Shown here one piece after another: positions 1-64,000 of a stretch of DNA of 64,000 bases (position 1 is the stretch's first letter; each line of letters starts with the position of its first letter). Origin of the DNA: Desulfuromonadales bacterium (GTDB lineage Bacteria > Desulfobacterota > Desulfuromonadia > Geobacterales > Pseudopelobacteraceae); the NCBI GenBank assembly GCA_013349325.1, contig DUZX01000010.1:1-64000 (forward strand). The letters are read 5' to 3'. Under the pieces are notes generated by a model. It worked only from the letters and a program-made list of their open reading frames with translations. It ran no database searches and was not told the DNA's origin. The translations under genes were made by a program, and so were the position numbers.

Positions 1-48
1 AATGAGGCTTATTTCCAAGGACTCGAACAACTGAAGCAGGCTGCCTGA
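1..48 (+). CDS. 3' end of an unidentified gene
   Basis: The first 48 bases read in frame as the last 15 codons of a protein ending ...LEQLKQAA and a TGA stop at 46-48. Everything upstream is outside the window. It is too short to assign; it does not look like the missing N-terminal part of the gcvPB gene that is broken further right. It could also be a chance open frame. Confidence 0.35.
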   Translation, partial: NEAYFQGLEQLKQAA

Positions 49-143
49 TGCCTGAAACTACAACACATACGAAACATTGCTTATAAAACCTTCAGGCTGT
101 CCCACTAACCCCGGCCACCTCAAGCATTGTTATTCAAAACAGC

Positions 144-389
144 ATGGGTAAATCAATATGCACTCTCAATAAGGAAAATTTTCAGATAGCTCTCATGCTT
201 CCATCTCAAATTGCCTTCGTCAACACTTTGCGCAAAAAATATGATGAAATTTTCAATTGGTCGCTGCCATTTGAAATTGAAAAGTGGCCCGCATTAAAAA
301 CTCTGGCTAACCTGAAGCCAAGTGAATTCAGCATGTTGAAGGAATTTGTCTTGGCAATGGCGATTTCTGCCAAAGACCTGAATGAATAA
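144..389 (+). CDS. small hypothetical protein, 81 aa
   Basis: I do not recognise this protein. It is soluble, mixed-charge and predicted mostly helical, with no signal peptide, membrane segment or obvious motif. The ATG at 144 has no clear Shine-Dalgarno sequence. It lies just upstream of the toxin-antitoxin pair, in the same AT-richer patch, so it may be cargo of the same inserted segment. An overlapping frame on the opposite strand is equally open, so the coding status is uncertain. Confidence 0.35.
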   Translation: MGKSICTLNKENFQIALMLPSQIAFVNTLRKKYDEIFNWSLPFEIEKWPALKTLANLKPSEFSMLKEFVLAMAISAKDLNE

Positions 390-404
390 GCCGAAATAAT
401 ACAC

Positions 405-433
405 TTGACCGTTATACGCCTTGGACGTACATT
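405..433 (+). promoter_or_regulatory. sigma-70-type promoter of the toxin-antitoxin pair
   Basis: TTGACC at 405-410 and TACATT at 428-433 are separated by 17 bases, close to the housekeeping consensus. The expected start of transcription (about 440) falls on or beside the toxin ATG, and no ribosome binding site precedes that ATG, so the toxin message may be leaderless. Confidence 0.5.
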
Positions 434-439
434 GTAGCC

Positions 440-778
440 ATGCACACATTTATAGAATTGCATCCATTTGCAACTGTTCGCGACAAGTATCTTAATGACG
501 ACGAATTTGCGGCCTTTCAGCTTTATCTGACCTCTAACCCTGACGCTGGAGACGTGATTTCCCGTTCAGGCGGTTGTCGTAAGCTGCGATGGGCTATTGA
601 GGGACGAGGAAAAAGAAGTGGAGTGCGTATCATTTATTTTCTGTGTCTCAATTCAGGAGAAATCGTGCTGGTTACAATGTACGCAAAGAATGTGAAGGAG
701 AACATCGATCCCAACCTGTTAAAACGCCTCAAGGAGGTTTTTGAAAATGGCTACACTATCCGAAAACGAACTGGCTGA
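440..778 (+). CDS. RelE/HigB-type toxin of a type II toxin-antitoxin system
   Basis: This 112-residue protein has the RelE/ParE-superfamily look: a basic central strand region (CRKLRWAIEGRGKRSGVRIIYF) and a C-terminal hydrophobic strand followed by YAKN. Family members are ribosome-dependent mRNA endonucleases. The toxin gene comes first and its 3' end overlaps the antitoxin start by 32 bases, as in HigBA-like operons where the toxin precedes an HTH antitoxin. There is no Shine-Dalgarno site before the ATG at 440. The pair sits between an unknown 3' gene end and the truncated gcvPB, which suggests a recently inserted segment. Family call from fold-like pattern, not from a search. Confidence 0.72.
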   Translation: MHTFIELHPFATVRDKYLNDDEFAAFQLYLTSNPDAGDVISRSGGCRKLRWAIEGRGKRSGVRIIYFLCLNSGEIVLVTMYAKNVKENIDPNLLKRLKEVFENGYTIRKRTG

Positions 779-1139
779 ATGGGAAAATAAGCGAGATTTG
801 AATGCAGAGTTAATGCAGGCTTTGCAGGATATGAAACGGGGTGAATGGGCTAGAAAAACCGAATTCACACCACAGCCGGATGGGTCTATGCGTCGTGTAA
901 TTTTGAGACGCGACGGAACAGTTGAAAAGGATGAATTCATTGCAGCAGAAAAAGCACAAGTTGCAGTTGCAAGAGCTGCAACCGGTTTATCTCAGGCACC
1001 ATTTGCCAAGCTTTTGGGTGTTTCAGTACGCACGCTTCAAGAGTGGGAGCAAGGTCGAAAAATGCCGTCTGGAGCCGCTGCAACACTATTGAAAGTGGCT
1101 ACGCGGCATCCAGAAGTTTTGCAAGAATTGGCTGCATAA
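747..1139 (+). CDS. HTH-type antitoxin (HigA/NadS-like)
   Basis: About 130 residues with a C-terminal XRE-type helix-turn-helix: the stretch ARAATGLSQAPFAKLLGVSV followed by RTLQEWEQGRKMPSGAA is the typical recognition-helix region of HigA-like antitoxins, which neutralise the toxin and repress the operon. AAGGAGG at 731-737 lies nine bases before the ATG at 747, so I prefer this start to the TTG at 741. The N-terminal half, rich in charged residues, would contact the toxin. The coding region overlaps the toxin gene by 32 bases, implying translational coupling. Confidence 0.85.
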   Translation: MATLSENELAEWENKRDLNAELMQALQDMKRGEWARKTEFTPQPDGSMRRVILRRDGTVEKDEFIAAEKAQVAVARAATGLSQAPFAKLLGVSVRTLQEWEQGRKMPSGAAATLLKVATRHPEVLQELAA

Positions 1140-1160
1140 TCTGAATCATCGAATGCCTAA

Positions 1161-2054
1161 GCTGTTCCGAATGCGTCGTATGGCGATATGGATTTGGAGT
1201 TGTTTAAGAAAGCCATGACGGATGAAGTTGCAGCGGTCATGATGACCTGTCCCAATACGCTCGGGCTGTTCAATCCGCACATAAAGGAGATCAGCGATAT
1301 TGCACATAGTCACGATGCGCTGATGTACTACGACGGCGCCAACCTTAACGCCATCATGGGCAAGGTCAAGCCGGGTGATGTCGGTTTCGACGTGATTCAT
1401 GTCAATCTGCACAAGACTTTCGGCACCCCTCATGGCGGCGGTCCCGGCTCCGGGCCAGTCGGCGTCAAGAACGCGCTGATCCCGTTTCTGCCGCAACCGC
1501 GCATTGTTATGAATGATGACGGCAAACTTCTGCTGGAATCGAGTAATCAGGAGAGCATCGGCCGCACGGCCAATTTCTTCGGCAACTTCGGCGTTATGGC
1601 CAAAGCCTACGCTTATATTATCATGCTGGGGGGCCAGGGATTAATCCGGGTTTCCGAGCAGGCCGTACTGAATGCCAACTACATCAAAGAAAAGCTGAAG
1701 CCGTATTACGATCTTCCTTACGATATGACCTGCATGCACGAGTGTGTTTTGTCGGCATCCAAACAGCTGGAGCATGGCGTGCACGCCATCGACATCGCCA
1801 AATTCCTGATCGATAGAGGCTATCACCCTCCGACGGTTTACTTCCCGATGATCGTCAAAGAAACGATCATGATCGAGCCGACCGAGACGGAGAGCAAAAC
1901 CACCATGGATGCTTTTATTGCTGTGATGATCGAAGCGGCGCAGACCTCCGAAAGAAATCCCCAGGCGCTGCACGACGCACCGCTGAGCATGCCGGTTTCT
2001 CGTCTGGACGAAACCAAGGCCGCCCGAGAGCAGAACGTCTGCTGTTCCTGGTAA
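1161..2054 (+). pseudogene. gcvPB: 5'-truncated glycine dehydrogenase (decarboxylating) subunit 2
   Basis: Homology to the C-terminal ~60% of GcvPB starts abruptly right after a TAA at 1158-1160 (reading AVPNASYGDMDLELF) and runs to a TAA at 2054. The PLP-binding lysine motif NLHKTF and the following TPHGGGGP-like loop (here TPHGGGPGSGP) are present, as is the C-terminal CCSW tail. A complete GcvPB has roughly 480 residues; the first ~190 are missing. The internal ATG at 1188 could start a 288-residue product, but this would lack much of the fold and is probably non-functional. GcvPB is the catalytic half of the two-subunit P protein of the glycine cleavage system. Downstream lipM and lipA serve the lipoylated H protein, so the order is ancestral and the truncation secondary. 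Confidence 0.85.
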
Positions 2055-2080
2055 AAAATTATGAGCACCGTTGCAGCATT

Positions 2081-2899
2081 ATGATTACTCCTGCACCAAT
2101 CTGGCGCATCATCGTAAGCCCGCCGCTTCCCGGAGCGGATAATATGGCCATCGATGAGGCGCTGCTGCGATCATTTGACCCGGCGACTTCCCCCCCTGTC
2201 CTGCGGTTGTATGGCTGGAATCCTCCGACACTATCGCTGGGGCGTTTCCAGAACGCTGCCGAAGTGCTTGACCTGGAACGTTGCCGGGCCGTCGGTGTTG
2301 CCATCGTGCGACGGGTGACCGGTGGCGGCGTGATCTATCATACGGAAGAGTTGACCTATTCTCTGGTTTGCGCTCCTTCACAGATCCCCCCGGCTTCATC
2401 AATCAAGGATTCATTCCGTGTGCTGACCGGTTTTTTGCTGGCCTTCTACCGTCGTTTGGGACTTGACGTCGTCTACGCCATCGATGGTGCACCTGAAGGG
2501 ACACGTTTTGGTGAACGGACCCCCTTCTGTTTTGCCGGTAAAGAGAGTTTCGATATCCTTACCGCTGGCCGTAAGATTGGCGGCAACGCTCAGCGCAGAG
2601 TCAAAGGAGCCATCTTTCAGCATGGCTCGATCCCGTTGCACAATCGTGCCATGACCGGATTATCGTATATGCGGGATCAATCTCCCGCATGTGCTGAGGG
2701 TACGACCAGCCTGGCCGAGTGCGGTGTCACAGCAGGCAGGGAACATCTGGCGCGTGAGATTGCATCTGCGTTCAGTGACTATTTTGACGTGAAGCTGGAA
2801 AGCGATACCCTGTCTGACCGGGAGCAGGCAGAGCGGGACGTACTATGCGTGCAAAAATATTCCAGTGAACTGTGGAATCTGAAAGGGGAAGCGTTGTGA
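2081..2899 (+). CDS. lipM: octanoyltransferase (LipM-type) of lipoate synthesis
   Basis: A 272-residue protein of the LplA/LipB/LipM fold. RRVTGGGVIYH (about 77-87) is the family's lipoyl/octanoyl-binding motif. The segment TPFCFAGKESFD followed by GRKIGGNAQRR puts a cysteine at residue 150, matching the position of the acyl-thioester cysteine of LipM transferases, and the QHGSIPL motif follows. I therefore prefer LipM (octanoyl-ACP to protein transfer) over lipoate-protein ligase, which lacks this cysteine. The stop overlaps the GTG start of lipA, so the two enzymes are translated as a pair: LipM attaches octanoate and LipA inserts the sulfurs. Confidence 0.85.
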   Translation: MITPAPIWRIIVSPPLPGADNMAIDEALLRSFDPATSPPVLRLYGWNPPTLSLGRFQNAAEVLDLERCRAVGVAIVRRVTGGGVIYHTEELTYSLVCAPSQIPPASSIKDSFRVLTGFLLAFYRRLGLDVVYAIDGAPEGTRFGERTPFCFAGKESFDILTAGRKIGGNAQRRVKGAIFQHGSIPLHNRAMTGLSYMRDQSPACAEGTTSLAECGVTAGREHLAREIASAFSDYFDVKLESDTLSDREQAERDVLCVQKYSSELWNLKGEAL

Positions 2900-3738
2900 A
2901 CATTCAACGAAAACCGGAATGGTTGCGCAAGAGAGCCAATCCGGGTGAGCAGAACGGGATGCGGCACCTGCTGGGTGAACTGCGCTTGAATACCGTCTGT
3001 CAGCAAGCGCTCTGTCCCAACATCTCGGAATGCTTTGCCTGCGGTCAGGCCACTTTCCTTATTTTAGGGCGCACCTGTACCCGGCTCTGCTCCTTTTGCA
3101 ACGTGGAAAAGACCGCTCCACTGCCGGTCGATTACGATGAACCGGCGCGGGTGGCTGAGGCGGTTGCCCGACTGAAATTGTCGCATGTCGTGATTACCAG
3201 CCCGACCCGCGATGATCTGCCGGATGGCGGTGCAGAACTTTACGCCACTATGGTAGCCGCTATTCGCAGAGCCTCTCCGGCGACTCGCGTTGAACTGCTG
3301 ATTCCCGATTTCCTGGGGAGCCGGAGCAGCCTGGAAAAGGTAATTGCGGCGCAGCCGGATATTATTGCTCACAACGTCGAGACGGTGCCGCGCCTGTACC
3401 AGATCCGCAGCGGTGCTGATTACAGACGCTCGCTGGATGTCCTGCAGATCTGTTTTGAACTGGCGCCGGAAATCCGCACCAAGTCAGGCATCATGCTGGG
3501 AATGGGGGAAACAGCTGCCGAGGTGCTGGCGGCGTGTGAGGATCTGCGGAATGTCGGTTGTTCCTATCTCAGTATCGGGCAGTATCTGGCGCCCAGTCGC
3601 AATCATTACCCGGTGCAGGAATATATTCAGCCGGAACTATTCGAATCATTGCGGCTGAAAGCGTTGCAACTCGGCTTCAGCCATGTAGAGAGCGGACCGT
3701 ACGTGCGCAGTTCGTACCATGCTGGAAAGTATGTCTGA
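2896..3738 (+). CDS. lipA: lipoyl synthase
   Basis: Radical SAM enzyme that inserts two sulfur atoms into protein-bound octanoyl groups. Two [4Fe-4S] cluster motifs are visible: the auxiliary cluster CX4CX5C (CQQALCPNISEC) and the radical SAM CX3CX2C (CTRLCSFC). The C-terminal RSSYHA supplies the family's RSSxxA serine ligand. An upstream in-frame ATG at 2872 exists, but AAGGGG at 2883-2888 sits seven bases before the GTG at 2896, and homologues start MN-x-RKPEWLRK, so GTG 2896 is chosen (280 residues). It overlaps the lipM stop. Normal length and all key residues are present. Confidence 0.95.
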   Translation: MNIQRKPEWLRKRANPGEQNGMRHLLGELRLNTVCQQALCPNISECFACGQATFLILGRTCTRLCSFCNVEKTAPLPVDYDEPARVAEAVARLKLSHVVITSPTRDDLPDGGAELYATMVAAIRRASPATRVELLIPDFLGSRSSLEKVIAAQPDIIAHNVETVPRLYQIRSGADYRRSLDVLQICFELAPEIRTKSGIMLGMGETAAEVLAACEDLRNVGCSYLSIGQYLAPSRNHYPVQEYIQPELFESLRLKALQLGFSHVESGPYVRSSYHAGKYV

Positions 3739-3783
3739 GACCGGCAGAACAATCTCTGCCGACGCTTCTCTAAATGAATATTA

Positions 3784-3823
3784 TTGACCAGCGTCAAGTT
3801 ATCTCCGCAAAAGATGCTATAGT
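3784..3823 (+). promoter_or_regulatory. hcp promoter with CRP/FNR-type (HcpR-like) operator
   Basis: TTGACCAGCGTCAA at 3784-3797 is a perfect 5-4-5 palindrome of the CRP/FNR type, resembling the sites described for HcpR, the nitrosative-stress regulator that controls hcp genes. A -10 box TATAGT lies at 3818-3823. The expected transcription start is near 3830, which places the operator centre about 40 bases upstream: the class II activator position. The arrangement predicts direct activation of hcp. Confidence 0.62.
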
Positions 3824-3892
3824 ATCCACTCACCAAGCAACGATTTTCATTCGAGCAGACTCGAATACAAAAAACACAGGGAGGAATCACAC

Positions 3893-5494
3893 ATGGAAAT
3901 GTTCTGTAATCAATGCGAGCAGGCAGCAAACGGTACCGGTTGTAACATCTCGGGAGTATGCGGCAAGAAGCCGGAAGTGGCGATACTGCAGGATCATCTG
4001 CTCTACGGCCTGAAGAGCCTGGCACTGTACGCCGATAAACTGGGGCGCAATGCCGAGATCGACCGGTTCACAATCGAAGCGCTTTTTACGACCGTTACCA
4101 ACGTAGATTTTGAAGCGGCCCGTATCGGCGCAATGATCACCCAGTGCTACGCTCTGAAGGAAAAAGCGAAAGCTGCTTCCGGCGCAACGATCAGCGGTGC
4201 GGTTGCCGACTGGAAACCGGCAGCAGATCTGGCCGGCATGACCACGCAGGGCGAGGCTTACGGCATTAACGCCCAGCATAGCAATGAAGATATCCGCTCC
4301 GTTATTGAGATTCTGATGTACGGCCTGAAGGGTATGGCCGCCTATATGGATCATGCCATGATCCTGGGGAAAACCGATGATGACGTTATGGCCTTTTTCC
4401 AGAAAGCGCTGGCAGCCACAACCGACGCCAATCTGGGACTGATGGATTATGTCGGTCTTTCGATGGAATGCGGCAAGCAGAACCTGACCGTCATGGGGCT
4501 GTTGAACACCGCTCATACCGATACGTACGGTCACCCGGTCCCGACGGCAGTGCAGCTCGGCACCAAAGCAGGTAAAGCCATTCTGGTAACCGGTCACGAT
4601 CTGAAGATGCTGGAAGAGCTGCTCAAACAGACCGAAGGCAAAGGGGTCAACGTCTATACGCATGGCGAAATGCTGCCGGCGCACGGCTATCCCGGCCTGA
4701 AAAAATACGCGCACCTGGTTGCCAACTTCGGCGGCGCCTGGCAGGATCAGGCTTCCGAGTTCGTCAACTTCCCCGGTGCGATCATCTTCAACACCAACTG
4801 CATCCAGAGACCGTCCGACAGCTACAAAGACCGTCTCTATACCTGGGGTCTGGTCGCCTGGCCGGATGTAAAACATGTTGACGGCTGGGACTTCTCGGCG
4901 GTTATCAACAAAGCTCTTGAACTGCCCGGTTTTGAAGATAATCCCGGCCAGGAAATCCTGACCGGTTTCGGCCACAATGCCGTGCTGGGCGTAGCTGACA
5001 AAGTTGTCGCTGCCGTAAAATCTGGCGCCATCAAGCACTTCTTCCTGATCGGCGGCTGCGACGGTGCCAAATCGGGGCGTAACTACTACACCGAATTCGC
5101 CGAAAAACTTCCCCAGGATACTGTCATCCTGACGTTGGCTTGCGGTAAGTACCGCTTCAACAAAATGGAATTTGGCACCATCGGAGGCATCCCGCGCTTG
5201 CTGGATATCGGTCAGTGCAACGACGCCTACTCGGCCATCCAGATCGCTGTTGCTCTGGCAGGTGCCTTTGAATGCGGCGTCAACGACCTGCCGCTCTCAA
5301 TGATTCTCTCCTGGTACGAGCAGAAAGCGGTTGTCATCCTGCTTTCGCTGCTGCACCTCGGCATCAGGAACATCAAACTGGGACCATCATTGCCAGCTTT
5401 CATCACCCCCAACGTCCTCAACTTCCTGGTTGAGAACTTCAACATCGCACCGATCACAACCGTCGATGCTGATATGAAGGCGATTCTCGGCTAG
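3893..5494 (+). CDS. hcp: hydroxylamine reductase / hybrid cluster protein
   Basis: A 533-residue Hcp, normal for the family. The N-terminal cysteines of MEMFCNQCEQAANGTGCNISGVCG (5, 8, 17 and 23) bind the first Fe-S cluster. Hybrid-cluster ligand regions are recognisable: a GHDL histidine, FNTNCIQRP, GGCDGAK, CGKYRFN and the C-terminal ECGVNDLPLS...WYEQKAV. Hcp enzymes act as cytoplasmic NO or hydroxylamine reductases in nitrosative-stress defence. AGGGAGG lies just upstream of the ATG. The gene is monocistronic between its own operator-bearing promoter and a strong terminator at 5515-5560. Confidence 0.96.
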   Translation: MEMFCNQCEQAANGTGCNISGVCGKKPEVAILQDHLLYGLKSLALYADKLGRNAEIDRFTIEALFTTVTNVDFEAARIGAMITQCYALKEKAKAASGATISGAVADWKPAADLAGMTTQGEAYGINAQHSNEDIRSVIEILMYGLKGMAAYMDHAMILGKTDDDVMAFFQKALAATTDANLGLMDYVGLSMECGKQNLTVMGLLNTAHTDTYGHPVPTAVQLGTKAGKAILVTGHDLKMLEELLKQTEGKGVNVYTHGEMLPAHGYPGLKKYAHLVANFGGAWQDQASEFVNFPGAIIFNTNCIQRPSDSYKDRLYTWGLVAWPDVKHVDGWDFSAVINKALELPGFEDNPGQEILTGFGHNAVLGVADKVVAAVKSGAIKHFFLIGGCDGAKSGRNYYTEFAEKLPQDTVILTLACGKYRFNKMEFGTIGGIPRLLDIGQCNDAYSAIQIAVALAGAFECGVNDLPLSMILSWYEQKAVVILLSLLHLGIRNIKLGPSLPAFITPNVLNFLVENFNIAPITTVDADMKAILG

Positions 5495-5514
5495 TTTTTG
5501 AGAACAGGTCGCAG

Positions 5515-5560
5515 AACGTAAACCGCCCCTGCTGGTTATCTCAGTGGGGGCGTTTACGTT
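5515..5560 (+). terminator. bidirectional intrinsic terminator between hcp and the RluA-like gene
   Basis: AACGTAAAC (5515-5523) pairs with GTTTACGTT (5552-5560), and GCCCC (5525-5529) with GGGGC (5547-5551), leaving one bulged base. It separates the convergent hcp and pseudouridine synthase genes. Confidence 0.75.
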
Positions 5561-5566
5561 TGGAAC

Positions 5567-6472
5567 TCACCACATCAACTCCCGTTCAGAACAGAATTCC
5601 CGTTCGACCCCACTCAGTGGATCCCGGAAATGCACGGATTTTGCCAGGAGCTGCAGTGGTGTCAGGAAGTTATCAGCGCGTTCCGGTTGCAACTGCGGGT
5701 AATAGCGGTCGTGTTCTATCCCGTATCCCAGTCCGCTCAGATGAATCCGCAATTGGTGGGTTTTGCCGGTGTGCGGCTGCAGGTGAAACAAGGCACGATT
5801 GTGCTGCATCTCCAGCAGTGAGATCATCGAGCGGGCATTTACCCTGCCCGGCACTACCGCCATCCGGAACCATGGTTCTCCTCGCGCGATCCTGTTTTCT
5901 ACCTGCCACTCCCTTTCTCCGGGAGGTGGTAGAGCGGCAGAGATTGCCCGATAGTTTTTTTTGATATTCCCTTTCAGAAAAAGTTCCGCGTAGCGACTGC
6001 GAGTCCCGGGATTGACCGAAAACAGGACGATTCCGGCGGTTTCACGGTCGATGCGATGCAGCGGTGCCAACGTTTCGATTCCAGTACTGCGGCGCAGGCG
6101 GTTCAACAGGCATTCCTGTACATAACGGCCACCCGGTGTGACCGGCAAAAAATGAGGCTTGCAGGCCACCAGCAGATGATCGTCCTGAAACAGGATGCTT
6201 TCAGCAAACGGAATCAGCGGCTCCGTTGCTACCTCCCGGAAGTAAAACAGACGACCCTGCGGCAGGTAGGCACTCTGCACCGTGATCGGATTGCCATCTT
6301 CGCCGCACACCTTGCCATCGACAATCCGCTGCTGCCATATTTCCCGTGCGACGAGCGGAAAGCGGTTGCAGAGAAAGTCAATAATCGAAGGGAACGGCGA
6401 GGCCATGGGCGGCATGGTGACGGTTGAAGGATGTAATGATATGCCCATCTCTGATTTCTTCTCCATTCGCAA
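5567..6472 (-). CDS. RluA-family pseudouridine synthase
   Basis: About 300 residues, converting uridine to pseudouridine in RNA. The catalytic aspartate motif reads HRIDRETAGIVLF (family HRxDxxTSG), and the downstream KNYRAI and HTGKTHQLRIHL motifs are those of the RluA branch. The N-terminal ~70 residues are not a clear S4 domain but contain the S4-like IWQQRIVDGKV. Several in-frame Met codons crowd the N-terminus, so the true start may be up to ~20 codons downstream. RNA target unknown. Convergent with hcp. Confidence 0.88.
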   Translation of the reverse strand: MRMEKKSEMGISLHPSTVTMPPMASPFPSIIDFLCNRFPLVAREIWQQRIVDGKVCGEDGNPITVQSAYLPQGRLFYFREVATEPLIPFAESILFQDDHLLVACKPHFLPVTPGGRYVQECLLNRLRRSTGIETLAPLHRIDRETAGIVLFSVNPGTRSRYAELFLKGNIKKNYRAISAALPPPGEREWQVENRIARGEPWFRMAVVPGRVNARSMISLLEMQHNRALFHLQPHTGKTHQLRIHLSGLGYGIEHDRYYPQLQPERADNFLTPLQLLAKSVHFRDPLSGVEREFCSERELMW

Positions 6473-6532
6473 TTACGTGGTGCTTTACAGGGCGGGGACA
6501 AAGCGTGTACATTTCCGGCGGGAGTTTACACG

Positions 6533-7279
6533 ATGAACATCGCGATTATTACCGCTCTGCCGCAGGAATTCAGGGCCGTCAGAAGCTGTCTCGGACCGGG
6601 AGTTGCCGTTCAGATTGGCGGTTTCAAGGCGTTGAGCATTCAATCGGCAGGACATGAGTTTCTGCTTTTGGAATCCGGCATGGGCTTTGATAACGCCACC
6701 CGGGCAACGCAGGCGCTTGTAGCTGCTAATCGGCCCGATCTGATCATTTCGGCCGGTTACTGCGGCGGGATCGCGCCGGAGCTGCACGTTGGAGGCGTAG
6801 TCGTAGCGACGACCCTGCTGCAGGCTGCTGCAAGCGGTGTCCAGCAGGTGGCGGTGGAAATTCCGCCGGTGGTACAGCGTTTCGCGTTAGAAGGTGCTGC
6901 AGATTCTTTTCGTGTCTGCGTGGGCACCTTTGTCGGCACATCGTCTGTCATGTCAAAACGGTGGCTGGCCGGATTGCTTAATAATGACTTTCCCTGTGCG
7001 GTAGTCGAGATGGAGAGTGCCGCTATAGCCCGGATTGCTGCTGAGAACGGGATTCCGCTGATTGCCATCCGCTCTGTCAGTGACCCAGCCGATGAAGAAC
7101 TTGATTTTTCGCTGGATGAATTCTGCGACAGCAGCCTGCGTATCCGCCCTGCCCGGATCCTGCTGACGATTCTGCGCAAACCGCGCATCATCCCGCAGCT
7201 GGTGCGACTGTCCGGTAACAGCCGCCGAGCATCGCAGAGCCTGACATCCGCCCTACGGCGTCTGATTCCCCTTCTTTAA
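6533..7279 (+). CDS. nucleoside phosphorylase-I family protein (MTAN / futalosine hydrolase / HpnG-like)
   Basis: A 248-residue cytoplasmic protein. ITALPQEFRAVRSCL at the N-terminus, SGMGFDNA, the GYCGGIAP loop, VEMESAA (substrate ribose-binding glutamate) and the SVSDPADE acid-loop segment are the landmarks of the phosphorylase/nucleosidase fold of 5'-methylthioadenosine nucleosidases. Which substrate it uses cannot be read from sequence; hopanoid-associated phosphorylases and futalosine hydrolases share these features. The C-terminal ~45 residues are basic and extend beyond the usual domain. GGGAG precedes the ATG. Its 3' end overlaps the convergent membrane-protein gene by 27 bases. Confidence 0.78.
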   Translation: MNIAIITALPQEFRAVRSCLGPGVAVQIGGFKALSIQSAGHEFLLLESGMGFDNATRATQALVAANRPDLIISAGYCGGIAPELHVGGVVVATTLLQAAASGVQQVAVEIPPVVQRFALEGAADSFRVCVGTFVGTSSVMSKRWLAGLLNNDFPCAVVEMESAAIARIAAENGIPLIAIRSVSDPADEELDFSLDEFCDSSLRIRPARILLTILRKPRIIPQLVRLSGNSRRASQSLTSALRRLIPLL

Positions 7280-8131
7280 CACCCTGCCGGCTATCGACCA
7301 GGGGTAGTCGCGCAGATTTTCCCCCAGCTCTTCCTTTGAATAACGGTTTACCCGCCTCAGTGCCAGAATTGTGACAATCAGAACCGGCAGTGTGTAGATC
7401 AGGATGCCGCACAGCGCCATAAAGCGCTCACCGATGATCAGCATGGTGCTGATATTAAAAATCAGCACCGAAAGATACAGGATCGGTCCCAACAATGAAC
7501 GGAAGGGGAGCGTAACGACGCCCGGCGGCGCACTGTCACAGCGGCGGGCGTCAATCAGCTGGAAAGCGGCCACCAGGCAGAAGCTGGTCAGCAGCCAACC
7601 ACCGTAATTGGAGAGTGGCACGCCGAAGTGGATACCCTGTTCACGGTAGCCGTAGATCTGTCCCAGGAACCAGCGTCGCCCCTGAAGTGCCACCGGATCG
7701 ATGATGATATCCAGAAAGGTCTGCAGGAAAGAGCCCAGCAGCAGTGCCGAAAAAGAGCGCCTGATGGAGCGGGTCTCCAGCGTCATCACGTTCCAGCGCC
7801 AGGCTTTGAGCGGAGAGAGGATAAACAGGGCCGTGGCATAGCTGCAGTAGGCCAGAAAAACGTAGGAGAGCGAGTCGAAGAATGGTACCCCGGCGATCCA
7901 GAGCTCCCGGCTGCTGGTGGCGTCGATGTAATAGTACCATCCGTAGGGGAAGCCGGTGTTAATCGAGAGCCACTCGGAACTGAAGGCGATCAGATAGCCG
8001 GAAACGGTGAATATGAGAGTTCGCCGCCAGCCGACATGCGGAACACAGGCCAGCAAAAAAGCGCCGAAAAAGGCAAAAACGTAGGGGCGCATCGTAACGG
8101 TGCCGATGGCGATATCGAGAACATGCTGCAT
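7253..8131 (-). CDS. carotenoid-biosynthesis-type integral membrane protein
   Basis: A 292-residue protein with about seven hydrophobic membrane segments. The pattern SEWLSINTGFPYGWYYY, WIAGVPFFDSLSYVFLAYCS and IDPVALQGRRWFLGQIYGY...YFGVPLSNYGGW is that of the CruF-like/DUF422 family (bacterioruberin and carotenoid hydratases), acting in the inner membrane on carotenoid end groups. No other carotenoid genes lie in the window, so the substrate remains open. Convergent with the phosphorylase gene. Confidence 0.76.
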   Translation of the reverse strand: MQHVLDIAIGTVTMRPYVFAFFGAFLLACVPHVGWRRTLIFTVSGYLIAFSSEWLSINTGFPYGWYYYIDATSSRELWIAGVPFFDSLSYVFLAYCSYATALFILSPLKAWRWNVMTLETRSIRRSFSALLLGSFLQTFLDIIIDPVALQGRRWFLGQIYGYREQGIHFGVPLSNYGGWLLTSFCLVAAFQLIDARRCDSAPPGVVTLPFRSLLGPILYLSVLIFNISTMLIIGERFMALCGILIYTLPVLIVTILALRRVNRYSKEELGENLRDYPWSIAGRVLKKGNQTP

Positions 8132-8293
8132 GGTGATAGTCCTTGGTGACGCAATGTCTCATAATTTCGAAGAGTCGGAACTATAGACAAAACTCCGGAT
8201 GAGCGCAAGAACTTGACACGGTACTCCGATCGGTTTCAGTGTTTGCAGCAATCAGCCGTTGCCTGAATAGCATAAAAAAGGTACTCTGCCGAC

Positions 8294-8914
8294 ATGACAA
8301 TCTACCATCACATTCTCGCACGGCGCTGCTGGATCTTCGATCTGGACGGAACTCTGACGATTCCGGTTCACGATTTTCCGGCCATCAGGTGTGCGCTCGG
8401 TATGTCTGAAAGCGACGCCGACATCCTCCAGTTTCTTGCTTCACTTCCTGCGGACGAAGCGACCGCACGACACGCCCGTCTGATCGAGATCGAGTACGAA
8501 CTGGCTGCTAAAACTGCCGCTGCGCCCGGTTCCGGACGGCTGCTCGAGCATTTATTCCAGCAGGGCGCTCAGGTCGGCATTCTGACCCGCAACACACGTG
8601 AAATTGCGCTGCATACGCTTGAGCAGATTGGCCTGAAAGGGTACTTCAGCGAAGACCATATTCTCGGTCGAGCTGAGGCTGAGCCTAAGCCGCACCCGGA
8701 AGGGATCGAAAAGCTGCTTGCTGTCTGGGATAGCGTGCCGGACGAAACGGTGATGGTAGGCGACTACCTGTTCGATCTGCAGGTCGGGCGAGCAGCCGGA
8801 ACCGCTACCATCCATGTTGACAGCAGCGGAACTTTCCGTTGGCCGGATTTGGCCGATCTGTCGGTCGTATCACTGGATGAACTGTTCGAAGTGATGGCGA
8901 GGGGGGCGGGGTGA
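8294..8914 (+). CDS. HAD-family phosphatase (phosphoglycolate phosphatase-like)
   Basis: A 206-residue HAD hydrolase. All four catalytic motifs are visible: DLDGTLT with nucleophile and acid-base aspartates (about residues 16-22), the TRN threonine of motif II, the lysine in EPKPHP (motif III) and GDYLFD (motif IV). A small helical cap lies between motifs I and II, as in subfamily IA. Substrate unknown; phosphoglycolate or a nucleoside monophosphate are plausible. No clear ribosome site precedes the ATG at 8294. Single gene followed by its own terminator. Confidence 0.85.
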   Translation: MTIYHHILARRCWIFDLDGTLTIPVHDFPAIRCALGMSESDADILQFLASLPADEATARHARLIEIEYELAAKTAAAPGSGRLLEHLFQQGAQVGILTRNTREIALHTLEQIGLKGYFSEDHILGRAEAEPKPHPEGIEKLLAVWDSVPDETVMVGDYLFDLQVGRAAGTATIHVDSSGTFRWPDLADLSVVSLDELFEVMARGAG

Positions 8915-8950
8915 GGGGCGATGCCCTGAGCGGAGTCGAAGGGTGAAACA

Positions 8951-8983
8951 GCAAAGGCGGCCGACCGGCCGCCTTTGCTGTTT
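8951..8983 (+). terminator. intrinsic terminator after the HAD gene (works both ways)
   Basis: A perfect 12-bp stem, GCAAAGGCGGCC (8951-8962) with GGCCGCCTTTGC (8967-8978), loop GACC, followed by a T run at 8980-8984. It also lies just past the nadA stop on the other strand. Confidence 0.88.
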
Positions 8984-9004
8984 TTGTTCGTAGGTTCTCT
9001 GAGT

Positions 9005-9919
9005 TCAGTCGCGCGGAATTGCCAGCATCCGATCGAGAGCCCCTTTGGCCTTGAGGCGGATCTCTTCGGGTACGGTCACAACCGGTGAAAGTGTTTGAAG
9101 AGAAAGCAGTACATCCTCCAGCGAGGTCAGCTTCATATTGGGGCAGAACAGAGCTGGAGAGGCCAGGCGGAACTCTTTATCCGGGCTGTCGAGTCGCAGC
9201 TTGTAGAGAATACCTGCTTCGGTACCGATTATGAATTTTTTGGCGGAGCTTGTCCGGCAGTAGTCATACATGCCGCTGGTGGAACAGACATGATCGGCCA
9301 GCGCCGAGACCTGCGGGGCGCTTTCGGGATGACAGATAAAGAGTGCATCGGGATGTTCTTGTTTCTTCTGAAGAACCGCCTGTAGTGTCATCCGTTCGTG
9401 TGTAGGACAATACCCCTCCCAAAAGATAAAGCGCTTTTCGGGGACAAACTTTGCCACCCAGCGCCCCAGATTACGGTCCGGCACAAAGATCAGTTCCTCT
9501 GCCGGCAGGGATCTGACAACTTTGAGAGCATTGGCCGAGGTGCAGCAGATATCGGAATAAGCTTTGACTTCAGCCGAAGAGTTGACATAGGTCACCACCG
9601 GTACACCGGGATGCTCAGATTTCAACTGTTGCAGTGTTTCGGCAGTGACCATGTCGGCCATCGGACAACCGGCGTCTGCACGCGGCAGCAGTACTTTCTT
9701 ACCGGGCGACAGGATCGCAGCCGACTCGGCCATAAAATGCACGCCGCAAAAAACAATTACATCCGCATCTGTCTTGGCCGCTTCAATTGAAAGCGCCAGA
9801 GAATCGCCGGTGATGTCGGCGATTTCCTGCACCTCATCGCGCATGTAATTATGCGCCAGCAGTACTGCATTGTGCTTTTTAAGAAGTTCTTTGATCTGAT
9901 TTCGTATGTCTTCACCCAT
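9005..9919 (-). CDS. nadA: quinolinate synthase
   Basis: NadA condenses iminoaspartate with dihydroxyacetone phosphate to make quinolinate for NAD synthesis. The 304-residue length is typical. The three [4Fe-4S] cysteine positions are present in [15 protein letters not shown] and LFCPNMK, and the substrate motifs [28 protein letters not shown] and CHPES are all intact. It is a single gene here without nadB or nadC next to it. Confidence 0.96.
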
Positions 9920-9990
9920 CTTCGAGGATCCTCCCGCAGATTCTTAGCTGCCGGCAAGAGTGCCACAAAAAATATATAAAAACAACTCTT

Positions 9991-10023
9991 CGGGGTGTGG
10001 CAACACCTGGCAGTGCATCTGCT
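9991..10023 (+). other. tRNA-Pro-like 5' half, degenerate
   Basis: CGGGGTGTGGCAACACCTGG and the bases after it match the first ~33 bases of the intact tRNA-Pro at 50835 (acceptor 5' strand, D arm, 5' anticodon stem) at about 26 positions. The similarity ends in the anticodon region and no 3' half follows. CTCTTCGGG-type bases precede both copies. It is best read as a tRNA remnant, possibly a scar of past integration, in the ~200-base gap between nadA and the epimerase gene. Confidence 0.35.
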
Positions 10024-10127
10024 GTGTTACGTGGAGCTTTAATCGGTACTGCGATGGAAGATACTTGGGGGGCTATTGGCTGAGGTGCTGCTCTCAGTCG
10101 GTCACCGGTGTTGCTGTGCTCATGATG

Positions 10128-11561
10128 TCATCTGTTCAGCGCAGCGGCCCAGTGCTCCGAGAAGAATCCGCTCTGATAAAGCCGGTTGAGCCATGAGATT
10201 GCACTGAGTGCCGGCATACCTGTTTCGATCAGCCTGGCGGTTACATCGTTAACGGAAAGATTCCCCTGTTGTACCAAATCACCCAGCAATCTCATATGAC
10301 GGTTTCCTTTGATTTCGTGACGGGTATAGCGGGAGATCAGCGTGAAGCCGACATCGCCCGGTTCATAGACGAGATCGGCACGGAAGGAAAGCAGTAGATC
10401 GTTTTTCAAGCTTGCCGGCATGCATTCGTCAATACTCCGCTCTATGAACACACGAAAGCCGGCAGCATCTTCGAATGCCCCTTCCAGGTGGATCTGGTAC
10501 CCCAGCGGCCACCGCTCTGATGCATTGCAGGGGCTGATCAGCTTGATGGTCCGATCGACCATATTCACCAGATAGCCGCAGGTACACTCGATGGTTAGTC
10601 GCGGCGTCGATACAGGCTCAGGTCCAGACCCAGACTGATCCAGTCTCGTGGCAGTACAGCACGGGGTGTGCAGCGTCCGTCCGGAAGAAATCTTCTCACG
10701 GAGGGCACCCTCATTTTGCAGGGTCAGGGTCACATTGAGCAGCTCTTCCGGGGTGAATTCCTGATGTATGCGCTGCAGCACGGAACGGCTCAGCACCGAA
10801 AAGCGATCTGCGATGAGCGGCCATTCATCCCGGAACGAGAGTAATTCGTCGGTCCATGCCCGGTTTCTCAGCGGCGCGGCGGTAGTGGTCTGTGGAATCA
10901 TCCCGAAGTGGGCATGGAAGTCGCGCATGAATTTGAAATAATCCGGATTATCAGACGGTTCTGTTGCGTGATAGCAGGTAGACACCTTGCACCCGTCGCC
11001 GAAGAGCGTCCGGGCTGTTACGAGGATGTCACCCCAGAGTTGGCGGTTGTCGGGGGTGTAAAGAAAATTACCTTGAAGCGGAGGAGGGGCCAGTGCACAG
11101 AACCAGCACTGCATAGAACAGCCCTTGCTCAGTTCGAACGCGAACAGGGGAAATATCATTGAGCGGGCTTCGTTTTTATCAAATGATTCACTGACAGCTC
11201 GCGCCTGCTGCCGTGTGCGCCACAAATCGAGCCGCCGGTTACCGGTCGATTCCCATTCGGACAGGCATGCATCGCGCTGGGCCGTGCGCGCGTCGGTCCA
11301 CTCTATCCACTCCTGACCGAGAGAATGGTCTTGAATCTCTTGGCTCAACTCCTCCCTGCCCATTGATAGCAGATCGTCTTTTTCGAGCAGATCCCAGAAC
11401 GGTGCAAGCGCTGCTGCCGGAAGTCTGATCCCTGCTTTATCAAGGAGCTGCTGATGGCCGGATGGATCTGCCATGGCCTCTCGGCGGAAGTCAGGATCCC
11501 CTTCCAAAAGTTCAAGAAAGCGTTTGATATGCGCAACATTCTGATGGGGTGCGTCAGTCAT
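10128..11561 (-). CDS. PoyD-type radical SAM peptide epimerase for RiPP maturation
   Basis: A 477-residue radical SAM protein. The cluster motif CSMQCWFC places cysteines at 148, 152 and 155, later than in most radical SAM enzymes, and TEPSDNPDYFKFM is a typical SAM-binding follow-on. C-terminal cysteine groups (TPCC, ECTCGY, SPC) may form an auxiliary site. The overall pattern is that of the epimerases that invert L- to D-residues in ribosomal peptides. Residues ~10-50 (HIKRFLELLEGDPDFRREAM...) resemble a leader-like helical module and may bind the precursor. The gene lies downstream of a Nif11-type precursor on the same strand, separated by 136 bases holding a 17-bp hairpin. Epimerase activity is inferred. 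Confidence 0.76.
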   Translation of the reverse strand: MTDAPHQNVAHIKRFLELLEGDPDFRREAMADPSGHQQLLDKAGIRLPAAALAPFWDLLEKDDLLSMGREELSQEIQDHSLGQEWIEWTDARTAQRDACLSEWESTGNRRLDLWRTRQQARAVSESFDKNEARSMIFPLFAFELSKGCSMQCWFCALAPPPLQGNFLYTPDNRQLWGDILVTARTLFGDGCKVSTCYHATEPSDNPDYFKFMRDFHAHFGMIPQTTTAAPLRNRAWTDELLSFRDEWPLIADRFSVLSRSVLQRIHQEFTPEELLNVTLTLQNEGALREKISSGRTLHTPCCTATRLDQSGSGPEPVSTPRLTIECTCGYLVNMVDRTIKLISPCNASERWPLGYQIHLEGAFEDAAGFRVFIERSIDECMPASLKNDLLLSFRADLVYEPGDVGFTLISRYTRHEIKGNRHMRLLGDLVQQGNLSVNDVTARLIETGMPALSAISWLNRLYQSGFFSEHWAAALNR

Positions 11562-11583
11562 GGTTCTCTACCTCGAGTGATGG

Positions 11584-11624
11584 AACGTCAACGGGCCGGG
11601 AATTATCCCCGGCCCGTTGACGTT
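11584..11624 (-). promoter_or_regulatory. 17-bp stem-loop between precursor and epimerase genes
   Basis: AACGTCAACGGGCCGGG (11584-11600) pairs perfectly with CCCGGCCCGTTGACGTT (11608-11624) around a 7-base loop. On the minus strand, the direction of the RiPP genes, no T run follows, so it is more likely an mRNA-stabilising or partially terminating element that raises precursor over enzyme expression. On the plus strand TTTT follows, so it could also block antisense transcription. Confidence 0.75.
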
Positions 11625-11697
11625 TTGTCTTATTTCGTATTTTTCGGTGTTCCGGGCTCAGAAAGCCGACGAGACGCCGAGTGTACTGGGCGCATTA

Positions 11698-11946
11698 TTA
11701 CCAGGTAGCAAGAACTCTCCATTTGCCGGCAAATATTGCGCCTTTTCCGCCAGCCACACCGTCGAGGAGTTCATCACAGATTTGCCCATCTTCGCCGATA
11801 ATGTCTGAACTAGCGATATTGTAGCCTTTTGTGTTGGCAAACTCGATTGCCGATGCGATGTCCTGAGCGCCGGTAGACATCAATTCATTGCGTAGTTCCT
11901 CATTGCTAGCCAGATCGTTGTTGAAGCGTACGAATTCGGTGTTCAT
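11698..11946 (-). CDS. Nif11-type leader RiPP precursor peptide, 82 aa
   Basis: The first ~65 residues form a Nif11-like leader: FVRFNNDLASNEELRNEL, then AIEFANTKGYNIASSDI, ending ELLDGVAGG. The double glycine at 66-67 is the usual protease/transport cleavage point. This leaves a 15-residue core, KGAIFAGKWRVLATW, with no Cys, Ser or Asn-rich repeats, so lanthionine or thiazole chemistry is unlikely, while epimerisation by the neighbouring radical SAM enzyme is possible. AAGGAG lies seven bases before the ATG. No transporter or protease gene is adjacent; those functions would have to come from elsewhere in the genome. Confidence 0.76.
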   Translation of the reverse strand: MNTEFVRFNNDLASNEELRNELMSTGAQDIASAIEFANTKGYNIASSDIIGEDGQICDELLDGVAGGKGAIFAGKWRVLATW

Positions 11947-12194
11947 TACAGTCTCCTTTTCATTGTTTGGATAGGCTTTCGGCTTTCACATGAATCATGC
12001 TTCTTGTGTTTGCAGCATTCAACTGGTCTGACTCATCTCTTCCGTGCGCCTTGTGTATCTGTTAGACGCAGTCCGTATTCAGTTTGTTTCAATTTATTTT
12101 TGAGCAACGGTAAATTTTTCTGACTGACCGGGATCAGCGAAATGCGGTTCCGTAAGGCTTCATCACCTGCAAGCAGAATCACCTGCTTGAGCTC

Positions 12195-12494
12195 TTACTC
12201 AAGCTCGATCATAATGTCGTCGCCGACTACCTGAACCGGAAATACCTGCAGCTGGTAATCAGGATGTTCTACACAACGACCGTCGCGTAGTTTGTAGCGG
12301 TAACCATGGCGCGGACAGGAGATGTAATCGTCCTTAACGACCCCGGCATTCATAGGACTGCCCTGATGCGGACAGTCGTTTTCTACTGCGAAAAAAGTGC
12401 CTTTGAGATTAATGAGCAGAATTTCTCTGCCGGATACGGAAACGGCTTTTTTCCCAAAATTGGGAACTTCGCTTGTTTTAGCTACCGATATCAT
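12195..12494 (-). CDS. Rieske [2Fe-2S] ferredoxin
   Basis: A 99-residue soluble Rieske protein. The cluster ligands are CPHQG and CPRHG, the CXH...CXXH arrangement of NirD-like and dioxygenase-type ferredoxins. GGAGG lies eight bases upstream of the ATG. It stands upstream of the RiPP precursor on the same strand with ~250 bases between, so it may or may not share a transcript. It could be an electron donor, but nothing in the sequence ties it to a partner. A small hairpin (GCTTGAG / CTCAAGC) overlaps its stop. Confidence 0.86.
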   Translation of the reverse strand: MISVAKTSEVPNFGKKAVSVSGREILLINLKGTFFAVENDCPHQGSPMNAGVVKDDYISCPRHGYRYKLRDGRCVEHPDYQLQVFPVQVVGDDIMIELE

Positions 12495-12719
12495 TGCGCC
12501 TACCTCCAGAAAATTTTATTTACCAGAGCCTACCGAAAACGAATCGACTCGTCAAATGCTCATCAGCGAACAGCAACACTCCCTGCGATGTCTTCAGGTC
12601 TATAAAGCAAGCATAACTGCCTAAAAAATAATCATAACTGTAGACAACACTATCTTACCGGTGAATTAATAACCGACAAAATGTTATCAACTTACTGTAA
12701 TTATTGTTTTTGTTTGAAA
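12495..12719. other. intergenic region, no gene seen
   Basis: AT-rich divergent spacer between the Rieske gene and the outer-membrane protein gene. I see no open frame with a ribosome site here. It must hold the Rieske promoter, which I could not place with confidence. Confidence 0.4.
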
Positions 12720-12735
12720 TGGCACACTCTGTGTA
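12720..12735 (+). promoter_or_regulatory. sigma-54-like promoter upstream of the OMP-glnK-amtB genes
   Basis: TGGCACACTCTGTGTA matches the sigma-54 consensus at the -24 GG and, with correct 10-base spacing, the -12 G, but has T where the -12 C is expected. It would start transcription near 12745, leaving a ~130-base leader before the ATG at 12875. Nitrogen genes follow, which supports it; no NtrC-type upstream site was recognised. Confidence 0.4.
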
Positions 12736-12874
12736 ATAGTCAGTCTGACGAATAACTCAACACAGTTTGTTTTGGCCAACAATAGCAGCAACTCTACAGA
12801 ACGTGCAGCAATGAGATCAAAGAGGCTTTCATTCAACCACCGTTCAAAATCAACGATGAAAAGGAGAGGAACAA

Positions 12875-13651
12875 ATGAAACTCGGAAAAATCATGGCAAC
12901 AGCAGCAGCACTGGTAACCCTGGCAAGCAGCGCAGCACTGGCAACTCCTTCCACACAAATCTGGATCCCATCGACAGATGTCAAGGGTTTCAAGGAAGTC
13001 AACATTGGTATTGATAACTATATTCGTTTTTCAGATGAGCCAACTGCCGGTGCAAATACTTTCGATGTAGGTATTACAGCAGGTATCCTTCCGCTGGAAA
13101 ATTTCAAGATAGAAATCGGTGTTGATTACATGACTGACAATCTGGGCACTAAAGATTCAATCGGTGGTAAGCACCCAATCTATTTTAACGCCAAGGCCGG
13201 CATTCCTGAAGATGCTTTTGGAATTAAAGGACTTCCTGCTGTTGCTGGCGGTATTTACAATATTGGCACGTATGATAAAACCGATGGAAATACCATGCAA
13301 AATATGGCTTACGGATTGATAGCTAAGACTCTTCCGGTAGTTGGGCGTATTTCGGTAGGTGGCTATAACGGAGCAGAAAAGAACCTTGGCAAGAATGTTA
13401 ACAGCGGTATTCTGGCTTCCTGGGATCGCAGCATGCCTGAAATTTCTGATAAGCTTTGGCTGGCTGTAGATTACATGAGTGGCAAAAACTTTAACGGTGC
13501 CGTCAGCTTCGGCGGCTCATGGGCATTCTCAAAGCAGGTTTCTCTGATTGTCGGCTTGAACGTCTACAACCCATTCCAGAGCTCTGTTGGCGCATCGCTA
13601 CCTGGTGGAAAGCCAACATTCACAACACAGCTTGACATCAATCTTCCCTAG
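12875..13651 (+). CDS. outer-membrane beta-barrel protein, secreted, 258 aa
   Basis: Residues 1-23 form a Sec signal peptide (MKLGKIMATAAALVTLASSAALA). The rest shows alternating hydrophobic strands, many glycines and aromatics (IEIGVDYM, GISVGGYNGAEKN-like strands, WLAVDYMSGKNFNGAVSFGG), as expected for a small outer-membrane barrel. I do not know its family name. AAGGAGAGG precedes the ATG. It sits directly upstream of glnK and amtB, separated by a terminator, so it may be nitrogen-regulated and involved in ammonium or small-solute passage; this is inference. Confidence 0.62.
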   Translation: MKLGKIMATAAALVTLASSAALATPSTQIWIPSTDVKGFKEVNIGIDNYIRFSDEPTAGANTFDVGITAGILPLENFKIEIGVDYMTDNLGTKDSIGGKHPIYFNAKAGIPEDAFGIKGLPAVAGGIYNIGTYDKTDGNTMQNMAYGLIAKTLPVVGRISVGGYNGAEKNLGKNVNSGILASWDRSMPEISDKLWLAVDYMSGKNFNGAVSFGGSWAFSKQVSLIVGLNVYNPFQSSVGASLPGGKPTFTTQLDINLP

Positions 13652-13667
13652 GCTGTCCCTCCTTCAA

Positions 13668-13702
13668 TTCGGGGGTGGGGTGCCTTCCACCCCCACTTTT
13701 TT
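13668..13702 (+). terminator. intrinsic terminator after the beta-barrel gene
   Basis: GTGGGG-TG pairs with CACCCCCAC with one bulge and is followed by a run of six T (13697-13702). Read-through would reach glnK, which begins 46 bases later. Confidence 0.62.
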
Positions 13703-13726
13703 GAAGGCAGTTAACCATATAAATAA

Positions 13727-14086
<360 letters not shown>

Positions 14087-14120
14087 CAACCCAGGATATT
14101 CACTCGAACGGAGGAACACC

Positions 14121-15629
14121 ATGAGACTTAAACTCTATCTTGCATCACTGATGCTATTTATTCTGGCAGGGCTGATCCCGGTCGCTGCCATGGCTGAAGA
14201 AAAGAAAGATGCCGCTCCGGCAGCAGCATCAGCACCGACTGCGACTCCTGCTGCTGACGCAGCCAAACCGGCGGAACCAGCCGCTGCCGTTGCGGCCCCT
14301 GCTACAGCTGCACCCCCCGCCGCACCGGCAACACCACCGGATGTAAAACCGGTTCTCAACACCGGCGATACCGCCTGGATGCTGGTCTCATCTGCGCTGG
14401 TTCTGCTGATGATCCCCGGTCTGGCACTCTTTTACGGCGGTATGGTCCGTCAGAAAAACGTCCTTTCCACCATGATGCATTCGTTTGTCGCCATGGGTAT
14501 CGTCGGCGTGCAGTGGGCAGTAATCGGCTATTCACTGGCTTTTGCACCTGATATGGCAAAAATGGGACTGATCGGTGACTTCAGCAAATTCATGCTCAAC
14601 GGCCTGATCATCATGAAGGATGCGGCCAGCGGGACCGTTGAATGGGCTCTGTTTCAGAACTATACCAAGGAACCGGGCGCGATTCCGGAGCTGGTCTTCG
14701 CCATGTATCAGTGTATGTTTGCAATTATCACGGTAGCCCTGGTTTCCGGTGCCATCGCAGAACGTGTCAAATTTTCAGCCTACTGCCTCTTCGTCCTGCT
14801 CTGGACAACGCTGGTTTATGATCCGCTGGCCCACTGGGTCTGGATGACCGACGGCTGGCTGTTCAAAAAAGGTGCACTGGACTTCGCCGGTGGTACGGTT
14901 GTTCATCTCTCCTCAGGTATTTCGGCCTTGGCTTTCCTGATGTTCCTCGGCAAACGACATGGTTTCCCCAATGAGCGTATGGCTCCTCACAATCTGCCGC
15001 TGACCCTGCTGGGCGTCGGTCTGCTCTGGTTCGGCTGGTTCGGCTTCAACGCCGGTTCGGCCATCGTCGGCGTCAATACTTCTGATGCAGCTGGCGGGTT
15101 GGCCGGCTTGGCATTTGCCACCACGACCATAGCTCCAGCTGCGGCCGGTCTCTCCTGGATGGTTGCAGAATGGCTTCACTCCGGCAAACCAAGCGCACTT
15201 GGTTTCGGTTCCGGTGTTGTGGCTGGTCTGGTTGTCATCACTCCGGCAGCCGGTTTCGTACAGCCTGGCGCTGCCCTGTTGATGGGCCTGGCGGCCGGTC
15301 TGGTCTGCTACGGCGGCATCCTGCTCAAAGCCAAGCTGAAATATGATGACTCCCTGGATGCATTTGGTGTTCATGGTATCGGTGGTACGTTCGGCGCCAT
15401 CATCACCGGTGTATTCGCTACTGTCGGCGCCACGGGACTCCTGTCCGGCAACGCGAAACAGCTCATGACTCAGCTGATAGCCGTTGTGGCTGCCGGCGCT
15501 TACGCCTTTATCGTAACGGTTGTGATCGCCTTCGTCCTTGATAAAACCATCGGCCTGCGTGTTGAAAAGGAAGACGAAATCATGGGTCTCGACCAGACAC
15601 AGCATTCAGAAAGCGGTTACAACATGTAG
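14121..15629 (+). CDS. amtB: ammonium transporter with long Ala/Pro-rich N-terminal extension
   Basis: A 502-residue Amt channel with eleven membrane segments in the core. The twin pore histidines are in GGTVVHLSSG and DAFGVHGIGG; the GALAER-like SGAIAERVKF and the AmtB PII-facing loops are present. It begins with a cleavable-looking signal (MRLKLYLASLMLFILAGLIPVAAMA) followed by ~55 residues of Ala/Pro/Thr-rich sequence before the first core helix, longer than in most Amt proteins and presumably periplasmic. It lies 34 bases after glnK, so the two are one operon, and is followed by a terminator. Confidence 0.94.
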   Translation: MRLKLYLASLMLFILAGLIPVAAMAEEKKDAAPAAASAPTATPAADAAKPAEPAAAVAAPATAAPPAAPATPPDVKPVLNTGDTAWMLVSSALVLLMIPGLALFYGGMVRQKNVLSTMMHSFVAMGIVGVQWAVIGYSLAFAPDMAKMGLIGDFSKFMLNGLIIMKDAASGTVEWALFQNYTKEPGAIPELVFAMYQCMFAIITVALVSGAIAERVKFSAYCLFVLLWTTLVYDPLAHWVWMTDGWLFKKGALDFAGGTVVHLSSGISALAFLMFLGKRHGFPNERMAPHNLPLTLLGVGLLWFGWFGFNAGSAIVGVNTSDAAGGLAGLAFATTTIAPAAAGLSWMVAEWLHSGKPSALGFGSGVVAGLVVITPAAGFVQPGAALLMGLAAGLVCYGGILLKAKLKYDDSLDAFGVHGIGGTFGAIITGVFATVGATGLLSGNAKQLMTQLIAVVAAGAYAFIVTVVIAFVLDKTIGLRVEKEDEIMGLDQTQHSESGYNM

Positions 15630-15663
15630 TCTGCAGCCTATCCTGTTTCTCCGTTGCATCCTC

Positions 15664-15702
15664 GAAGCCGCCCTCATAAAAGGGGGCGGCTTCATCCCTT
15701 TT
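15664..15702 (+). terminator. intrinsic terminator after amtB
   Basis: GAAGCCGCCCTC (15664-15675) pairs with GGGGGCGGCTTC (15682-15693) with one G-U pair, followed by ATCCCTTTT. Confidence 0.75.
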
Positions 15703-15733
15703 AAATCCTGACAGCGTTGTCCCGGAGCCCGCC

Positions 15734-16468
15734 ATGACCAGAAATATCCTGCAAGAACGGCATATCGACGCGGATCTTCTGCAGCAGTTGGCGTATAACG
15801 AAAAAATGGCCGAGTTGGGAAAGATCTCTGCAAGTGTCGTGCACGAACTGAATGCACCGCTATCGGTGATCATCTCGGCATCACAGATGATCATGCGTGA
15901 GCAGGATGTCCCCGAATTCGTGCAGGAAATGATTGCCCGCATCAACAGTGAGGCGCAACGGCTCTCACAGCTGACGCGCGGACTTTTGAGCTACAGCAGC
16001 TACGATCAGGTAACTGCAGAAGCGGACCTTAACCTTACGGTTAATTTCATTCTCGACTTTCTGACGTTCGAAGCCTCCCGACGTGCCGTGGTTGTCATGC
16101 GTCAACTGGATCACCGCCTACCGTTGATCCAGACCGATTCCAATCAGTTGAAACAGATTCTCCTCAATATTGTCATGAATGCGTTGCAGGCCATGGAAAC
16201 AGCAGGTGGTACGCTGCTGGTAGAGACCGCTACCGCTGGAGACGACCAGGTGCGTGTCACCATCTCTGACAGCGGCCCCGGAATTCCGCCCGAAGTAATC
16301 GAACGGATCTTTGATCGCTATTTTACGACCAAGAAATCAGGTGTAGGTACCGGACTGGGGCTGTTTGTAACCAGGGAGTTGGTAATACAGCTGGGTGGTG
16401 CCATACGTGTCAGCAGTGGCGCGGAGGGTGGAACGACATTTATAGTGACACTGCCGATCGCTCCGTAG
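15734..16468 (+). CDS. cytoplasmic sensor histidine kinase
   Basis: A 244-residue kinase consisting of little more than a HisKA dimerisation domain and an ATPase domain. The phosphoacceptor is in VVHELNAPLS, the N box in LLNIVMNALQAM, then DSGPGIP (G1), RYFTTKKSGVGTGLGL (F/G2). There is no membrane segment and only ~30 residues precede the H box, so it lacks its own sensor and probably receives a signal from a partner. Its position after amtB suggests a nitrogen or redox input, like NtrB, but no response regulator gene is next to it. Confidence 0.87.
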   Translation: MTRNILQERHIDADLLQQLAYNEKMAELGKISASVVHELNAPLSVIISASQMIMREQDVPEFVQEMIARINSEAQRLSQLTRGLLSYSSYDQVTAEADLNLTVNFILDFLTFEASRRAVVVMRQLDHRLPLIQTDSNQLKQILLNIVMNALQAMETAGGTLLVETATAGDDQVRVTISDSGPGIPPEVIERIFDRYFTTKKSGVGTGLGLFVTRELVIQLGGAIRVSSGAEGGTTFIVTLPIAP

Positions 16469-16588
16469 CACTCAAAAACATTCTCCCTACGATGAATCCT
16501 CAATCTCAGACAACATTTCCCGTCGATTGACATACGTTCTGTTTAACGGTACTTTCGCAGTGAATACAGCATTCGCGAGGTACCGACC

Positions 16589-17077
16589 ATGAACTTTAAC
16601 CATTTTGATGAGAGCGGCCACGCCATTATGGTCGATGTCAGCACAAAGCAGCCAACTATGCGGACCGCAATTGCGGCGGCCGAGGTGCGCATGTCGCCGC
16701 ATTTGGTGCAGTCTATCCAGTCGGGTGAAATTGCGAAAGGGGATGTGCTGGGCGTTGCCCGTCTGGCCGGCATCATGGCTGCCAAGCGGACTTCGGATCT
16801 GATTCCGCTTTCCCATCCGCTGGCTATCCACCATGTTACGGTTGATTTCGATCAGGATCCGATTGCCGGACTTATTACAGCTACCTGTACGGTGCGGGCC
16901 TTGGAGCGTACCGGAGTCGAGATGGAAGCGATGACCGGCGCCGGTCTGGCCGCTTTGACGATTTATGACATGTGCAAGGGGAGTGACAAATCGATCACCA
17001 TTGGCGAAATAAAGCTGCTGTTTAAAGAGGGGGGCAAGAGTGGCGTATACCGGCGGAGTGCCGACAAAGATGCGTGA
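16589..17077 (+). CDS. moaC: cyclic pyranopterin monophosphate synthase
   Basis: MoaC acts after MoaA to make cPMP in molybdenum cofactor synthesis. The 162-residue length and the motifs MVDVS, SHPL, VRALERTGVEMEAMTGA and the lysine-rich tail IGEIKLLFKEGGKSG are those of the family, including the catalytic Lys/Asp region TIYDMCKG. GAGGT precedes the ATG. A second cofactor gene of the MogA/MoaB type lies 2.9 kb downstream on the same strand. Confidence 0.96.
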   Translation: MNFNHFDESGHAIMVDVSTKQPTMRTAIAAAEVRMSPHLVQSIQSGEIAKGDVLGVARLAGIMAAKRTSDLIPLSHPLAIHHVTVDFDQDPIAGLITATCTVRALERTGVEMEAMTGAGLAALTIYDMCKGSDKSITIGEIKLLFKEGGKSGVYRRSADKDA

Positions 17078-17103
17078 CGTACGTCTCCGGGAATAAAAAA
17101 CGC

Positions 17104-17132
17104 TTGACTACGGATTTTATTTTCACTATTAC
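17104..17132 (+). promoter_or_regulatory. promoter of the riboswitch-cytochrome transcript
   Basis: TTGACT (17104-17109) and TATTAC (17127-17132) are 17 bases apart. Transcription would start near 17139, about 25 bases before the first riboswitch aptamer, giving a 5' leader of roughly 540 bases. Confidence 0.52.
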
Positions 17133-17163
17133 TGTCTTCATTAAACGAGCTGTAAGCTCATCG

Positions 17164-17273
17164 ACACGACAATACTAAACCATCCGCGAGGATGGGGCGG
17201 AAAGCCCACAGGGTCTCATTGAGACAGCCGGGTTGCCGAATGATCGTACATATTCCGGCAACCCGGCTTTTTT
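17164..17273 (+). promoter_or_regulatory. GEMM-Ib (3',3'-cGAMP-type) riboswitch, copy 1 with terminator
   Basis: The aptamer core ACACGACAATACTAAACC, then CATCC/GGATG hairpin, GGGGCGGAAAGCC, GTCTC/GAGAC hairpin and AGCCGGGTTGCCG matches the Geobacter GEMM-Ib class as I remember it, which prefers cyclic GMP-AMP over c-di-GMP. The last segment GCCGGGTTGCCG (17227-17238) also pairs perfectly with CGGCAACCCGGC (17256-17267), followed by TTTTTTA: a 12-bp terminator. The aptamer and terminator share this strand, so ligand binding should prevent termination (an on-switch). Confidence 0.87.
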
Positions 17274-17308
17274 ATTTCGGGTTCCGGATGGCGACGTCAG
17301 CAGGCGAT

Positions 17309-17422
17309 ACACGATACTACTAAACCATTCGTGAGAATGGGGCGGAAAGCCCACAGGGTCTCTCTGAGACAGCCGGGTTGCCGAATGATCGTACACATTC
17401 CGGTGACCCGGCTTTAATATTT
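17309..17422 (+). promoter_or_regulatory. GEMM-Ib riboswitch, copy 2 with weakened terminator
   Basis: The second copy begins exactly 145 bases after the first. The aptamer keeps CTAAACC, the GGGGCGGAAAGCC junction and the GAGACAGCCGGGTTGCCG strand; its first hairpin is CATTC/GAATG, a compensated change (CATCC/GGATG in copy 1). The terminator arms GCCGGGTTGCCG (17372-17383) and CGGTGACCCGGC (17401-17412) pair with two G-U pairs and are followed only by TTTAATATTT, so this terminator should be leakier than the other two. Confidence 0.86.
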
Positions 17423-17453
17423 CGGGCACCGGAGTGTGACGTCAGCAGGCGAT

Positions 17454-17564
17454 ATACGACAATACTAAACCATCCGTGAGGATGGGGCGGAAAGCCCATT
17501 GGGTCTCATCGAGACAGCCGGGATGCCGAATTATCGAACAGATATTCCGGCACCCGGCTTTTTT
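17454..17564 (+). promoter_or_regulatory. GEMM-Ib riboswitch, copy 3 with terminator
   Basis: The third copy again starts 145 bases after the second. It has TACGACAATACTAAACC, CATCC/GGATG, GGGGCGGAAAGCC and GTCTC/GAGAC, with small changes (CCATT for CCACA in the junction, GGGATGCCG). GCCGGGATGCCG (17517-17528) pairs with CGGCACCCGGC (17548-17558) with one bulged A, followed by TTTTTT. It is the last gate before the cytochrome gene 120 bases downstream. Confidence 0.86.
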
Positions 17565-17682
17565 GTGGGTCCGGTTTGGGGAGGTGATGCGACATCAACA
17601 AAATAAATGAATAATCATCGACTGTTGGCGAAGCGACTCTATAGAAGTACACAAACAACCACGATACGAATGAGGTAAAAAA

Positions 17683-18957
17683 ATGAATAAGTCAATTATG
17701 AGTAGAACGATTCTGTATATCTGCGCAGCGACGATATCACTTGCCGGATGTGGTGGCGGTGGCTCGGCAACGCCGGCCGGTTCGACGGCCGGTGTCAGCA
17801 AAGGTACGGTCACCAAAAGCGTTGCAGGTACATCCGGCCAACAGCTCACGGTTAATAATGTCGCATTCAGCACCACTGGCGCGAGCGTAACACTGAATGG
17901 AGATCCGGCCGCACCCGGCGACCTGAAGCAGGGCATGCAGGTCGAGATTACCGGTTACATTGAGGGAAGTGCCGGCTCGGCCAGCAGCGTTGTGTGTGAG
18001 GGTGAGCTGGAAGGCATGCTCGAAACGATTGATCGCACTGCCGGCAGCTTTGTCCTGCTTGGTCAAACCGTCGTAGTAAACGATCTGACCATTTTTGAAG
18101 GAGTAACCGGACTCGCTGATCTCGCCGTCGGAAGAGTAGTTGAGGTTCATGGTCTTGCCGATGTGGCAGGTGCCGTGGCCGCCAGTCGTATTGAAGTTAA
18201 GTCCGCGACCCGCAAGGTGTACCTGTCCGGGCCTGTCAGCAATCTGGACAGCGTGCTGAAGACCTTCACCATCCGGACCGTAACGGTTGACTACTCGGAC
18301 TCAGCAACCATACTGCCTGAGCAGCAGTTAGCCAACGGGATGATCGTCAAAGTGAAGGGTACCTCTGTCAGCGGTGTCGTGAAAGCGACTAAAATCAGGG
18401 TGCGCCATACACCACGGCAGCATGGTTATGCAGAACTTGAGGGGTTGGTAAGCGGCTACGATGCTGTAGCCGGCACCTTCTCGCTGAACAATCAGCCGGT
18501 TCAGCTGACTTCAACGACCATCTTTAAAGGCGGGGCTGTGGGCGATATCACGGAAGGAACCAAAATCGAGGTCAAAGGTGAAGTGACCAACGGCATACTG
18601 GTGGCAAATAAGGTCGAAATTGATCATGACAGACAGCACGGAATCCCTGCTCCGACACCGACACCCGTGCCGACACCAACACCCGTGCCAACACCAACAC
18701 CCGTGCCAACACCAACACCCGTGCCAACACCAACACCAACACCGGTTCCGACGCCCGCCCCACTACCTGGCAAAGTGGTCTATGACACTTCATGTGCGGG
18801 ATGCCACACGTTGGGAACGTATGACGCGGCGGGATTTGCACCGAACCTTTCGGGCAAGGGTTCAAAGATTGCCGGCAAGATAGGTGCAGGACACAACAAC
18901 GTGAGCCTGACTTCGCAACAGATCATTGATGTCGCGGCGTTTGTAAACGCAAATTAG
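17683..18957 (+). CDS. lipoprotein with DUF5666-like repeats and C-terminal monoheme cytochrome c domain
   Basis: A 424-residue lipoprotein. The signal ends in the lipobox LAGC (Cys ~23) followed by a glycine stretch. Residues ~35-310 hold about four related beta-rich repeats of ~65 residues with the pattern (G-V-E-V-K-G ... V-A-x-K-I-E-V), as in DUF5666. A Thr-Pro-rich hinge (~322-360) follows, then a small cytochrome domain with one heme site, CAGCH. No methionine ligand is visible after the heme; the conserved GHNN histidine may be the second axial ligand. GAGGT precedes the ATG. The architecture suggests an outer-surface electron carrier on a flexible arm. Expression is gated by the three riboswitches upstream. 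Confidence 0.82.
18652..18752 (+). repeat. coding tandem repeat, 18-bp period (Thr-Pro hinge)
   Basis: About five copies of an 18-bp unit (CCAACACCAACACCCGTG-like) encode repeated TPTPVP. The copies are nearly identical, so copy number can change by slippage without breaking the frame and would alter hinge length. Confidence 0.85.
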
Positions 18958-18998
18958 CAGCGCTCTGTAACTCAATTTATATCTATCATGGAGGAAGT

Positions 18999-19124
18999 AT
19001 GGACCAGGCAAATATGATTCAAACGTTCGTAGGAGTTTCAGGAGTAGTCCTTCTTTCAGTAACCGGTTTATTTGTTGCGTACTGGAAATTGTATGGCAAA
19101 AAGCGCAGCACGTTAGCGAAATAG
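18999..19124 (+). CDS. 41-aa single-span membrane protein
   Basis: ATG at 18999 follows a strong GGAGGA ribosome site. The product reads MDQANMIQTFVGVSGVVLLS, then VTGLFVAYWK and a basic tail LYGKKRSTLAK: one membrane helix with an N-out, positive C-in layout. It lies 41 bases after the riboswitch-controlled cytochrome gene and 103 bases before the diheme lipoprotein, so it is probably part of the same transcript. I do not recognise a family; a small assembly or anchoring partner for the cytochromes is a guess. Confidence 0.62.
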   Translation: MDQANMIQTFVGVSGVVLLSVTGLFVAYWKLYGKKRSTLAK

Positions 19125-19163
19125 GACCGTACCTTTGCAATAAGAGATGACATTATCAGACAA

Positions 19164-19194
19164 GACCTCCGAAGTTTTAAAAACCTCGGAGGTC
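19164..19194 (+). promoter_or_regulatory. stem-loop in the leader of the diheme cytochrome gene
   Basis: GACCTCCGA (19164-19172) pairs with TCGGAGGTC (19186-19194); the loop is A/T-rich (AGTTTTAAAAACC) and allows further pairing. No T run follows. It begins 40 bases after the 41-aa gene and ends 33 bases before the next start codon, so it may be an mRNA-processing or translation-control element. Confidence 0.5.
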
Positions 19195-19227
19195 TCCGTA
19201 GATGAAGGCCAGAAAGAGGTTGGCGAT

Positions 19228-19782
19228 ATGAAAAGATTTATGAGTAGCACGATACTGTTAGCGGGCATTGCACTTCTGGCATTGTCCGGCTGTGGCAGTG
19301 TGCCCGATGACGCAACTGCCGGTATCAGCGTCGGGACGGCCACAAAAGTAGCGAACGGAGCGCCGGTCCCCCAGCTTTCACTTCATGGCAGCGCGCTCTA
19401 TGCGACCAATTGCGCCCGCTGCCATGGCCCCTTGACCTCCTCCTCCAAAAAGGAACGTACTGCCAGACTTATTCAGAGCGCCATCACCGGCAACGTAGGA
19501 GGCATGGGGTATATCATGCTTACCGGACCTGAAATCCAGGCCATTGCAGACAGTCTCGGCGGTCCGGCGTCATCGTCACCCGGTACACAGCCGGGCAAGG
19601 TACTCTATGACGTCACCTGTTCTGAGTGCCATCGTTTGGGAACCTACGACAGTGCCGGATTAGCGGCAAACCTCTCCGGTAAAACAGGCATAATTGCGGT
19701 TAAAATAAGCACCGGTCACAAGGGAATCAGTCTGAACGCACAACAAATTACGGATCTCACCAATTTTATGGATGATTATTAG
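19228..19782 (+). CDS. diheme c-type cytochrome lipoprotein
   Basis: From ATG 19228 (AGAGG upstream) the protein has 184 residues; an upstream in-frame ATG at 19147 would add 27 residues without a signal-like character. The lipobox is LSGC. The first cytochrome domain has CARCH and a GGMGY methionine, a normal His/Met site. The second has CSECH and, like the domain of the preceding lipoprotein, GHKGISL in place of a methionine, suggesting bis-histidine ligation. The second domain is clearly homologous to the C-terminal domain of the gene at 17683 (both read CHxLGTYDxAG...NLSGK), so the pair arose by duplication. Confidence 0.86.
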   Translation: MKRFMSSTILLAGIALLALSGCGSVPDDATAGISVGTATKVANGAPVPQLSLHGSALYATNCARCHGPLTSSSKKERTARLIQSAITGNVGGMGYIMLTGPEIQAIADSLGGPASSSPGTQPGKVLYDVTCSECHRLGTYDSAGLAANLSGKTGIIAVKISTGHKGISLNAQQITDLTNFMDDY

Positions 19783-19962
19783 ATGTACATTTTTTTGCAG
19801 AAACAGAAAAATGCACACAGCTTCCCTCTTTAGCTTTGCACCCCGCCGATCTGCTCGTGCCCCTTTTTCAATGCTGAACAGATAACCAGTTGAAAACCTG
19901 TAGCGACTTCCCTATAGTACCGCTCGCTGCTGACAAGAGACGATGCACAGGGGGAACAGCTG

Positions 19963-20460
19963 ATGAGAGCCGCAATTTTAACGTTGAGTGACAAGGGTTC
20001 ACGAGGTGAGCGGATTGACGAGAGCGGACCGGCTCTGGCTGCATGGCTGGCGGAGCGGGGTGTGCAGACGGTTACGTCACGCGTCATAGCTGATGAATAT
20101 GATCAGATTGTGGACGTGCTCACGGAGTGGTCAGATAGCGATACAGCCGATCTGATCCTGACGACCGGCGGCACCGGCGTCTCACCACGCGACATAACGC
20201 CCGAGGCGACAATGCAGGTAGCAGTGCGACTGATTCCCGGCCTCGGAGAGCTGATGCGGCTCAGAAGCCTCGAAAAAACAACGACGGCCTCCTTATCGCG
20301 GGCTGTTGCCGGTATCCGCAACAAATCACTGATCATCAATCTCCCCGGCAGTCCCCGGGGCGCCCTGGAAAATCTGGAAGCGGTCTGGCCAACAATCGGC
20401 CATGCGGTTGAAAAGATTCGCGGAGGAGAGGAAGATTGTGGGGGACGGTTTTCAAAATAA
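19963..20460 (+). CDS. MogA/MoaB-family molybdopterin adenylyltransferase
   Basis: A 165-residue protein of the Mog/MoaB fold, which adenylylates molybdopterin before molybdate insertion. TLSDKGSRGERIDESGP, TTGGTGVSPRDITPEA and the NLPGSPRGALENLE motif are intact. GGGGGA precedes the ATG. The 3' end overlaps the start region of the rRNA methyltransferase gene. Functionally linked to moaC at 16589; the cytochrome locus lies between them. Confidence 0.92.
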   Translation: MRAAILTLSDKGSRGERIDESGPALAAWLAERGVQTVTSRVIADEYDQIVDVLTEWSDSDTADLILTTGGTGVSPRDITPEATMQVAVRLIPGLGELMRLRSLEKTTTASLSRAVAGIRNKSLIINLPGSPRGALENLEAVWPTIGHAVEKIRGGEEDCGGRFSK

Positions 20461-21682
20461 GATGAAGAGTCCACATACTTCACATAGCATGGCATGCATC
20501 GTTGGACCTGAAACCGTCCGGATGCTGGAACTGGGACATCCCTGGGTCGTAGCCGACGCCTATACCAGAAAGTGGCCGACCGGCACTCCCGGTCAGACAG
20601 TCGATTTATGTGACGGCCAGAATCGAGTTCTGGCGACCGCCCTGCTCGATCCGAATGACCGGATTGTGGCGCGGGTCCTGGATCGGAAGCGGATTCAGCT
20701 CGATCGTTCCTGGTTGAGCGGGCGCCTGCGAAGCGCTCTGGAACTGCGTCGGCAGCACGCCGATCTTACCGGTTCGACCGCTTACCGGATCGTGAATGCC
20801 GAGGGTGACGGCTTGCCGGGGCTGACCATTGATCGCTATGGCGATTATCTGATGTTGCAGCTCTACAGCGCGGCCTGGCGCCCGCACCTTAAGCAGATAA
20901 CCCAGCTGCTGCAGGAACTCTGTACACCGCGCGGAATCTATGAAAAGTGCCGTCCCCAAAAGACCCGTGAGCTTGAGGCGATCAGTGACAGCAAGTCGTA
21001 TGGCCGCTTACTGGTCGGCGCGGCTGCGCCGGCACGGCTGAAGGTTCTGGAGAACGGCCTCACCTTTCTGGTCAGCCTGGAACAGGGGCTCAACAGCGGG
21101 CTGTTCCTCGATCAGCGCCGTAATCGCCGCGATCTCATGGCACGGGTTGCAGGCAAGCGGGTCCTCAATTTATTCGCCTATACCGGCGCTTTTTCGGTAG
21201 CATCTGCCGCTGCCGGAGCCGCACAGGTTACCAGCGTCGATGCATCCGGCGGCTATACCCAGTGGGCCAAAGACAACTTTAGCGTCAACCGCCTTAACCC
21301 CGGGCAGCATGAATTCATCGTCGGCGATTGCCTGGCGGTGTTACGCAAACTGGCCCAGAACGGAAAGATTTTCGACGTCATCCTGATGGATCCCCCCTCG
21401 TTTTCTACAACGGCCAAGAGCCGCTTTACCACGAAAGGGGGCACCTCGGACCTGGTGGCGTCCGCACTGCCGCTGATGAAAAGCGGTGGATTATTGATCG
21501 CATCCTCTAACCACCAGAAGATCGACCTGTCTGATTACCTTAAAGAGCTGCGCCGAGGAGCGCTACAGGCACACGCTGACCTGCGGGTGATCTCGCTGCT
21601 CGGACAACCGGAAGATTTCCCCTATCCGGTAACATTTCCAGAAGGGCGCTATCTCAAATATGCCGTGTGTATGAAGGCGTGA
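20438..21682 (+). CDS. class I SAM-dependent rRNA methyltransferase, RlmI-like
   Basis: About 414 residues: an N-terminal PUA-like domain ([10 protein letters not shown]), a central RNA-binding region, and a Rossmann methyltransferase domain with [18 protein letters not shown] (SAM motif I), VDASGGY and the catalytic DPPSF motif. This is the order of RlmI, which makes m5C in 23S rRNA, but the catalytic cysteine motif TLVCSNP is replaced by IASSNHQ, as in many family members. GGAGAGGAAG just before the GTG at 20438 supports that start; ATG 20462 is an alternative. It overlaps the Mog gene by 23 bases. Confidence 0.88.
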
Positions 21683-21689
21683 TCAGACC

Positions 21690-22013
21690 ATGACTATTGA
21701 AATACTCGAAGCGGACATAAAAGTTGAATTTTACCGGGGCTCCGGACCGGGGGGGCAGCACCGCAACACGACCGATTCTGCAGTGCGTATCCGCCACCTG
21801 CCGACCGGAATCGTAGCCCAAGCTTCAGAGAACCGCAGTCAGTTCCAGAACAGGGAGGTTGCTATGGAACGATTGCGGCAAGCCCTGGAAAAACGTGCCC
21901 GCATCGTAAAAAAACGGCTCGCAACGCGCGTCCCGAAACGGACCAAAGAGAACAGACTCACCGACAAACGGATTATGGCTGAAAAGAAACGCCTGCGTAC
22001 AACTCTGGAATAA
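21690..22013 (+). CDS. RF-1-domain protein (ArfB/ICT1-like ribosome rescue)
   Basis: A 107-residue protein made only of the catalytic domain of class I release factors. [18 protein letters not shown] carries the GGQ that hydrolyses peptidyl-tRNA, and a basic C-terminal tail ([21 protein letters not shown]) could reach into an empty mRNA channel as in ArfB. It has no codon-recognition domain. It might rescue stalled ribosomes; bacterial RF-H is another candidate. It starts 8 bases after the methyltransferase stop. Confidence 0.86.
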
Positions 22014-22112
22014 TCAGATCCTGCCCCCCCTCAATCTTGTATTTCCCTCAGAATTCGTTTGACTGGTTACCGATAAGGCTGTAATTTACCTGACTTTATA
22101 TTCGGGGTTTTC

Positions 22113-22817
22113 ATGCTACGCGCATATCTCTATTTGGCCGCCTTCATTCCGCTGACATTCCTGCTGTCGGGCTGTGCCTTAATCTCTACACTCTTTGATA
22201 ACAGTGGGCGATCGTATAGCTGGCACGCCCGCCTCTGGGCCCGTCTGGCTCTGGCTCTGAACCGAGTCACGGTAACGGTCAACGGAGTCGAAAACCTCCC
22301 GAGCGGCGCGACAATATTCATGAGTAATCATCAGAGCAGTTTCGATATTCTCGCGCTGCTGGCGGCCATGCCGCGGCAACTGCACTGGATCGCCAAGAAG
22401 GAGCTATTCGATATTCCGGTATTCGGCCCATCCATGCGGCGCGGCGGGTATATCCCGCTGGATCGCGGTGATGGTCGTAAAGCTCTGCAGAGTATGGATG
22501 CTGCCGCTGACACCATTCGACAGGGGAAGTGTGTGGTGCTGTTTCCCGAGGGAACCCGCACGACTGATGGTAACCTGCTCCCGTTCAAGCGGGGTGGGTT
22601 TATTCTGGCACGCAAGGCGGCCGTCCCGGTTATTCCGATCACCATCAACGGCAGCGGCAAAGTCAACCCTGCCAATCAGATCCGCCTGTATTCCGGCGAC
22701 ATCAGCATTACCATCCACCCGCCGGTGATTGTCCCGACCGACCTGCGCCGCAGCGAGGCTGAATCCTGGATGATGGAAGCTGTGCGGGAGCGGATTGAAT
22801 CCGCCCTGGAGCATTAA
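22113..22817 (+). CDS. plsC: 1-acyl-sn-glycerol-3-phosphate acyltransferase
   Basis: A 234-residue membrane-associated acyltransferase that makes phosphatidic acid. The catalytic NHQSSFD (NHX4D) lies at about residues 70-76 and the second motif FPEGTRT at about 148-154; two hydrophobic segments lie at the N-terminus. The stop codon abuts the start of the next small gene. It is the first gene of a run plsC / 61-aa membrane protein / TPR protein / rnj with little or no spacing. Confidence 0.92.
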   Translation: MLRAYLYLAAFIPLTFLLSGCALISTLFDNSGRSYSWHARLWARLALALNRVTVTVNGVENLPSGATIFMSNHQSSFDILALLAAMPRQLHWIAKKELFDIPVFGPSMRRGGYIPLDRGDGRKALQSMDAAADTIRQGKCVVLFPEGTRTTDGNLLPFKRGGFILARKAAVPVIPITINGSGKVNPANQIRLYSGDISITIHPPVIVPTDLRRSEAESWMMEAVRERIESALEH

Positions 22818-23003
22818 ATGACTATCGGCTATCAGTACATTCTATTGGTCATTGCAGGTCTGGCAGGAGTTGTCTACGGTCTGCCGGCTGCTCACCGCCT
22901 GAAGTGTCCCTTTGACATCGCGGCAGCTTTGGCCGTGCTGGCCGGAGTTGTCGCAACTGCGATGGGTATTCTTTTGACATTTATTCCGGGCTTTTTCAGG
23001 TGA
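22818..23003 (+). CDS. 61-aa membrane protein with two spans
   Basis: Starts one base after the plsC stop. Two hydrophobic helices (YILLVIAGLAGVVYGL and AALAVLAGVVATAMGILLTF) with a short loop, ending PGFFR. No recognised family. Tight spacing on both sides supports it as a real operon member of unknown role, possibly in envelope lipid biology. Confidence 0.68.
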   Translation: MTIGYQYILLVIAGLAGVVYGLPAAHRLKCPFDIAAALAVLAGVVATAMGILLTFIPGFFR

Positions 23004-23007
23004 ACTG

Positions 23008-23409
23008 ATGCGCGAAAAAATTACACATATTCTGCTGAACGGTTCTGTTATCGCACTATTCTGCCTGCTGTTACTTCTGGCAAGCACCTGGTGGCGCATG
23101 ACCAGCCAGTTCGAGCTCGGTGAAGCGGCGCTGCGACGCGGAGATTTTCCGGCAGCGGTGGCCGGCTTCGAGTCGGCTGTCCATATGTACATCCCCTTTC
23201 ATCCCGTGATAGAAAAAGCCGCCGGACGCCTGTGGCACCTGGGAGAAACCAACGAACAGCTGGGCGACGTCAATCGTGCCTTGATCGCGTATCGAGCATT
23301 ACGCAGTTCTTTTTACGCCGATCACTGGCTGATTACTCCGGGGCGGGATTGGATCGAGCGCTGCAATAAAAAGATAGCGGCATTGATACCGCTACAGAGA
23401 GAGAGATAA
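23008..23409 (+). CDS. membrane-anchored TPR-like protein, 133 aa
   Basis: One N-terminal membrane helix (VIALFCLLLLLASTWW) is followed by TPR-like helical repeats (FELGEAALRRGDFPAAVAGFESAV and LGETNEQLGDVNRALIAYRAL). The soluble part would face the periplasm. Such proteins act as scaffolds; the partner is unknown. It lies between a two-span membrane protein and rnj in one operon. Confidence 0.68.
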   Translation: MREKITHILLNGSVIALFCLLLLLASTWWRMTSQFELGEAALRRGDFPAAVAGFESAVHMYIPFHPVIEKAAGRLWHLGETNEQLGDVNRALIAYRALRSSFYADHWLITPGRDWIERCNKKIAALIPLQRER

Positions 23410-23411
23410 CT

Positions 23412-25085
23412 ATGGATGTCCTGCAAAAAAACGCGGCACTGCAGATCGTCGCCCTGGGCGGGTTGGGCGAAATCGGTATGAACATGACCGTTTACCAGCA
23501 TGGCAGCGATATCCTGATCGTTGATTGCGGGTTGATGTTTCCGGCGCCGGAGATGCTTGGTATCGACTATGTCATCCCCGATATCAGCTGGCTGAGGGAA
23601 CGGGTGGATCAGGTACGCGGCATCTGTCTGACGCATGGTCACGAGGATCATATCGGTGCGCTTCCGTTCGTACTGCAGGAGTTGAATATACCGGTGTACG
23701 GCACCGCCCTGACGCTCGGCCTGCTGAATGCCAAACTGGAAGAGTACAAGCTGAACGACGCAGTCGAACTCGTCACGGTTAAACCGCGCGACACCGTGTC
23801 GGTCGGCTGTTTTCAGGTTGAATTCCTGCGGGTAGCGCACTCGATTGTCGATGGCTGCGCGTTGGCCATTACGACACCGGAAGGTGTTGTCATCCATGCC
23901 GGCGACTTCAAGATCGATCATACTCCGGTTGATGGTCAGCTGACCGACCTGGCCAGCCTGTCGCGCTATGGTGAGGCGGGGGTGCTGGCACTGCTTTCCG
24001 ATTCGACCAACGTCGAACGGGAAGGGTACACGCTCTCCGAAAAATATGTTGGTGAAGCCTTTTCCGAGATCTTTCCGACCTGCACGGGGCGGATTATCGT
24101 AGCCACTTTTTCCAGCAGCATCCATCGTGTACAGCAGGTGGCCGACGTAGCCATCCGCTGTGGCCGCAAGATCCTGCTGAATGGCCGCTCGATGGTCAAA
24201 AACGTCCAGATCGCACGTGATCTGGGGTACCTGGCCATACCTGACGAGCAGTTGATGGATATCAGGGCTCTGCCGCACTTGCCACCTGAACAGGTCTGCA
24301 TCATTTCCACCGGCAGTCAGGGGGAGCCGATGAGCGCCCTGACGCGCATAGCCATGGATGATCATAAACAGATCCGGCTCGAAAAAGGGGACACGGTCAT
24401 TCTCTCCTCGCGCGTCATACCGGGTAACGAGCGCACCATTTCGGAACTGATTAACCATCTCTACCGTCGCGGCGCCGAGGTCTTTCACGAAAAAGTATCT
24501 GAAGTGCACGTTTCCGGACATGCCAGCCAGGAAGAACTCAAACTGATGCTCAACACCGTGCAGCCGCGCTTCTTCATACCGATCCATGGCGAATATCGCC
24601 ATCTGGTCAATCATATCAAGCTGGCCCGAAAAGTCGGTATCCCCGAAGAGCGTTGCATCCTGATGGTCAATGGTGACGTTGTCTCATTCTATTCAGAAAC
24701 AGCGGTGATCGTCGAGCGGATCGAATCCGGCAGGGTTTTTGTGGACGGCAAGGGGGTTGGCGATGTCGGCCGGATTGTGCTGCGCGACCGCAAGCATCTC
24801 TCTGAAGACGGTATGATCGTCGTGATAATCGGCATCAACAAGTCAAGCGGTGAGGTGATCTATGGCCCGGATATCGTCTCACGCGGTTTTGTTTTTGAAG
24901 ATGAAAACCGGGAGTACCTGGCTGATGCCAAGAATGTGGTGATTGCTGCACTGGATGAGTTGAATACCGAGATGCGCTGTGATAATGAAGAGGTTGAAAC
25001 CGCTGTGCGTCAAGTATTGCGCCGTTTCTGCAAGAAGACCATCGAACGGCGACCGGTGATTCTTCCGATAATTATGGGACTATAG
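23412..25085 (+). CDS. rnj: ribonuclease J
   Basis: A 557-residue metallo-beta-lactamase/beta-CASP nuclease. LGGLGEIGMNMT at the N-terminus, the zinc motif HGHEDHIGALPF, SDSTNVEREGYT, the beta-CASP region and IPIHGEYRHL with the C-terminal dimerisation domain are present. RNase J has 5'-3' exonuclease and endonuclease activity in mRNA decay. RNase Y is encoded 3.5 kb downstream on the other strand, so both decay enzymes occur in this region. Confidence 0.96.
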   Translation: MDVLQKNAALQIVALGGLGEIGMNMTVYQHGSDILIVDCGLMFPAPEMLGIDYVIPDISWLRERVDQVRGICLTHGHEDHIGALPFVLQELNIPVYGTALTLGLLNAKLEEYKLNDAVELVTVKPRDTVSVGCFQVEFLRVAHSIVDGCALAITTPEGVVIHAGDFKIDHTPVDGQLTDLASLSRYGEAGVLALLSDSTNVEREGYTLSEKYVGEAFSEIFPTCTGRIIVATFSSSIHRVQQVADVAIRCGRKILLNGRSMVKNVQIARDLGYLAIPDEQLMDIRALPHLPPEQVCIISTGSQGEPMSALTRIAMDDHKQIRLEKGDTVILSSRVIPGNERTISELINHLYRRGAEVFHEKVSEVHVSGHASQEELKLMLNTVQPRFFIPIHGEYRHLVNHIKLARKVGIPEERCILMVNGDVVSFYSETAVIVERIESGRVFVDGKGVGDVGRIVLRDRKHLSEDGMIVVIIGINKSSGEVIYGPDIVSRGFVFEDENREYLADAKNVVIAALDELNTEMRCDNEEVETAVRQVLRRFCKKTIERRPVILPIIMGL

Positions 25086-25098
25086 ATTTTTTCTGGAG

Positions 25099-26079
25099 AT
25101 GGCGGTCATGGAAGTAAAAGCAACGTATGTTCCCGTAAGTCTTGAGAGTATTGAACCGCTGATATTTCCCGATGTTGCCCTGTTTATAAAAACCGGTGGT
25201 AACTTTGTTCTCTATAAGAACCACGGCCGCGATTTCAGTGAGCATGATCGGGAGCGCCTGGCCAGGAACGGCGTCGAGTTCGTCTTTGTTTCCAATGAGG
25301 AGATGGATGTCATCACCAGCCACATGGAAGCAAGCGCCGAGCGCATGCTGAAGAGTGATCTGCTCGACGCCAAGGCCAAGGGCAAAATGATCTACCAGAC
25401 ATCCATTAACTTTGTGGATGACATGTTCAATAATCCGGACAAATCCACCGACCTGGATCGTACCAAGCGGCTTGTCGAGAACCTGATGCTGTATCTTTCC
25501 AACAGCCCTGACGCTATCAAGTCCCTCGAATCGGTCATGTCGCACAACTACCACACCTTCGTGCATTCGTTGCAGGTCGCATCGTTGACGCTCCTGATGC
25601 ATTCTGAAGCCTATACACTCTCGCGGGATGAGATGCTGGATGTCGGCGCCGGAGCCATCTTCCATGATTTTGGCAAGATTTTTGTTCCGCAGGAGATTCT
25701 GAACAAGAGCGGGAAGCTGAACGATGCGGAAATACAGGTTTTGAAACGGCACCCTGAGGAGGGGTATCAATTTTTGCAAAAGAAATCGGTGCTCTCGCCG
25801 GTAGCACTCTCCATCATACGAATGCATCATGAACGCTGCAACGGCAGTGGCTATCCACTCGGCCTGCAGAGCAGGGATATTCCGCGCAGTGCCCAAGTTG
25901 CCGGCGTCGTAGATGTTTATTGTACCCTGACGAGTGATAACAGCGGCAACAAGACCATGCCGCCTCATATTGCCGTGCAGTTGATGCGTAATCAGATGAA
26001 GGAGTTATTCGCTCCCAATCTCATGAACACATTGGAAAAGCTGGTCTGCACAGAGGATGTTCAACAGTTCATATTATAA
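25099..26079 (+). CDS. HD-GYP cyclic-dinucleotide phosphodiesterase
   Basis: A 326-residue cytoplasmic protein. N-terminal ~75 residues form a DUF3391-like domain (LIFPDVALFIKTGGNFVLYK). The HD-GYP domain follows: HSLQVASL, HDFGKIFVPQEILNKSGKL and CNGSGYPLGL carry the metal-binding HD and the GYP signature; HPEEGYQFL and HHERCNG supply further histidines. These enzymes hydrolyse c-di-GMP and some act on 3',3'-cGAMP. It starts 14 bases after rnj, so they may be cotranscribed. Its possible link to the riboswitches at 17164-17564 is inference. Confidence 0.9.
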   Translation: MAVMEVKATYVPVSLESIEPLIFPDVALFIKTGGNFVLYKNHGRDFSEHDRERLARNGVEFVFVSNEEMDVITSHMEASAERMLKSDLLDAKAKGKMIYQTSINFVDDMFNNPDKSTDLDRTKRLVENLMLYLSNSPDAIKSLESVMSHNYHTFVHSLQVASLTLLMHSEAYTLSRDEMLDVGAGAIFHDFGKIFVPQEILNKSGKLNDAEIQVLKRHPEEGYQFLQKKSVLSPVALSIIRMHHERCNGSGYPLGLQSRDIPRSAQVAGVVDVYCTLTSDNSGNKTMPPHIAVQLMRNQMKELFAPNLMNTLEKLVCTEDVQQFIL

Positions 26080-26191
26080 ACCTGACGTACGTATTTTTAC
26101 CATTCCTGCATGCTTGTACTCATGCCGGTCTGATGGTATTCTCTCTCCGTGGCATATCAAATAAGCGAATAAGCTTTAAGAAGGAACCGCT

Positions 26192-26554
26192 ATGAATTCA
26201 GATGACCACCAAAATTCGGAATCTCCGGAAATGCTTTCACTGATGGGTTTCAGCCTTGCAAAGGAAGCGGGCCAGTTCCAAAAAGGGATTCAGATGTGTA
26301 TGAAAGCGATTGCGCTCAATCCGCGCAACTGCGATCACTATTTACATCTCGGACGCATCTATCTGCTGGCACGCAAGAAACATCTCGCCATCAAGGTCTT
26401 CAATAAAGGTATCTCGATCCGCAAGGATGCACGCATCCTCGAAGAGCTCAGGCAGCTTGGCAGCCGCAAATCACCACCATTTGCCTCGTTGCCGCGCGAT
26501 CATGTCATTAATGTGTATGCCGGAAAGTTTCTGCACGCCCTGAAGCTGCGCTAA
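26192..26554 (+). CDS. small TPR protein, 120 aa
   Basis: Two to three tetratricopeptide repeats: SLMGFSLAKEAGQFQKGIQM, CDHYLHLGRIYLLARKKHLA with FNKGISI. No signal peptide. AAGAAGGAA precedes the ATG. The basic C-terminal tail is unusual. Likely a protein-interaction adaptor of unknown partner. Confidence 0.75.
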   Translation: MNSDDHQNSESPEMLSLMGFSLAKEAGQFQKGIQMCMKAIALNPRNCDHYLHLGRIYLLARKKHLAIKVFNKGISIRKDARILEELRQLGSRKSPPFASLPRDHVINVYAGKFLHALKLR

Positions 26555-26559
26555 ACAAA

Positions 26560-26590
26560 AAGCGGGACCGCCGCATGGCTGGTCCCGCTT
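26560..26590 (-). terminator. intrinsic terminator of tyrS
   Basis: AAGCGGGACC (26560-26569) pairs with GGTCCCGCTT (26581-26590). On the minus strand a T-rich tract (TTTTTGTTT) follows, which fits termination of tyrS; on the plus strand it can end the TPR gene less efficiently. Confidence 0.82.
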
Positions 26591-26613
26591 CTGAATCTGG
26601 TATGAAGTCCCGC

Positions 26614-27825
26614 CTATAGCACCACAATCCTCGCAAACCGGCGCTTACCGATCTGAACAATATACTCTCCGGTTGCGGTCAACTCCAGATTGGTGTCGCT
26701 GACCTTTTCGCCGTTCAGCTTGACACCACCCTGATCAATTGCACGCCGCCCTTCGCCGTTGGACTTGGTCAGTCCGGCCTCAGTCATGGCACGCGCCAGC
26801 AGAATCAGACCATCTGACTCCGTAAATGTTACCTGCGGCATATCCTCGGGAATCTCATTTTCCTTAAAACGCTTGACGAAGTTTTCTTCGGCAGTTTCAC
26901 CGGTTCCGGCACCATGGAATCGGGAAACAATCTCGCGACCCAGCTGTTTTTTGGCCGCCATCGGATGCAGCGAATGATCCTTGAGATTACGTTTCAAGAC
27001 TCCGATATCTGCCAGGCTCATATCGGAAAGCAGTTCATAATACCGTAGCATCAGCTCATCGGAGATCGACATGATTTTGCCGAAAATATCATCGGCCAAC
27101 TCGTTGATGCCGATATAGTTGCCGAGTGACTTGGACATTTTGTTGACCCCGTCCAGCCCTTCCAGGAGTGGCATGGTCAGGACACATTGCGGTGACTGGC
27201 CCCACTCGCGCTGCAGCTCACGCCCCATCAGCAGGTTGAATTTCTGATCCGTACCCCCCAACTCCACGTCAGACTTCAGGGCCACCGAATCGTATCCCTG
27301 AATCAGCGGATACATGAATTCATGAATGGCGATCGGCTGCTGGCTGTTGTAGCGCTTATGAAAATCGTCACGCTCCAGCATGCGCGCGACGGTATATTTG
27401 GAAGCCAGACCGATCATCCCGGCCGCATCCAGCTTGTTGAGCCATTCGGAGTTGAAAACCACCGTGGTCTTCTCCGGATCAAGGATCTTGAAGACCTGCT
27501 CCTTGTAGGTTTCAGCATTGCGCAGCACATCTTCGCGCGTCAGCACCTTGCGGGTTTCGGACTTACCGGTCGGATCCCCGATCATACCGGTAAAGTCACC
27601 GATCAGAAAGTTGACCTCATGCCCCAGCTGCTGGAAATGCCGCAATTTCTGGATCAGGACGGTATGTCCCAGATGCAGGTCGGGAGCGGTCGGATCAAAG
27701 CCGGCCTTGATCTTGAGCGGTACGCCGCTTGTAAGAGATTTCTCCAGTTTTTCTTCAAGCTCTTTTTCGACCAGAATTTCAACGCTACCGCGTTTGATAA
27801 CGGCCATCTGTTCGGCTACAGACAT
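26614..27825 (-). CDS. tyrS: tyrosyl-tRNA synthetase
   Basis: A 403-residue class I synthetase. HLGH at residues 51-54 is the HIGH motif and KMSKSLGN the KMSKS motif; [16 protein letters not shown] is typical of the bacterial long TyrRS-Z branch. A C-terminal S4 domain ([15 protein letters not shown]) binds tRNA. The start lies 27 bases downstream of the ymdB-like stop, so it is the last gene of an rny / ymdB / tyrS transcript. Confidence 0.97.
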
Positions 27826-27852
27826 ATACTCTACCTTTCAGGTGCTAAGAAA

Positions 27853-28638
27853 TCAGCAGGGAATGTTTACTCTCTCGATACTAACCGCCTTGCCACTGTT
27901 TTCGTCCACTCCGATCACGACTGCATTCAGGCGGATATCCTTTTTGCCTACTTCGAATTTGGCCGGAAGCTGTGTCAGAAAGCGCTGAAGGGTCTCTTCC
28001 TTGCCCATGCCGATAACCGAATCAAAGCTGCCGGTCATGCCGGCGTCGGTCAAAAAAGCCGTTCCTTGCGGTAAAATCCGTTCATCAGCGGTCTGAACAT
28101 GGGTGTGGGTCCCGACAACAACGCTGACCCGGCCATCCAGATACCATCCCAGTGCCGATTTTTCAGAGGTCGCCTCGGCGTGGAAATCAACCAGGATGAT
28201 GGAAGTTTCACGCTGCAGTTTTTCAAGCTCACGGTCAGCCGTCCGGAAGGGACATTCCAGGTTCTTCATATAGATGCGCCCTTCCAGATTCAGAACGCCG
28301 ACTTTGGTGCCACCGGGAGTGGACAGAATGGTACTGCCAACGCCGGGTGCTCCGGCCGGATAGTTGGCCGGTCGGATGATATGCGGGTCGGACAGTATCA
28401 CGGCAACCTGTTCTTTTTTGTCCCAGATGTGGTTACCACTCGTCAGCAGGTGAATGCCTTGGTTGAACAGATCTTTGGCGACGTCGACTGTCAGGCCGAA
28501 GCCGCCGGCCGCATTCTCACCATTGGCGATAACAATATCAATCGTGTGCCGGTCCACCAGGCGGTGGAGTTCGCGTGAGACCGCCTGGCGTCCCGGTTTA
28601 CCGACAATATCACCGATGAACAGGATTTTAACGGGCAT
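27853..28638 (-). CDS. YmdB-type metallophosphoesterase
   Basis: A 261-residue protein of the TIGR00282 family. [38 protein letters not shown] and [10 protein letters not shown] carry the metal-binding residues. YmdB has 2',3'-cyclic nucleotide phosphodiesterase activity and regulates biofilm in Bacillus. It overlaps the rny 3' end by 11 bases, the same rny-ymdB pairing seen in Firmicutes. Confidence 0.93.
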
Positions 28639-30193
28639 ATTCTACCGAACGCGTTTCACGAATAACATTGACCTTGATCTGGCCGGGATAGGTCATTTCT
28701 GCTTCGATCTTCTTGGCAATGTCGCGGGCCATGACAATCGACTGATCATCGGAAACCTGCTCGCTGGACACCATCACGCGAATTTCACGACCGGCCTGAA
28801 TGGCAAATGACGACTGCACGCCGCTGAACGATGTTGCGATACGTTCCAGATCTCCCAGACGCTTGACGTACGTTTCCATCATTTCGCGCCGTGCGCCGGG
28901 ACGGGCACCGGACAGGGCGTCAGCAGCCTGAACCAGAATCGCCAGAATCGAATTCGGCTTCTCGTCTTCATGATGGGCCATGATGGCATGTACAATCTTG
29001 GGGGTTTCTCCGTATTTACGGGCCAGTTCCGCGCCGATGACGGCGTGTGATCCTTCCACTTCATGGTCAACGGCTTTGCCCAGGTCGTGCAGCAGTCCGG
29101 CCCGTTTGGCCTGCTTGACGTTCAGCCCCAGTTCGGCTGCCATGATCCCGCAGAGGAAGGCGACTTCCAGCGAGTGCAGGTAGACGTTCTGGGTATACGA
29201 GGTGCGGTATTTGAGACGACCGATCAGTTTGAGTATTTCCGGATGGATACCGTGAACACCCAGGTCGAAGGCGGCCTGTTCGCCGGCCTCTTTAATTGAA
29301 AGTTCAACCTCTTCGGTCGATTTGGCCACCACCTCTTCGATACGGCCGGGGTGAATACGCCCGTCAGCCAGCAGCTTTTCGAGAGACAAGCGGGCCACTT
29401 CGCGCCGAACCGGATTGAAGCCGGACAGGATCACCGCCTCCGGCGTATCATCAATAATCAGGTCGATACCGGTAGCCGCTTCCAGCGCGCGAATATTGCG
29501 CCCTTCGCGGCCGATGATGCGCCCCTTCATCTCATCCGACGGTAGTGGCACAACCGATACCGTACGTTCTGCGACATATTCTCCTGCATAGCGCTGAATA
29601 GCCAGTGCCATGATCTCCTTGGCTTTTTTATCTCCGGTTTCACGGGCCTCATCCTCGATAGCCCTGATGATTTTGGCTGCGTCATGCTTGGCTTCGGTTT
29701 CCATGGCGTTCATCAGCTCTTTTTTGGCTTCCGCAGCCGACATGCCGGAAATCTGTTCCAATCTGGCATTCTGGATTTCAGATGCTTTTTTAAGCTCTTC
29801 ATCGCGCACCAGAAGCAGTTGTTCTTTTTGTGAAACAGCCTGTTCTTTTTTGAGAATGTCCATCTCTTTCTGGTCGATCAAGCCTGCTTTTTTGTCGAGA
29901 TTTTCTTCCTTCTGGGTCAACCGTTTTTCAAGTGCCTGCAGATCCTTGTTTTTCTCGCTCGTTTTACGATCATGTTCTTCCTTGGCCTGAATTGCTGCAT
30001 CCTTGGCCTTAAGTTCTGCTTCTTTGGTAATGGTTTCCGCTTCACGGCGGGCATCACCGATCATTTTTCCAACCAGCTCTTCAGCCTGCTTGACAATCGA
30101 GTCGGTATCTTTCCTGTTAAGCTTGTTCCCGGCCAGATACGCCACGGCAGCAACAACCAGGGTGACGACTACCATCCAGATACTCACGTCCAT
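28628..30193 (-). CDS. rny: ribonuclease Y
   Basis: A 521-residue endoribonuclease that starts mRNA decay. One N-terminal membrane helix ([15 protein letters not shown]), a ~150-residue coiled coil rich in Lys/Glu, the KH domain ([19 protein letters not shown]), the HD domain ([12 protein letters not shown]) and the C-terminal helical domain are in the usual order. First gene of the rny / ymdB / tyrS run. Confidence 0.97.
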
Positions 30194-30248
30194 ATATATA
30201 ACCTCCTGTATGTGAATCCGGGCTGCTTGTATCAGCTCCGGTTACTTC

Positions 30249-30809
30249 TTAAATACGCACAATCCGAGTTTCCGTAACGACAATTTCCATTGGTATATCA
30301 TGCGGATCAATCTGAATCGGCCCCTCGATCAGTTGAAAATCATGGCAGAGTCCGATCAGATGTGCCGTGCGACCGGAATGATGCAAAAAACGGTCATAAA
30401 AACCCTTGCCGTAGCCGATGCGGTGGCCGGTCAGGTCAAAGGCAACACCAGGGACAACGATAAGATCAACTTCATCAATACCATGCTCAGTGCAGGCCGG
30501 ACATGGTTCCATAATACCAAAGGCACCCTTTTGCAGTGATTCCGGACTTTCGAGGCGACGGAAAACCATTTTCTGGCCGCACACCGCCGGATACAGCACC
30601 CGTTTTCCTGATGCACATGCTGCGGTCAGCAGCAATGACGTGTCGGTCTCATTGTGCGCCGGTGCGTACAACGCAATACATTCCGCCCGCTGGAATTCAG
30701 CCAGTGAAAGCAGATTTTTCTGTGCAGCACGGCTCGAGGTCAGCCACAGGTGACGATTGAGTGAACGACGCTCTGCCAGAAGCTGTGCACGGAGAGATCG
30801 CTTGGGCAT
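30249..30809 (-). CDS. 5-formyltetrahydrofolate cyclo-ligase
   Basis: A 186-residue enzyme converting 5-formyl-THF to 5,10-methenyl-THF with ATP. VVPGVAFDLTGHRIGYGKGFYDRFL is the family signature, and the N-terminal KRSLRAQLLAERRSL and MVFRRLESPE are typical. Upstream on the same strand lie a probable 6S RNA and zapA, the conserved zapA-ssrS-ygfA order of proteobacteria. Confidence 0.94.
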   Translation of the reverse strand: MPKRSLRAQLLAERRSLNRHLWLTSSRAAQKNLLSLAEFQRAECIALYAPAHNETDTSLLLTAACASGKRVLYPAVCGQKMVFRRLESPESLQKGAFGIMEPCPACTEHGIDEVDLIVVPGVAFDLTGHRIGYGKGFYDRFLHHSGRTAHLIGLCHDFQLIEGPIQIDPHDIPMEIVVTETRIVRI

Positions 30810-30859
30810 ACAGAACTTTCACGCTATAAAAATAGTTGGAGTTGTCCCGAACAGTATCG

Positions 30860-31037
30860 GGAAGGTCGACCAGGGAGGATGAAAGTGTGAGAAAAGGCTC
30901 GCGAGTGCCATCGGATATTAACGTAGATTTGGGCGTTACATTACTCGGAGCAGTTTCTTCCTTTCAGTGAGGATATATTCAGCTTGGGTTCTGCTATCAG
31001 GAATCAGGTGCGATCTGATGCTACGCCTCTGAGTGTC
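30860..31037 (-). ncRNA. ssrS: probable 6S RNA
   Basis: A ~260-base gap between zapA and the cyclo-ligase gene has no open frame but has a strong minus-strand promoter at 31044-31072. In proteobacteria this position holds ssrS, the 6S RNA that sequesters RNA polymerase. I could find only a partial closing stem (AGAGGC with GCCTTT), so the call rests on position and promoter. The 3' end is approximate. Confidence 0.45.
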
Positions 31038-31043
31038 CGATCA

Positions 31044-31072
31044 ATGGTACTGCTGCTGCGATATATAGTCAA
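31044..31072 (-). promoter_or_regulatory. promoter of the probable 6S RNA
   Basis: On the minus strand TTGACT (31072-31067) and TACCAT (31049-31044) are exactly 17 bases apart, with a start expected near 31037. Confidence 0.6.
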
Positions 31073-31097
31073 AAGTCTCCCTGAGAGACCGTGTAAA

Positions 31098-31370
31098 TCA
31101 GGCTGTTTCCAGTTTCCTGATGATTTCCTGAATCCTGTTGTCAATGGCGCCGCTCTGCCCCTGACGCGATTTCAGATCGATAAGCTCTTCAGCGGTATTC
31201 AGCAGCGCCAGAGTCAAAACCAACTGGGCGTCACTGCTGCTTAAGGCGCTGCCGATTTGCAGCAAACGATGATTGACAAACGACTCAATCTCTCGCACTT
31301 TTTCCGTCGGTGCAGAGCTCCTGACGGAGAGCTCGCGCCCCAGAATCGTCACCGCATGGCTTCTCTTCAT
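31098..31370 (-). CDS. zapA: cell division protein ZapA
   Basis: A 90-residue protein: VTILGRELSVRSSAPTEKVR followed by a long C-terminal helix (LVLTLALLNTAEELIDLK), the ZapA fold that bundles FtsZ filaments. It follows a small coiled-coil ZapB-type gene on the same strand with 21 bases between, as in related genomes. Confidence 0.9.
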   Translation of the reverse strand: MKRSHAVTILGRELSVRSSAPTEKVREIESFVNHRLLQIGSALSSSDAQLVLTLALLNTAEELIDLKSRQGQSGAIDNRIQEIIRKLETA

Positions 31371-31391
31371 ACGATGACCGTTTGCATATTT

Positions 31392-31568
31392 TTAAATCCC
31401 GTCCAGCTTGCCAAGAATGGCATCAACGCGGGATTTAAGCCCTTCCCGATCAGAAGAAAGCCGGCTAAGTTCGGCATTCAGGCGGTTGTTCTCTTCTTTA
31501 AGGACATTATACTTCTCAACAATGTCGCCGATCCGTCTTTCCAGTACATCTATCAGTTCTTGGTCCAT
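31392..31568 (-). CDS. zapB: ZapB-type coiled-coil protein, 58 aa
   Basis: The product reads MDQELIDVLERRIGDIVEKY, then a leucine-zipper-like coiled coil (VLKEENNRLNAELSRLSSDR) to the end. Its start at 31568 follows AAGGAAAA; the longer open frame upstream overlaps ftsY and is unlikely to be used. Position between ftsY and zapA supports a role at the division ring. Confidence 0.68.
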   Translation of the reverse strand: MDQELIDVLERRIGDIVEKYNVLKEENNRLNAELSRLSSDREGLKSRVDAILGKLDGI

Positions 31569-31686
31569 GAGTTCGTTTTCCTTTCGAGGGGGTGAAATGT
31601 ACTCGCTGACAGCGATAAAGTCAAGCCCCAATTGATTAAATTCGAGCGGTGCTTCAGCTTTGCGCACCACACGCATGTGACGTTTT

Positions 31687-32775
31687 TTATGCTTGGAAGA
31701 GGGCATCCGTGAACTCCTGCGGATCGAAGTCACGCAGGTCCTCGATCGATTCGCCAACACCGATATAGCGGACCGGAAGGGCAAACTCATGACTGACCGC
31801 TACCACAATACCCCCCTTGGCGGTACCATCCAGTTTTGTCAGGGCCAAACCGGTCACCCCGGCGGCCTCCTTGAAGAGCCGTGTCTGTGAAATTGCATTC
31901 TGACCTGTGGCGGCGTCCAGCACCAGAAGTGTCTCATGCGGCGCACCTGGAATTTCGCGGTCGATCACCCGGCGGATTTTTTTCATCTCCTCCATCAGAT
32001 TGACCTTTGTATGCAGTCGGCCGGCAGTATCAACGACCAGAATATCAACCTCGCGGGCAACCGCCGCCTTGCAGGCGTCAAAAACAACCGCCGAAGGGTC
32101 GGCACCCTCCTTGTGGCGAATCACATCAACGCCGGAACGGCTTCCCCAGGCGATCAGCTGCTCAGCAGCGGCAGCACGAAATGTATCGGCTGCCGCCAGC
32201 AGGACTTTGCTGCCGGAAGCTGAAAACCGCGATGCCAGTTTGCCGATAGTGGTGGTTTTACCGACTCCGTTAACGCCGATCACCAGCATTACGAACGGTT
32301 TTTTGCTGCTCATTTCAAGCGGAAGATGGTGGGCAGTCAACCTGGCCAGAATTTCTTCCTTGAGTGCGCTTCGCAGTGCCTCACCATCTTTGAGTTCATT
32401 GCGCCCCAGTCGTTGTTCGAGGGTGCGGATCAGCTCCACCGTTGTTTTGACGCCGATATCCGACGTGATCAGGATCTCTTCCAGCTCCTCAAACGTATCG
32501 GCATCGATGGTCTTTTTACCCAACAACAGGGTATCGATACGCCCGACGAGCCCCTCTTTTGTTTTTTGCAACCCGACTTTCAATCTGCCAAAAAGATCAA
32601 CAACTCCAAAAGGATTGATAATTTCGGGTTTTTTTACCTCCGGAACGATTTCACCGTTGGCATCCAAAACCGGCTCCGGCTTCGGCTTTGAAGAGGGAAA
32701 CACCTCCATATTGGCAACGGTGACAATCTTGTCCATCATTCCACGGAAATAGCTTTTTTTCTCTTCCGGCTCCAT
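31687..32775 (-). CDS. ftsY: signal recognition particle receptor FtsY
   Basis: A 362-residue SRP GTPase. N-terminal acidic/basic A region, NG domain with [15 protein letters not shown] (P-loop), [26 protein letters not shown] and [10 protein letters not shown]. It docks ribosome-SRP complexes at the membrane. The start ATG at 32775 overlaps the stop of the roadblock gene (ATGA-type overlap, AAGGAG upstream); an upstream in-frame Met is inside that gene and rejected. Confidence 0.97.
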
Positions 32776-33131
32776 CAGATCTCCTTCTTCAGTACGGTAA
32801 TTGCCCGGCGGAAATGGTACAGCGCCAGTGCCACCGGGCAATTGCGTGCAATATTCATGACCAGAGAATAATCCTTATTGACGCAGCCGATGATAATGTG
32901 ACCGGCAGTGGAGGTCACGACCACGTCTTCTATCTCTCCGAGCTGGTCAGCACTCTGCATCTCTTTGAGTCGCGATAGAATAATACCCTTGTGAGCCGCG
33001 ATGAAACGGATATCGTAGGGATCGCAGTGACAATGCTCCATAACCGCTTCACCCTCCCAATCAACCAGGATGGCGCCGATAGCATACGGCACGCGATCCA
33101 CCAGGCTCTTGAGAATTATTTCGAATGGCAT
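32775..33131 (-). CDS. roadblock/LC7-domain protein
   Basis: About 118 residues from the ATG at 33131, which follows AAGAGGT; a longer frame to 33200 has no ribosome site. The alpha-beta pattern (LVDRVPYAIGAILVDWEGEAV and VVTSTAGHIIIGCVNKDYSLVM) is that of roadblock/LC7 proteins, which pair with small GTPases such as MglA. No MglA gene is adjacent; the overlap with the SRP GTPase gene ftsY is notable. Confidence 0.8.
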   Translation of the reverse strand: MPFEIILKSLVDRVPYAIGAILVDWEGEAVMEHCHCDPYDIRFIAAHKGIILSRLKEMQSADQLGEIEDVVVTSTAGHIIIGCVNKDYSLVMNIARNCPVALALYHFRRAITVLKKEI

Positions 33132-33318
33132 GACAAACCTCTTGTGTATCTCTGTCTCGGCGTACGAACGTATCATATAGCATATTTTTTGAATAAGCAT
33201 AATCCGTAATCCTGCGACAACCGTCCATTAGCCAAATCAGATCATTTTTCCTTTGCCTACCCTCTCCGATTACGGGTAATATGCCCACGTTTATCCATCC
33301 CCAAGGAAGTCAGAATCA

Positions 33319-35670
33319 ATGAGTGCAGAAGAAGTAAAAAAAGACAAAATGACCAAAGAGCTGCAGGGAATGGCACTTGGAACACTGGGAGTCTTTATCC
33401 TGCTGGCGTTTATCACCTTCAACTCGGCAGATGTCTCCTGGAACAGCTACTCAAACGAAGGGAGCATCCACAACCTCGGGGGGCGCTTTGGTGCGCAGCT
33501 GGCCGATCTGTTTTTTAACTGCTTCGGCCTGGCCTCCTATCTGGTGCCGCTGGCGCTCTTTTATATCGCCTACACCCTGTTCCGTTTCAAAGAAATCCGG
33601 CTGCGCTCCTATAAGCTTGCGGCAGTCGGTGGCCTGCTTTTTTCACTCTCAGGCCTGTTTGCCTTTTTCCGTGAAAAAACAGATTTTTTTGGCCAGCAGG
33701 TACCTACCGGCGGTGCGGTCGGAGTTATCACGACTCATTTTCTCAAGGGCACCATCGGTGCTACCGGGGCCCTGTTGTTGCTTGTGCCGCTGTTAGTCTC
33801 CTCAATCATGATCCTGTCGAAATTCTCCTTTATTCTCTTTGCCGGCTGGTGGTTTGAAGATCTCAAGCACAAATGGAATGCCTGGCAGGAGCAGCGCTCT
33901 CATGGAGCGGAGGATAAAAAGAAAGAGAAAGCCAAGACCGAAGGATTGCCGGTTGCGTCACCTGTGAGCGGCCCGATCATCACTCCGCCTGCGGCACCGG
34001 CACCGCGTCTCACGGCTGTCAAGAAGGAGAAGGAAAAGAAGCGCGAAGATGCCAAGACGGCAGCAATTCAGGAAACGTTCGAGTTTATCAAGGCTGAAGG
34101 GGACTTCCGTACGCCACCTTTCTCACTTTTGGATACAACACCCGCCAGTGAGAAGACCCTGGACCGCGACTCATTGACCATGAACGCCCGTTTGCTTGAG
34201 AAAAAACTTAAGGACTACAACATAGATGGCGAAGTGGTCGAGATCTGCCCCGGCCCGGTTATCACCATGTACGAATTTTCTCCGGCACCGGGCATCAAGA
34301 TCAGCCGTATAGCCGGCCTGTCGGACGATCTGACCATGGCGCTCCAGGCCATGTCGATCCGTATCGTGGCACCGATCCCCGGCAAAGGAGTGGTTGGCAT
34401 CGAAGTCCCGAACCGTGATCGTGATATGGTCTTTCTGCGCGAGATATTCAACTGTGAACATTTTTCACACAGCAAGATGAAGCTGCCGCTGGCGCTGGGA
34501 AAAGATATTGCCGGACAACCGGTCGTGACGGACCTGGCCAAAGCGCCACATCTGCTGGTGGCCGGCTCAACCGGTTCCGGTAAATCGGTTTCAATCAACA
34601 CCATGATTCTCTCTCTGCTTTACACATCTACCCCCAAGGATGTGCGCATGATCATGGTCGATCCCAAGATGCTCGAATTTTCGATGTACGAGGGCATCCC
34701 GCATCTGCTGCTGCCGGTCGTAACCGAACCGAAAAAGGCTTCACTGGCCCTGAAATGGGCGGTCAACGAGATGGAGCGCCGCTATCAGCTGCTCTCCGAT
34801 AAGGGCGTCAGAAATATTGATTCCTACAACAAGAAGCTGGCAGGTGAACTGCTGGAACAGGAGGAGTTGAACGCGCTTCCCGAAGCTGAAATTATTGAAG
34901 AACTCAATGATATCGTTGATGACGAAGATACGATTATTGATCCGATCCCCTTTGCGGTGGATGACGGTGATATGCTGGAACATAGCCACTTACCGTACAT
35001 CGTCGTTATCGTTGACGAATTAGCAGATTTAATGATGGTTGCAGGGCGCGAGGTCGAGGAACATATTGCCCGGCTGGCGCAAAAAGCCCGTGCTTCAGGC
35101 ATTCACCTGATTCTGGCCACACAGCGACCATCCGTAGATGTCATCACCGGCCTGATCAAGGCCAACCTGCCGTCACGAATCTCCTTTCAGGTCTCCTCCA
35201 AAGTTGATTCACGCACGATCCTCGACTGCAACGGCGCAGAAAGCCTGTTGGGTGCCGGCGACATGCTCTACCTGCCGCCCGGAACTTCCCGTCTGCAACG
35301 TATTCACGGCGCGTTTGTTTCTGACGCCGAGGTACAGCGCGTGGTTGACTTCCTTAAAAAACAGGGTAAACCGGTCTATGAAAAGTCGATTCTGGAGATG
35401 AAGGATACTGATGAGAAGAGCAGCAACGAAGATGAAATACAGGATGAGCGCTGGGAGGATGCTCTGCGACTGGTGGCAGAGACCAAACAGGCCAGCATCT
35501 CGATGGTTCAGCGCCGCCTGCGGATCGGCTATAACCGGGCTGCCCGGATTGTTGAAATGATGGAGAGCGAGGGAATGATCGCCCTGAGTGACGGTACCAG
35601 CAAACCACGAGAAATTTACATGGATGTCATTCACGCCTATCTGAATTCGCAGCTGACTAATTCACGATGA
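33319..35670 (+). CDS. ftsK: DNA translocase FtsK
   Basis: A 783-residue FtsK/SpoIIIE. Four N-terminal membrane helices (~20-190), a short charged linker, then the motor: alpha domain, Walker A in AGSTGSGKSVSIN (~414-425), Walker B in IVVIVDELADLMM and the C-terminal winged-helix gamma domain (ASISMVQRRLRIGYNRAARIVEMME) that reads KOPS sites. It couples chromosome dimer resolution to division. Short linker compared with E. coli, as in many Deltaproteobacteria. Confidence 0.97.
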   Translation: MSAEEVKKDKMTKELQGMALGTLGVFILLAFITFNSADVSWNSYSNEGSIHNLGGRFGAQLADLFFNCFGLASYLVPLALFYIAYTLFRFKEIRLRSYKLAAVGGLLFSLSGLFAFFREKTDFFGQQVPTGGAVGVITTHFLKGTIGATGALLLLVPLLVSSIMILSKFSFILFAGWWFEDLKHKWNAWQEQRSHGAEDKKKEKAKTEGLPVASPVSGPIITPPAAPAPRLTAVKKEKEKKREDAKTAAIQETFEFIKAEGDFRTPPFSLLDTTPASEKTLDRDSLTMNARLLEKKLKDYNIDGEVVEICPGPVITMYEFSPAPGIKISRIAGLSDDLTMALQAMSIRIVAPIPGKGVVGIEVPNRDRDMVFLREIFNCEHFSHSKMKLPLALGKDIAGQPVVTDLAKAPHLLVAGSTGSGKSVSINTMILSLLYTSTPKDVRMIMVDPKMLEFSMYEGIPHLLLPVVTEPKKASLALKWAVNEMERRYQLLSDKGVRNIDSYNKKLAGELLEQEELNALPEAEIIEELNDIVDDEDTIIDPIPFAVDDGDMLEHSHLPYIVVIVDELADLMMVAGREVEEHIARLAQKARASGIHLILATQRPSVDVITGLIKANLPSRISFQVSSKVDSRTILDCNGAESLLGAGDMLYLPPGTSRLQRIHGAFVSDAEVQRVVDFLKKQGKPVYEKSILEMKDTDEKSSNEDEIQDERWEDALRLVAETKQASISMVQRRLRIGYNRAARIVEMMESEGMIALSDGTSKPREIYMDVIHAYLNSQLTNSR

Positions 35671-36055
35671 TGAATGAAGAGCAGGAGGATGTAGATTCGT
35701 ACCTGGATGATACCAATGACAATGAATTGGTTGTCAGCAGTGAAAGGTACGACACCCGCAAGATCATCAAAAAATCGGAGTTTCGCACCAATTACATTAC
35801 AGCCCCGGTGCGTTTATTCACTATTAGCACACCAATGGCGCTGTTAACGAACGCACCGCCAAGAAGAAACCGGCAGGCTACCCGGATCCTCAAGGCAAGC
35901 AGATGCCGATTCCCAAAGTCGGCGATTTCTTTTTAGACCCGCTGACCGGTTTTTAGAAAAAAGCAACCATGCAGGACACGGAACGCTTCTAAAAAGAACG
36001 GAAAGAATCGTTATATATGAAATTTGTGCAGATGGATTCTTCTGACGACGAGTAA
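35667..36055 (+). pseudogene. decayed hypothetical gene downstream of ftsK
   Basis: The first ~50 codons (MMNEEQEDVDSYLDDTNDNE, then SERYDTRKIIKKSEFRTNYITAPVRLF) read well. At ~35820 the frame must shift to continue as NGAVNERTAKKKPAGYPDPQ, KQMPIPKVGDFFLDPLTG and KERKESLYMKFVQMD to a stop at 36055. That second frame also holds three in-frame stops: TAG near 35828, TAG near 35955 and TAA near 35989. The start overlaps the ftsK stop. The intact ancestor was probably a ~125-residue acidic-to-basic soluble protein of unknown role. Confidence 0.7.
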
Positions 36056-36072
36056 TTTCGAGGAGCTCCACA

Positions 36073-36846
36073 ATGACTATCAATGCCGCCGCCATTCAGT
36101 TTACTGTTATACAGGGAGATGTGGACGCCAATCTGGCTTACGTCCGTACAGCGTTGGCCCGCGTTGCCGCGACAGCAGTCAACCTTGTGGTATTGCCGGA
36201 AATGTGGTCTTCCGGCTTTGCCTATAAGAATTTGAATGAGCAGGCTGAGCGCACTGCCGGGATTGTCACAGAGTTACTGGATCTGTCACGAGAACTGAAA
36301 CTGGTGATCGTCGGCAGCCTACCGGAACCAAACGGTGACAAAGTCTTTAATACCATTTTTTTAGTCGATAATGGGCGTCTGGCCGGTGTGTACCGCAAGC
36401 TACATCTCTTCTCGCTGCTTGGTGAGGATCGGGCCTTTGATCGCGGTGACACCTCTCTGCTGGCAGACACTTCACTCGGCAAGATCGGTGTGATTATCTG
36501 CTACGATCTGCGCTTTCCCGAACTTTCCCGACGTCTGGCACTTGAAGGAGCCCAAGTCATCTGCGTACCGGCCCAGTGGCCCAAACCGCGCCAGGAACAC
36601 TGGCGAACATTGCTGCGGGCACGCGCCATAGAAAACCAGCTCTTTGTTGTCGCCTGCAACAGTTGTGGTCGCATCGGTAAACTTGATTTCTTCGGAATGA
36701 GTATGATTATCGATCCCAAAGGGGATTTGCTGGCTGAGGCGGAAGAATCTGAAACAGAAATCAGCGCTGCACTCGACATGCAGACGATGGAAGCCTGGCG
36801 CACCCAGATCCCCTGCTTTAGTGATCGCAGGCCGGAATGCTATTGA
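36073..36846 (+). CDS. carbon-nitrogen hydrolase (nitrilase superfamily, omega-amidase-like)
   Basis: A 257-residue cytoplasmic enzyme. The Glu-Lys-Cys triad is in VLPEMWSSGF, YRKLHLFS and VIICYDLRFPELSR. The length and motifs fit the YafV/omega-amidase branch that clears alpha-ketoglutaramate and similar amides; other small amides are possible. AGGAG precedes the ATG. Followed by a perfect palindromic terminator. Confidence 0.9.
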   Translation: MTINAAAIQFTVIQGDVDANLAYVRTALARVAATAVNLVVLPEMWSSGFAYKNLNEQAERTAGIVTELLDLSRELKLVIVGSLPEPNGDKVFNTIFLVDNGRLAGVYRKLHLFSLLGEDRAFDRGDTSLLADTSLGKIGVIICYDLRFPELSRRLALEGAQVICVPAQWPKPRQEHWRTLLRARAIENQLFVVACNSCGRIGKLDFFGMSMIIDPKGDLLAEAEESETEISAALDMQTMEAWRTQIPCFSDRRPECY

Positions 36847-36893
36847 GATAACGTCTCTGATAACGCTGTGAACAGCGCCATTCTCTGTTGGCT

Positions 36894-36934
36894 AAAAAAA
36901 GAGCCTCCTGTCGTACGACAGGAGGCTCTTTTTT
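36894..36934. terminator. bidirectional intrinsic terminator
   Basis: A 28-base perfect palindrome at 36901-36928 (GAGCCTCCTGTCGT and its complement) is flanked by seven A on the left and six T on the right. It can end the nitrilase gene on the plus strand and the 20-codon gene on the minus strand. Confidence 0.92.
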
Positions 36935-36964
36935 CTGTACGCCCGCTACGCAATCAGCAGCGGG

Positions 36965-37027
36965 CTAACTAGGGCAACCCTCTTTGCAGTGGGAAACCGG
37001 ACGAATTCTGAATCTTGAAGTCCACAT
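36965..37027 (-). CDS. 20-residue peptide gene with own promoter and hairpin
   Basis: The ORF reads MWTSRFRIRPVSHCKEGCPS and stops. AAAGGAG (37043-37037) lies nine bases before the ATG. A promoter (37107-37080) stands ~46 bases upstream and a 7-bp GC hairpin (36941-36947 with 36959-36965) touches the stop codon, followed by the bidirectional terminator. The peptide is basic with a CX3C pair and one histidine. I do not recognise a family. It might be a leader, a small toxin, a metal-binding peptide or an unmodified RiPP-like product; it could also be chance, but the full set of signals argues against that. Confidence 0.55.
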   Translation of the reverse strand: MWTSRFRIRPVSHCKEGCPS

Positions 37028-37079
37028 AGCCAGGGTCTCCTTTCGTGTTTAGTATTTAATTCCCAACAAGATGTTTTTT

Positions 37080-37107
37080 ATCTTAATACTATTTTTCGAC
37101 ATGTCAA
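37080..37107 (-). promoter_or_regulatory. promoter of the 20-codon gene
   Basis: On the minus strand TTGACA (37107-37102) and TAAGAT (37085-37080) are 16 bases apart in an A/T-rich stretch. Start expected near 37073. Confidence 0.55.
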
Positions 37108-37429
37108 GCGGGAAAACTTCAAAAGATCTTTTTTTATGGATTTAGTGTCACTACAGGCATAACTTTTCAAAATTGCCACTTTATGCATTTTTTTCTATTG
37201 ACACATTATCCTAGAAAAAGCATTTGAAACACAGAGCAACTGAGCAAAAACAAAAAAGATTTCAGAATAAAACGAGAAAAAGTCACTCACCATTTTGGTT
37301 ATGTCAGTTGTTGATATAACTGCCTGATTTCTCTGCTTCTCAGTTGCACTGTGGTTCATGAACTGCCGTTTTTAGACATTCTATCCGCATTTCAAACTAA
37401 CTACAAAAAGCATAGATATTATATTTAGT
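37108..37429. other. AT-rich intergenic spacer, no gene seen
   Basis: About 320 bases of strongly A/T-rich sequence with several A and T runs. No open frame with a ribosome site on either strand. It probably contains the promoter of the ABC operon; TTGACA at 37198 is a candidate -35 box but I could not match it to a good -10. Confidence 0.4.
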
Positions 37430-37587
37430 ATTTGATAATCTGAAACCGCTTTGATAGTTTGGCCGCAACAAACGCACCGACCGGGCTTCACTGCCGGTAC
37501 ATCACCGCACACAACCAGCGACTGACCAGAAAAACTGGAGGTCAAGGAAAGAGCGCTCCTGCACTCGATCCTTGACCTCTTTTTTTG
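37430..37587 (+). promoter_or_regulatory. transcription attenuator / candidate riboswitch leader of the ABC operon
   Basis: GAGGTCAAGGA (37538-37548) pairs with TCCTTGACCTC (37569-37579), followed by seven T: a strong terminator 35 bases before the first gene. An alternative hairpin, TGACC...GGTCA (~37522-37544, with an inner CCAG/CTGG), uses part of the terminator's left arm, so the two structures exclude each other. Upstream, ACCGG/CCGGT (37480-37498) forms another hairpin. This is the layout of a ligand- or protein-controlled switch. I cannot match the upstream part to a known riboswitch class. Confidence 0.58.
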
Positions 37588-37618
37588 TCCAAAAGTCTCG
37601 CGCGTCGGAGTTGCAGAT

Positions 37619-38395
37619 ATGGAACTCGTATTTGAAAAAACCCAGAAGACATTTACGGTTCGTGGATCAAAAGATCGTCTGACCGCATTGGAGAATGTAA
37701 CCTTTTCTGTCAGCGGAAAAGAGCTGGTCTGCCTTTTGGGCCCTTCCGGGTGCGGTAAGTCGACCCTGCTCAAAATGGCGGCCGGCCTGGAGTTTCCGGA
37801 TAGCGGCAGCGTTACCGCCGACGGCGTAGCCATCAAAAAACCGCACCCGGACCGGGGTATGGTTTTTCAGGATTACGCACTCTTTCCCTGGCTGTCGGTC
37901 GAACAGAATATCGCCTTCGGTTTTGAAGTAAATGGCGTAGACCGGGACATTGCGCGTGAAAAGATCGACCGTTTCATTGCGCTGGTCGGACTCAGGGGGT
38001 TTGAGAATGCACACCCGTATCAACTGTCAGGCGGCATGAAGCAAAGAGTCGGCATCGCGCGTATGCTGGCCATGTTTCCCAAGCTGCTACTTATGGATGA
38101 GCCGTTCGGGGCACTGGATGCTTTCACCCGTATGGAGATGCAGGAGGAGTTGACCAACCTCTGGCTGGACGATCCCTTTACCACCATCTTCGTGACCCAT
38201 GATGTCGAAGAGGCGGTCTTCCTGGCCGACCGTATTGTCGTTATGACCAGTCGCCCCGGCAGGATCAAGACTATCGTGCCGGTGCCATTGGCGCGTCCGC
38301 GTCAACGTACCGACTACGATTTTGTTAAAATCCGCAACCATGTCCTCAAACAGTACGAGAGGACGCCGGTGCCGACAGCGGAGTATTCAATCTGA
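37619..38395 (+). CDS. ABC transporter ATPase (SsuB/TauB type)
   Basis: A 258-residue ATPase: Walker A LLGPSGCGKST, Q-loop VFQDYALFPW, signature LSGGMKQRVGIARML, Walker B LLLMDEPFGALD and the switch histidine in VTHDVEEA. It is of the sulfonate/nitrate/taurine importer class. Its stop overlaps the start of the acyl-CoA ligase gene. First gene after the attenuator. Confidence 0.93.
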   Translation: MELVFEKTQKTFTVRGSKDRLTALENVTFSVSGKELVCLLGPSGCGKSTLLKMAAGLEFPDSGSVTADGVAIKKPHPDRGMVFQDYALFPWLSVEQNIAFGFEVNGVDRDIAREKIDRFIALVGLRGFENAHPYQLSGGMKQRVGIARMLAMFPKLLLMDEPFGALDAFTRMEMQEELTNLWLDDPFTTIFVTHDVEEAVFLADRIVVMTSRPGRIKTIVPVPLARPRQRTDYDFVKIRNHVLKQYERTPVPTAEYSI

Positions 38396-39990
38396 TGAGC
38401 AACGACACCTCGCATAATCACACAGTCGAAGCAGTTCCGGCTTCCCTGCGGGAGTTGCTCGAACTGCGCGGCAGAGAACAAGCCGATACCGTATTTATTT
38501 TCGCACCCGAACATTCGAAATCGCTGACCTACGGGGCATACCGGACGGCTGTTTTTGAATTGGCAGCAGTTCTGGGTCAACAGGGGTTGAAACGCGGCGG
38601 CAGAGTTGCCCTTCTGCTTGCCAACGGACTTAATCCGGTTGTAGCCATTCTGGCTGTTATGGCGGCCGGTGGAGTCGCGGTTCCTATCAATCCGCGTCTG
38701 ACCGGGCCTGAAATTCACGGAATACTGACGCATTCTGGCGCAGAACTGCTGCTCAGCGACCGGAATCATGGAGATAGCGTACAATCCGGTCTGGAGAGTG
38801 GCGAATGGTGCGATCTGGAAAGTCCTGAAGAGGGGAATGGCTACCGTGTGCTGCAGGTTAGAGAACCTGCCGCTACAGGCACTGCACCGGAAACAGAACT
38901 GCCGCTGCGCAGCGAGGATCCGGCACTGATTCTGTACACATCCGGAACCACCGGGCACCCCAAAGGTGTTGTCCTGTCGCACGGCAACCTGCTGGCAAAC
39001 GCACAGTACATCGTCAGCGCTCACCGTCTGACAGCTGCCGACAGAGCACTGTGCGTGCTGCCGCTCTTTCACATCAACGGCTTGGTCGTCACGCTGCTGG
39101 CACCACTGCTTTCAGCCGGCAGCGTAGTTATGCCTGAGCGTTTCAAAGCCGACCGTTTCTGGGGCTGGCTGCATGATTATCAGGCGACCTGGTTCAGTGC
39201 CGTGCCGACTATCTTTTCAATCCTGCTCTCCCACCAGGAACCACCACGAAATTATGCGTACTCGCTCCGGTTTGCCCGCTCTGCTTCAGCGCCCCTGCCG
39301 GTGGCGGTGCTGGAAGAGTTTGAACAGCGCTACGGGATTCCGGTCATCGAGACCTACGGAATATCGGAAGCGGCCTGTCAGGTAACGGCCAACCCGCTAC
39401 CGCCGCTGCCGCACAAGCCGGGTTCGGCCGGAATGCCGGTCGGGAATGAGCTGCTGGTGGTTGATGAGCAGGGCGTATCTCAGCCACCAGGGGATGTCGG
39501 AGAGGTGCTGATCAGAGGGAAAAATATTTTCAGCGGGTACCTGAACAATCGCTCAGCTGACCGTGAAGCTTTGCGTAACGGTTGGTTTCATACGGGTGAT
39601 CTCGGCTATCTGGATCAGGATGGCTATCTGTTTCTGACCGGCAGAAAAAAAGAGCAGATCAACCGCTCCGGTGAAAAAATATCACCGCGCGAAGTGGAAG
39701 AGGTCATCCACCGCCTGCCAGACGTTGAATCGGTCGGCGTGGTCGGGTTACCGCACCAGCTCTACGGCGAGGAGGTGGCCGCCTTTATTACGCTGCGACC
39801 GGGTAGAAAGCTGGAACCGGAACGGATTAGGGAGCATTGTCGCCTGTCACTGGCCGCATTCAAGATCCCGCGCGAAATTATATTTATCGATGAGTTGCCC
39901 AAGGGGCCCAGCGGAAAGATACAGCGTCGTAAACTGGTCGAAACTTATCAACAGATCACATCACATGAGGAAAAGGAGAGCAGCAGATGA
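38395..39990 (+). CDS. AMP-dependent acyl-CoA synthetase/ligase
   Basis: A 531-residue ANL-superfamily enzyme. P-loop LYTSGTTGHPKG, ETYGISEAA (A5), HTGDLGYLDQDGYLFLTGRKKEQINRSGEK (A7-A8 hinge) and PKGPSGKIQRRKL with the catalytic A10 lysine are intact. It activates a carboxylic acid as acyl-AMP and then acyl-CoA; the closest general look is oxalyl-CoA or succinylbenzoate-CoA ligases. Being sandwiched between an ABC ATPase and its binding protein suggests that the imported compound, or a product of it, is its substrate. Confidence 0.89.
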   Translation: MSNDTSHNHTVEAVPASLRELLELRGREQADTVFIFAPEHSKSLTYGAYRTAVFELAAVLGQQGLKRGGRVALLLANGLNPVVAILAVMAAGGVAVPINPRLTGPEIHGILTHSGAELLLSDRNHGDSVQSGLESGEWCDLESPEEGNGYRVLQVREPAATGTAPETELPLRSEDPALILYTSGTTGHPKGVVLSHGNLLANAQYIVSAHRLTAADRALCVLPLFHINGLVVTLLAPLLSAGSVVMPERFKADRFWGWLHDYQATWFSAVPTIFSILLSHQEPPRNYAYSLRFARSASAPLPVAVLEEFEQRYGIPVIETYGISEAACQVTANPLPPLPHKPGSAGMPVGNELLVVDEQGVSQPPGDVGEVLIRGKNIFSGYLNNRSADREALRNGWFHTGDLGYLDQDGYLFLTGRKKEQINRSGEKISPREVEEVIHRLPDVESVGVVGLPHQLYGEEVAAFITLRPGRKLEPERIREHCRLSLAAFKIPREIIFIDELPKGPSGKIQRRKLVETYQQITSHEEKESSR

Positions 39991-41018
39991 AAATGGCATT
40001 CAGGAGATTTTTGGCAGTCGGAGTCGCAGCGGTTATATCAGTCGCAGGCATCAACAGTGCCCTGGCGGCCAAGAAGCAGGCTGATACCGGCATCATCAAG
40101 GTCGGCACCAACAAGGCGCTGGGGACGGTCACCCCCTACGTGGCCAGAACCCGGGGGATATTTACAAAACGGGGAGTCACGGCGGAGATTGTGGATTTCA
40201 GTGACGGTTCGACACTGATGGAGGCCTTTGCCTCCGGACAGCTGGATGTGGCGCTGCTCGGAATTGCCCCGACCGCCATCTGGCAGGGGAAAGGGGTGCC
40301 GCTGAAAATTGTGGCTGCGGCCAACGGCGGCGGACATGTCCTCTTGACGCGCCAGGACACCGGCATCACCGATGTAAAGCAGTTAAAGGGTAAAAAGGTG
40401 GCCACACCCAAGCCGGGGACCGTCGTTGACACACTCTTTCGTGCCCACATTTCAAAAAAAGTAGCCGGACTTGATCCGGAGAAAGATATCCAGATCGTCT
40501 CCGGAGTGGCGCCTGCCGATATGCCGGCGGCCTTGTTTGTGGCGCGTGAAGTGGATGCCGGCATTACCTGGGAGCCGTTTGCCTCACAGGCCGAAGCAAA
40601 ATTCAAGAACGCCCGGGTACTGTATGACGCCGCCGCTGAGTGGAAAAAGGCCAATCGCAAAGCCGCCAACTTTTATCCGACCAACGTCGTCATCGCACGT
40701 CAGTCCTTCATCGATCAGCACCCGGAAGAGTTGAAACGTTTTCTGGGCGCCTATGTTGAGACGATCGATTTCATCAACACAAAACCGAAAGAAGCCAATG
40801 AGATCATAGCCAAAGAGTTGAAACTCGAAACCGCCATCATCACCAATGCCCGCAAGCGGATTGATTACACAGCTGCGGTAGATGTAAAGGCAGCCCTGGA
40901 AACGCTCTCTTGGTCAAACCAACTGGGTTATCTGAAAGAGATACCGTCCGAGAAAAAGTTGTTTGATCTCAGCTGTCTGCCGGCTAAAGCGGCTCCGCTA
41001 AAAAAAGGTAAAAAATAA
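39987..41018 (+). CDS. ABC transporter substrate-binding protein (SsuA/NMT1 type)
   Basis: A 343-residue periplasmic protein with a Sec signal (MKMAFRRFLAVGVAAVISVA, cleavage near ALAAKK). GTNKALGTVTPYVARTRGIF, VEIVDFSDGSTLMEAFASGQLDVALLG and AGITWEPFASQA are the hallmarks of binding proteins for sulfonates, nitrate or pyrimidine precursors. Ligand unknown. The gene overlaps its neighbours by 4 and 1 bases. Confidence 0.9.
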   Translation: MKMAFRRFLAVGVAAVISVAGINSALAAKKQADTGIIKVGTNKALGTVTPYVARTRGIFTKRGVTAEIVDFSDGSTLMEAFASGQLDVALLGIAPTAIWQGKGVPLKIVAAANGGGHVLLTRQDTGITDVKQLKGKKVATPKPGTVVDTLFRAHISKKVAGLDPEKDIQIVSGVAPADMPAALFVAREVDAGITWEPFASQAEAKFKNARVLYDAAAEWKKANRKAANFYPTNVVIARQSFIDQHPEELKRFLGAYVETIDFINTKPKEANEIIAKELKLETAIITNARKRIDYTAAVDVKAALETLSWSNQLGYLKEIPSEKKLFDLSCLPAKAAPLKKGKK

Positions 41019-41415
41019 TGCAGCCGGGATTGTTGCGCTATCTTCAGGGTAGTGTCGGGGTGATCATCTTTATGGCGCTCTGGCATCTGGCATCAACCAC
41101 AGGCCTGTTCGGCAGGATCGATCCGGAGTATTCGCTGTTGCTGCTGCCGACCCCCGAAACGGTTCTGAAAGCCATGTTGAAACCACCCGCGACGGAACAC
41201 TCTGGGGAAATACATCGGTCAGCATAATCAGGGTCACGATCGGCTTCACGCTGGCGGTTCTGCTTGGTATTCCGCTCGGTCTGGGTATGGCACTCTCGCC
41301 GCTCTGCAACAATATCAGCGAGCCGTTCGTACGGATATTTTCACCGATACCGGGTATCGCCTGGGTACCGCTGGCTATCCTCTGGTTCGGTCTGGGTGAT
41401 AATATAGTGCATTGA
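41018..41415 (+). pseudogene. ABC permease, frameshifted and 3'-truncated
   Basis: The first ~55 codons (MQPGLLRYLQGSVGVIIFMA...LPTPETVLKAML) encode an SsuC-like permease start. Around 41175-41195 the frame shifts and continues as DGTLWGNTSVSIIRVTIGF, LLGIPLGLGMALS and the EAA-loop region IPGIAWVPLAILWFGLGDN. At ~41401-41408 permease sequence stops and glycosyltransferase sequence begins. About half of the protein is missing, so the importer is broken unless a permease elsewhere substitutes. Confidence 0.87.
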
Positions 41416-42247
41416 GTCGATTCATAAGGCTGAGTGGAATAATTACAGCTACGAGATAATTTACGTCGATAACGGGTCTACTGATAATTCCGTTAATGCC
41501 GTGAGGATGGCGTACTCTGATACAAAGCTGATTGTCAACGACAGAAATCTTGGCTACTGCAAGGCCGCGAACCAAGGAGTGGAAATCTCCTCTGGTACGT
41601 ACTACATGTTTCTAAACGACGATACGGTTGTGCTTGATAATGCGATACCTCTTCTGGTTGATTTCGTGAAGTGTCATCCTGATGCCGGAGTCGTGGGAAG
41701 CAGATTGCTATACCCAGATGGAACGGAACAGTGGTCGGGGAGAATGTTCCCGTCTCCTCTGAACGGTGTGCTGGGGCGGAACTCTTGGCTGACCAAGAAA
41801 TTTCCAAACTCTTCGGTCGTCAAGAGATATCTCTGCAAGGAAGGGGTCTTTGGATCGGCCGATGCATTCCCTGTTGACTGGGTCTCAGCCGCTGCCATGT
41901 TGGTTTGCAAAGCGGATTATGACTTGGTGGGGGGGTTGGCTGAAGATTATTATTACTGGCACGAAGCGGTTTTTTCTCATCGTCTGTTGAAACGAGGCAA
42001 AAAGACCTACCTTCACCCGAAATCTAAAATTATTCATTATGAAGGTATGGGAAGCGGTCCTCGTCCCTTTGCCCGAAAGAAGTTCCACATCCTTGATTTT
42101 CACAAAGGCGCACTTAGATTTTTTGTTGAGCAGCACGATCTTGGTCTCTTGAGCCCAATCAAGGCGGCCGTTGCAATTGCTCTTTATTCCAGGGCCTCAA
42201 TGCTTCTGATGGGTGCTTGGCTGACTTCGCCAAGAGGAAATCAGTGA
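41408..42247 (+). pseudogene. glycosyltransferase family 2, 5'-truncated
   Basis: The frame opens right after a TAG with CIESIHKAEWNNYSYEIIYV, then DNGSTDNS, NLGYCKAANQG, the DXD-like motif LNDDTVV and GGLAEDYYYWHEA...RGKKTYLHP. These are the GT2 (rhamnosyltransferase-like) landmarks, but the first ~20 residues with the start codon are missing. GTG at 41501 could start a 248-residue product lacking the nucleotide-binding DNGS motif. The stop overlaps the next start codon (TGATG). Confidence 0.85.
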
Positions 42248-43206
42248 TGCCTGGCATGATAAATATGCATGAAAAGCGGGTTATTGTTACCGGTGCCGGA
42301 GGGTTTATCGGTGGAGCACTAACCAGAAGGCTAGCCGAGACGGGAGCAATTGTTCTCGGACTTACTCGAAATGAACTGCCAGAACCGCGAGCTGACCTCG
42401 CAGTATATATGCGGTGTGACCTCGCAGATCAGAAAGAGGTCAACAGGGTGTTTCTTGATTTTTCCCCCGAAGTTGTCTTTCATCTGGCGTCTAATCCTGA
42501 TGCAATCGATTCGTTTTCGCAAATTCGATCGTCGGTATTCGGAAACCTCCTGCTGACTCTCAACGTACTGGAGTCATTCGCTCACTGTCCAGACCGCCAC
42601 ATGTTTGTTTTTGGAGACTCAACAAAGGTTTATGGCAATTGCATTCCACCTTACCGGAAGGATCTACCAGTCTTACCCCTATGCTCGTACTCAATTGCCA
42701 AGGCTTCGGGATGGGAATACTGCAAGCTGTTCCAGCTTGTCCATGAGCTTCCATCCGTCTCAATCAGGCCAACCATCACATATGGACCCAGACAGAAGCT
42801 TAATCTCGTTGGTTTCGTCATAGATTCTATATTGAAAGGTGAAAAAGAAATAGTTCTCTCTGGTGGGGATCAGACACGGGATCTGCTTTTTGTGGACGAC
42901 TGTGTAGAAGCATTTCTTATGGCCGGAATGCAGTCGCCGGAAAAAGTTGGTGGAGAAGTAATAAACATTGGCGGAGGTAGTGAACTGCCGGTTTTTCAAA
43001 TAGCTCAAATTATTGCAACTTTAATGGAGAGTGAAATTCGAATTGTCCCAAGAACTAATTTGCGGCGTCCGACTGAGATCAGCAGGTGCTACAGCGATAA
43101 CAAGGAGCCATTAGAACTTCTCGGCTGGAAACCGATGTTTTCACTAACAGAAGGTTTGATTAAAACCATAGAATATCGAAAATCACTACAGGAAATCAAA
43201 CGATGA
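42247..43206 (+). CDS. NAD-dependent sugar epimerase/dehydratase (SDR)
   Basis: About 319 residues from ATG 42247, which overlaps the upstream stop. VTGAGGFIGGALTRRL is the Rossmann NAD site, YSIAK the catalytic Tyr-Lys pair, and RPTITYGP and GGDQTRDLLFVDDCVEAFL are typical of UDP-glucose 4-epimerase/GDP-mannose dehydratase relatives. It acts on a nucleotide sugar for the surface polysaccharide; which one is not evident. Lower GC than flanking housekeeping genes. Confidence 0.88.
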   Translation: MPGMINMHEKRVIVTGAGGFIGGALTRRLAETGAIVLGLTRNELPEPRADLAVYMRCDLADQKEVNRVFLDFSPEVVFHLASNPDAIDSFSQIRSSVFGNLLLTLNVLESFAHCPDRHMFVFGDSTKVYGNCIPPYRKDLPVLPLCSYSIAKASGWEYCKLFQLVHELPSVSIRPTITYGPRQKLNLVGFVIDSILKGEKEIVLSGGDQTRDLLFVDDCVEAFLMAGMQSPEKVGGEVINIGGGSELPVFQIAQIIATLMESEIRIVPRTNLRRPTEISRCYSDNKEPLELLGWKPMFSLTEGLIKTIEYRKSLQEIKR

Positions 43207-44015
43207 CACCTAAAACTAAAGAGCCGATCGGATCGTTGGTTGTTAAACATGGCTTTGCCACGCAGGAACAGATCCATGAGGCAATTGAGGAACAAAATGC
43301 TCGTAAGATTGACGGGAAAAACCATGTCAAACTGGGGCTGCTACTGGTGCAGAAAGGCATCATTTCTCCAGACCAGTTATTAACTGTAGTAGAGAATTAC
43401 AACCGTAAACACACACCCATTTCAGATGATGCCATGAGGATCGCCGTAAAAATAAGGATTGCCACTATGGGTATGAAAGTGATCCTCTTCACTGGTATTG
43501 GTACAGATGATTCGGACACACTGCTTATGCAAGAAGTCGGATGCGCCATTTCCATGATGGATCAGGGAAAGGTGCTCTTGCTGGATCTTAACTTCAAAGT
43601 CCCTACTCTCCATAGCTTGATCGATAGTCTGCCTAATAGTGGTCGTGATGGTTTTCCGGGAGTACGTGATGTGCTTGAGGGAGTGACACCTTACAGGGAG
43701 GCGATACATCACACCGGTCTGAGTTCGCTGTTCGTGATGCCAACTGGAAACCCTTCCGTCAGCTACAGTTCTATATTTCTTTCATCGGTATTTGTTGATC
43801 TCATAAATAAGACAAAGGAGGAATATCTTGTCATGGTACAGTGTCCTCCGTTGTTGAAAAATGCAGATACCGCCCTTATTGCTTCTCAGGCGGATGGGGC
43901 AGTTGTAATAGTAAGGAGCGGAAGGGCCCGCAAGAATGATGTCATAGAGGTCCAGCGCACCTTCGACGCGTTAAACGTGCCCATAATCGGTGCGGTGCTT
44001 ACATCGAAAAAATGA
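43203..44015 (+). CDS. MshEN-like domain fused to a degenerate tyrosine-kinase-like (BY-kinase) domain
   Basis: A 270-residue protein. Residues ~8-67 contain two helical repeats (IGSLVVKHGFATQEQIHEAI and KLGLLLVQKGIISPDQLLTV) like MshEN/GspE N-terminal domains, some of which bind c-di-GMP. The rest has the CpsD/ParA-like fold: LLLDLNFKVPTLHSL keeps the Walker A' aspartate and CPPLLKNADTALIASQADGAVVIVR matches the BY-kinase core. But the P-loop is lost (TGIGTDDSDTLL where GEGKS/T is expected) and the Walker B aspartate is replaced (VMVQCPP). It is probably a non-catalytic regulator of polysaccharide assembly. Confidence 0.72.
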   Translation: MTPKTKEPIGSLVVKHGFATQEQIHEAIEEQNARKIDGKNHVKLGLLLVQKGIISPDQLLTVVENYNRKHTPISDDAMRIAVKIRIATMGMKVILFTGIGTDDSDTLLMQEVGCAISMMDQGKVLLLDLNFKVPTLHSLIDSLPNSGRDGFPGVRDVLEGVTPYREAIHHTGLSSLFVMPTGNPSVSYSSIFLSSVFVDLINKTKEEYLVMVQCPPLLKNADTALIASQADGAVVIVRSGRARKNDVIEVQRTFDALNVPIIGAVLTSKK

Positions 44016-44028
44016 CTGAAAAGAGGTG

Positions 44029-45078
44029 ATGCAATTGGGTTTGAATCTAACCGCACTTCTCGCCAGAGTTCCTCAGTATACGCGAAATGCTAGGCACTTC
44101 AGAAGTATGCTCCAGCATAGCACCCTGAAAAAGCTCTTTAATCTAATCCGTGTGGAATACGCCATGGCTACAAGGCACGAATATGTGTCGGGGAAACCGT
44201 ATGTTATCATCGTTGATCCTATAAATAAGTGCAATCTCCGATGTCCCCTCTGTCCATCGGGTACTGGTGATCTGAACCGCGATCGCACGGTTATGTCTTA
44301 CCAGCAGTTTACTGAGATTATCCGACCGTTCATTAAGTATGCATACGAGATCTCATTTCACAATTGGGGAGAATCACTACTGAACCCGGAGGTTTTTAAA
44401 ATGATTTCCTTCGCGGCTCAACACAACATTGCCAGCAATATGAGTTCTAATTTGAGTATCACGCAAGCTGGGATAATGGGGGAGATAGTCGGGTCAGGAT
44501 TAGAATATTTAGTGGTATCTCTGGATGCAGCATCTCCTGAAGTATATCGTCAATATCGGCGCGGTGGCAATTTTGACCTGGTTATATCCAATCTTCGTTC
44601 ACTCATCGCCACGCGCAATGCGCGTGGTTCGAAGACTCCCAGGATTGAATGGCAATTCATCGTCATGAAACACAACATGCACGAAGTTGAGCAGGCGCAA
44701 ACACTTGCACGAGAAATCGGTGTCGACACATTCCGATTGATCCCAGTCGGTTTTCCCTTTGGCGTTAAGAACCTGAACGACTTGCGCCGAGAATGGGCTC
44801 CTGACTCCCTGCCAATGTCAGAACCAATCGATTCGACATGCTTTTATCTGTACCGCTCAGTGACGATTAACCCTGACGGAGGGGTTTCTCCTTGCTGCAT
44901 GGTGCCAGATGCTAAATACGATTTCGGAAACCTTTTGAGTGACGATTTTGAAAACATCTGGAATAATGACTTTTACAGATCGGCGCGGCGGTTATTTTTG
45001 TCAAAAACCGGTACGGGTTGTAAGATTGTGTGTAACAGCTGCACTAAATTCAGGAAAATGGGAGACGTGTCCTCATGA
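44029..45078 (+). CDS. radical SAM/SPASM-type protein in polysaccharide cluster
   Basis: About 349 residues from ATG 44029 (GTG at 44026 is an alternative). The radical SAM motif CNLRCPLC puts cysteines near 68, 72 and 75. The C-terminus has a SPASM-like cysteine set (STCFYLYRSVTINPDGGVSPCC...CKIVCNSC) for auxiliary clusters. Such proteins modify peptides or sugars; inside a glycan cluster it may modify a sugar or a protein carrier. No peptide precursor gene is seen nearby. It follows the kinase-like gene by 13 bases. Confidence 0.86.
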   Translation: MQLGLNLTALLARVPQYTRNARHFRSMLQHSTLKKLFNLIRVEYAMATRHEYVSGKPYVIIVDPINKCNLRCPLCPSGTGDLNRDRTVMSYQQFTEIIRPFIKYAYEISFHNWGESLLNPEVFKMISFAAQHNIASNMSSNLSITQAGIMGEIVGSGLEYLVVSLDAASPEVYRQYRRGGNFDLVISNLRSLIATRNARGSKTPRIEWQFIVMKHNMHEVEQAQTLAREIGVDTFRLIPVGFPFGVKNLNDLRREWAPDSLPMSEPIDSTCFYLYRSVTINPDGGVSPCCMVPDAKYDFGNLLSDDFENIWNNDFYRSARRLFLSKTGTGCKIVCNSCTKFRKMGDVSS

Positions 45079-46025
45079 ATGCGCTCGTCCTTGGAGGTAA
45101 CGGCTTCATCGGATCCCACCTGGTTGACAGGCTGATCGCCGAGGGACACAACGTCCGCGTCTATGACAAGTACGAGGAGTATTTCAGGCGTCCTCTGCCA
45201 GGTGTTGATTACCAGTTCGGCGAGTTCGGAAATAGGGGGCTCTTGGCAGATGCTCTCCAGGAAATGGAAATTGTCTTTCATCTCATTAGTACTTCAAATC
45301 CTAGCACATCCAATGTTGATCCCGCGTTCGATGTGCAGTCAAATGTTGTCGATTCACTTTTTCTACTGGAAAAATGTGTCGAGATAGGCACAAGAAAGAT
45401 TGTATATGTTTCAAGTGGTGGAACTGTATATGGCTCACCTTCGATTCTCCCGGTTCTTGAAACCCACCCCACTGAACCGATGTGTTCTTACGGGATCAGT
45501 AAGCTGACAACCGAGAAATACCTTGCTCTTTACAGGCTTTTAAAACGCCTGGATTATGTCGTGATCAGGCCATCGAACGCATATGGGCCACGTCAAAACC
45601 CGACCTCAATTCAGGGCGCAATTCCTGTTTTTCTAAGCAGAATTGCACGTAACGAAACCATAGAGGTCTGGGGCGACGGATCCGTCATACGCGATTATGT
45701 GTACGTCAATGACTTGGTTGACGGCATATACAGGGCAACTGTACAAACCGCTCCGTCTCGTATTTATAACTTTGGATGCGGTGTTGGGTTGTCTCTACAC
45801 GACATAGTCGCATCGGTTCGCAGGGTGGTTGATCGGGACATCAGCGTTCTTTTTTCAGAAAAACGCGTATTCGATGTTCCGTCAATCTATCTTGATGTTT
45901 CGAGAGCTTGGAATGAATTAGGATGGAAGCCAATGACCCCAATCGATGACGGGATTCGTCAGACATGGCAGTTTATTCTCAGTCAGAAGGAGCAGCCGGA
46001 TTCACGCTATCCGGCTGAAAAATGA
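45075..46025 (+). CDS. NAD-dependent nucleotide-sugar epimerase (SDR)
   Basis: A 316-residue SDR. GGNGFIGSHLVDRL (NAD site), VSSGGTVYG, YGISK (catalytic Tyr-Lys), RPSNAYGPRQ and WGDGSVIRDYVYVNDLVDGI match UDP-glucose/GlcNAc 4-epimerases. The start overlaps the radical SAM stop by 4 bases and its end overlaps the next glycosyltransferase by 4 bases, so translation is coupled. Confidence 0.91.
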   Translation: MNALVLGGNGFIGSHLVDRLIAEGHNVRVYDKYEEYFRRPLPGVDYQFGEFGNRGLLADALQEMEIVFHLISTSNPSTSNVDPAFDVQSNVVDSLFLLEKCVEIGTRKIVYVSSGGTVYGSPSILPVLETHPTEPMCSYGISKLTTEKYLALYRLLKRLDYVVIRPSNAYGPRQNPTSIQGAIPVFLSRIARNETIEVWGDGSVIRDYVYVNDLVDGIYRATVQTAPSRIYNFGCGVGLSLHDIVASVRRVVDRDISVLFSEKRVFDVPSIYLDVSRAWNELGWKPMTPIDDGIRQTWQFILSQKEQPDSRYPAEK

Positions 46026-47161
46026 TAGAAAATAATTTAAACAAAATTAGTGTTTTGCATCTCATTCATACCATGGCTTACGGAGGAATTGAAACCGCTG
46101 TCCTTAACTGGCTGAAGTGCATAAATAAGACACGATTTAATATCGTCCTAGTTTGTTTCGCCAATTCAGGCGGTAGCGAAGCCCCGTTTGTATCGGCAGC
46201 ACAATCACTGGGCTTCACAGTGGAGAAGATTTCCTGGGGAAAGAGAAAGCCGGTTTTGAAAGCCGCTAAATCCTTGGCATCGATAGCTAAAAAACACAGC
46301 ATAGACATTATTCACACCCACAACTGTTACGCTGACGTTGTAGGTTTGGTGACTCGATGGATAATACCCTTAAAAATTATCACTACCGTTTATGTCTGGG
46401 CTGACTTAGGGTGGAAGCGAAATCTGATCCAGTTTATTAATAAAATTGTAGTGCGGCGCTTTGACTGTGTCAGTGCCCATTGTCAAGAAACGTATGAGCA
46501 ATCTAAAACCTTTATCGATTCAAAAAAACTTAAACTTCTGATCTGCGGATTTGAGGGGGCCGCCTTTGTCATCACGGAGGAATCGAGGAAGGCAGCCAGG
46601 ATATCCGAAAACCTGTCGCCTGGCACCCCTGTTCTCATAAACATTGCTCGCTTATATCCGGAAAAGGCACATGATATGCTTTTGGAGTGTTTTCGAGAAA
46701 TAGTACTAGAGATTCCGGAAGCCAGATTATTAATCTATGGGGTGGGGCCGCTAGAAACCGAACTTAAGGAACTCTGTAGTAAGCTTGAAATGAATGACTA
46801 TGTTGTCTTTAAAGGATTCGCCGCTGACCTTGGACATGTATTCAGCGTCGCAGACGTGCAGGTACATCCTTCTTATATGGAAGGTGTGCCATTGGCACTC
46901 TGTTCAGGAATGGCGGCGGGGCTCCCAATTGTCGCCTCTGATGTCGGGGGAATAAAGGAAGTAATCATTGACGGTAAAACCGGAAAGCTCATCACACCCA
47001 ATGACCGCAAAGCCTTTATCCGGGAAACGGTTCGTCTCGTGAGAGATGCGTCATTACGACGCGAACTCGGAGACGCAGCCAAGCGATTTATCAATGAAGA
47101 CTACTCACTCATCAAAGCGGTTTCAGCCGTGGAAAAGACGTACGAAGAAATGATGTCATGA
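46022..47161 (+). CDS. glycosyltransferase family 4
   Basis: A 379-residue GT-B enzyme. YGGIETAVLNWLK (acceptor-side loop), HTHNCYADVVG, NIARLYPEKAHDMLLE, and HPSYMEGVPLALCSGMAAGLPIVASDVGGIKEVI carry the family pattern including the EX7E-like motif. It transfers a sugar to the growing polysaccharide at the cytoplasmic face. Overlaps both neighbours by 4 bases. Confidence 0.91.
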   Translation: MIENNLNKISVLHLIHTMAYGGIETAVLNWLKCINKTRFNIVLVCFANSGGSEAPFVSAAQSLGFTVEKISWGKRKPVLKAAKSLASIAKKHSIDIIHTHNCYADVVGLVTRWIIPLKIITTVYVWADLGWKRNLIQFINKIVVRRFDCVSAHCQETYEQSKTFIDSKKLKLLICGFEGAAFVITEESRKAARISENLSPGTPVLINIARLYPEKAHDMLLECFREIVLEIPEARLLIYGVGPLETELKELCSKLEMNDYVVFKGFAADLGHVFSVADVQVHPSYMEGVPLALCSGMAAGLPIVASDVGGIKEVIIDGKTGKLITPNDRKAFIRETVRLVRDASLRRELGDAAKRFINEDYSLIKAVSAVEKTYEEMMS

Positions 47162-48276
47162 AGATTGGTATCTTTGTCGTAATGGCCGGAACCAATGCCG
47201 GAGGCCCGGAGGTTTACGAAGTCAATTTAATAAGAAATCTTGCTCTGATAGACCACGAAAATGAATATCATGTATTTTGCCTCTCCGAAGCGGCACGAAA
47301 TTCCATAGGGGTAATTAAAGAAAATTTCATCTTTCATGTTCTGAAACCGGCAAACAGGTGGATCAGCATTCCGGTGTCGCTACCGATCGGGCTCGCACGA
47401 ACAGGCGTTGATTTTTTCCATGCGACCTTTACTCCACCTCCCTTGGCGTCGAAAGAATACCTTTTCACTCACCATTGCTTCAGCACGTTCAGCCATCCTG
47501 AGTTTTACGACTCGGGTACATTGTTACGGCTGAACAGGCTGATAATGACCGGCCTTAGGAAGAGCAGCGTCTGTATCTGTGTATCTAATTTTGTCATGCA
47601 GAAGACGCTTGAGGCATTTGAATTTTCAAAAGACAGGTTTCAAGTGGTCTACAATGGCATTAGTAATTGTTTTCGCCCCATAGATGCATCTGTGAGAAAA
47701 AGGGTATTGAAGGAGCGATACAACATAGACTTTCCCTATTTTCTATATATTGGAAAGCTTGACCCTCGTAAAAATATAGCTCGGATCGTGGAGGCTTTTT
47801 CCATCTTCAAACAAGAGACCGGCAGTGACTGGAAGCTGCTTCTAATCGGTAAACGGACACGCCTCATGGACGACCTCGGTACTTTAATTTGTCAGAGTGG
47901 ACTTGACGGCCACGTGATTCAACCCGGATATATTGCCAATGAGGATCTACCTGTACTTTATGGTGAAGCGAGAGGCTTTATTTTTCCTTCTATCTGTGAA
48001 GGATTTGGGATCCCTGTAATTGAAGCAATGGCATGTGGAACTCCGGTTATTACCTCGAACGGCTCTTCTTTGCCAGAAATTACTGCAGATGCAGCTTTAT
48101 TGGTAGATCCGTATGACGTGAACGCTATCGCCCACGCTATGCAGAAACTTTATGACGATGAAAGTTTGGTGGAGAAGCTTCATGTAAGGGGACTTCAGCG
48201 GGCAAAATATTTTTCATGGGAAAAAACCGCGATACAAACACTCGCTGCATATCGTAAAATTGGGAAATTATTGTAA
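47158..48276 (+). CDS. glycosyltransferase family 4
   Basis: A 372-residue GT-B enzyme. NAGGPEVYEVNLIRNL, CVSNFVMQKT, YIGKLDPRKNIARIVEAF and FPSICEGFGIPVIEAMACGTPVITSNGSSLPEI are typical (mannosyl/rhamnosyl-type GT4 with an EGFGIPVIE motif). Overlaps the preceding GT4 by 4 bases. Last enzyme before the exporter gene. Confidence 0.91.
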   Translation: MKIGIFVVMAGTNAGGPEVYEVNLIRNLALIDHENEYHVFCLSEAARNSIGVIKENFIFHVLKPANRWISIPVSLPIGLARTGVDFFHATFTPPPLASKEYLFTHHCFSTFSHPEFYDSGTLLRLNRLIMTGLRKSSVCICVSNFVMQKTLEAFEFSKDRFQVVYNGISNCFRPIDASVRKRVLKERYNIDFPYFLYIGKLDPRKNIARIVEAFSIFKQETGSDWKLLLIGKRTRLMDDLGTLICQSGLDGHVIQPGYIANEDLPVLYGEARGFIFPSICEGFGIPVIEAMACGTPVITSNGSSLPEITADAALLVDPYDVNAIAHAMQKLYDDESLVEKLHVRGLQRAKYFSWEKTAIQTLAAYRKIGKLL

Positions 48277-48301
48277 TAATTTTATTTAGAGGATGGTATT
48301 T

Positions 48302-49021
48302 ATGATTTCAAGTGCACGAACTATGCTCCTTATTGTTTTGCTGTTTACCTGCGGTTGCGCCAGCGTTCCTGTGTGGCAACAAGATTCCACTGGTAAGCCA
48401 ATAACTATTAGGGAGGAAAAAATTACTCATTACATAATCCAGCCAGGCGATTTGCTTGAGATCAAGATTTTTAACGTGCCGGAATTGAATGATACCGTAC
48501 GTGTCTACCCCGACGGAAGCGTGAGTTTTAGGCTTATAGGCAATTTCAATGCGGCGGGAATGACGCTTACTGAGTTCGAAAAAACTTTAAATGACCGTTT
48601 GAAAGTTAAAGTTGTGAATCCGGAAATAACGGTATTTTTACGAGAATGTGCTAATATGAGAGCTTTTGTGGGGGGTGAAGTTGATAAGCCTCAGTTAATT
48701 CTTCTTACAAGTAAGACGGACCTGCTTCAAGCCATTCTGGCAGTTGGTGGACCCAAAGTCACAGCTAAACTCGATTCCGTTATTTTGATACGCCGTGGTA
48801 TCGATAATATTGTTAAGGGTGAGGTGATAAATCTTGCAGCTTACATCAATGGAATTCCTGGTGCTGAAAGTAGATATCTTCTCCCAAATGATGTTATTGT
48901 CGTGCCAAAAACTGGTATCGCGGAGGTCAATCTTCTTGTGGATCAGTACATTAACAAGCTAATTCCTAACCAAGTTTCATTCCCATTTATGTACAACCTT
49001 AATCCGGATGTCATCAGGTAG
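48302..49021 (+). CDS. Wza-type polysaccharide export lipoprotein
   Basis: About 239 residues from ATG 48302 (AGAGG ten bases upstream; the ATG at 48293 lies inside the ribosome site). The lipobox is TCGCAS. A Poly_export domain (YIIQPGDLLEIKIFNVPELN, YPDGSVSFRLIGNF) and SLBB-like domain (AFVGGEVDKPQLILL...LLQAILAVGG) follow. It forms the outer-membrane export channel. No inner-membrane Wzc with a functional kinase, Wzx or Wzy is in the window, so the cluster is incomplete. Confidence 0.89.
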   Translation: MISSARTMLLIVLLFTCGCASVPVWQQDSTGKPITIREEKITHYIIQPGDLLEIKIFNVPELNDTVRVYPDGSVSFRLIGNFNAAGMTLTEFEKTLNDRLKVKVVNPEITVFLRECANMRAFVGGEVDKPQLILLTSKTDLLQAILAVGGPKVTAKLDSVILIRRGIDNIVKGEVINLAAYINGIPGAESRYLLPNDVIVVPKTGIAEVNLLVDQYINKLIPNQVSFPFMYNLNPDVIR

Positions 49022-49080
49022 AGGCGTACTTTTAAGACATTCACTCAAATTGTTCCGCCTCAGTCGGAATTGGACTTTCA

Positions 49081-49420
49081 GGACGCTTGATCTAATGGTA
49101 AGTCAGTTTCCCCTGAACGCCTGATCTCAGGATAAGCTTGTTGTCGTTTTTGCTTTCTCAATTCTCTTGCTTCTTAAAGCTTTCTGTCTCGCTCTTTGAA
49201 TATTTCTTTGTCTCTGCCGTTCAGTTTGTCAGATGGTGTCACGTAGCCAATGGCGCTGTGCCGTCTCACGGTGTTGTCGTGTTCGATGTGCTTTTCTACT
49301 ATCTGACGGGCATCGTCAATAGAAAGCGGAGTGCCGGGGCGGGTGCATTCACTTTTGAAATCGCTCCAGTTTGCCGTTTGACTGCGGATAGAAGGGCGAC
49401 GTCCGTTGACGTGGCTGGCC
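49081..49420 (-). pseudogene. IS3-family transposase remnant (C-terminal integrase core)
   Basis: On the minus strand RTSPFYPQSNGKLERFQ (one frame) continues after a frameshift as KSECTRPGTPLSIDDARQIV, EHDNTVRRHSAIGYVTPSDK and KEIFKERDRKL, then an in-frame stop at 49174 and EARELRKQKRQQAYPEIR. This is the end of the rve domain of IS3-type transposases, with the catalytic glutamate region altered by the frameshift. No terminal repeats were recognised. It marks the right edge of the polysaccharide cluster. Confidence 0.77.
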
Positions 49421-49535
49421 TTTGCCGTTCCAGAGCCACAGCTTGAGTGAACACAAGTACCGTGGCCAGTACTGAGAGCGCGCCGAGTTTGAACAGGATG
49501 ATGCCGAATGCAATTATGAGTAGAAATGTCCACAT
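49299..49535 (-). CDS. hybrid ORF: start of a small membrane protein fused to IS sequence
   Basis: An excellent ribosome site (AAAGGAGGAATC) precedes the ATG at 49535. The first ~35 residues (MWTFLLIIAFGIILFKLGAL, SVLATVLVFTQAVALE) form one or two membrane helices. From about residue 37 the reading runs into IS3-derived sequence in a foreign frame and stops after 78 residues. It looks like a small membrane protein gene interrupted by the IS insertion. Confidence 0.42.
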   Translation of the reverse strand: MWTFLLIIAFGIILFKLGALSVLATVLVFTQAVALERQRPATSTDVALLSAVKRQTGAISKVNAPAPALRFLLTMPVR

Positions 49536-49611
49536 TTTTTGATTCCTCCTTTGATGTGATGTTACAAAAAAGTCCCAGGACCGGGATAGTCATGGGACTT
49601 GAATAATAAAA

Positions 49612-49640
49612 AAAAGGGCCTCCGTTTCTGGAAGCCCTTT
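49612..49640 (-). terminator. intrinsic terminator of the PEP-CTERM gene
   Basis: AAGGGC-TCC pairs with GGA-GCCCTT (one mismatch) around TTTCT, and eight T follow on the minus strand. Confidence 0.65.
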
Positions 49641-49659
49641 TTGTGTATGTCGGTATTCT

Positions 49660-50325
49660 TTACACTGACTTCTTCCGTCTCCAGAAGGCGAGACCGGCAA
49701 TGCCTCCCCCGAAGAGAAACATGGTGGATGGCTCGGGGACTGGTTGTGGAAACGAATCTGAAATACTTGTTACTTTTAAGTCAAAAGACTGGAACCTTGT
49801 TGCGTTGCCTTTGTCATCAAAAGCACGATCATAGCTACTCATTCCTGTATCACCAACAGACAAACCTCTAACATCCGTGATGTTGTAGATTTGAATAAAA
49901 TGATCATCACTTCCACCATTTAGATAACCCTTTGCGGTGTCTGTATTATATACACCATAGTTGTATTCAGCTAAATTGGTTGGATTATTATATGTTCCAC
50001 CATTGACTTCGTGTAAGAGTAAACGACTGACAATATCGTCATAGAAAAGACGGGCGTCGCTGTTGGTTGAGCCGTTGTTTAATGTATTTGAGCCTGGCCT
50101 GTCGAAATCAATTAGCCATGTATATGAGACAGCATCGCCGTAGGTAAGAGACACATCTTTATTCGCGATCATTCTGGCACCATCAGCTATCCATGTGACG
50201 GTGCCCTCAAACGTGTAGTACATTGGTGCAGCTTCCGCTGAACTCACAACCACTGAAAACGCTAAAGTTGAAAAAAATGACAACAAGAGTTTTTTCATCC
50301 TTTTCACCACAAATTGCCATTTCAT
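49660..50325 (-). CDS. PEP-CTERM sorted surface protein
   Basis: A 221-residue secreted protein. A signal peptide (KKLLLSFFSTLAFSVVVSSA, cleavage near AEAAP) starts it. The C-terminus is a complete PEP-CTERM sorting signal: VPEPSTMFLFGGG, a short membrane helix (IAGLAFW) and RRKKSV. An exosortase, encoded elsewhere, would cleave it during export, often in step with polysaccharide secretion. AAGGAG about ten bases upstream supports the ATG at 50325. The mature part is beta-rich with no known domain. A consensus sigma-54 promoter stands upstream. Confidence 0.87.
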   Translation of the reverse strand: MKWQFVVKRMKKLLLSFFSTLAFSVVVSSAEAAPMYYTFEGTVTWIADGARMIANKDVSLTYGDAVSYTWLIDFDRPGSNTLNNGSTNSDARLFYDDIVSRLLLHEVNGGTYNNPTNLAEYNYGVYNTDTAKGYLNGGSDDHFIQIYNITDVRGLSVGDTGMSSYDRAFDDKGNATRFQSFDLKVTSISDSFPQPVPEPSTMFLFGGGIAGLAFWRRKKSV

Positions 50326-50371
50326 AGCTTACTACTCCTTTTAGCTGAATTTCAAAATCAGGTTTTATAAA

Positions 50372-50387
50372 AGCAATTCATGCGCCA
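50372..50387 (-). promoter_or_regulatory. sigma-54 promoter of the PEP-CTERM gene
   Basis: On the minus strand TGGCGCATGAATTGCT matches TGGCRCR-N4-TTGCW at every conserved base, with GG and GC ten bases apart. It would start transcription near 50361, ~36 bases before the ATG. PEP-CTERM genes are often controlled by RpoN with the PrsK/PrsR system. Confidence 0.75.
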
Positions 50388-50834
50388 TCTAAATCATCTT
50401 AATATATTAGGTATTTATAGCTATGCTATAATTGTATTCTCATGGCATTAAAGTAATCCGACAATTACATTAAGTTATTTAGCGTAGTTAATGCGGAATA
50501 AGTATCCAAAAGTCGGCCTTTCAAAATCTTGACAAGCTCAAAGCGGTTTGTTATCGGGCAGGAGGCGGAGTTATAACCTGAAGGTGTCAATCGGCTTTCA
50601 GGTGAGTCAATTGTTCTGCTTCGATTTCATTCATGATTTACCTCCAGAAACTCATTTGTAACATAGACTTGCCCGCCCCTGTCCATCTCCGGCCAACTTT
50701 CCAACTCACTGAAACCTGCTATCTCCCACCCCCCAGATACCCCTCCAGTACTTCCGGTCTACATTGCTCGCCGAACGCTCTGCCGGTTTTCCCCTTGACA
50801 CACCCCCCCTGCCGGTGCTAGAAAATGCACTCTT
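50388..50834. other. intergenic region without a convincing gene
   Basis: A/T-rich on the left, G/C-richer toward the tRNA. Short open frames here lack ribosome sites. It should contain the activator site for the sigma-54 promoter and the tRNA promoter; I could not place either. Confidence 0.4.
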
Positions 50835-50911
50835 CGGGATGTAGCGCAGCCTGGTAGCGCACCTGCTTCGGGAGCAGGGGGTCGACTGTTCGAATCAGTT
50901 CATCCCGACCA
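50835..50911 (+). tRNA. tRNA-Pro (anticodon CGG)
   Basis: Acceptor CGGGATG (50835-50841) pairs with CATCCCG (50901-50907), followed by A-CCA encoded in the gene. The D arm is GCGCAGCCTGGTAGCGC, the anticodon stem CCTGC/GCAGG with loop TTCGGGA (anticodon CGG), and the T arm reads GACTG-TTCGAAT-CAGTT with a G-U pair. 77 bases. Accessory DNA begins just downstream, as when a tRNA gene serves as an integration site. Confidence 0.94.
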
Positions 50912-51095
50912 GTAAATTCAAGGGGTTACAGTTAATTCTGTAGCTCCTTTTTTGTTTTTGTTACGTCGTGTAACCTTCCATGTAACCTCTGTAACGCTTG
51001 CTAGGGTGAGATACTATGGATAAAAATCGGCCTGATAAATGAGACTTGATAACCTTCACCTTGGATAAAATACTTCTTCCGTTACGCCGTAACAT
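50912..51095. other. spacer after tRNA-Pro with repeated GTAAC words
   Basis: No gene. TTAC/GTAAC occurs several times between 50926 and 50996 (GGTTACAG, GTTACGTC, GTGTAACC, TGTAACCTC, TGTAACGC), which could be leftover recombinase arm sites. No integrase gene is present. Confidence 0.35.
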
Positions 51096-51254
51096 TCATG
51101 TATCCACGTCGCCCCCACAGCTATACAAACTTTGCCAGCACATCTTCTGTCCGCATCCCGCTTCATACATCTCTGCGATAATTCCGGGGCGTATCTGCTC
51201 GCGTATCATCATCCCTACCAACTCAATCCCCAAATCCCTTGATTTGTGTCTCAT
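51096..51254 (-). CDS. small hypothetical protein, ~52 aa
   Basis: AGAGGG eight bases before the ATG at 51254 favours this start over 51287. The peptide (MRHKSRDLGIELVGMMIREQ, then GIIAEMYEAGCGQKMCWQSL) has several cysteines and no recognised domain. It diverges from the ribbon-helix-helix gene at 51384. Low confidence. Confidence 0.32.
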   Translation of the reverse strand: MRHKSRDLGIELVGMMIREQIRPGIIAEMYEAGCGQKMCWQSLYSCGGDVDT

Positions 51255-51328
51255 TCTTGTTTCCCTCTTTTTAATTTTGTTAAGCATAGCCTGTCATGGT
51301 TTCTAACTTGTGTCAATTTTGAAGTATA

Positions 51329-51357
51329 TTGACTAGTCTGTTTTTGTCTGATACAAG
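51329..51357 (+). promoter_or_regulatory. promoter of the ribbon-helix-helix gene and defence island
   Basis: TTGACT (51329-51334) and TACAAG (51352-51357) with a 17-base spacer. Start expected near 51364, ahead of AAGGAGG at 51371-51377. Confidence 0.62.
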
Positions 51358-51383
51358 CAGAGTTCGATGAAAGGAGGTTTAAA

Positions 51384-51557
51384 ATGGGAATTAATCCTGC
51401 GGACCAAGTAAATGCATCCGTTGTCCTGCAAAAAGACGTGTATGAAAGACTAAAAGCGATTGCGAGCCAGCAAAAGCGGAGCATTTCAAAACAGATTGCA
51501 TTCTGGGTTGAAGAACGCCTGGTTCATGAAGAAGAAAAGATTGCTTCAAACAAATAA
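51384..51557 (+). CDS. ribbon-helix-helix (CopG/Arc-type) small DNA-binding protein, 57 aa
   Basis: ATG 51384 follows AAGGAGG. Residues ~10-55 (NASVVLQKDVYERLKAIASQ, then KRSISKQIAFWVEERL) have the strand-helix-helix pattern of RHH repressors and antitoxins. It is 21 bases upstream of the SNF2 gene, so it may autoregulate the island or be an orphan antitoxin. Confidence 0.68.
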   Translation: MGINPADQVNASVVLQKDVYERLKAIASQQKRSISKQIAFWVEERLVHEEEKIASNK

Positions 51558-51578
51558 CATGGGGCAGGTGCCTCGCTC

Positions 51579-54476
51579 TTGAACACCCCTTACCACGCCA
51601 AATACTATGCTGCCGAACTGTTGCGCAGGTCTGCGTCCGATGACATTGATAAACTTTCGATGTCATTGTTTGATGCCTCGGTTGACCTGAACCCGCATCA
51701 GATTGAAGCGGCCTTGTTCGCCTTCCGCTCTCCCCTGTCCAAAGGGGTGCTGCTGGCGGATGAGGTCGGCCTGGGCAAGACAATCGAAGCAGGGCTGGTG
51801 CTTTGCCAATATTGGGCAGAGCGTCGTCGCCGGCTTATCGTCATTTGCCCGGCATCGTTGCGCAAGCAGTGGAGCCTGGAACTGGAAGAAAAATTCAACC
51901 TGCCGTCGGTCATCCTCGAAGCCAAATCCTTTCGCGATGCCATCAATGCCGGTAATGACAATCCGTTCCAACAGAATGCTGTCATCATCACATCCCTGAA
52001 CTTCGCCACGGTAAAGAAAGAGACCGTCAAGCTGGTTCCTTGGGACTTGGCGGTTATTGACGAAGCGCACAAGCTGCGCAATGCCTACCGACCAAGCAAT
52101 CGTATGGGGCAAAGCATCCGCTGGGCGCTGGAAGACCGCAAGAAACTACTGCTCACTGCGACTCCCCTGCAAAACTCCCTGCTGGAACTGTATGGGCTAT
52201 CTACCCTTATCGATGACTTCATCTTTGGCGACCTGCCTTCCTTCCGTGAGCAATACACCGGCGGTAATGCCGACCTGGATAACCTGAAACGTCGTCTTGC
52301 CGGTTTCTGCAAGCGCACGCTGCGGTCGCAGGTGCTGGAATATATCCGCTACACTGAACGTCGCCCTATTACCCGTCCATTTCGCCCTTCCGACCAGGAA
52401 CAGGCGTTGTATGAGGCAATATCCGCATTCCTGCAACGCCCGGACACCTACGCCATTCCCGCCCGGCAGCGAACTCTGACCGTGCTGATTATCCGCAAGC
52501 TGTTGGCATCTTCTTCCTCTGCGGTCGCGGGAACGCTGGATACTATCCGCACTCGGCTGGAAGCCATACGTGCCGGATTGCCGGCACCGGAAAACCTGCT
52601 GGAAGAGCTGGTTGATGGCGATGAACTGGGTGATGACTTCCTTGAAGAAGAGCAAGAAACAGAAGAAAACCCCTCCCCAGCCCTCCCCTTATCAAGGGAG
52701 GGTGCTGAATTTACCCCCCTGACAAGGGGGGGCGTTGAATTTGACCGAGCCAAGCTGGATGCTGAAATAGCCGAACTTGACCGCTATGCACAATGTGCAC
52801 GCTCTATCTCTGTGGATACCAAGACCCGCACCCTCTGCACTGCCATTGATATCGGTTTTGGCGAAATGGAGAAGATGGGGGCACCGCGCAAGGCGCTTGT
52901 CTTCACCGAAAGCCGGCGGACGCAGGACTATCTGAAATCGTTTCTCGAAGCCAACGGTTTTGCCGGGCGTATCGTTGTTTTCAATGGGACCAACTCCGAC
53001 CCTGAAAGCAATGCCATATATAACCAATGGCTAAACACCAATGCGGGCACTGGTCGTATCAGCGGTTCCAAAACTGCTGACAAGCGCAATGCACTGATTG
53101 AACATTTCCGCGATGGTGCTGACATCATGCTTGCCACCGAAGCGGCCGCCGAAGGTGTCAACCTGCAATTCTGTTCATTGGTCGTCAACTATGACCTGCC
53201 GTGGAACCCGCAACGGATTGAACAGCGCATCGGTCGTTGCCACCGCTACGGCCAGAAGCATGATGTGGTGGTGATAAACTTCCTCAATGAGCGTAATGAC
53301 GCTGACCGGCGTGTGTATGAATTGCTGACCGAAAAGTTCAACCTTTTCTCTGGCGTCTTTGGCGCATCCGATGAAGTGTTGGGCACCATCGAGACAGGCG
53401 TGGACTTTGAACGCCGGGTATTGCGGATATATCAGGAATGCCGGTCGGAACAAGAGATTGAGACCGCTTTTGCCGCATTGCAGGCAGAAATGGAACAATC
53501 CATCGCCTCCCGTATGGACGATACCCGCAAGGCGCTGATGGAACATTTCGATGAAGATGTGCATACCCGCTTGAAAGTGCGGCTTGACCAGACCCAGCAC
53601 AGCCTCGACCGGTTCAGTAAACTGTTCTGGTCAGTCACCAAATCGGTCCTGGCCGAAAATGCCCGCTTCAACGATACGGACATGACCTTTGACCTGCATG
53701 CGGCACCGGCTGCCATGTCCATCGGAACCTATCATCTCATATCCAAAACCCGCCAGAATGTGGAAGGGGCTTTCCTTTACCGGCTTTCCCATCCATTGGG
53801 TGAATATGTTCTGAACAGTGCCTTGGAAACCGTTACACCCGAAGCCGAACTGCGCTTCAACATTAGCGGTCATCCGACACGGATTGCAATGGTGGAAGCC
53901 CTGAAAGGCACTTCCGGCATCCTGACGCTGGAACGGTTAAGCATTACCTCCTTTGATACCGAAGAACATCTGCTGTTCAGCGCTCTGACTGACAAAGGTG
54001 AAACACTTGACCAGGAACAGTGTGAAAAGCTTTTTCAATGCGGTGCCGAAGTTCTGCCGACTGTTATCGACAAAGGCATTAAAGAGCTCAGCGTTGCAAT
54101 TGACCGCCATGCAGTTGCCACGGTCAACCGTTCGATTGATGCAAACAACCGCCATTTTATGGATGAAAGAGACAAGCTGGAAAAGTGGGCTGATGATTTG
54201 ATTATTGCTGCGGAAAAGGATTTGAAAGACACCAAGGCAAAAATAAAACTGCTGAACCGGCAATCACGACAGGCCACTACAACTATCGAACAGGTTGACC
54301 TGCAAAAGCAGATTGCCGAGCTGGAAAAGAAGCAACGTCGTCAACGGCAGAAGGTCTTTGATGTTGAAGATGAAATAATTGAAAAACGTGATGGCTTGAT
54401 AAACGGGCTGGAAGAACAGCTATTACAAAGAGTTGAGCGGCAACCGTTGTTCACAATTCGCTGGTCAGTGATATAA
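51579..54476 (+). CDS. SNF2/RapA-type helicase of the defence island
   Basis: A 965-residue ATPase. The frame opens at TTG 51579; no ATG exists upstream in frame, and YYAAELLRRSASDDIDKL is a full-looking N-terminus. Walker A is in LADEVGLGKTIEAGL (~60-70), DEAH at ~161-164 (VIDEAHKLRN), motif III LLTATPLQNS, and the C-terminal lobe ends with IEQRIGRCHRYGQ (motif VI). A long coiled coil (~860-950) follows. Residues ~366-386 derive from an inserted palindromic element. It probably remodels or translocates on DNA for the Mod and Res proteins downstream. There is no nuclease domain of its own. Confidence 0.9.
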   Translation: MNTPYHAKYYAAELLRRSASDDIDKLSMSLFDASVDLNPHQIEAALFAFRSPLSKGVLLADEVGLGKTIEAGLVLCQYWAERRRRLIVICPASLRKQWSLELEEKFNLPSVILEAKSFRDAINAGNDNPFQQNAVIITSLNFATVKKETVKLVPWDLAVIDEAHKLRNAYRPSNRMGQSIRWALEDRKKLLLTATPLQNSLLELYGLSTLIDDFIFGDLPSFREQYTGGNADLDNLKRRLAGFCKRTLRSQVLEYIRYTERRPITRPFRPSDQEQALYEAISAFLQRPDTYAIPARQRTLTVLIIRKLLASSSSAVAGTLDTIRTRLEAIRAGLPAPENLLEELVDGDELGDDFLEEEQETEENPSPALPLSREGAEFTPLTRGGVEFDRAKLDAEIAELDRYAQCARSISVDTKTRTLCTAIDIGFGEMEKMGAPRKALVFTESRRTQDYLKSFLEANGFAGRIVVFNGTNSDPESNAIYNQWLNTNAGTGRISGSKTADKRNALIEHFRDGADIMLATEAAAEGVNLQFCSLVVNYDLPWNPQRIEQRIGRCHRYGQKHDVVVINFLNERNDADRRVYELLTEKFNLFSGVFGASDEVLGTIETGVDFERRVLRIYQECRSEQEIETAFAALQAEMEQSIASRMDDTRKALMEHFDEDVHTRLKVRLDQTQHSLDRFSKLFWSVTKSVLAENARFNDTDMTFDLHAAPAAMSIGTYHLISKTRQNVEGAFLYRLSHPLGEYVLNSALETVTPEAELRFNISGHPTRIAMVEALKGTSGILTLERLSITSFDTEEHLLFSALTDKGETLDQEQCEKLFQCGAEVLPTVIDKGIKELSVAIDRHAVATVNRSIDANNRHFMDERDKLEKWADDLIIAAEKDLKDTKAKIKLLNRQSRQATTTIEQVDLQKQIAELEKKQRRQRQKVFDVEDEIIEKRDGLINGLEEQLLQRVERQPLFTIRWSVI
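52669..52733 (+). repeat. palindromic element inserted in frame in the SNF2 gene
   Basis: Two GC hairpins, CCCTCCC (52681-52687)/GGGAGGG (52696-52702) and CCCCCC (52714-52719)/GGGGGG (52726-52731), encode PSPALPLSREG and TPLTRGG inside the protein. This low-complexity stretch lies between the two helicase lobes in an acidic linker. It resembles dispersed intergenic palindromes, here translated. Confidence 0.75.
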
Positions 54477-54561
54477 TAACTTTATTGTTATAAATATCAT
54501 TGCTTAAAATAATAATTATGTTATTTTATGTTTATTGCTAAATAACATAAAGGTTATCTAT

Positions 54562-55032
54562 ATGCTGCCAAAACATAAGCTGATAGCACGTCAACAGCTT
54601 GATAAAGCCTTATCTGGCTATGCAATTGCAAAGCAAACCTCCGTGCCGGTCAAAGGATGGGTGCGAGCAATCCGTGAGGCTCTTGGTATGTCAGGCAAAC
54701 AACTGGCAAACAGACTGAATGTCAGTCAACCACGCATACCGAAGCTGGAACAGGATGAAGTATCCGGTTCTGTTTCGTTGAAAACCATGCGTCAGGCTGC
54801 CGAGGCGATGGACTGCGTTTTTGTCTATGCAATTGTTCCCCGCACAACTCTGGAAGAAACTGTCAGGGCACAGGCTCGCACTGTTGCTGCAGCTCGTATG
54901 CAGAGTGTATCGCACACCATGATGCTTGAAGCACAAAGCTTATCTGCCGATGAACAGCGTGCCTCGTTCGATGCTGCGGTTGATGAACTCGTTCTGGAAA
55001 TGCCCAAAGAGCTATGGAAGCCAGAACCATGA
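54562..55032 (+). CDS. mobile mystery protein A (HTH regulator)
   Basis: About 156 residues from ATG 54562 (AAAGGT upstream). The HTH reads AIREALGMSGKQLANRLNVS, QPRIPKLEQDEVSGSVSLKT. This is the A partner of the A/B pair found in plasmids and islands; it probably represses or neutralises the Fic protein B. It overlaps gene B (ATGA). Confidence 0.87.
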   Translation: MLPKHKLIARQQLDKALSGYAIAKQTSVPVKGWVRAIREALGMSGKQLANRLNVSQPRIPKLEQDEVSGSVSLKTMRQAAEAMDCVFVYAIVPRTTLEETVRAQARTVAAARMQSVSHTMMLEAQSLSADEQRASFDAAVDELVLEMPKELWKPEP

Positions 55033-55613
55033 ACTTCGACTATCCAGAAGGTGCCACACCACTTGACCCGGATGAGGCTCGGGGGCTGCTGCTTTCCCAT
55101 ATCACCAACCGAACGGAGCTTGACCGCTGGGAGCAGGAGAACATTGTCGAAGCCGAGACATGGGCATTCCGCCGTGCGCCCCGTGACATTCTGACCGAAG
55201 ATTTCATCAAAAAACTACACAAGCGGATGTTCGGTACGGTCTGGCGCTGGGCAGGTGAATTCAGAGCCACCAGCAAAAACATCGGTGTTCCTGCTTGGCA
55301 GATAACCACTGACCTCCGTAACCTTTGTGCTGATTGTGCTACCTGGATTGAACATGGCATCGTTGTGCCGGATGAAATTGCTGCATGTTTCCATCACCGC
55401 CTGACAGCCATTCACCCTTTTCCCAACGGCAATGGTCGCCATGCCCGACTGATGACAGACGTTTTACTGGTTCATTTGTTAAAGCGACCTCGTTTTTCAT
55501 GGGGCAGCGGCAATCTGATCAACGCTGGTGATTGTCGCCAACAGTATATCAAAGCCATCCGTGCCGCCGATGGACACGATTACGCTGCATTGATGCAATT
55601 TGTCCGGTCATAG
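55029..55613 (+). CDS. mobile mystery protein B (Fic domain)
   Basis: About 194 residues. The Fic motif is HPFPNGNGRHAR (histidine 129): the catalytic His, the phosphate-binding GNGR and the second Arg are present, but the usual Asp/Glu before GNG is Asn. Fic enzymes transfer AMP or other phosphate-linked groups to target proteins; the Asn may reduce or change activity. No inhibitory (S/T)xxxE(G/N) helix is obvious, so protein A may be the control. Likely a toxin-antitoxin-like module. Confidence 0.87.
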   Translation: MNFDYPEGATPLDPDEARGLLLSHITNRTELDRWEQENIVEAETWAFRRAPRDILTEDFIKKLHKRMFGTVWRWAGEFRATSKNIGVPAWQITTDLRNLCADCATWIEHGIVVPDEIAACFHHRLTAIHPFPNGNGRHARLMTDVLLVHLLKRPRFSWGSGNLINAGDCRQQYIKAIRAADGHDYAALMQFVRS

Positions 55614-55641
55614 TAACATTCAAACATTTACGGGAGCATCT

Positions 55642-58600
55642 ATGTCTGACAACCTGAATAAACTCAAAGCAATTCTGCGGGAAATGTTTCAGCTCGACCA
55701 AGCCGACCTGGACTTTGGCATTTACCGCATCATGAACCAGAAGCGGGACGAGATTGAACAATTCCTCGACCGCGACCTACTGCCACAGGTGAAGACAGTC
55801 TTTGCCGGTTTTCAGGGTGATGACCAGAGCAGCGTCCGGGATGAAATGGACAAACTGAAAAAGACATTGGAAGACGCCGGTGTGGTTGCGGAAACGTCGC
55901 CAAAATATCAGGCGCTGCAAGCCAAGCTGTCTTCATCGGTAGATGTATCGGCACTGGAAAACGAAGTATTTTCTCAACTCACCAACTTCTTCCGTCGCTA
56001 CTATAATGGGGGAGACTTCCTGTCTCTGCGCCGCTACAAGGCGGGCGTCTATGCCATTCCCTACGAAGGGGAAGAGGTAAAACTTCACTGGGCGAACGCC
56101 GACCAGTATTACATCAAGTCTTCGGAAAACTTCCGCGATTACACCTTCAAGCTGCCATCCGGCAAGCGGGCACACTTCAAGCTGGTGGACGCCTCCACCG
56201 AGCAGAACAACAAGAAGGAGCAAGCCGGCGCTGAACGGCGATTCTATCTATCAGACGGGGAGACACGGGGACAAGGAGATGGGGGGAGGTTTATTGAGGA
56301 GAAGGATGGGGAGATTTATATTTATTTCCAGTATGCCCCGCATCCGGAAAACAAAAAACAATCTCAGCTCAATACCGAAACAATCGAAGCAGTCAGAGCC
56401 TTTTTCTCCCAGTCCCCCAGTCACCCCTTCCCCCAGTCAGCCTTTCAACCCGCTCCGACCGAGAAGAACACCAAGCGCACCCTGCTGGAAAAGCACCTGA
56501 ACGACTACACTGCCAAATATTCTTTTGATTACTTCATCCACAAAGACCTTGGCGGTTTCATGCGCCGGGAGCTGGACTTTTTCATCAAGAACGAAATCCT
56601 CTTTATCGATGACCTGGATGCCGACCATGTGAAGGCCACAATCTCAAAGGTGAAGGTCATCAAGGAAATCGGGCACAAGGTCATTGCCTTTCTGGAACAG
56701 TTGGAAAACTTCCAGAAGAAGCTTTGGCTGAAAAAGAAATTTGTGGTGGAGACCGGCTATTGCAGCACACTTGACAAAGTGCCGGAAGAGTTGTATCCGG
56801 CCATTATTGACAATGCTGCACAGTTGGAAGAATGGAAGCGGCTCTTTACTATCCAGGATATTGAAGGGGATTTGCACACACCCAAATATACTGACCCGCT
56901 GACAGTGGCGTTCCTGAAAGCCAATCCCTTCCTTGTTATTGATACAGCTTTCTTTGACTGTGAGTTTACGGAAAAGCTGCTGGCGTCGTTTGATAATCTG
57001 GACGAGGCAACAAATGGTCTGTTGGTGCATAGCGAGAATTTTCAAGCGTTAAACCTGTTGGTAGAACGTTTTAGGGGGCAAGTGAAGTGCACTTATATTG
57101 ACCCTCCCTACAATACTGGAGATGATGGCTTTCCTTACAAAGATAATTATCAGTATTCGAGCTGGCTCAGCATGCTGGACAGTAGAATAACAATCTCCCG
57201 TGAACTGCTCAGCAGTGAAGGACTGTTTTTCTTGCAAATCGGTGATGATGAAGCCGGCCGCTCAAGAATTTTAGTGGAAAATATTTTCCCTGAGCGCAAA
57301 AACTCTGTAGTTGTGCGCCGTGGGGTAAAGAATGTTCAAGCTCAGTTTAACGACATTGATAAGCTTAACTTGGGGCATGACGTAATTCATGTTTGTGCCA
57401 ACAAGGCTGGTACCCGGCTACCACATCTACGGCAAAAACTTGAGGCGGAAAAAGCCGGTAAGTTTGATACGTTTTGGAGAGGTACTGATAGAGGCACAAT
57501 GAGATATGAACTATTTGGTCAAACCCCTTCTACTGGTCAATGGCGCTGGGAGAAGGGGCGAGCAACTAAGGCAAAAGACGACTACATTTATTATCTGCAA
57601 AATGAAAGTGAAAATAAATCCCTTGATGATTGGTATGTCGAAAATCTACAAGCTGGCACTGACCTTGATTTTGTTCGCTTGAATGAAGAAAATGTTGTTC
57701 AGTATTACGTCCCACCACAAGGACATAAGTTAGTAAGCGACAACTGGCTTGATGTTACCTCGACCGGCAGTTTGACTGACTTCCCTCATGAAAAAGGACT
57801 GGCGCTTCTACATAGAGTTATTTCATGGAATACGGCACCTAACGATTACATCCTTGATTTTTTTGCTGGTTCCGGTTCAGTCGGACATGCTGCATTCTCT
57901 TTCCCTTTGGGCCACTCCCAATCACGTCGATATATTCTTATAGAAATGGGAGAATATTTTGATACGACGTTGAAGCCCCGCTTAAAAAAATATATTTACT
58001 CTAAAGAATATATCAACGACAAGCCTGTCTCACGTAAAGGCTCCAGCCATATGTTCAAATACATCCGGCTGGAGAGCTACGAAGACGCCCTCAATAACTT
58101 GCAGCTAAAACGCACGCCGGAGCAGGGCAGTCTGCTCGAACAGCACGATAAGCTGCGTGAACAGTATATGCTCTCGTATATGCTGGATGTGGAAAGCGCC
58201 GGCAGCACATCCCTCTTGAACGTATCGGCCTTCGCCGATCCGTTCAACTATCGTATGAATATTGCCCGTGGCAATGAAACCAAGGAAACGGTTGTTGACC
58301 TGGTGGAAACCTTCAACTGGCTATTGGGCATCAAGGTGCTGCGTATCAGCCAGAAGGATTGTCGCACGGCTGATTTTGAGCGAGATGGAGAGGGGCGGTT
58401 GCAGATTGTCAAGGGGAGTATGCGTAAGGCAAATCCCCCCCAGCCCCCCTTTATCAAGGGGGGAGCTGAAAACCAATCTTCAGACAATTTTCACTGTAAT
58501 CAAGGTGTTAAGTCCCCCTTGATAAAGGGGGATTTAGGGGGATTTGCCTTTCAGGAAGTTGAAGGCCAAACCCTTTCCGGGGATAAGGTGCTTATCATCT

Positions 58601-58812
58601 GGCGCACCTTGACCGACAACCCGGAGCAGGACAATCTGATGCTGGATGCATGGTTCGGCAAGCGCAACTACAACACGCTTGATTTCGAATTCTCCCGCAT
58701 CTATGTCAATGGCGACAATAATCTTGAAAACCTGAAAATCGGTGAAGAGCGTTGGAAGGTGGCGCTGATTGAGCAGGAATTCAAGAAGCTGATGTTCGAT
58801 GTGGAGGTGTAG
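55642..58812 (+). CDS. type III-like adenine-specific DNA methyltransferase (Mod)
   Basis: About 1056 residues from ATG 55642 (GGGAG six bases upstream). A ~450-residue helical N-terminal region precedes the catalytic DPPYNTGDDGFPYKDNYQYS (motif IV, ~487) and the SAM site DFFAGSGSVGHAAF (motif I, ~737): the beta-class order of N6-adenine methyltransferases. Much of the catalytic and target-recognition part (~56930-58010) is more A/T-rich than the flanks. Inserted repeats lie at ~56260-56440 and 58431-58545. It should both modify host DNA and provide sequence recognition for the Res protein at 60040. Confidence 0.9.
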   Translation: MSDNLNKLKAILREMFQLDQADLDFGIYRIMNQKRDEIEQFLDRDLLPQVKTVFAGFQGDDQSSVRDEMDKLKKTLEDAGVVAETSPKYQALQAKLSSSVDVSALENEVFSQLTNFFRRYYNGGDFLSLRRYKAGVYAIPYEGEEVKLHWANADQYYIKSSENFRDYTFKLPSGKRAHFKLVDASTEQNNKKEQAGAERRFYLSDGETRGQGDGGRFIEEKDGEIYIYFQYAPHPENKKQSQLNTETIEAVRAFFSQSPSHPFPQSAFQPAPTEKNTKRTLLEKHLNDYTAKYSFDYFIHKDLGGFMRRELDFFIKNEILFIDDLDADHVKATISKVKVIKEIGHKVIAFLEQLENFQKKLWLKKKFVVETGYCSTLDKVPEELYPAIIDNAAQLEEWKRLFTIQDIEGDLHTPKYTDPLTVAFLKANPFLVIDTAFFDCEFTEKLLASFDNLDEATNGLLVHSENFQALNLLVERFRGQVKCTYIDPPYNTGDDGFPYKDNYQYSSWLSMLDSRITISRELLSSEGLFFLQIGDDEAGRSRILVENIFPERKNSVVVRRGVKNVQAQFNDIDKLNLGHDVIHVCANKAGTRLPHLRQKLEAEKAGKFDTFWRGTDRGTMRYELFGQTPSTGQWRWEKGRATKAKDDYIYYLQNESENKSLDDWYVENLQAGTDLDFVRLNEENVVQYYVPPQGHKLVSDNWLDVTSTGSLTDFPHEKGLALLHRVISWNTAPNDYILDFFAGSGSVGHAAFSFPLGHSQSRRYILIEMGEYFDTTLKPRLKKYIYSKEYINDKPVSRKGSSHMFKYIRLESYEDALNNLQLKRTPEQGSLLEQHDKLREQYMLSYMLDVESAGSTSLLNVSAFADPFNYRMNIARGNETKETVVDLVETFNWLLGIKVLRISQKDCRTADFERDGEGRLQIVKGSMRKANPPQPPFIKGGAENQSSDNFHCNQGVKSPLIKGDLGGFAFQEVEGQTLSGDKVLIIWRTLTDNPEQDNLMLDAWFGKRNYNTLDFEFSRIYVNGDNNLENLKIGEERWKVALIEQEFKKLMFDVEV
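58431..58545 (+). repeat. 115-bp inverted-repeat element inserted in frame in mod
   Basis: The ends AAATCCCCC (58431-58439) and GGGGGATTT (58537-58545) are exact inverted repeats. Two inner hairpins lie at 58444-58463 and 58514-58531. The element is translated as NPPQPPFIKGG ... KSPLIKGDLGGF, 38 residues in frame with no stop. It is the same kind of element as in the SNF2 gene. Confidence 0.82.
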
Positions 58813-58848
58813 AATCAGTTATTCGAAAATTTCGAATAACTGATTCTA
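58810..58848. terminator. 17-bp perfect palindrome at the mod/vapC convergent ends
   Basis: TAGAATCAGTTATTCGA (58810-58826) and its exact complement (58832-58848) around AAATT. It contains the mod stop codon and reaches the vapC stop codon. There is no long T run, so it is either a weak bidirectional terminator or a recombination scar. Confidence 0.78.
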
Positions 58849-59232
58849 CCATTCTGTTCTCACCGGATAGCGGCTGATATGTGTATCCGGGGTGAGTATG
58901 GTCATGCCGCCAGCAATTGCCTGACAGATGATAATACGGTCAAACGGGTCTTTGTGATATTCCGGCAGGCGGGATAGCTGAAGTACGGCGGCTTCATCAA
59001 GCGGCAAGGTTTCTATCCGATGACGAATGCGGTTGATTTTGATAAAATCGTGTGGAAGTTCTGGCAACGGCAGCTTACCCAAGTTGTGTTTTACGATAAT
59101 CTCCCATGCTGATGCTACGCTAAGATAAATATCATTTGAGGGGTCTTCAAACAGACGACGGGCAGTCAAGGACAATTCAGGACTATCGGAAACAAGCCAG
59201 AGAAACGAGCAGGTATCCAAAAGGATGTTCAT
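58846..59232 (-). CDS. vapC: PIN-domain toxin VapC
   Basis: A 128-residue PIN ribonuclease. The acidic metal site is complete: Asp6 (LLDTCSF), Glu44 (SAWEIIVK), Asp95 and Asp98 (DPFDRIIICQA). It overlaps its antitoxin gene by 4 bases, which precedes it. The pair stands on the strand opposite to mod and res, splitting them. Confidence 0.9.
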   Translation of the reverse strand: MNILLDTCSFLWLVSDSPELSLTARRLFEDPSNDIYLSVASAWEIIVKHNLGKLPLPELPHDFIKINRIRHRIETLPLDEAAVLQLSRLPEYHKDPFDRIIICQAIAGGMTILTPDTHISRYPVRTEW

Positions 59233-59474
59233 AGCGACTTGCCGGAAAACAGCGCGATGGTTTCTTCGGGAAGTTCATCAAAAAATGAGGCGGGCAGCGT
59301 GAATGTTCCTTTAGCGAGACCAATCGGGCGTTTAGTCGCAACCTTGCTCATAATAGGACGTATTTCCGCAATTGGCTTGTTTCGTTTGCAGAGAATAAAG
59401 CTCTCTCCCTTTGCAACCTCGTCGAGATAGTGGGAAAAATGGGTTTTGGCTTCTTGAACGTTTATAGTTATCAT
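59229..59474 (-). CDS. Phd/YefM-type antitoxin of the VapBC pair
   Basis: An 81-residue protein with the Phd/YefM N-terminus (MITINVQEAKTHFSHYLDEV, GESFILCKRNKPIAEIRP) for DNA binding and a C-terminal toxin-binding tail. It should neutralise VapC and repress the operon. Confidence 0.85.
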   Translation of the reverse strand: MITINVQEAKTHFSHYLDEVAKGESFILCKRNKPIAEIRPIMSKVATKRPIGLAKGTFTLPASFFDELPEETIALFSGKSL

Positions 59475-59519
59475 AGTAGTTGAATAGTAAACCAGCTAGT
59501 TGGTCAGGTCAAGAAATCT

Positions 59520-59625
59520 GATGGGGTGACAAGCAGACTGGGTGATGGGGTGACAGTGAGATGGGGAGACTGGGTGTACTCTGTTTCTCCCGGTCTACCC
59601 ATCTGCCCATCCCCATGTCAGAATC
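59520..59625 (+). repeat. GGGGAGA/GGGTGAC-type short degenerate repeats
   Basis: Runs of seven-base words such as TGGGGTGAC, GATGGGGAGAC and the complement CTGCCCATCCCC recur through this stretch. The same words occur inside mod (56258-56290, 56405-56440) and at the start of res (60040-60078), where they are translated. They resemble the short tandem repeats spread in cyanobacterial and some Geobacter genomes. Confidence 0.55.
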
Positions 59626-60040
59626 AAGTGGGAGCAAGGGGCAAAATCTGAAAATTCAAAATCATAAAGACCTGTACGTGTGGCAACTCGCAATGGATTC
59701 CGCCATGCATATTTATGAGGCGACCAAGAAGTTACCGACAGAGGAAAAATACTCCCTTGTTGACCAGATTCGCCGCTCGTCACGTTCAGTTGCGGCAAAT
59801 ATTGCGGAGGCGTGGCGAAAGCGGCGCTATGAAGCTGCCTTTGTCGCAAAATTGAGCGACGCTGAAGCGGAAGCGTGCGAGACGCAGACATGGCTCGAAT
59901 TCTGTAAACGCTGCGGATACCTGCCAGAATCAAGGACAACCGAACTTGACCGGATGTACGATGACATCCTCGGTAAACTTATTGCCATGATAAACGGTGC
60001 CAAAAACTGGACAATAATCAAAACAAAGGATTCTAAATAA
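59615..60040 (+). CDS. four-helix-bundle protein (23S IVS / S23 family)
   Basis: About 141 residues from ATG 59615; the frame upstream is repeat sequence. NHKDLYVWQLAMDSAMHIYE, YSLVDQIRRSSRSVAANIAEA and the C-terminal helices match the family often encoded inside ribosomal intervening sequences and mobile islands. Function unknown. Its stop overlaps the res start (TAATG). Confidence 0.82.
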   Translation: MSESSGSKGQNLKIQNHKDLYVWQLAMDSAMHIYEATKKLPTEEKYSLVDQIRRSSRSVAANIAEAWRKRRYEAAFVAKLSDAEAEACETQTWLEFCKRCGYLPESRTTELDRMYDDILGKLIAMINGAKNWTIIKTKDSK

Positions 60041-63000
60041 TGTCTCCCCGTCTCCAAGTCCCCAGGTCTCCCCATCAGAAGTCTCTCGCTCTGAAATTCG
60101 ATAAACGCCTGGTGCTGAACCAGTGGTTGCTGTCGCTCTTTGAAGTCAATAGCATCGACGAATTCTACGGTATTATGCGGGACGCCAGTGAAGGGTATGA
60201 CGAGAACAATGTCTCCCGCTTCTACCATCGCATCACCGAGCAACTCTTTGAACGGAGCGAACTGGATAATGACTTGCTGTTGTCATACGACCAGAACATC
60301 TTCCGCCACACCCAGGCAATCGCCGGGAAACGCGAGCCGGCTGTATCGTGGAAATATTTCCAGTATCTGTCGCTGCTGCTGACGGAAATTTATCTCGACC
60401 GCTATTTCTCCGATCCGACCGCGATGCTGGAAGCGCTGAACAGCCATGTTGCCGCATTCAACACGGACAAGCCGACACGGGACCAGGTGAAGCTTTACTC
60501 TCAGACCGACTTGAAAAAGCTGGCTTTCTGGAATGCTACCGGTTCCGGTAAAACTCTGCTGATGCATGTCAACATTCTCCAATACCGGCACTACCTGGAA
60601 AAGCATGGCCGGGAAAGCGAGCTGAACCGCATCATCCTGCTGACCCCAAACGAAGGGCTTTCGCTTCAACATCTGGTAGAGTTCTCCCAATCCGGCCTGA
60701 AGGCGGAGTTGTTCAATAAGGACGGGGCAACACTCTTTTCCGGCAAGCACATTGAAGTCATCGACATCCACAAGTTGAAAGACGAGATGGGGGAAAAGAC
60801 CGTTGCCATTGACTCGTTCGAGGGGAACAACCTCGTCCTGGTTGACGAGGGGCATCGTGGTGCCAGCGGCAAAGACTGGATGGAGAAGAGAAACAAGCTC
60901 TCGGAAAACGGTTTCTCCTTTGAATATTCGGCTACCTTCGGTCAGGCTGTTGCCGGGAATGCCGGGCTGTCGGAAGAATACGCCCGCTGCATCATCTTCG
61001 ATTATTCCTACAAGTATTTCCACGGCGACGATTACGGCAAGCACTACGCCATCCTGAACCTCGCGGATGATACCAACGACACGGTTCGTCAAAGCTACCT
61101 GACCGCTTGCCTGCTAGCATTTTATCAACAGCAACGCCTGTATGCCGACAAGGAGCAGGAGTTTGCGACCTATCTGCTGGAAAACCCGCTGTGGGTTTTT
61201 GTCGGCGGCAGCGTCAATGCGGTGCGCACGGAAAACAAGAAGAAGGTATCCGACGTTGTGGATATTCTGCTGTTCCTGAAAGGGTTCGTGCAGAACAAGG
61301 CGGAAAGTGTCGCCACCCTGAAACGTCTGATGGAAGGCACTGCCGGGCTACTGGACGATAAAGGACAGGACATCTTCCGCAAGGCTTTTGATTATCTGCA
61401 CACGACAAAGTCGGCGCCGGAAGAACTGTATCGTTCCATCCTTGCCAAGCTGTTCAACTGTCCGGTGGAAGGTGCGGAACTGCATCTGGAAAACCTGAAA
61501 GGTGTTGGCGGCGAAATCGGCTTGAAGATGGGCGATAATGACTGTTTCGGCGTTATCAATGTCGGAGATGATAGCGCCCTGTTGAAGCTGTGCGAAGAGC
61601 AGGGTTTCTCCATCACCCAGCGGGATTTTGCCACATCGCTTTTCCAGAAGCTGAACGACAGGAATTCCACCGTGAACATTCTCATCGGTTCCAAGAAGTT
61701 TATGGAAGGGTGGAGTTGCTGGCGGGTAAGCACGATGGGGTTGATGAACGTGGGCAAAAGCGAGGGGTCGGAAATTATCCAGCTCTTCGGCAGAGGTGTT
61801 CGGTTGAAGGGAAAAGGGTTCTCCTTGAAACGGAGCAGCCGTGCCGATTATGAACAACGTGCCCCCAAGTTCATCCGGGTGCTGGAAACACTCAGCATCT
61901 TCGGCGTGCGGGCCAATTATATGCAGGCGTTCAAGCAGTATCTGGAAGACGAAGGTTTGCCGACCGGCAACGAAGATATTGAGGACTTTTTCCTGCCGGT
62001 GTATCGGAACATCAGCGGTAAGACTTTGAAGGTTGTCCGGGTTAAAAAAGGAATGAACTTCAAAAAAGATGCTCCCCGTCCTACCCTTGGCGGATCATCC
62101 GCCAAGGGGTGCCGGGTAGTGCTTGACTGGTATCCTAAAATCCAAGCGATGAAAAGCGGAGATAAAAAAGCGCCCCTGACGGTTATTGAAAAGAAGCATC
62201 ACCCGTTGACCGTTGCCAATGTTGCCTTTATGAACATTGACGCACTCTGGTTCGAGTTGCAAAAGTTCAAAAACGAGCGGTCGTGGTATAACCTGACCGT
62301 GACACGGGACGCTATTCCGGCACTGCTTGCTGATGATGCCTGGTATAAGCTCCTTATCCCGGAAGAGGAACTGCAATTTGCCGGAAGCAACGATTTCAAG
62401 CGCATCAGAAGTTGGCAAGAAATAGCCGCTTCGCTGCTGAAAAAATACTGCGAAGCTTTTTTTGCTGACCAGCAATCCAAGTGGGAAAGCAATCACTCTG
62501 AATATGTGGAACTGCCGGAAGAAGAGTTGGGGCTTCCCCAGGATGCTGACGGCAACCCCGGCTATCGCTTCACTATCGACAAGAGCGAACATCTTGGCGT
62601 GCTGGAAAAACTGAAAGAACTGAAAGAAGCCTTCAAAGCCGGCAAAATGAAGGATTTGGATGTCAAGCAAGGCGTGCTGTCGTCATTCAACTTCAATCGA
62701 CACATCTATGGACCGCTCATTCATATCTCCGGCACTTCCGGCATACAGGTTGCCCCTGTGCATCTGAACGATGGGGAACGGGATTTCGTGCTGCATCTGC
62801 GTGAGTTCTTCACTGCCAATACTTCTTTCTTTGAAGGCAAGGAACTATATCTGCTGCGTAATCAAAGCAAAGGTAAGGGTATTGGGCTTTATACCGAAGG
62901 TTCGTCGTTCTACCCCGACTTCATCCTCTGGCTGGTTGTTGGCGACATACAGTATGTGTCCTTCGTTGACCCGAAAGGCATCCGCAACCTCAACGGGCTG

Positions 63001-63237
63001 AATGACCAGAAAATTCAGTTTCATAAAGGCATCAAAGCGGTTGAAGCCCGCCTGGGAGATACACAGGTGGTGCTCAACTCCTTTATTGTATCCACAACAC
63101 CATATAAAGATGGTGGTTGGTGGGATGATACCTGGTCTCTGGCGGATTTTGAGGCCAACAACGTCCTGTTCCAGAAGGACGACCCGAAGTATATCGGCAA
63201 GCTGTTGGCGAAGGTGCTGCCATCATCACCGGTTTGA
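60040..63237 (+). CDS. type III-like restriction helicase-nuclease (Res)
   Basis: A 1065-residue protein. The first ~15 residues come from repeat DNA (MSPRLQVPRSPH). Walker A is in WNATGSGKTLLMH (~165), Walker B is DEGHRG (~268) instead of DEAH, and EGWSCWRVSTMG...IIQLFGRGVRLKG gives the second helicase lobe. Near the C-terminus Asp960 (YPDFILWL) and Asp977-Pro-Lys979 form a PD-(D/E)XK nuclease motif. With Mod it would form a type III restriction enzyme. No terminator is obvious after it. Confidence 0.91.
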   Translation: MSPRLQVPRSPHQKSLALKFDKRLVLNQWLLSLFEVNSIDEFYGIMRDASEGYDENNVSRFYHRITEQLFERSELDNDLLLSYDQNIFRHTQAIAGKREPAVSWKYFQYLSLLLTEIYLDRYFSDPTAMLEALNSHVAAFNTDKPTRDQVKLYSQTDLKKLAFWNATGSGKTLLMHVNILQYRHYLEKHGRESELNRIILLTPNEGLSLQHLVEFSQSGLKAELFNKDGATLFSGKHIEVIDIHKLKDEMGEKTVAIDSFEGNNLVLVDEGHRGASGKDWMEKRNKLSENGFSFEYSATFGQAVAGNAGLSEEYARCIIFDYSYKYFHGDDYGKHYAILNLADDTNDTVRQSYLTACLLAFYQQQRLYADKEQEFATYLLENPLWVFVGGSVNAVRTENKKKVSDVVDILLFLKGFVQNKAESVATLKRLMEGTAGLLDDKGQDIFRKAFDYLHTTKSAPEELYRSILAKLFNCPVEGAELHLENLKGVGGEIGLKMGDNDCFGVINVGDDSALLKLCEEQGFSITQRDFATSLFQKLNDRNSTVNILIGSKKFMEGWSCWRVSTMGLMNVGKSEGSEIIQLFGRGVRLKGKGFSLKRSSRADYEQRAPKFIRVLETLSIFGVRANYMQAFKQYLEDEGLPTGNEDIEDFFLPVYRNISGKTLKVVRVKKGMNFKKDAPRPTLGGSSAKGCRVVLDWYPKIQAMKSGDKKAPLTVIEKKHHPLTVANVAFMNIDALWFELQKFKNERSWYNLTVTRDAIPALLADDAWYKLLIPEEELQFAGSNDFKRIRSWQEIAASLLKKYCEAFFADQQSKWESNHSEYVELPEEELGLPQDADGNPGYRFTIDKSEHLGVLEKLKELKEAFKAGKMKDLDVKQGVLSSFNFNRHIYGPLIHISGTSGIQVAPVHLNDGERDFVLHLREFFTANTSFFEGKELYLLRNQSKGKGIGLYTEGSSFYPDFILWLVVGDIQYVSFVDPKGIRNLNGLNDQKIQFHKGIKAVEARLGDTQVVLNSFIVSTTPYKDGGWWDDTWSLADFEANNVLFQKDDPKYIGKLLAKVLPSSPV

Positions 63238-63251
63238 CGGTAGGAGCGTGC

Positions 63252-63356
63252 ATGGCAAGAAGGAATAAGCCGTATGAAATTGTCATGGAAGGGTTTGATG
63301 ACTTAAATACACCAGGCATAGATCCCCCTGATGCAGGGGGGGCTGTGGCCTGCTGA
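63252..63356 (+). CDS. short ORF after res, 34 aa
   Basis: AGGAG precedes the ATG at 63252. The peptide (MARRNKPYEIVMEGFDDLNT...) looks like the start of a protein cut off by a GC-rich palindromic repeat (CCCCCTGATGCAGGGGGGG) near 63323. It may be a truncated gene at the island's right edge. Confidence 0.28.
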   Translation: MARRNKPYEIVMEGFDDLNTPGIDPPDAGGAVAC

Positions 63357-63444
63357 TAATTTTATGCCATTCCGCTGTCTCCGGCAGCAACGGAACGTCT
63401 ATACGCAGCTACCGCCTGGTCCTGCACTGAAGCGGGAATGCTTT

Positions 63445-63675
63445 TCATGCCATATCCTCATCCGAAAAGACCTCCCGCATCAGGCGGATCGTCTCTTCGG
63501 CATACTCCTCATCCAGTTTTGAAATTGCGAATCCGGCATGGACGATTACGTAGTCACCGACGGCCACCTCTTCACCCAGCAGCATGATGCTGGCCTCTTT
63601 GCTGACGCCGTCCACTTCGGCGACAATATCGTCACCATCCCTGCTGATAATTTTCATCGGTACACCAAGACACAT
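63445..63675 (-). CDS. hypC: hydrogenase maturation chaperone HypC
   Basis: A 76-residue HypC/HupF protein. MCLGVPMKI at the N-terminus provides the essential Cys2, and VGDYVIVHAGFAISKLDEEYA is the family signature. AAGGGG precedes the ATG at 63675; the longer frame upstream overlaps hypF and is not used. HypC with HypD carries the Fe(CN)2CO moiety to NiFe hydrogenase large subunits. Confidence 0.95.
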   Translation of the reverse strand: MCLGVPMKIISRDGDDIVAEVDGVSKEASIMLLGEEVAVGDYVIVHAGFAISKLDEEYAEETIRLMREVFSDEDMA

Positions 63676-63676
63676 A

Positions 63677-64000
63677 TCAACCCCTTTTTCCCGTTTTCCA
63701 TCCGGCCACAGCCGCCTGCCCCAGTGCGATACAACCATCATTGGGGGGTGTCAGACGATGAGTGAAAACATTCAACCCCTGTTTAGTCAACGCAGTATAA
63801 AGCATTTCACTCAAAAGGCGATTCTGAAAAACACCGCCCGAAAAAATTACCCGGTCAACGCCGGACGATGTGGCGATCTGCAGGCAGATATCAGATGCCG
63901 CCGTTGCAATAGTCTGATGGAAACGGCAGGCAATCTCTGAGTTTGGAACGTCAGCGGCCATGTCAGTCAGAATGTCCGGAAACATCGCAGAAAAGTCGAT
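63677..64000 (-). CDS. hypF: HypF carbamoyltransferase, 3' part (gene runs off the window)
   Basis: The C-terminal ~107 residues, in frame up to base 64000. CRFHQTIATAASDICLQ, FSGGVFQNRLLSEML and LTPPNDGCIALGQAAVA are the Kae1-like domain of HypF, which makes the thiocarbamate precursor of the hydrogenase cyanide ligands. Its stop lies immediately before the hypC start. Confidence 0.92.
   Translation of the reverse strand: MDFSAMFPDILTDMAADVPNSEIACRFHQTIATAASDICLQIATSSGVDRVIFSGGVFQNRLLSEMLYTALTKQGLNVFTHRLTPPNDGCIALGQAAVAGWKTGKRG

Follow-up and report, generated by a model that had tools for sequence, protein, structure and literature searches.

The window, as the whole 64,000-nt stretch of DNA analyzed here is called, carries on its plus strand three tandem riboswitch modules followed by a gene at 17683..18957, whose predicted product is a PgcA-like lipoprotein with four DUF5666 stretches, a PTx repeat and one CXXCH motif. 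The lipoprotein signal, the PTx repeat and the c-type haem motif by which PgcA-like cytochromes are recognized were all found in it: a lipobox was identified by eye, the repeat comprises eight P[TA]P motifs and the haem motif is accompanied by a PF00034 match. The haem end also matches PDB entry 8qk0, 'Lipoprotein cytochrome c', with an E value of 1.1e-16. In G. sulfurreducens a cGAMP riboswitch controls PgcA, a lipocytochrome with a PTx repeat, and one described homolog has a single haem motif (PMC5732950). The passages dealing with PgcA contain no mention of a DUF5666 part. A second, small cytochrome c is encoded on the same strand at 19147..19782 (PF13442/PF00034) and is possibly read from the same transcript. 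In the region 16589-20460 the riboswitch-cytochrome block is flanked by moaC (16589-17077) and by a gene for a molybdopterin-binding domain (19963-20460).

The modules were located with the Rfam covariance model for c-di-GMP-I riboswitches, RF01051, whose gathering score is 35 bits. Three matches, each spanning the full length of the model, were obtained on the plus strand at 17164..17240 (46.5 bits), 17309..17385 (44.0 bits) and 17454..17530 (44.8 bits). The covariance-model scan proposed in an earlier sequence-only reading of this DNA thus returned the three tandem modules which that reading had placed here, and the exact 145-bp period that it had reported was recovered as well: the copies belong to one family of direct repeats, which advances in two steps of 145 nt. 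A pattern of three aptamer cores matched the window a single time, and 100 shuffles yielded no match. Over the whole unit, copy 2 shows 88 % and copy 3 shows 67 % likeness to copy 1. Copies 1 and 2 differ at 17 of 145 positions; the differences are in part loop changes, and five of them fall in the spacer. The claim that the copies differ by compensated base pairs held for one pair and not for several, the pair at module positions 21/28 (C-G in copy 1, U-A in copy 2) being the only aptamer pair changed on both sides between these two copies. In the list of open reading frames of at least 90 aa, none starts on the plus strand between 17077 and 17683. The array therefore consists of aptamers of one class, each with its own expression platform and with no gene between them, as in the tandem riboswitches termed pseudo-cooperative.

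Each aptamer is followed by a terminator hairpin with a T tract on the plus strand. Terminator 1 (17226..17273; energy -27.5, T score 4.61) overlaps aptamer 1 by 15 nt, terminator 2 (17371..17420; energy -25.4, T score 3.02) has a weakened stem and an interrupted T tract, and terminator 3 (17516..17564) was predicted with an energy of -26.2 and a T score of 4.07. In every module nucleotides 63-77 have a dual role as the 3' strand of aptamer P3 and as part of the 5' arm of the terminator, so that 15 nt are common to both structures, the arrangement of a GEMM-Ib transcriptional ON-switch. The minimum-energy fold of the whole module contained the long terminator hairpin in all three cases, and the isolated aptamer folded with P2 and P3. 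These folds bear out the earlier statement that each copy has its own terminator sharing a strand with the aptamer. No plus-strand terminator was returned by a consensus scan requiring an unbroken stem and a loop of 3-8 nt; bulges are present in the hairpins of the array when folded.

The middle terminator had been described as the weaker one, and on balance this was confirmed. Two one-sided changes in its 3' arm convert a G-C and a U-A pair to G-U, one change at the loop end acts in the opposite direction (G-U to G-C), and the T tract reads TTTAATAT against TTTTTTAT, with two T's lost. Copy 2 may hardly terminate. It lies at the weak end of the sampled array modules but is not alone there, as 6 of 49 have at most five T's among the eight nucleotides after the stem. 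Greater leakiness of upstream gates was rejected as a general rule: the T tracts of upstream and last modules of the sampled arrays (26 vs 23 modules) did not differ, with means of 6.65 and 6.61 T's in eight (p = 1.0).

A possible promoter (TTGACT, 17 nt, TATTAC) was found by eye on the plus strand at 17104..17132, ending 31 nt before aptamer 1; a promoter scan of the window, which applies its own criteria, yielded none. In genome G032, which encodes a relative of the regulated gene, TTGACT-17-TAAACT was seen by eye upstream of the first module. Directly past terminator 3 and some 95 nt upstream of the gene start, a strong Shine-Dalgarno-like sequence, GGAGGTGAT, leads into a small hairpin (17580..17596, plus strand; a 9-nt match to the anti-SD complement, with the hairpin taken from folding). 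The window contains one such 9-mer, and 0.50 would be expected. A sequence of this kind also follows the last terminator at loci L120, L122, L128, L131, L135, L139 and L140.

Among leaders of loci chosen as arrays or top scorers, many of them homologous, a Shine-Dalgarno match of at least 7 nt was present in 13 of 14 that precede cytochrome genes versus 2 of 22 others. In four other genomes (57 leaders) it was detected in one of the 55 leaders with a called gene, and the idea of an orphan Shine-Dalgarno sequence as a general feature of these riboswitches was rejected. A separate pattern for such leaders matched in 39 of 141 genomes, the reversed control giving 4 matches; of the 52 sites that were read, 30 had an aptamer upstream, and 11 of these 30 precede a gene with a haem motif. 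According to the folds, the hairpin after the Shine-Dalgarno-like sequence is missing in several loci. A leader peptide was not supported: within 16 nt, 4 of 14 leaders lack a start codon altogether, and in 4 more, that of the window included, the sole start codon within this distance overlaps the Shine-Dalgarno-like sequence.

The three GEMM-Ib-type modules in front of the PgcA-like gene would act as three consecutive cGAMP-dependent transcription gates. cGAMP would bind each aptamer as it emerges and hold the 3' strand of P3, thereby blocking the terminator of that module. RNA polymerase would have to clear all three gates, and read-through would be the product of the three. The predicted main effect is a reduced leak at low cGAMP, together with a modestly higher threshold and steepness and a lower maximum. 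Mutually exclusive aptamer and terminator folds have been reported for the cGAMP ON-switch of G. metallireducens pilM, and in modelling of that switch part of the transcripts still terminated at high ligand (PMC9262584).

The expected response was calculated in a dose model with assumed parameters (per-gate leak 0.1, maximum 0.8). For one, two and three equal and independent gates the effective Hill coefficient was 1.0, 1.19 and 1.26, respectively. The modelled off state fell from 0.10 with one gate to 0.001 with three, and the fold range rose from 8 to 511; it was 121 with a weak middle gate and 64 with a dead one. The sequence-only reading had anticipated a steep, AND-like response or a wider dynamic range. 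In the model the range widened and the leak fell, with a small gain in steepness. Since the off-state leak falls as a product and the Hill coefficient reaches at most 1.26, suppression of leak is the preferred view of what the array does, and steepness a minor effect. The strong gates are predicted to be copies 1 and 3, and with copy 2 weakened the array should, in terms of this model, be closer to two strong gates.

Several described systems resemble the array. In pseudo-cooperative tandem riboswitches, too, all members recognize an identical ligand and every one has an expression platform to itself. For c-di-GMP-I, 347 doublets and 12 triplets have been counted, and the passages on these systems give quadruplets for glycine only (PMC9481103). 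The part of that survey concerning the 12 triplets does not state whether any is of the cGAMP type. Tandems of c-di-GMP riboswitches are enriched in Thermodesulfobacteriota and Deinococcota (PMC12452182). A tested case is a Bacillus triplet, in which three c-di-GMP-I modules are also ON-switches whose terminators share an aptamer strand, but the ligand is c-di-GMP, the controlled genes are cspABCDE and the host is unrelated (PMC4759541). When c-di-GMP was low, read-through of that system in an E. coli lacZ reporter fell from 74.0 % with one module to 25.1 % with two and 8.4 % with three (PMC4759541), a drop such as the product of serial gates predicts.

Among Geobacter systems, the tandem GEMM-Ib switches of G. 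sulfurreducens omcAHG (GSU2885) form a series of the cGAMP type before a cytochrome operon, as here, with two modules versus three (PMC6456294). Tandem GEMM-Ib pairs of this species have been reported, one of them shown by RNA-seq, and once gacA was deleted, RNA was no longer detectable by the second module of such a pair (PMC6456294). The GEMM-Ib switch of pgcA, GSUR3008, is again a cGAMP switch before a PTx-repeat cytochrome lipoprotein; the passages devoted to it mention no tandem, and PgcA of G. sulfurreducens has three haems versus the one motif found here (PMC6456294, PMC5732950). The array is real and ordinary in mechanism, serial switches being already known, and uncommon in number.

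The origin of the third copy was approached through the spacers (plus strand, 17276..17308 and 17421..17453). The spacer preceding copy 2 and the one preceding copy 3 agree at 28 of 33 positions. To the eye, both differ from the 33 nt in front of copy 1, and the 33 nt after copy 3 resemble neither spacer (8/33 and 9/33). Reconstruction of the copy history from module identity was dropped because modules from other genomes are as alike; the sister status of copies 1 and 2 rests on the spacer, module identity alone being insufficient. If the distal module of an older doublet was duplicated together with its spacer, this spacer pattern and the exact 145-nt period would follow; judged from the sequence, the period is best read as the trace of such an event, and the terminator of copy 2 would have been weakened afterwards. 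A functional phase set by the 145-nt pitch was rejected, since other arrays (grouping limit 350 nt) have steps of 129-308 nt. Among the matches listed in two surveys, a 145-nt step was found in only one other array.

The three closest relatives of the regulated gene were found in genomes G016, G037 and G032, with 58, 55 and 48 % identity, respectively. Those in G016 and G032 each have two modules upstream, spaced by 274 nt and 143 nt. The G037 relative (L084, G037:C148) showed no riboswitch at the gathering score within 1.5 kb upstream, so riboswitch control of the relatives of this gene is not universal. At loci of G016 and G083 (L082/L140 and L086/L141) a repeat-like insert of about 130-150 nt was seen by eye between two modules before cytochrome genes.

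A different view of these data is that tandem duplication has recently left a third copy behind as a by-product, which confers no benefit and is decaying, and that the locus works as a doublet. The module and spacer that copies 1 and 2 have in common, the two stem pairs weakened to G-U and the two T's lost in copy 2, the presence of two modules in two near relatives and the model, in which a dead middle gate leaves the output of two gates, all fit this view. It is opposed by the aptamer core retained in copy 2 with one pair changed on both sides, by the one strengthened pair in its terminator and by the fact that other genera of the order again have arrays with three or four modules. We consider a decaying copy possible but rather unlikely.

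Serial gating by cGAMP depends on the ligand class of the aptamers. In all three copies position 20, which we take to follow Vc2 numbering, is A, where c-di-GMP aptamers have G, as seen in the sequence and in alignments. The host genome has ten c-di-GMP-I matches in all, and nine carry A20 when read from the sequence. Together with the RF01051 matches, A20 supports the GEMM-Ib class assigned earlier. An A20G change in a GEMM-Ib aptamer shifts selectivity from cGAMP to c-di-GMP, and in Hypr cGAMP synthases the Hypr position is occupied by Ser (PMC6456294). Of 20 GGDEF matches in the host, 19 were readable at this position and demonstrated 16 Asp, 1 Thr and 2 Ser. One of the proteins with Ser (L171, G000:C49:6562-7032; GHLVGS/GGDEY) has a GacA-like motif, and the other (L176, G000:C4:128606-128899; GYIKAS/GGDDF) resembles GSU1937, a protein with a GGDDF motif reported as a second cGAMP cyclase (PMC8835794). 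On the basis of these motifs the two are likely the cGAMP synthases of the host, and from one nucleotide, A20, and the presence of Hypr-type GGDEF proteins we infer that cGAMP is the ligand of the array.

That the aptamers sense c-di-GMP instead appears improbable. The Rfam family is indeed named for c-di-GMP, and under permissive filters c-di-GMP-I-GGC scored best (44.7-50.1 bits), without reaching its cut-off of 59; A20 in all copies and the host GGDEF proteins with Ser at the Hypr position speak against it. A doublet with G at position 20, for which c-di-GMP is likely, was noted elsewhere (L130, G016:C1); the same genome carries a pair of cGAMP-type modules as well.

Cooperative ligand binding by the aptamers, joined into a composite domain like that of tandem glycine riboswitches, would suit the regular spacing, but each aptamer has its own terminator and the variable steps of the other arrays argue against contacts between copies, which makes it very improbable. 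It is equally hard to credit that the short terminated RNAs are the point of the array, acting in trans or soaking up ligand: three terminators would release RNAs of three sizes, yet no result of the analysis points to such a role, and the mutual exclusion of terminator and aptamer is the known gating design (PMC9262584). Taken as a whole, the explanation by three serial cGAMP gates that cut the leak, derived by duplication and with copy 2 weakened, is considered probable.

To place the array among its kind, model matches were grouped when they lay on one strand no more than 350 nt apart. In 19 genomes, chosen for good assembly or match number and not at random, doublets made up at least 32 of at least 255 leaders, and at least two larger arrays were present, the triplet of the window and one set of four. 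Nine of these genomes, host included, gave 142 model matches, 138 of them above the cut-off, which formed 109 singles, 15 doublets and one triplet, that of the window itself; ten from other families of the order gave 112 singles, 17 doublets and the set of four (150 of 192 matches). These counts are lower bounds, as 150 of the 236-472 first-look candidates per genome were scored with the model.

A doublet pattern matched in 43 of 141 genomes of the order, although by eye many of the matches were not aptamers. A triple pattern matched in 3 of the 141, one of which (G031) has only two recognizable aptamers, and it missed the wider-spaced arrays of G139 and G131. Applied to a collection of 84,980 species, from which the genome studied here was perhaps left out, it returned seven stretches. 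Three aptamers were present in two of them (L050 and L044, the latter being G096) and two aptamers in three others, and the remaining two had none. Other triplets are found in G096, in G139 (steps of 149 and 227 nt) and in a Peptococcaceae genome (L050). In G139 (L126, G139:C90, 491-1205) three very similar cGAMP-type modules are followed by a fourth, different c-di-GMP-I aptamer, with C at position 20 by eye. The quadruple of G131 (L230, G131:C1:3033428-3034088, minus strand) has four aptamers above the cut-off at steps of 163, 173 and 249 nt. By eye, all four have A20 and a terminator after each, and the quadruple precedes PEP-CTERM-like and polysaccharide-export-like genes. The earlier opinion that triple arrays are rare agrees with their low number in the 19 genomes; as such, triplets had already been described and one of them tested (PMC9481103, PMC4759541). 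Titles and abstracts among the literature matches listed named no cGAMP-type triplet or quadruple.

A broader proposal is offered tentatively, as we hold it to be less likely than the serial-gate explanation itself. Within the order, one to four aptamer-terminator-spacer units might be gained or lost before genes for surface components, as an evolvable dial for the leak, and single gates might then be retuned chiefly through the T tract and the free 3' arm of the terminator, the 5' arm being for the most part tied to the aptamer. This tie is not absolute: in the strand shared by aptamer and terminator copy 2 has no change relative to copy 1, and copy 3 differs from both at one base. The window would, on this proposal, present a fresh third unit with the middle gate loosened.

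The array opens no new class of regulation and joins a known kind of serial riboswitch. Together with its relatives it constitutes a natural series of one, two, three and four copies of the same switch, with which the predicted trade between leak and maximum output is measurable using native parts. For the organism, the array suggests that cGAMP tightly controls a cytochrome similar to one that serves in iron oxide respiration.
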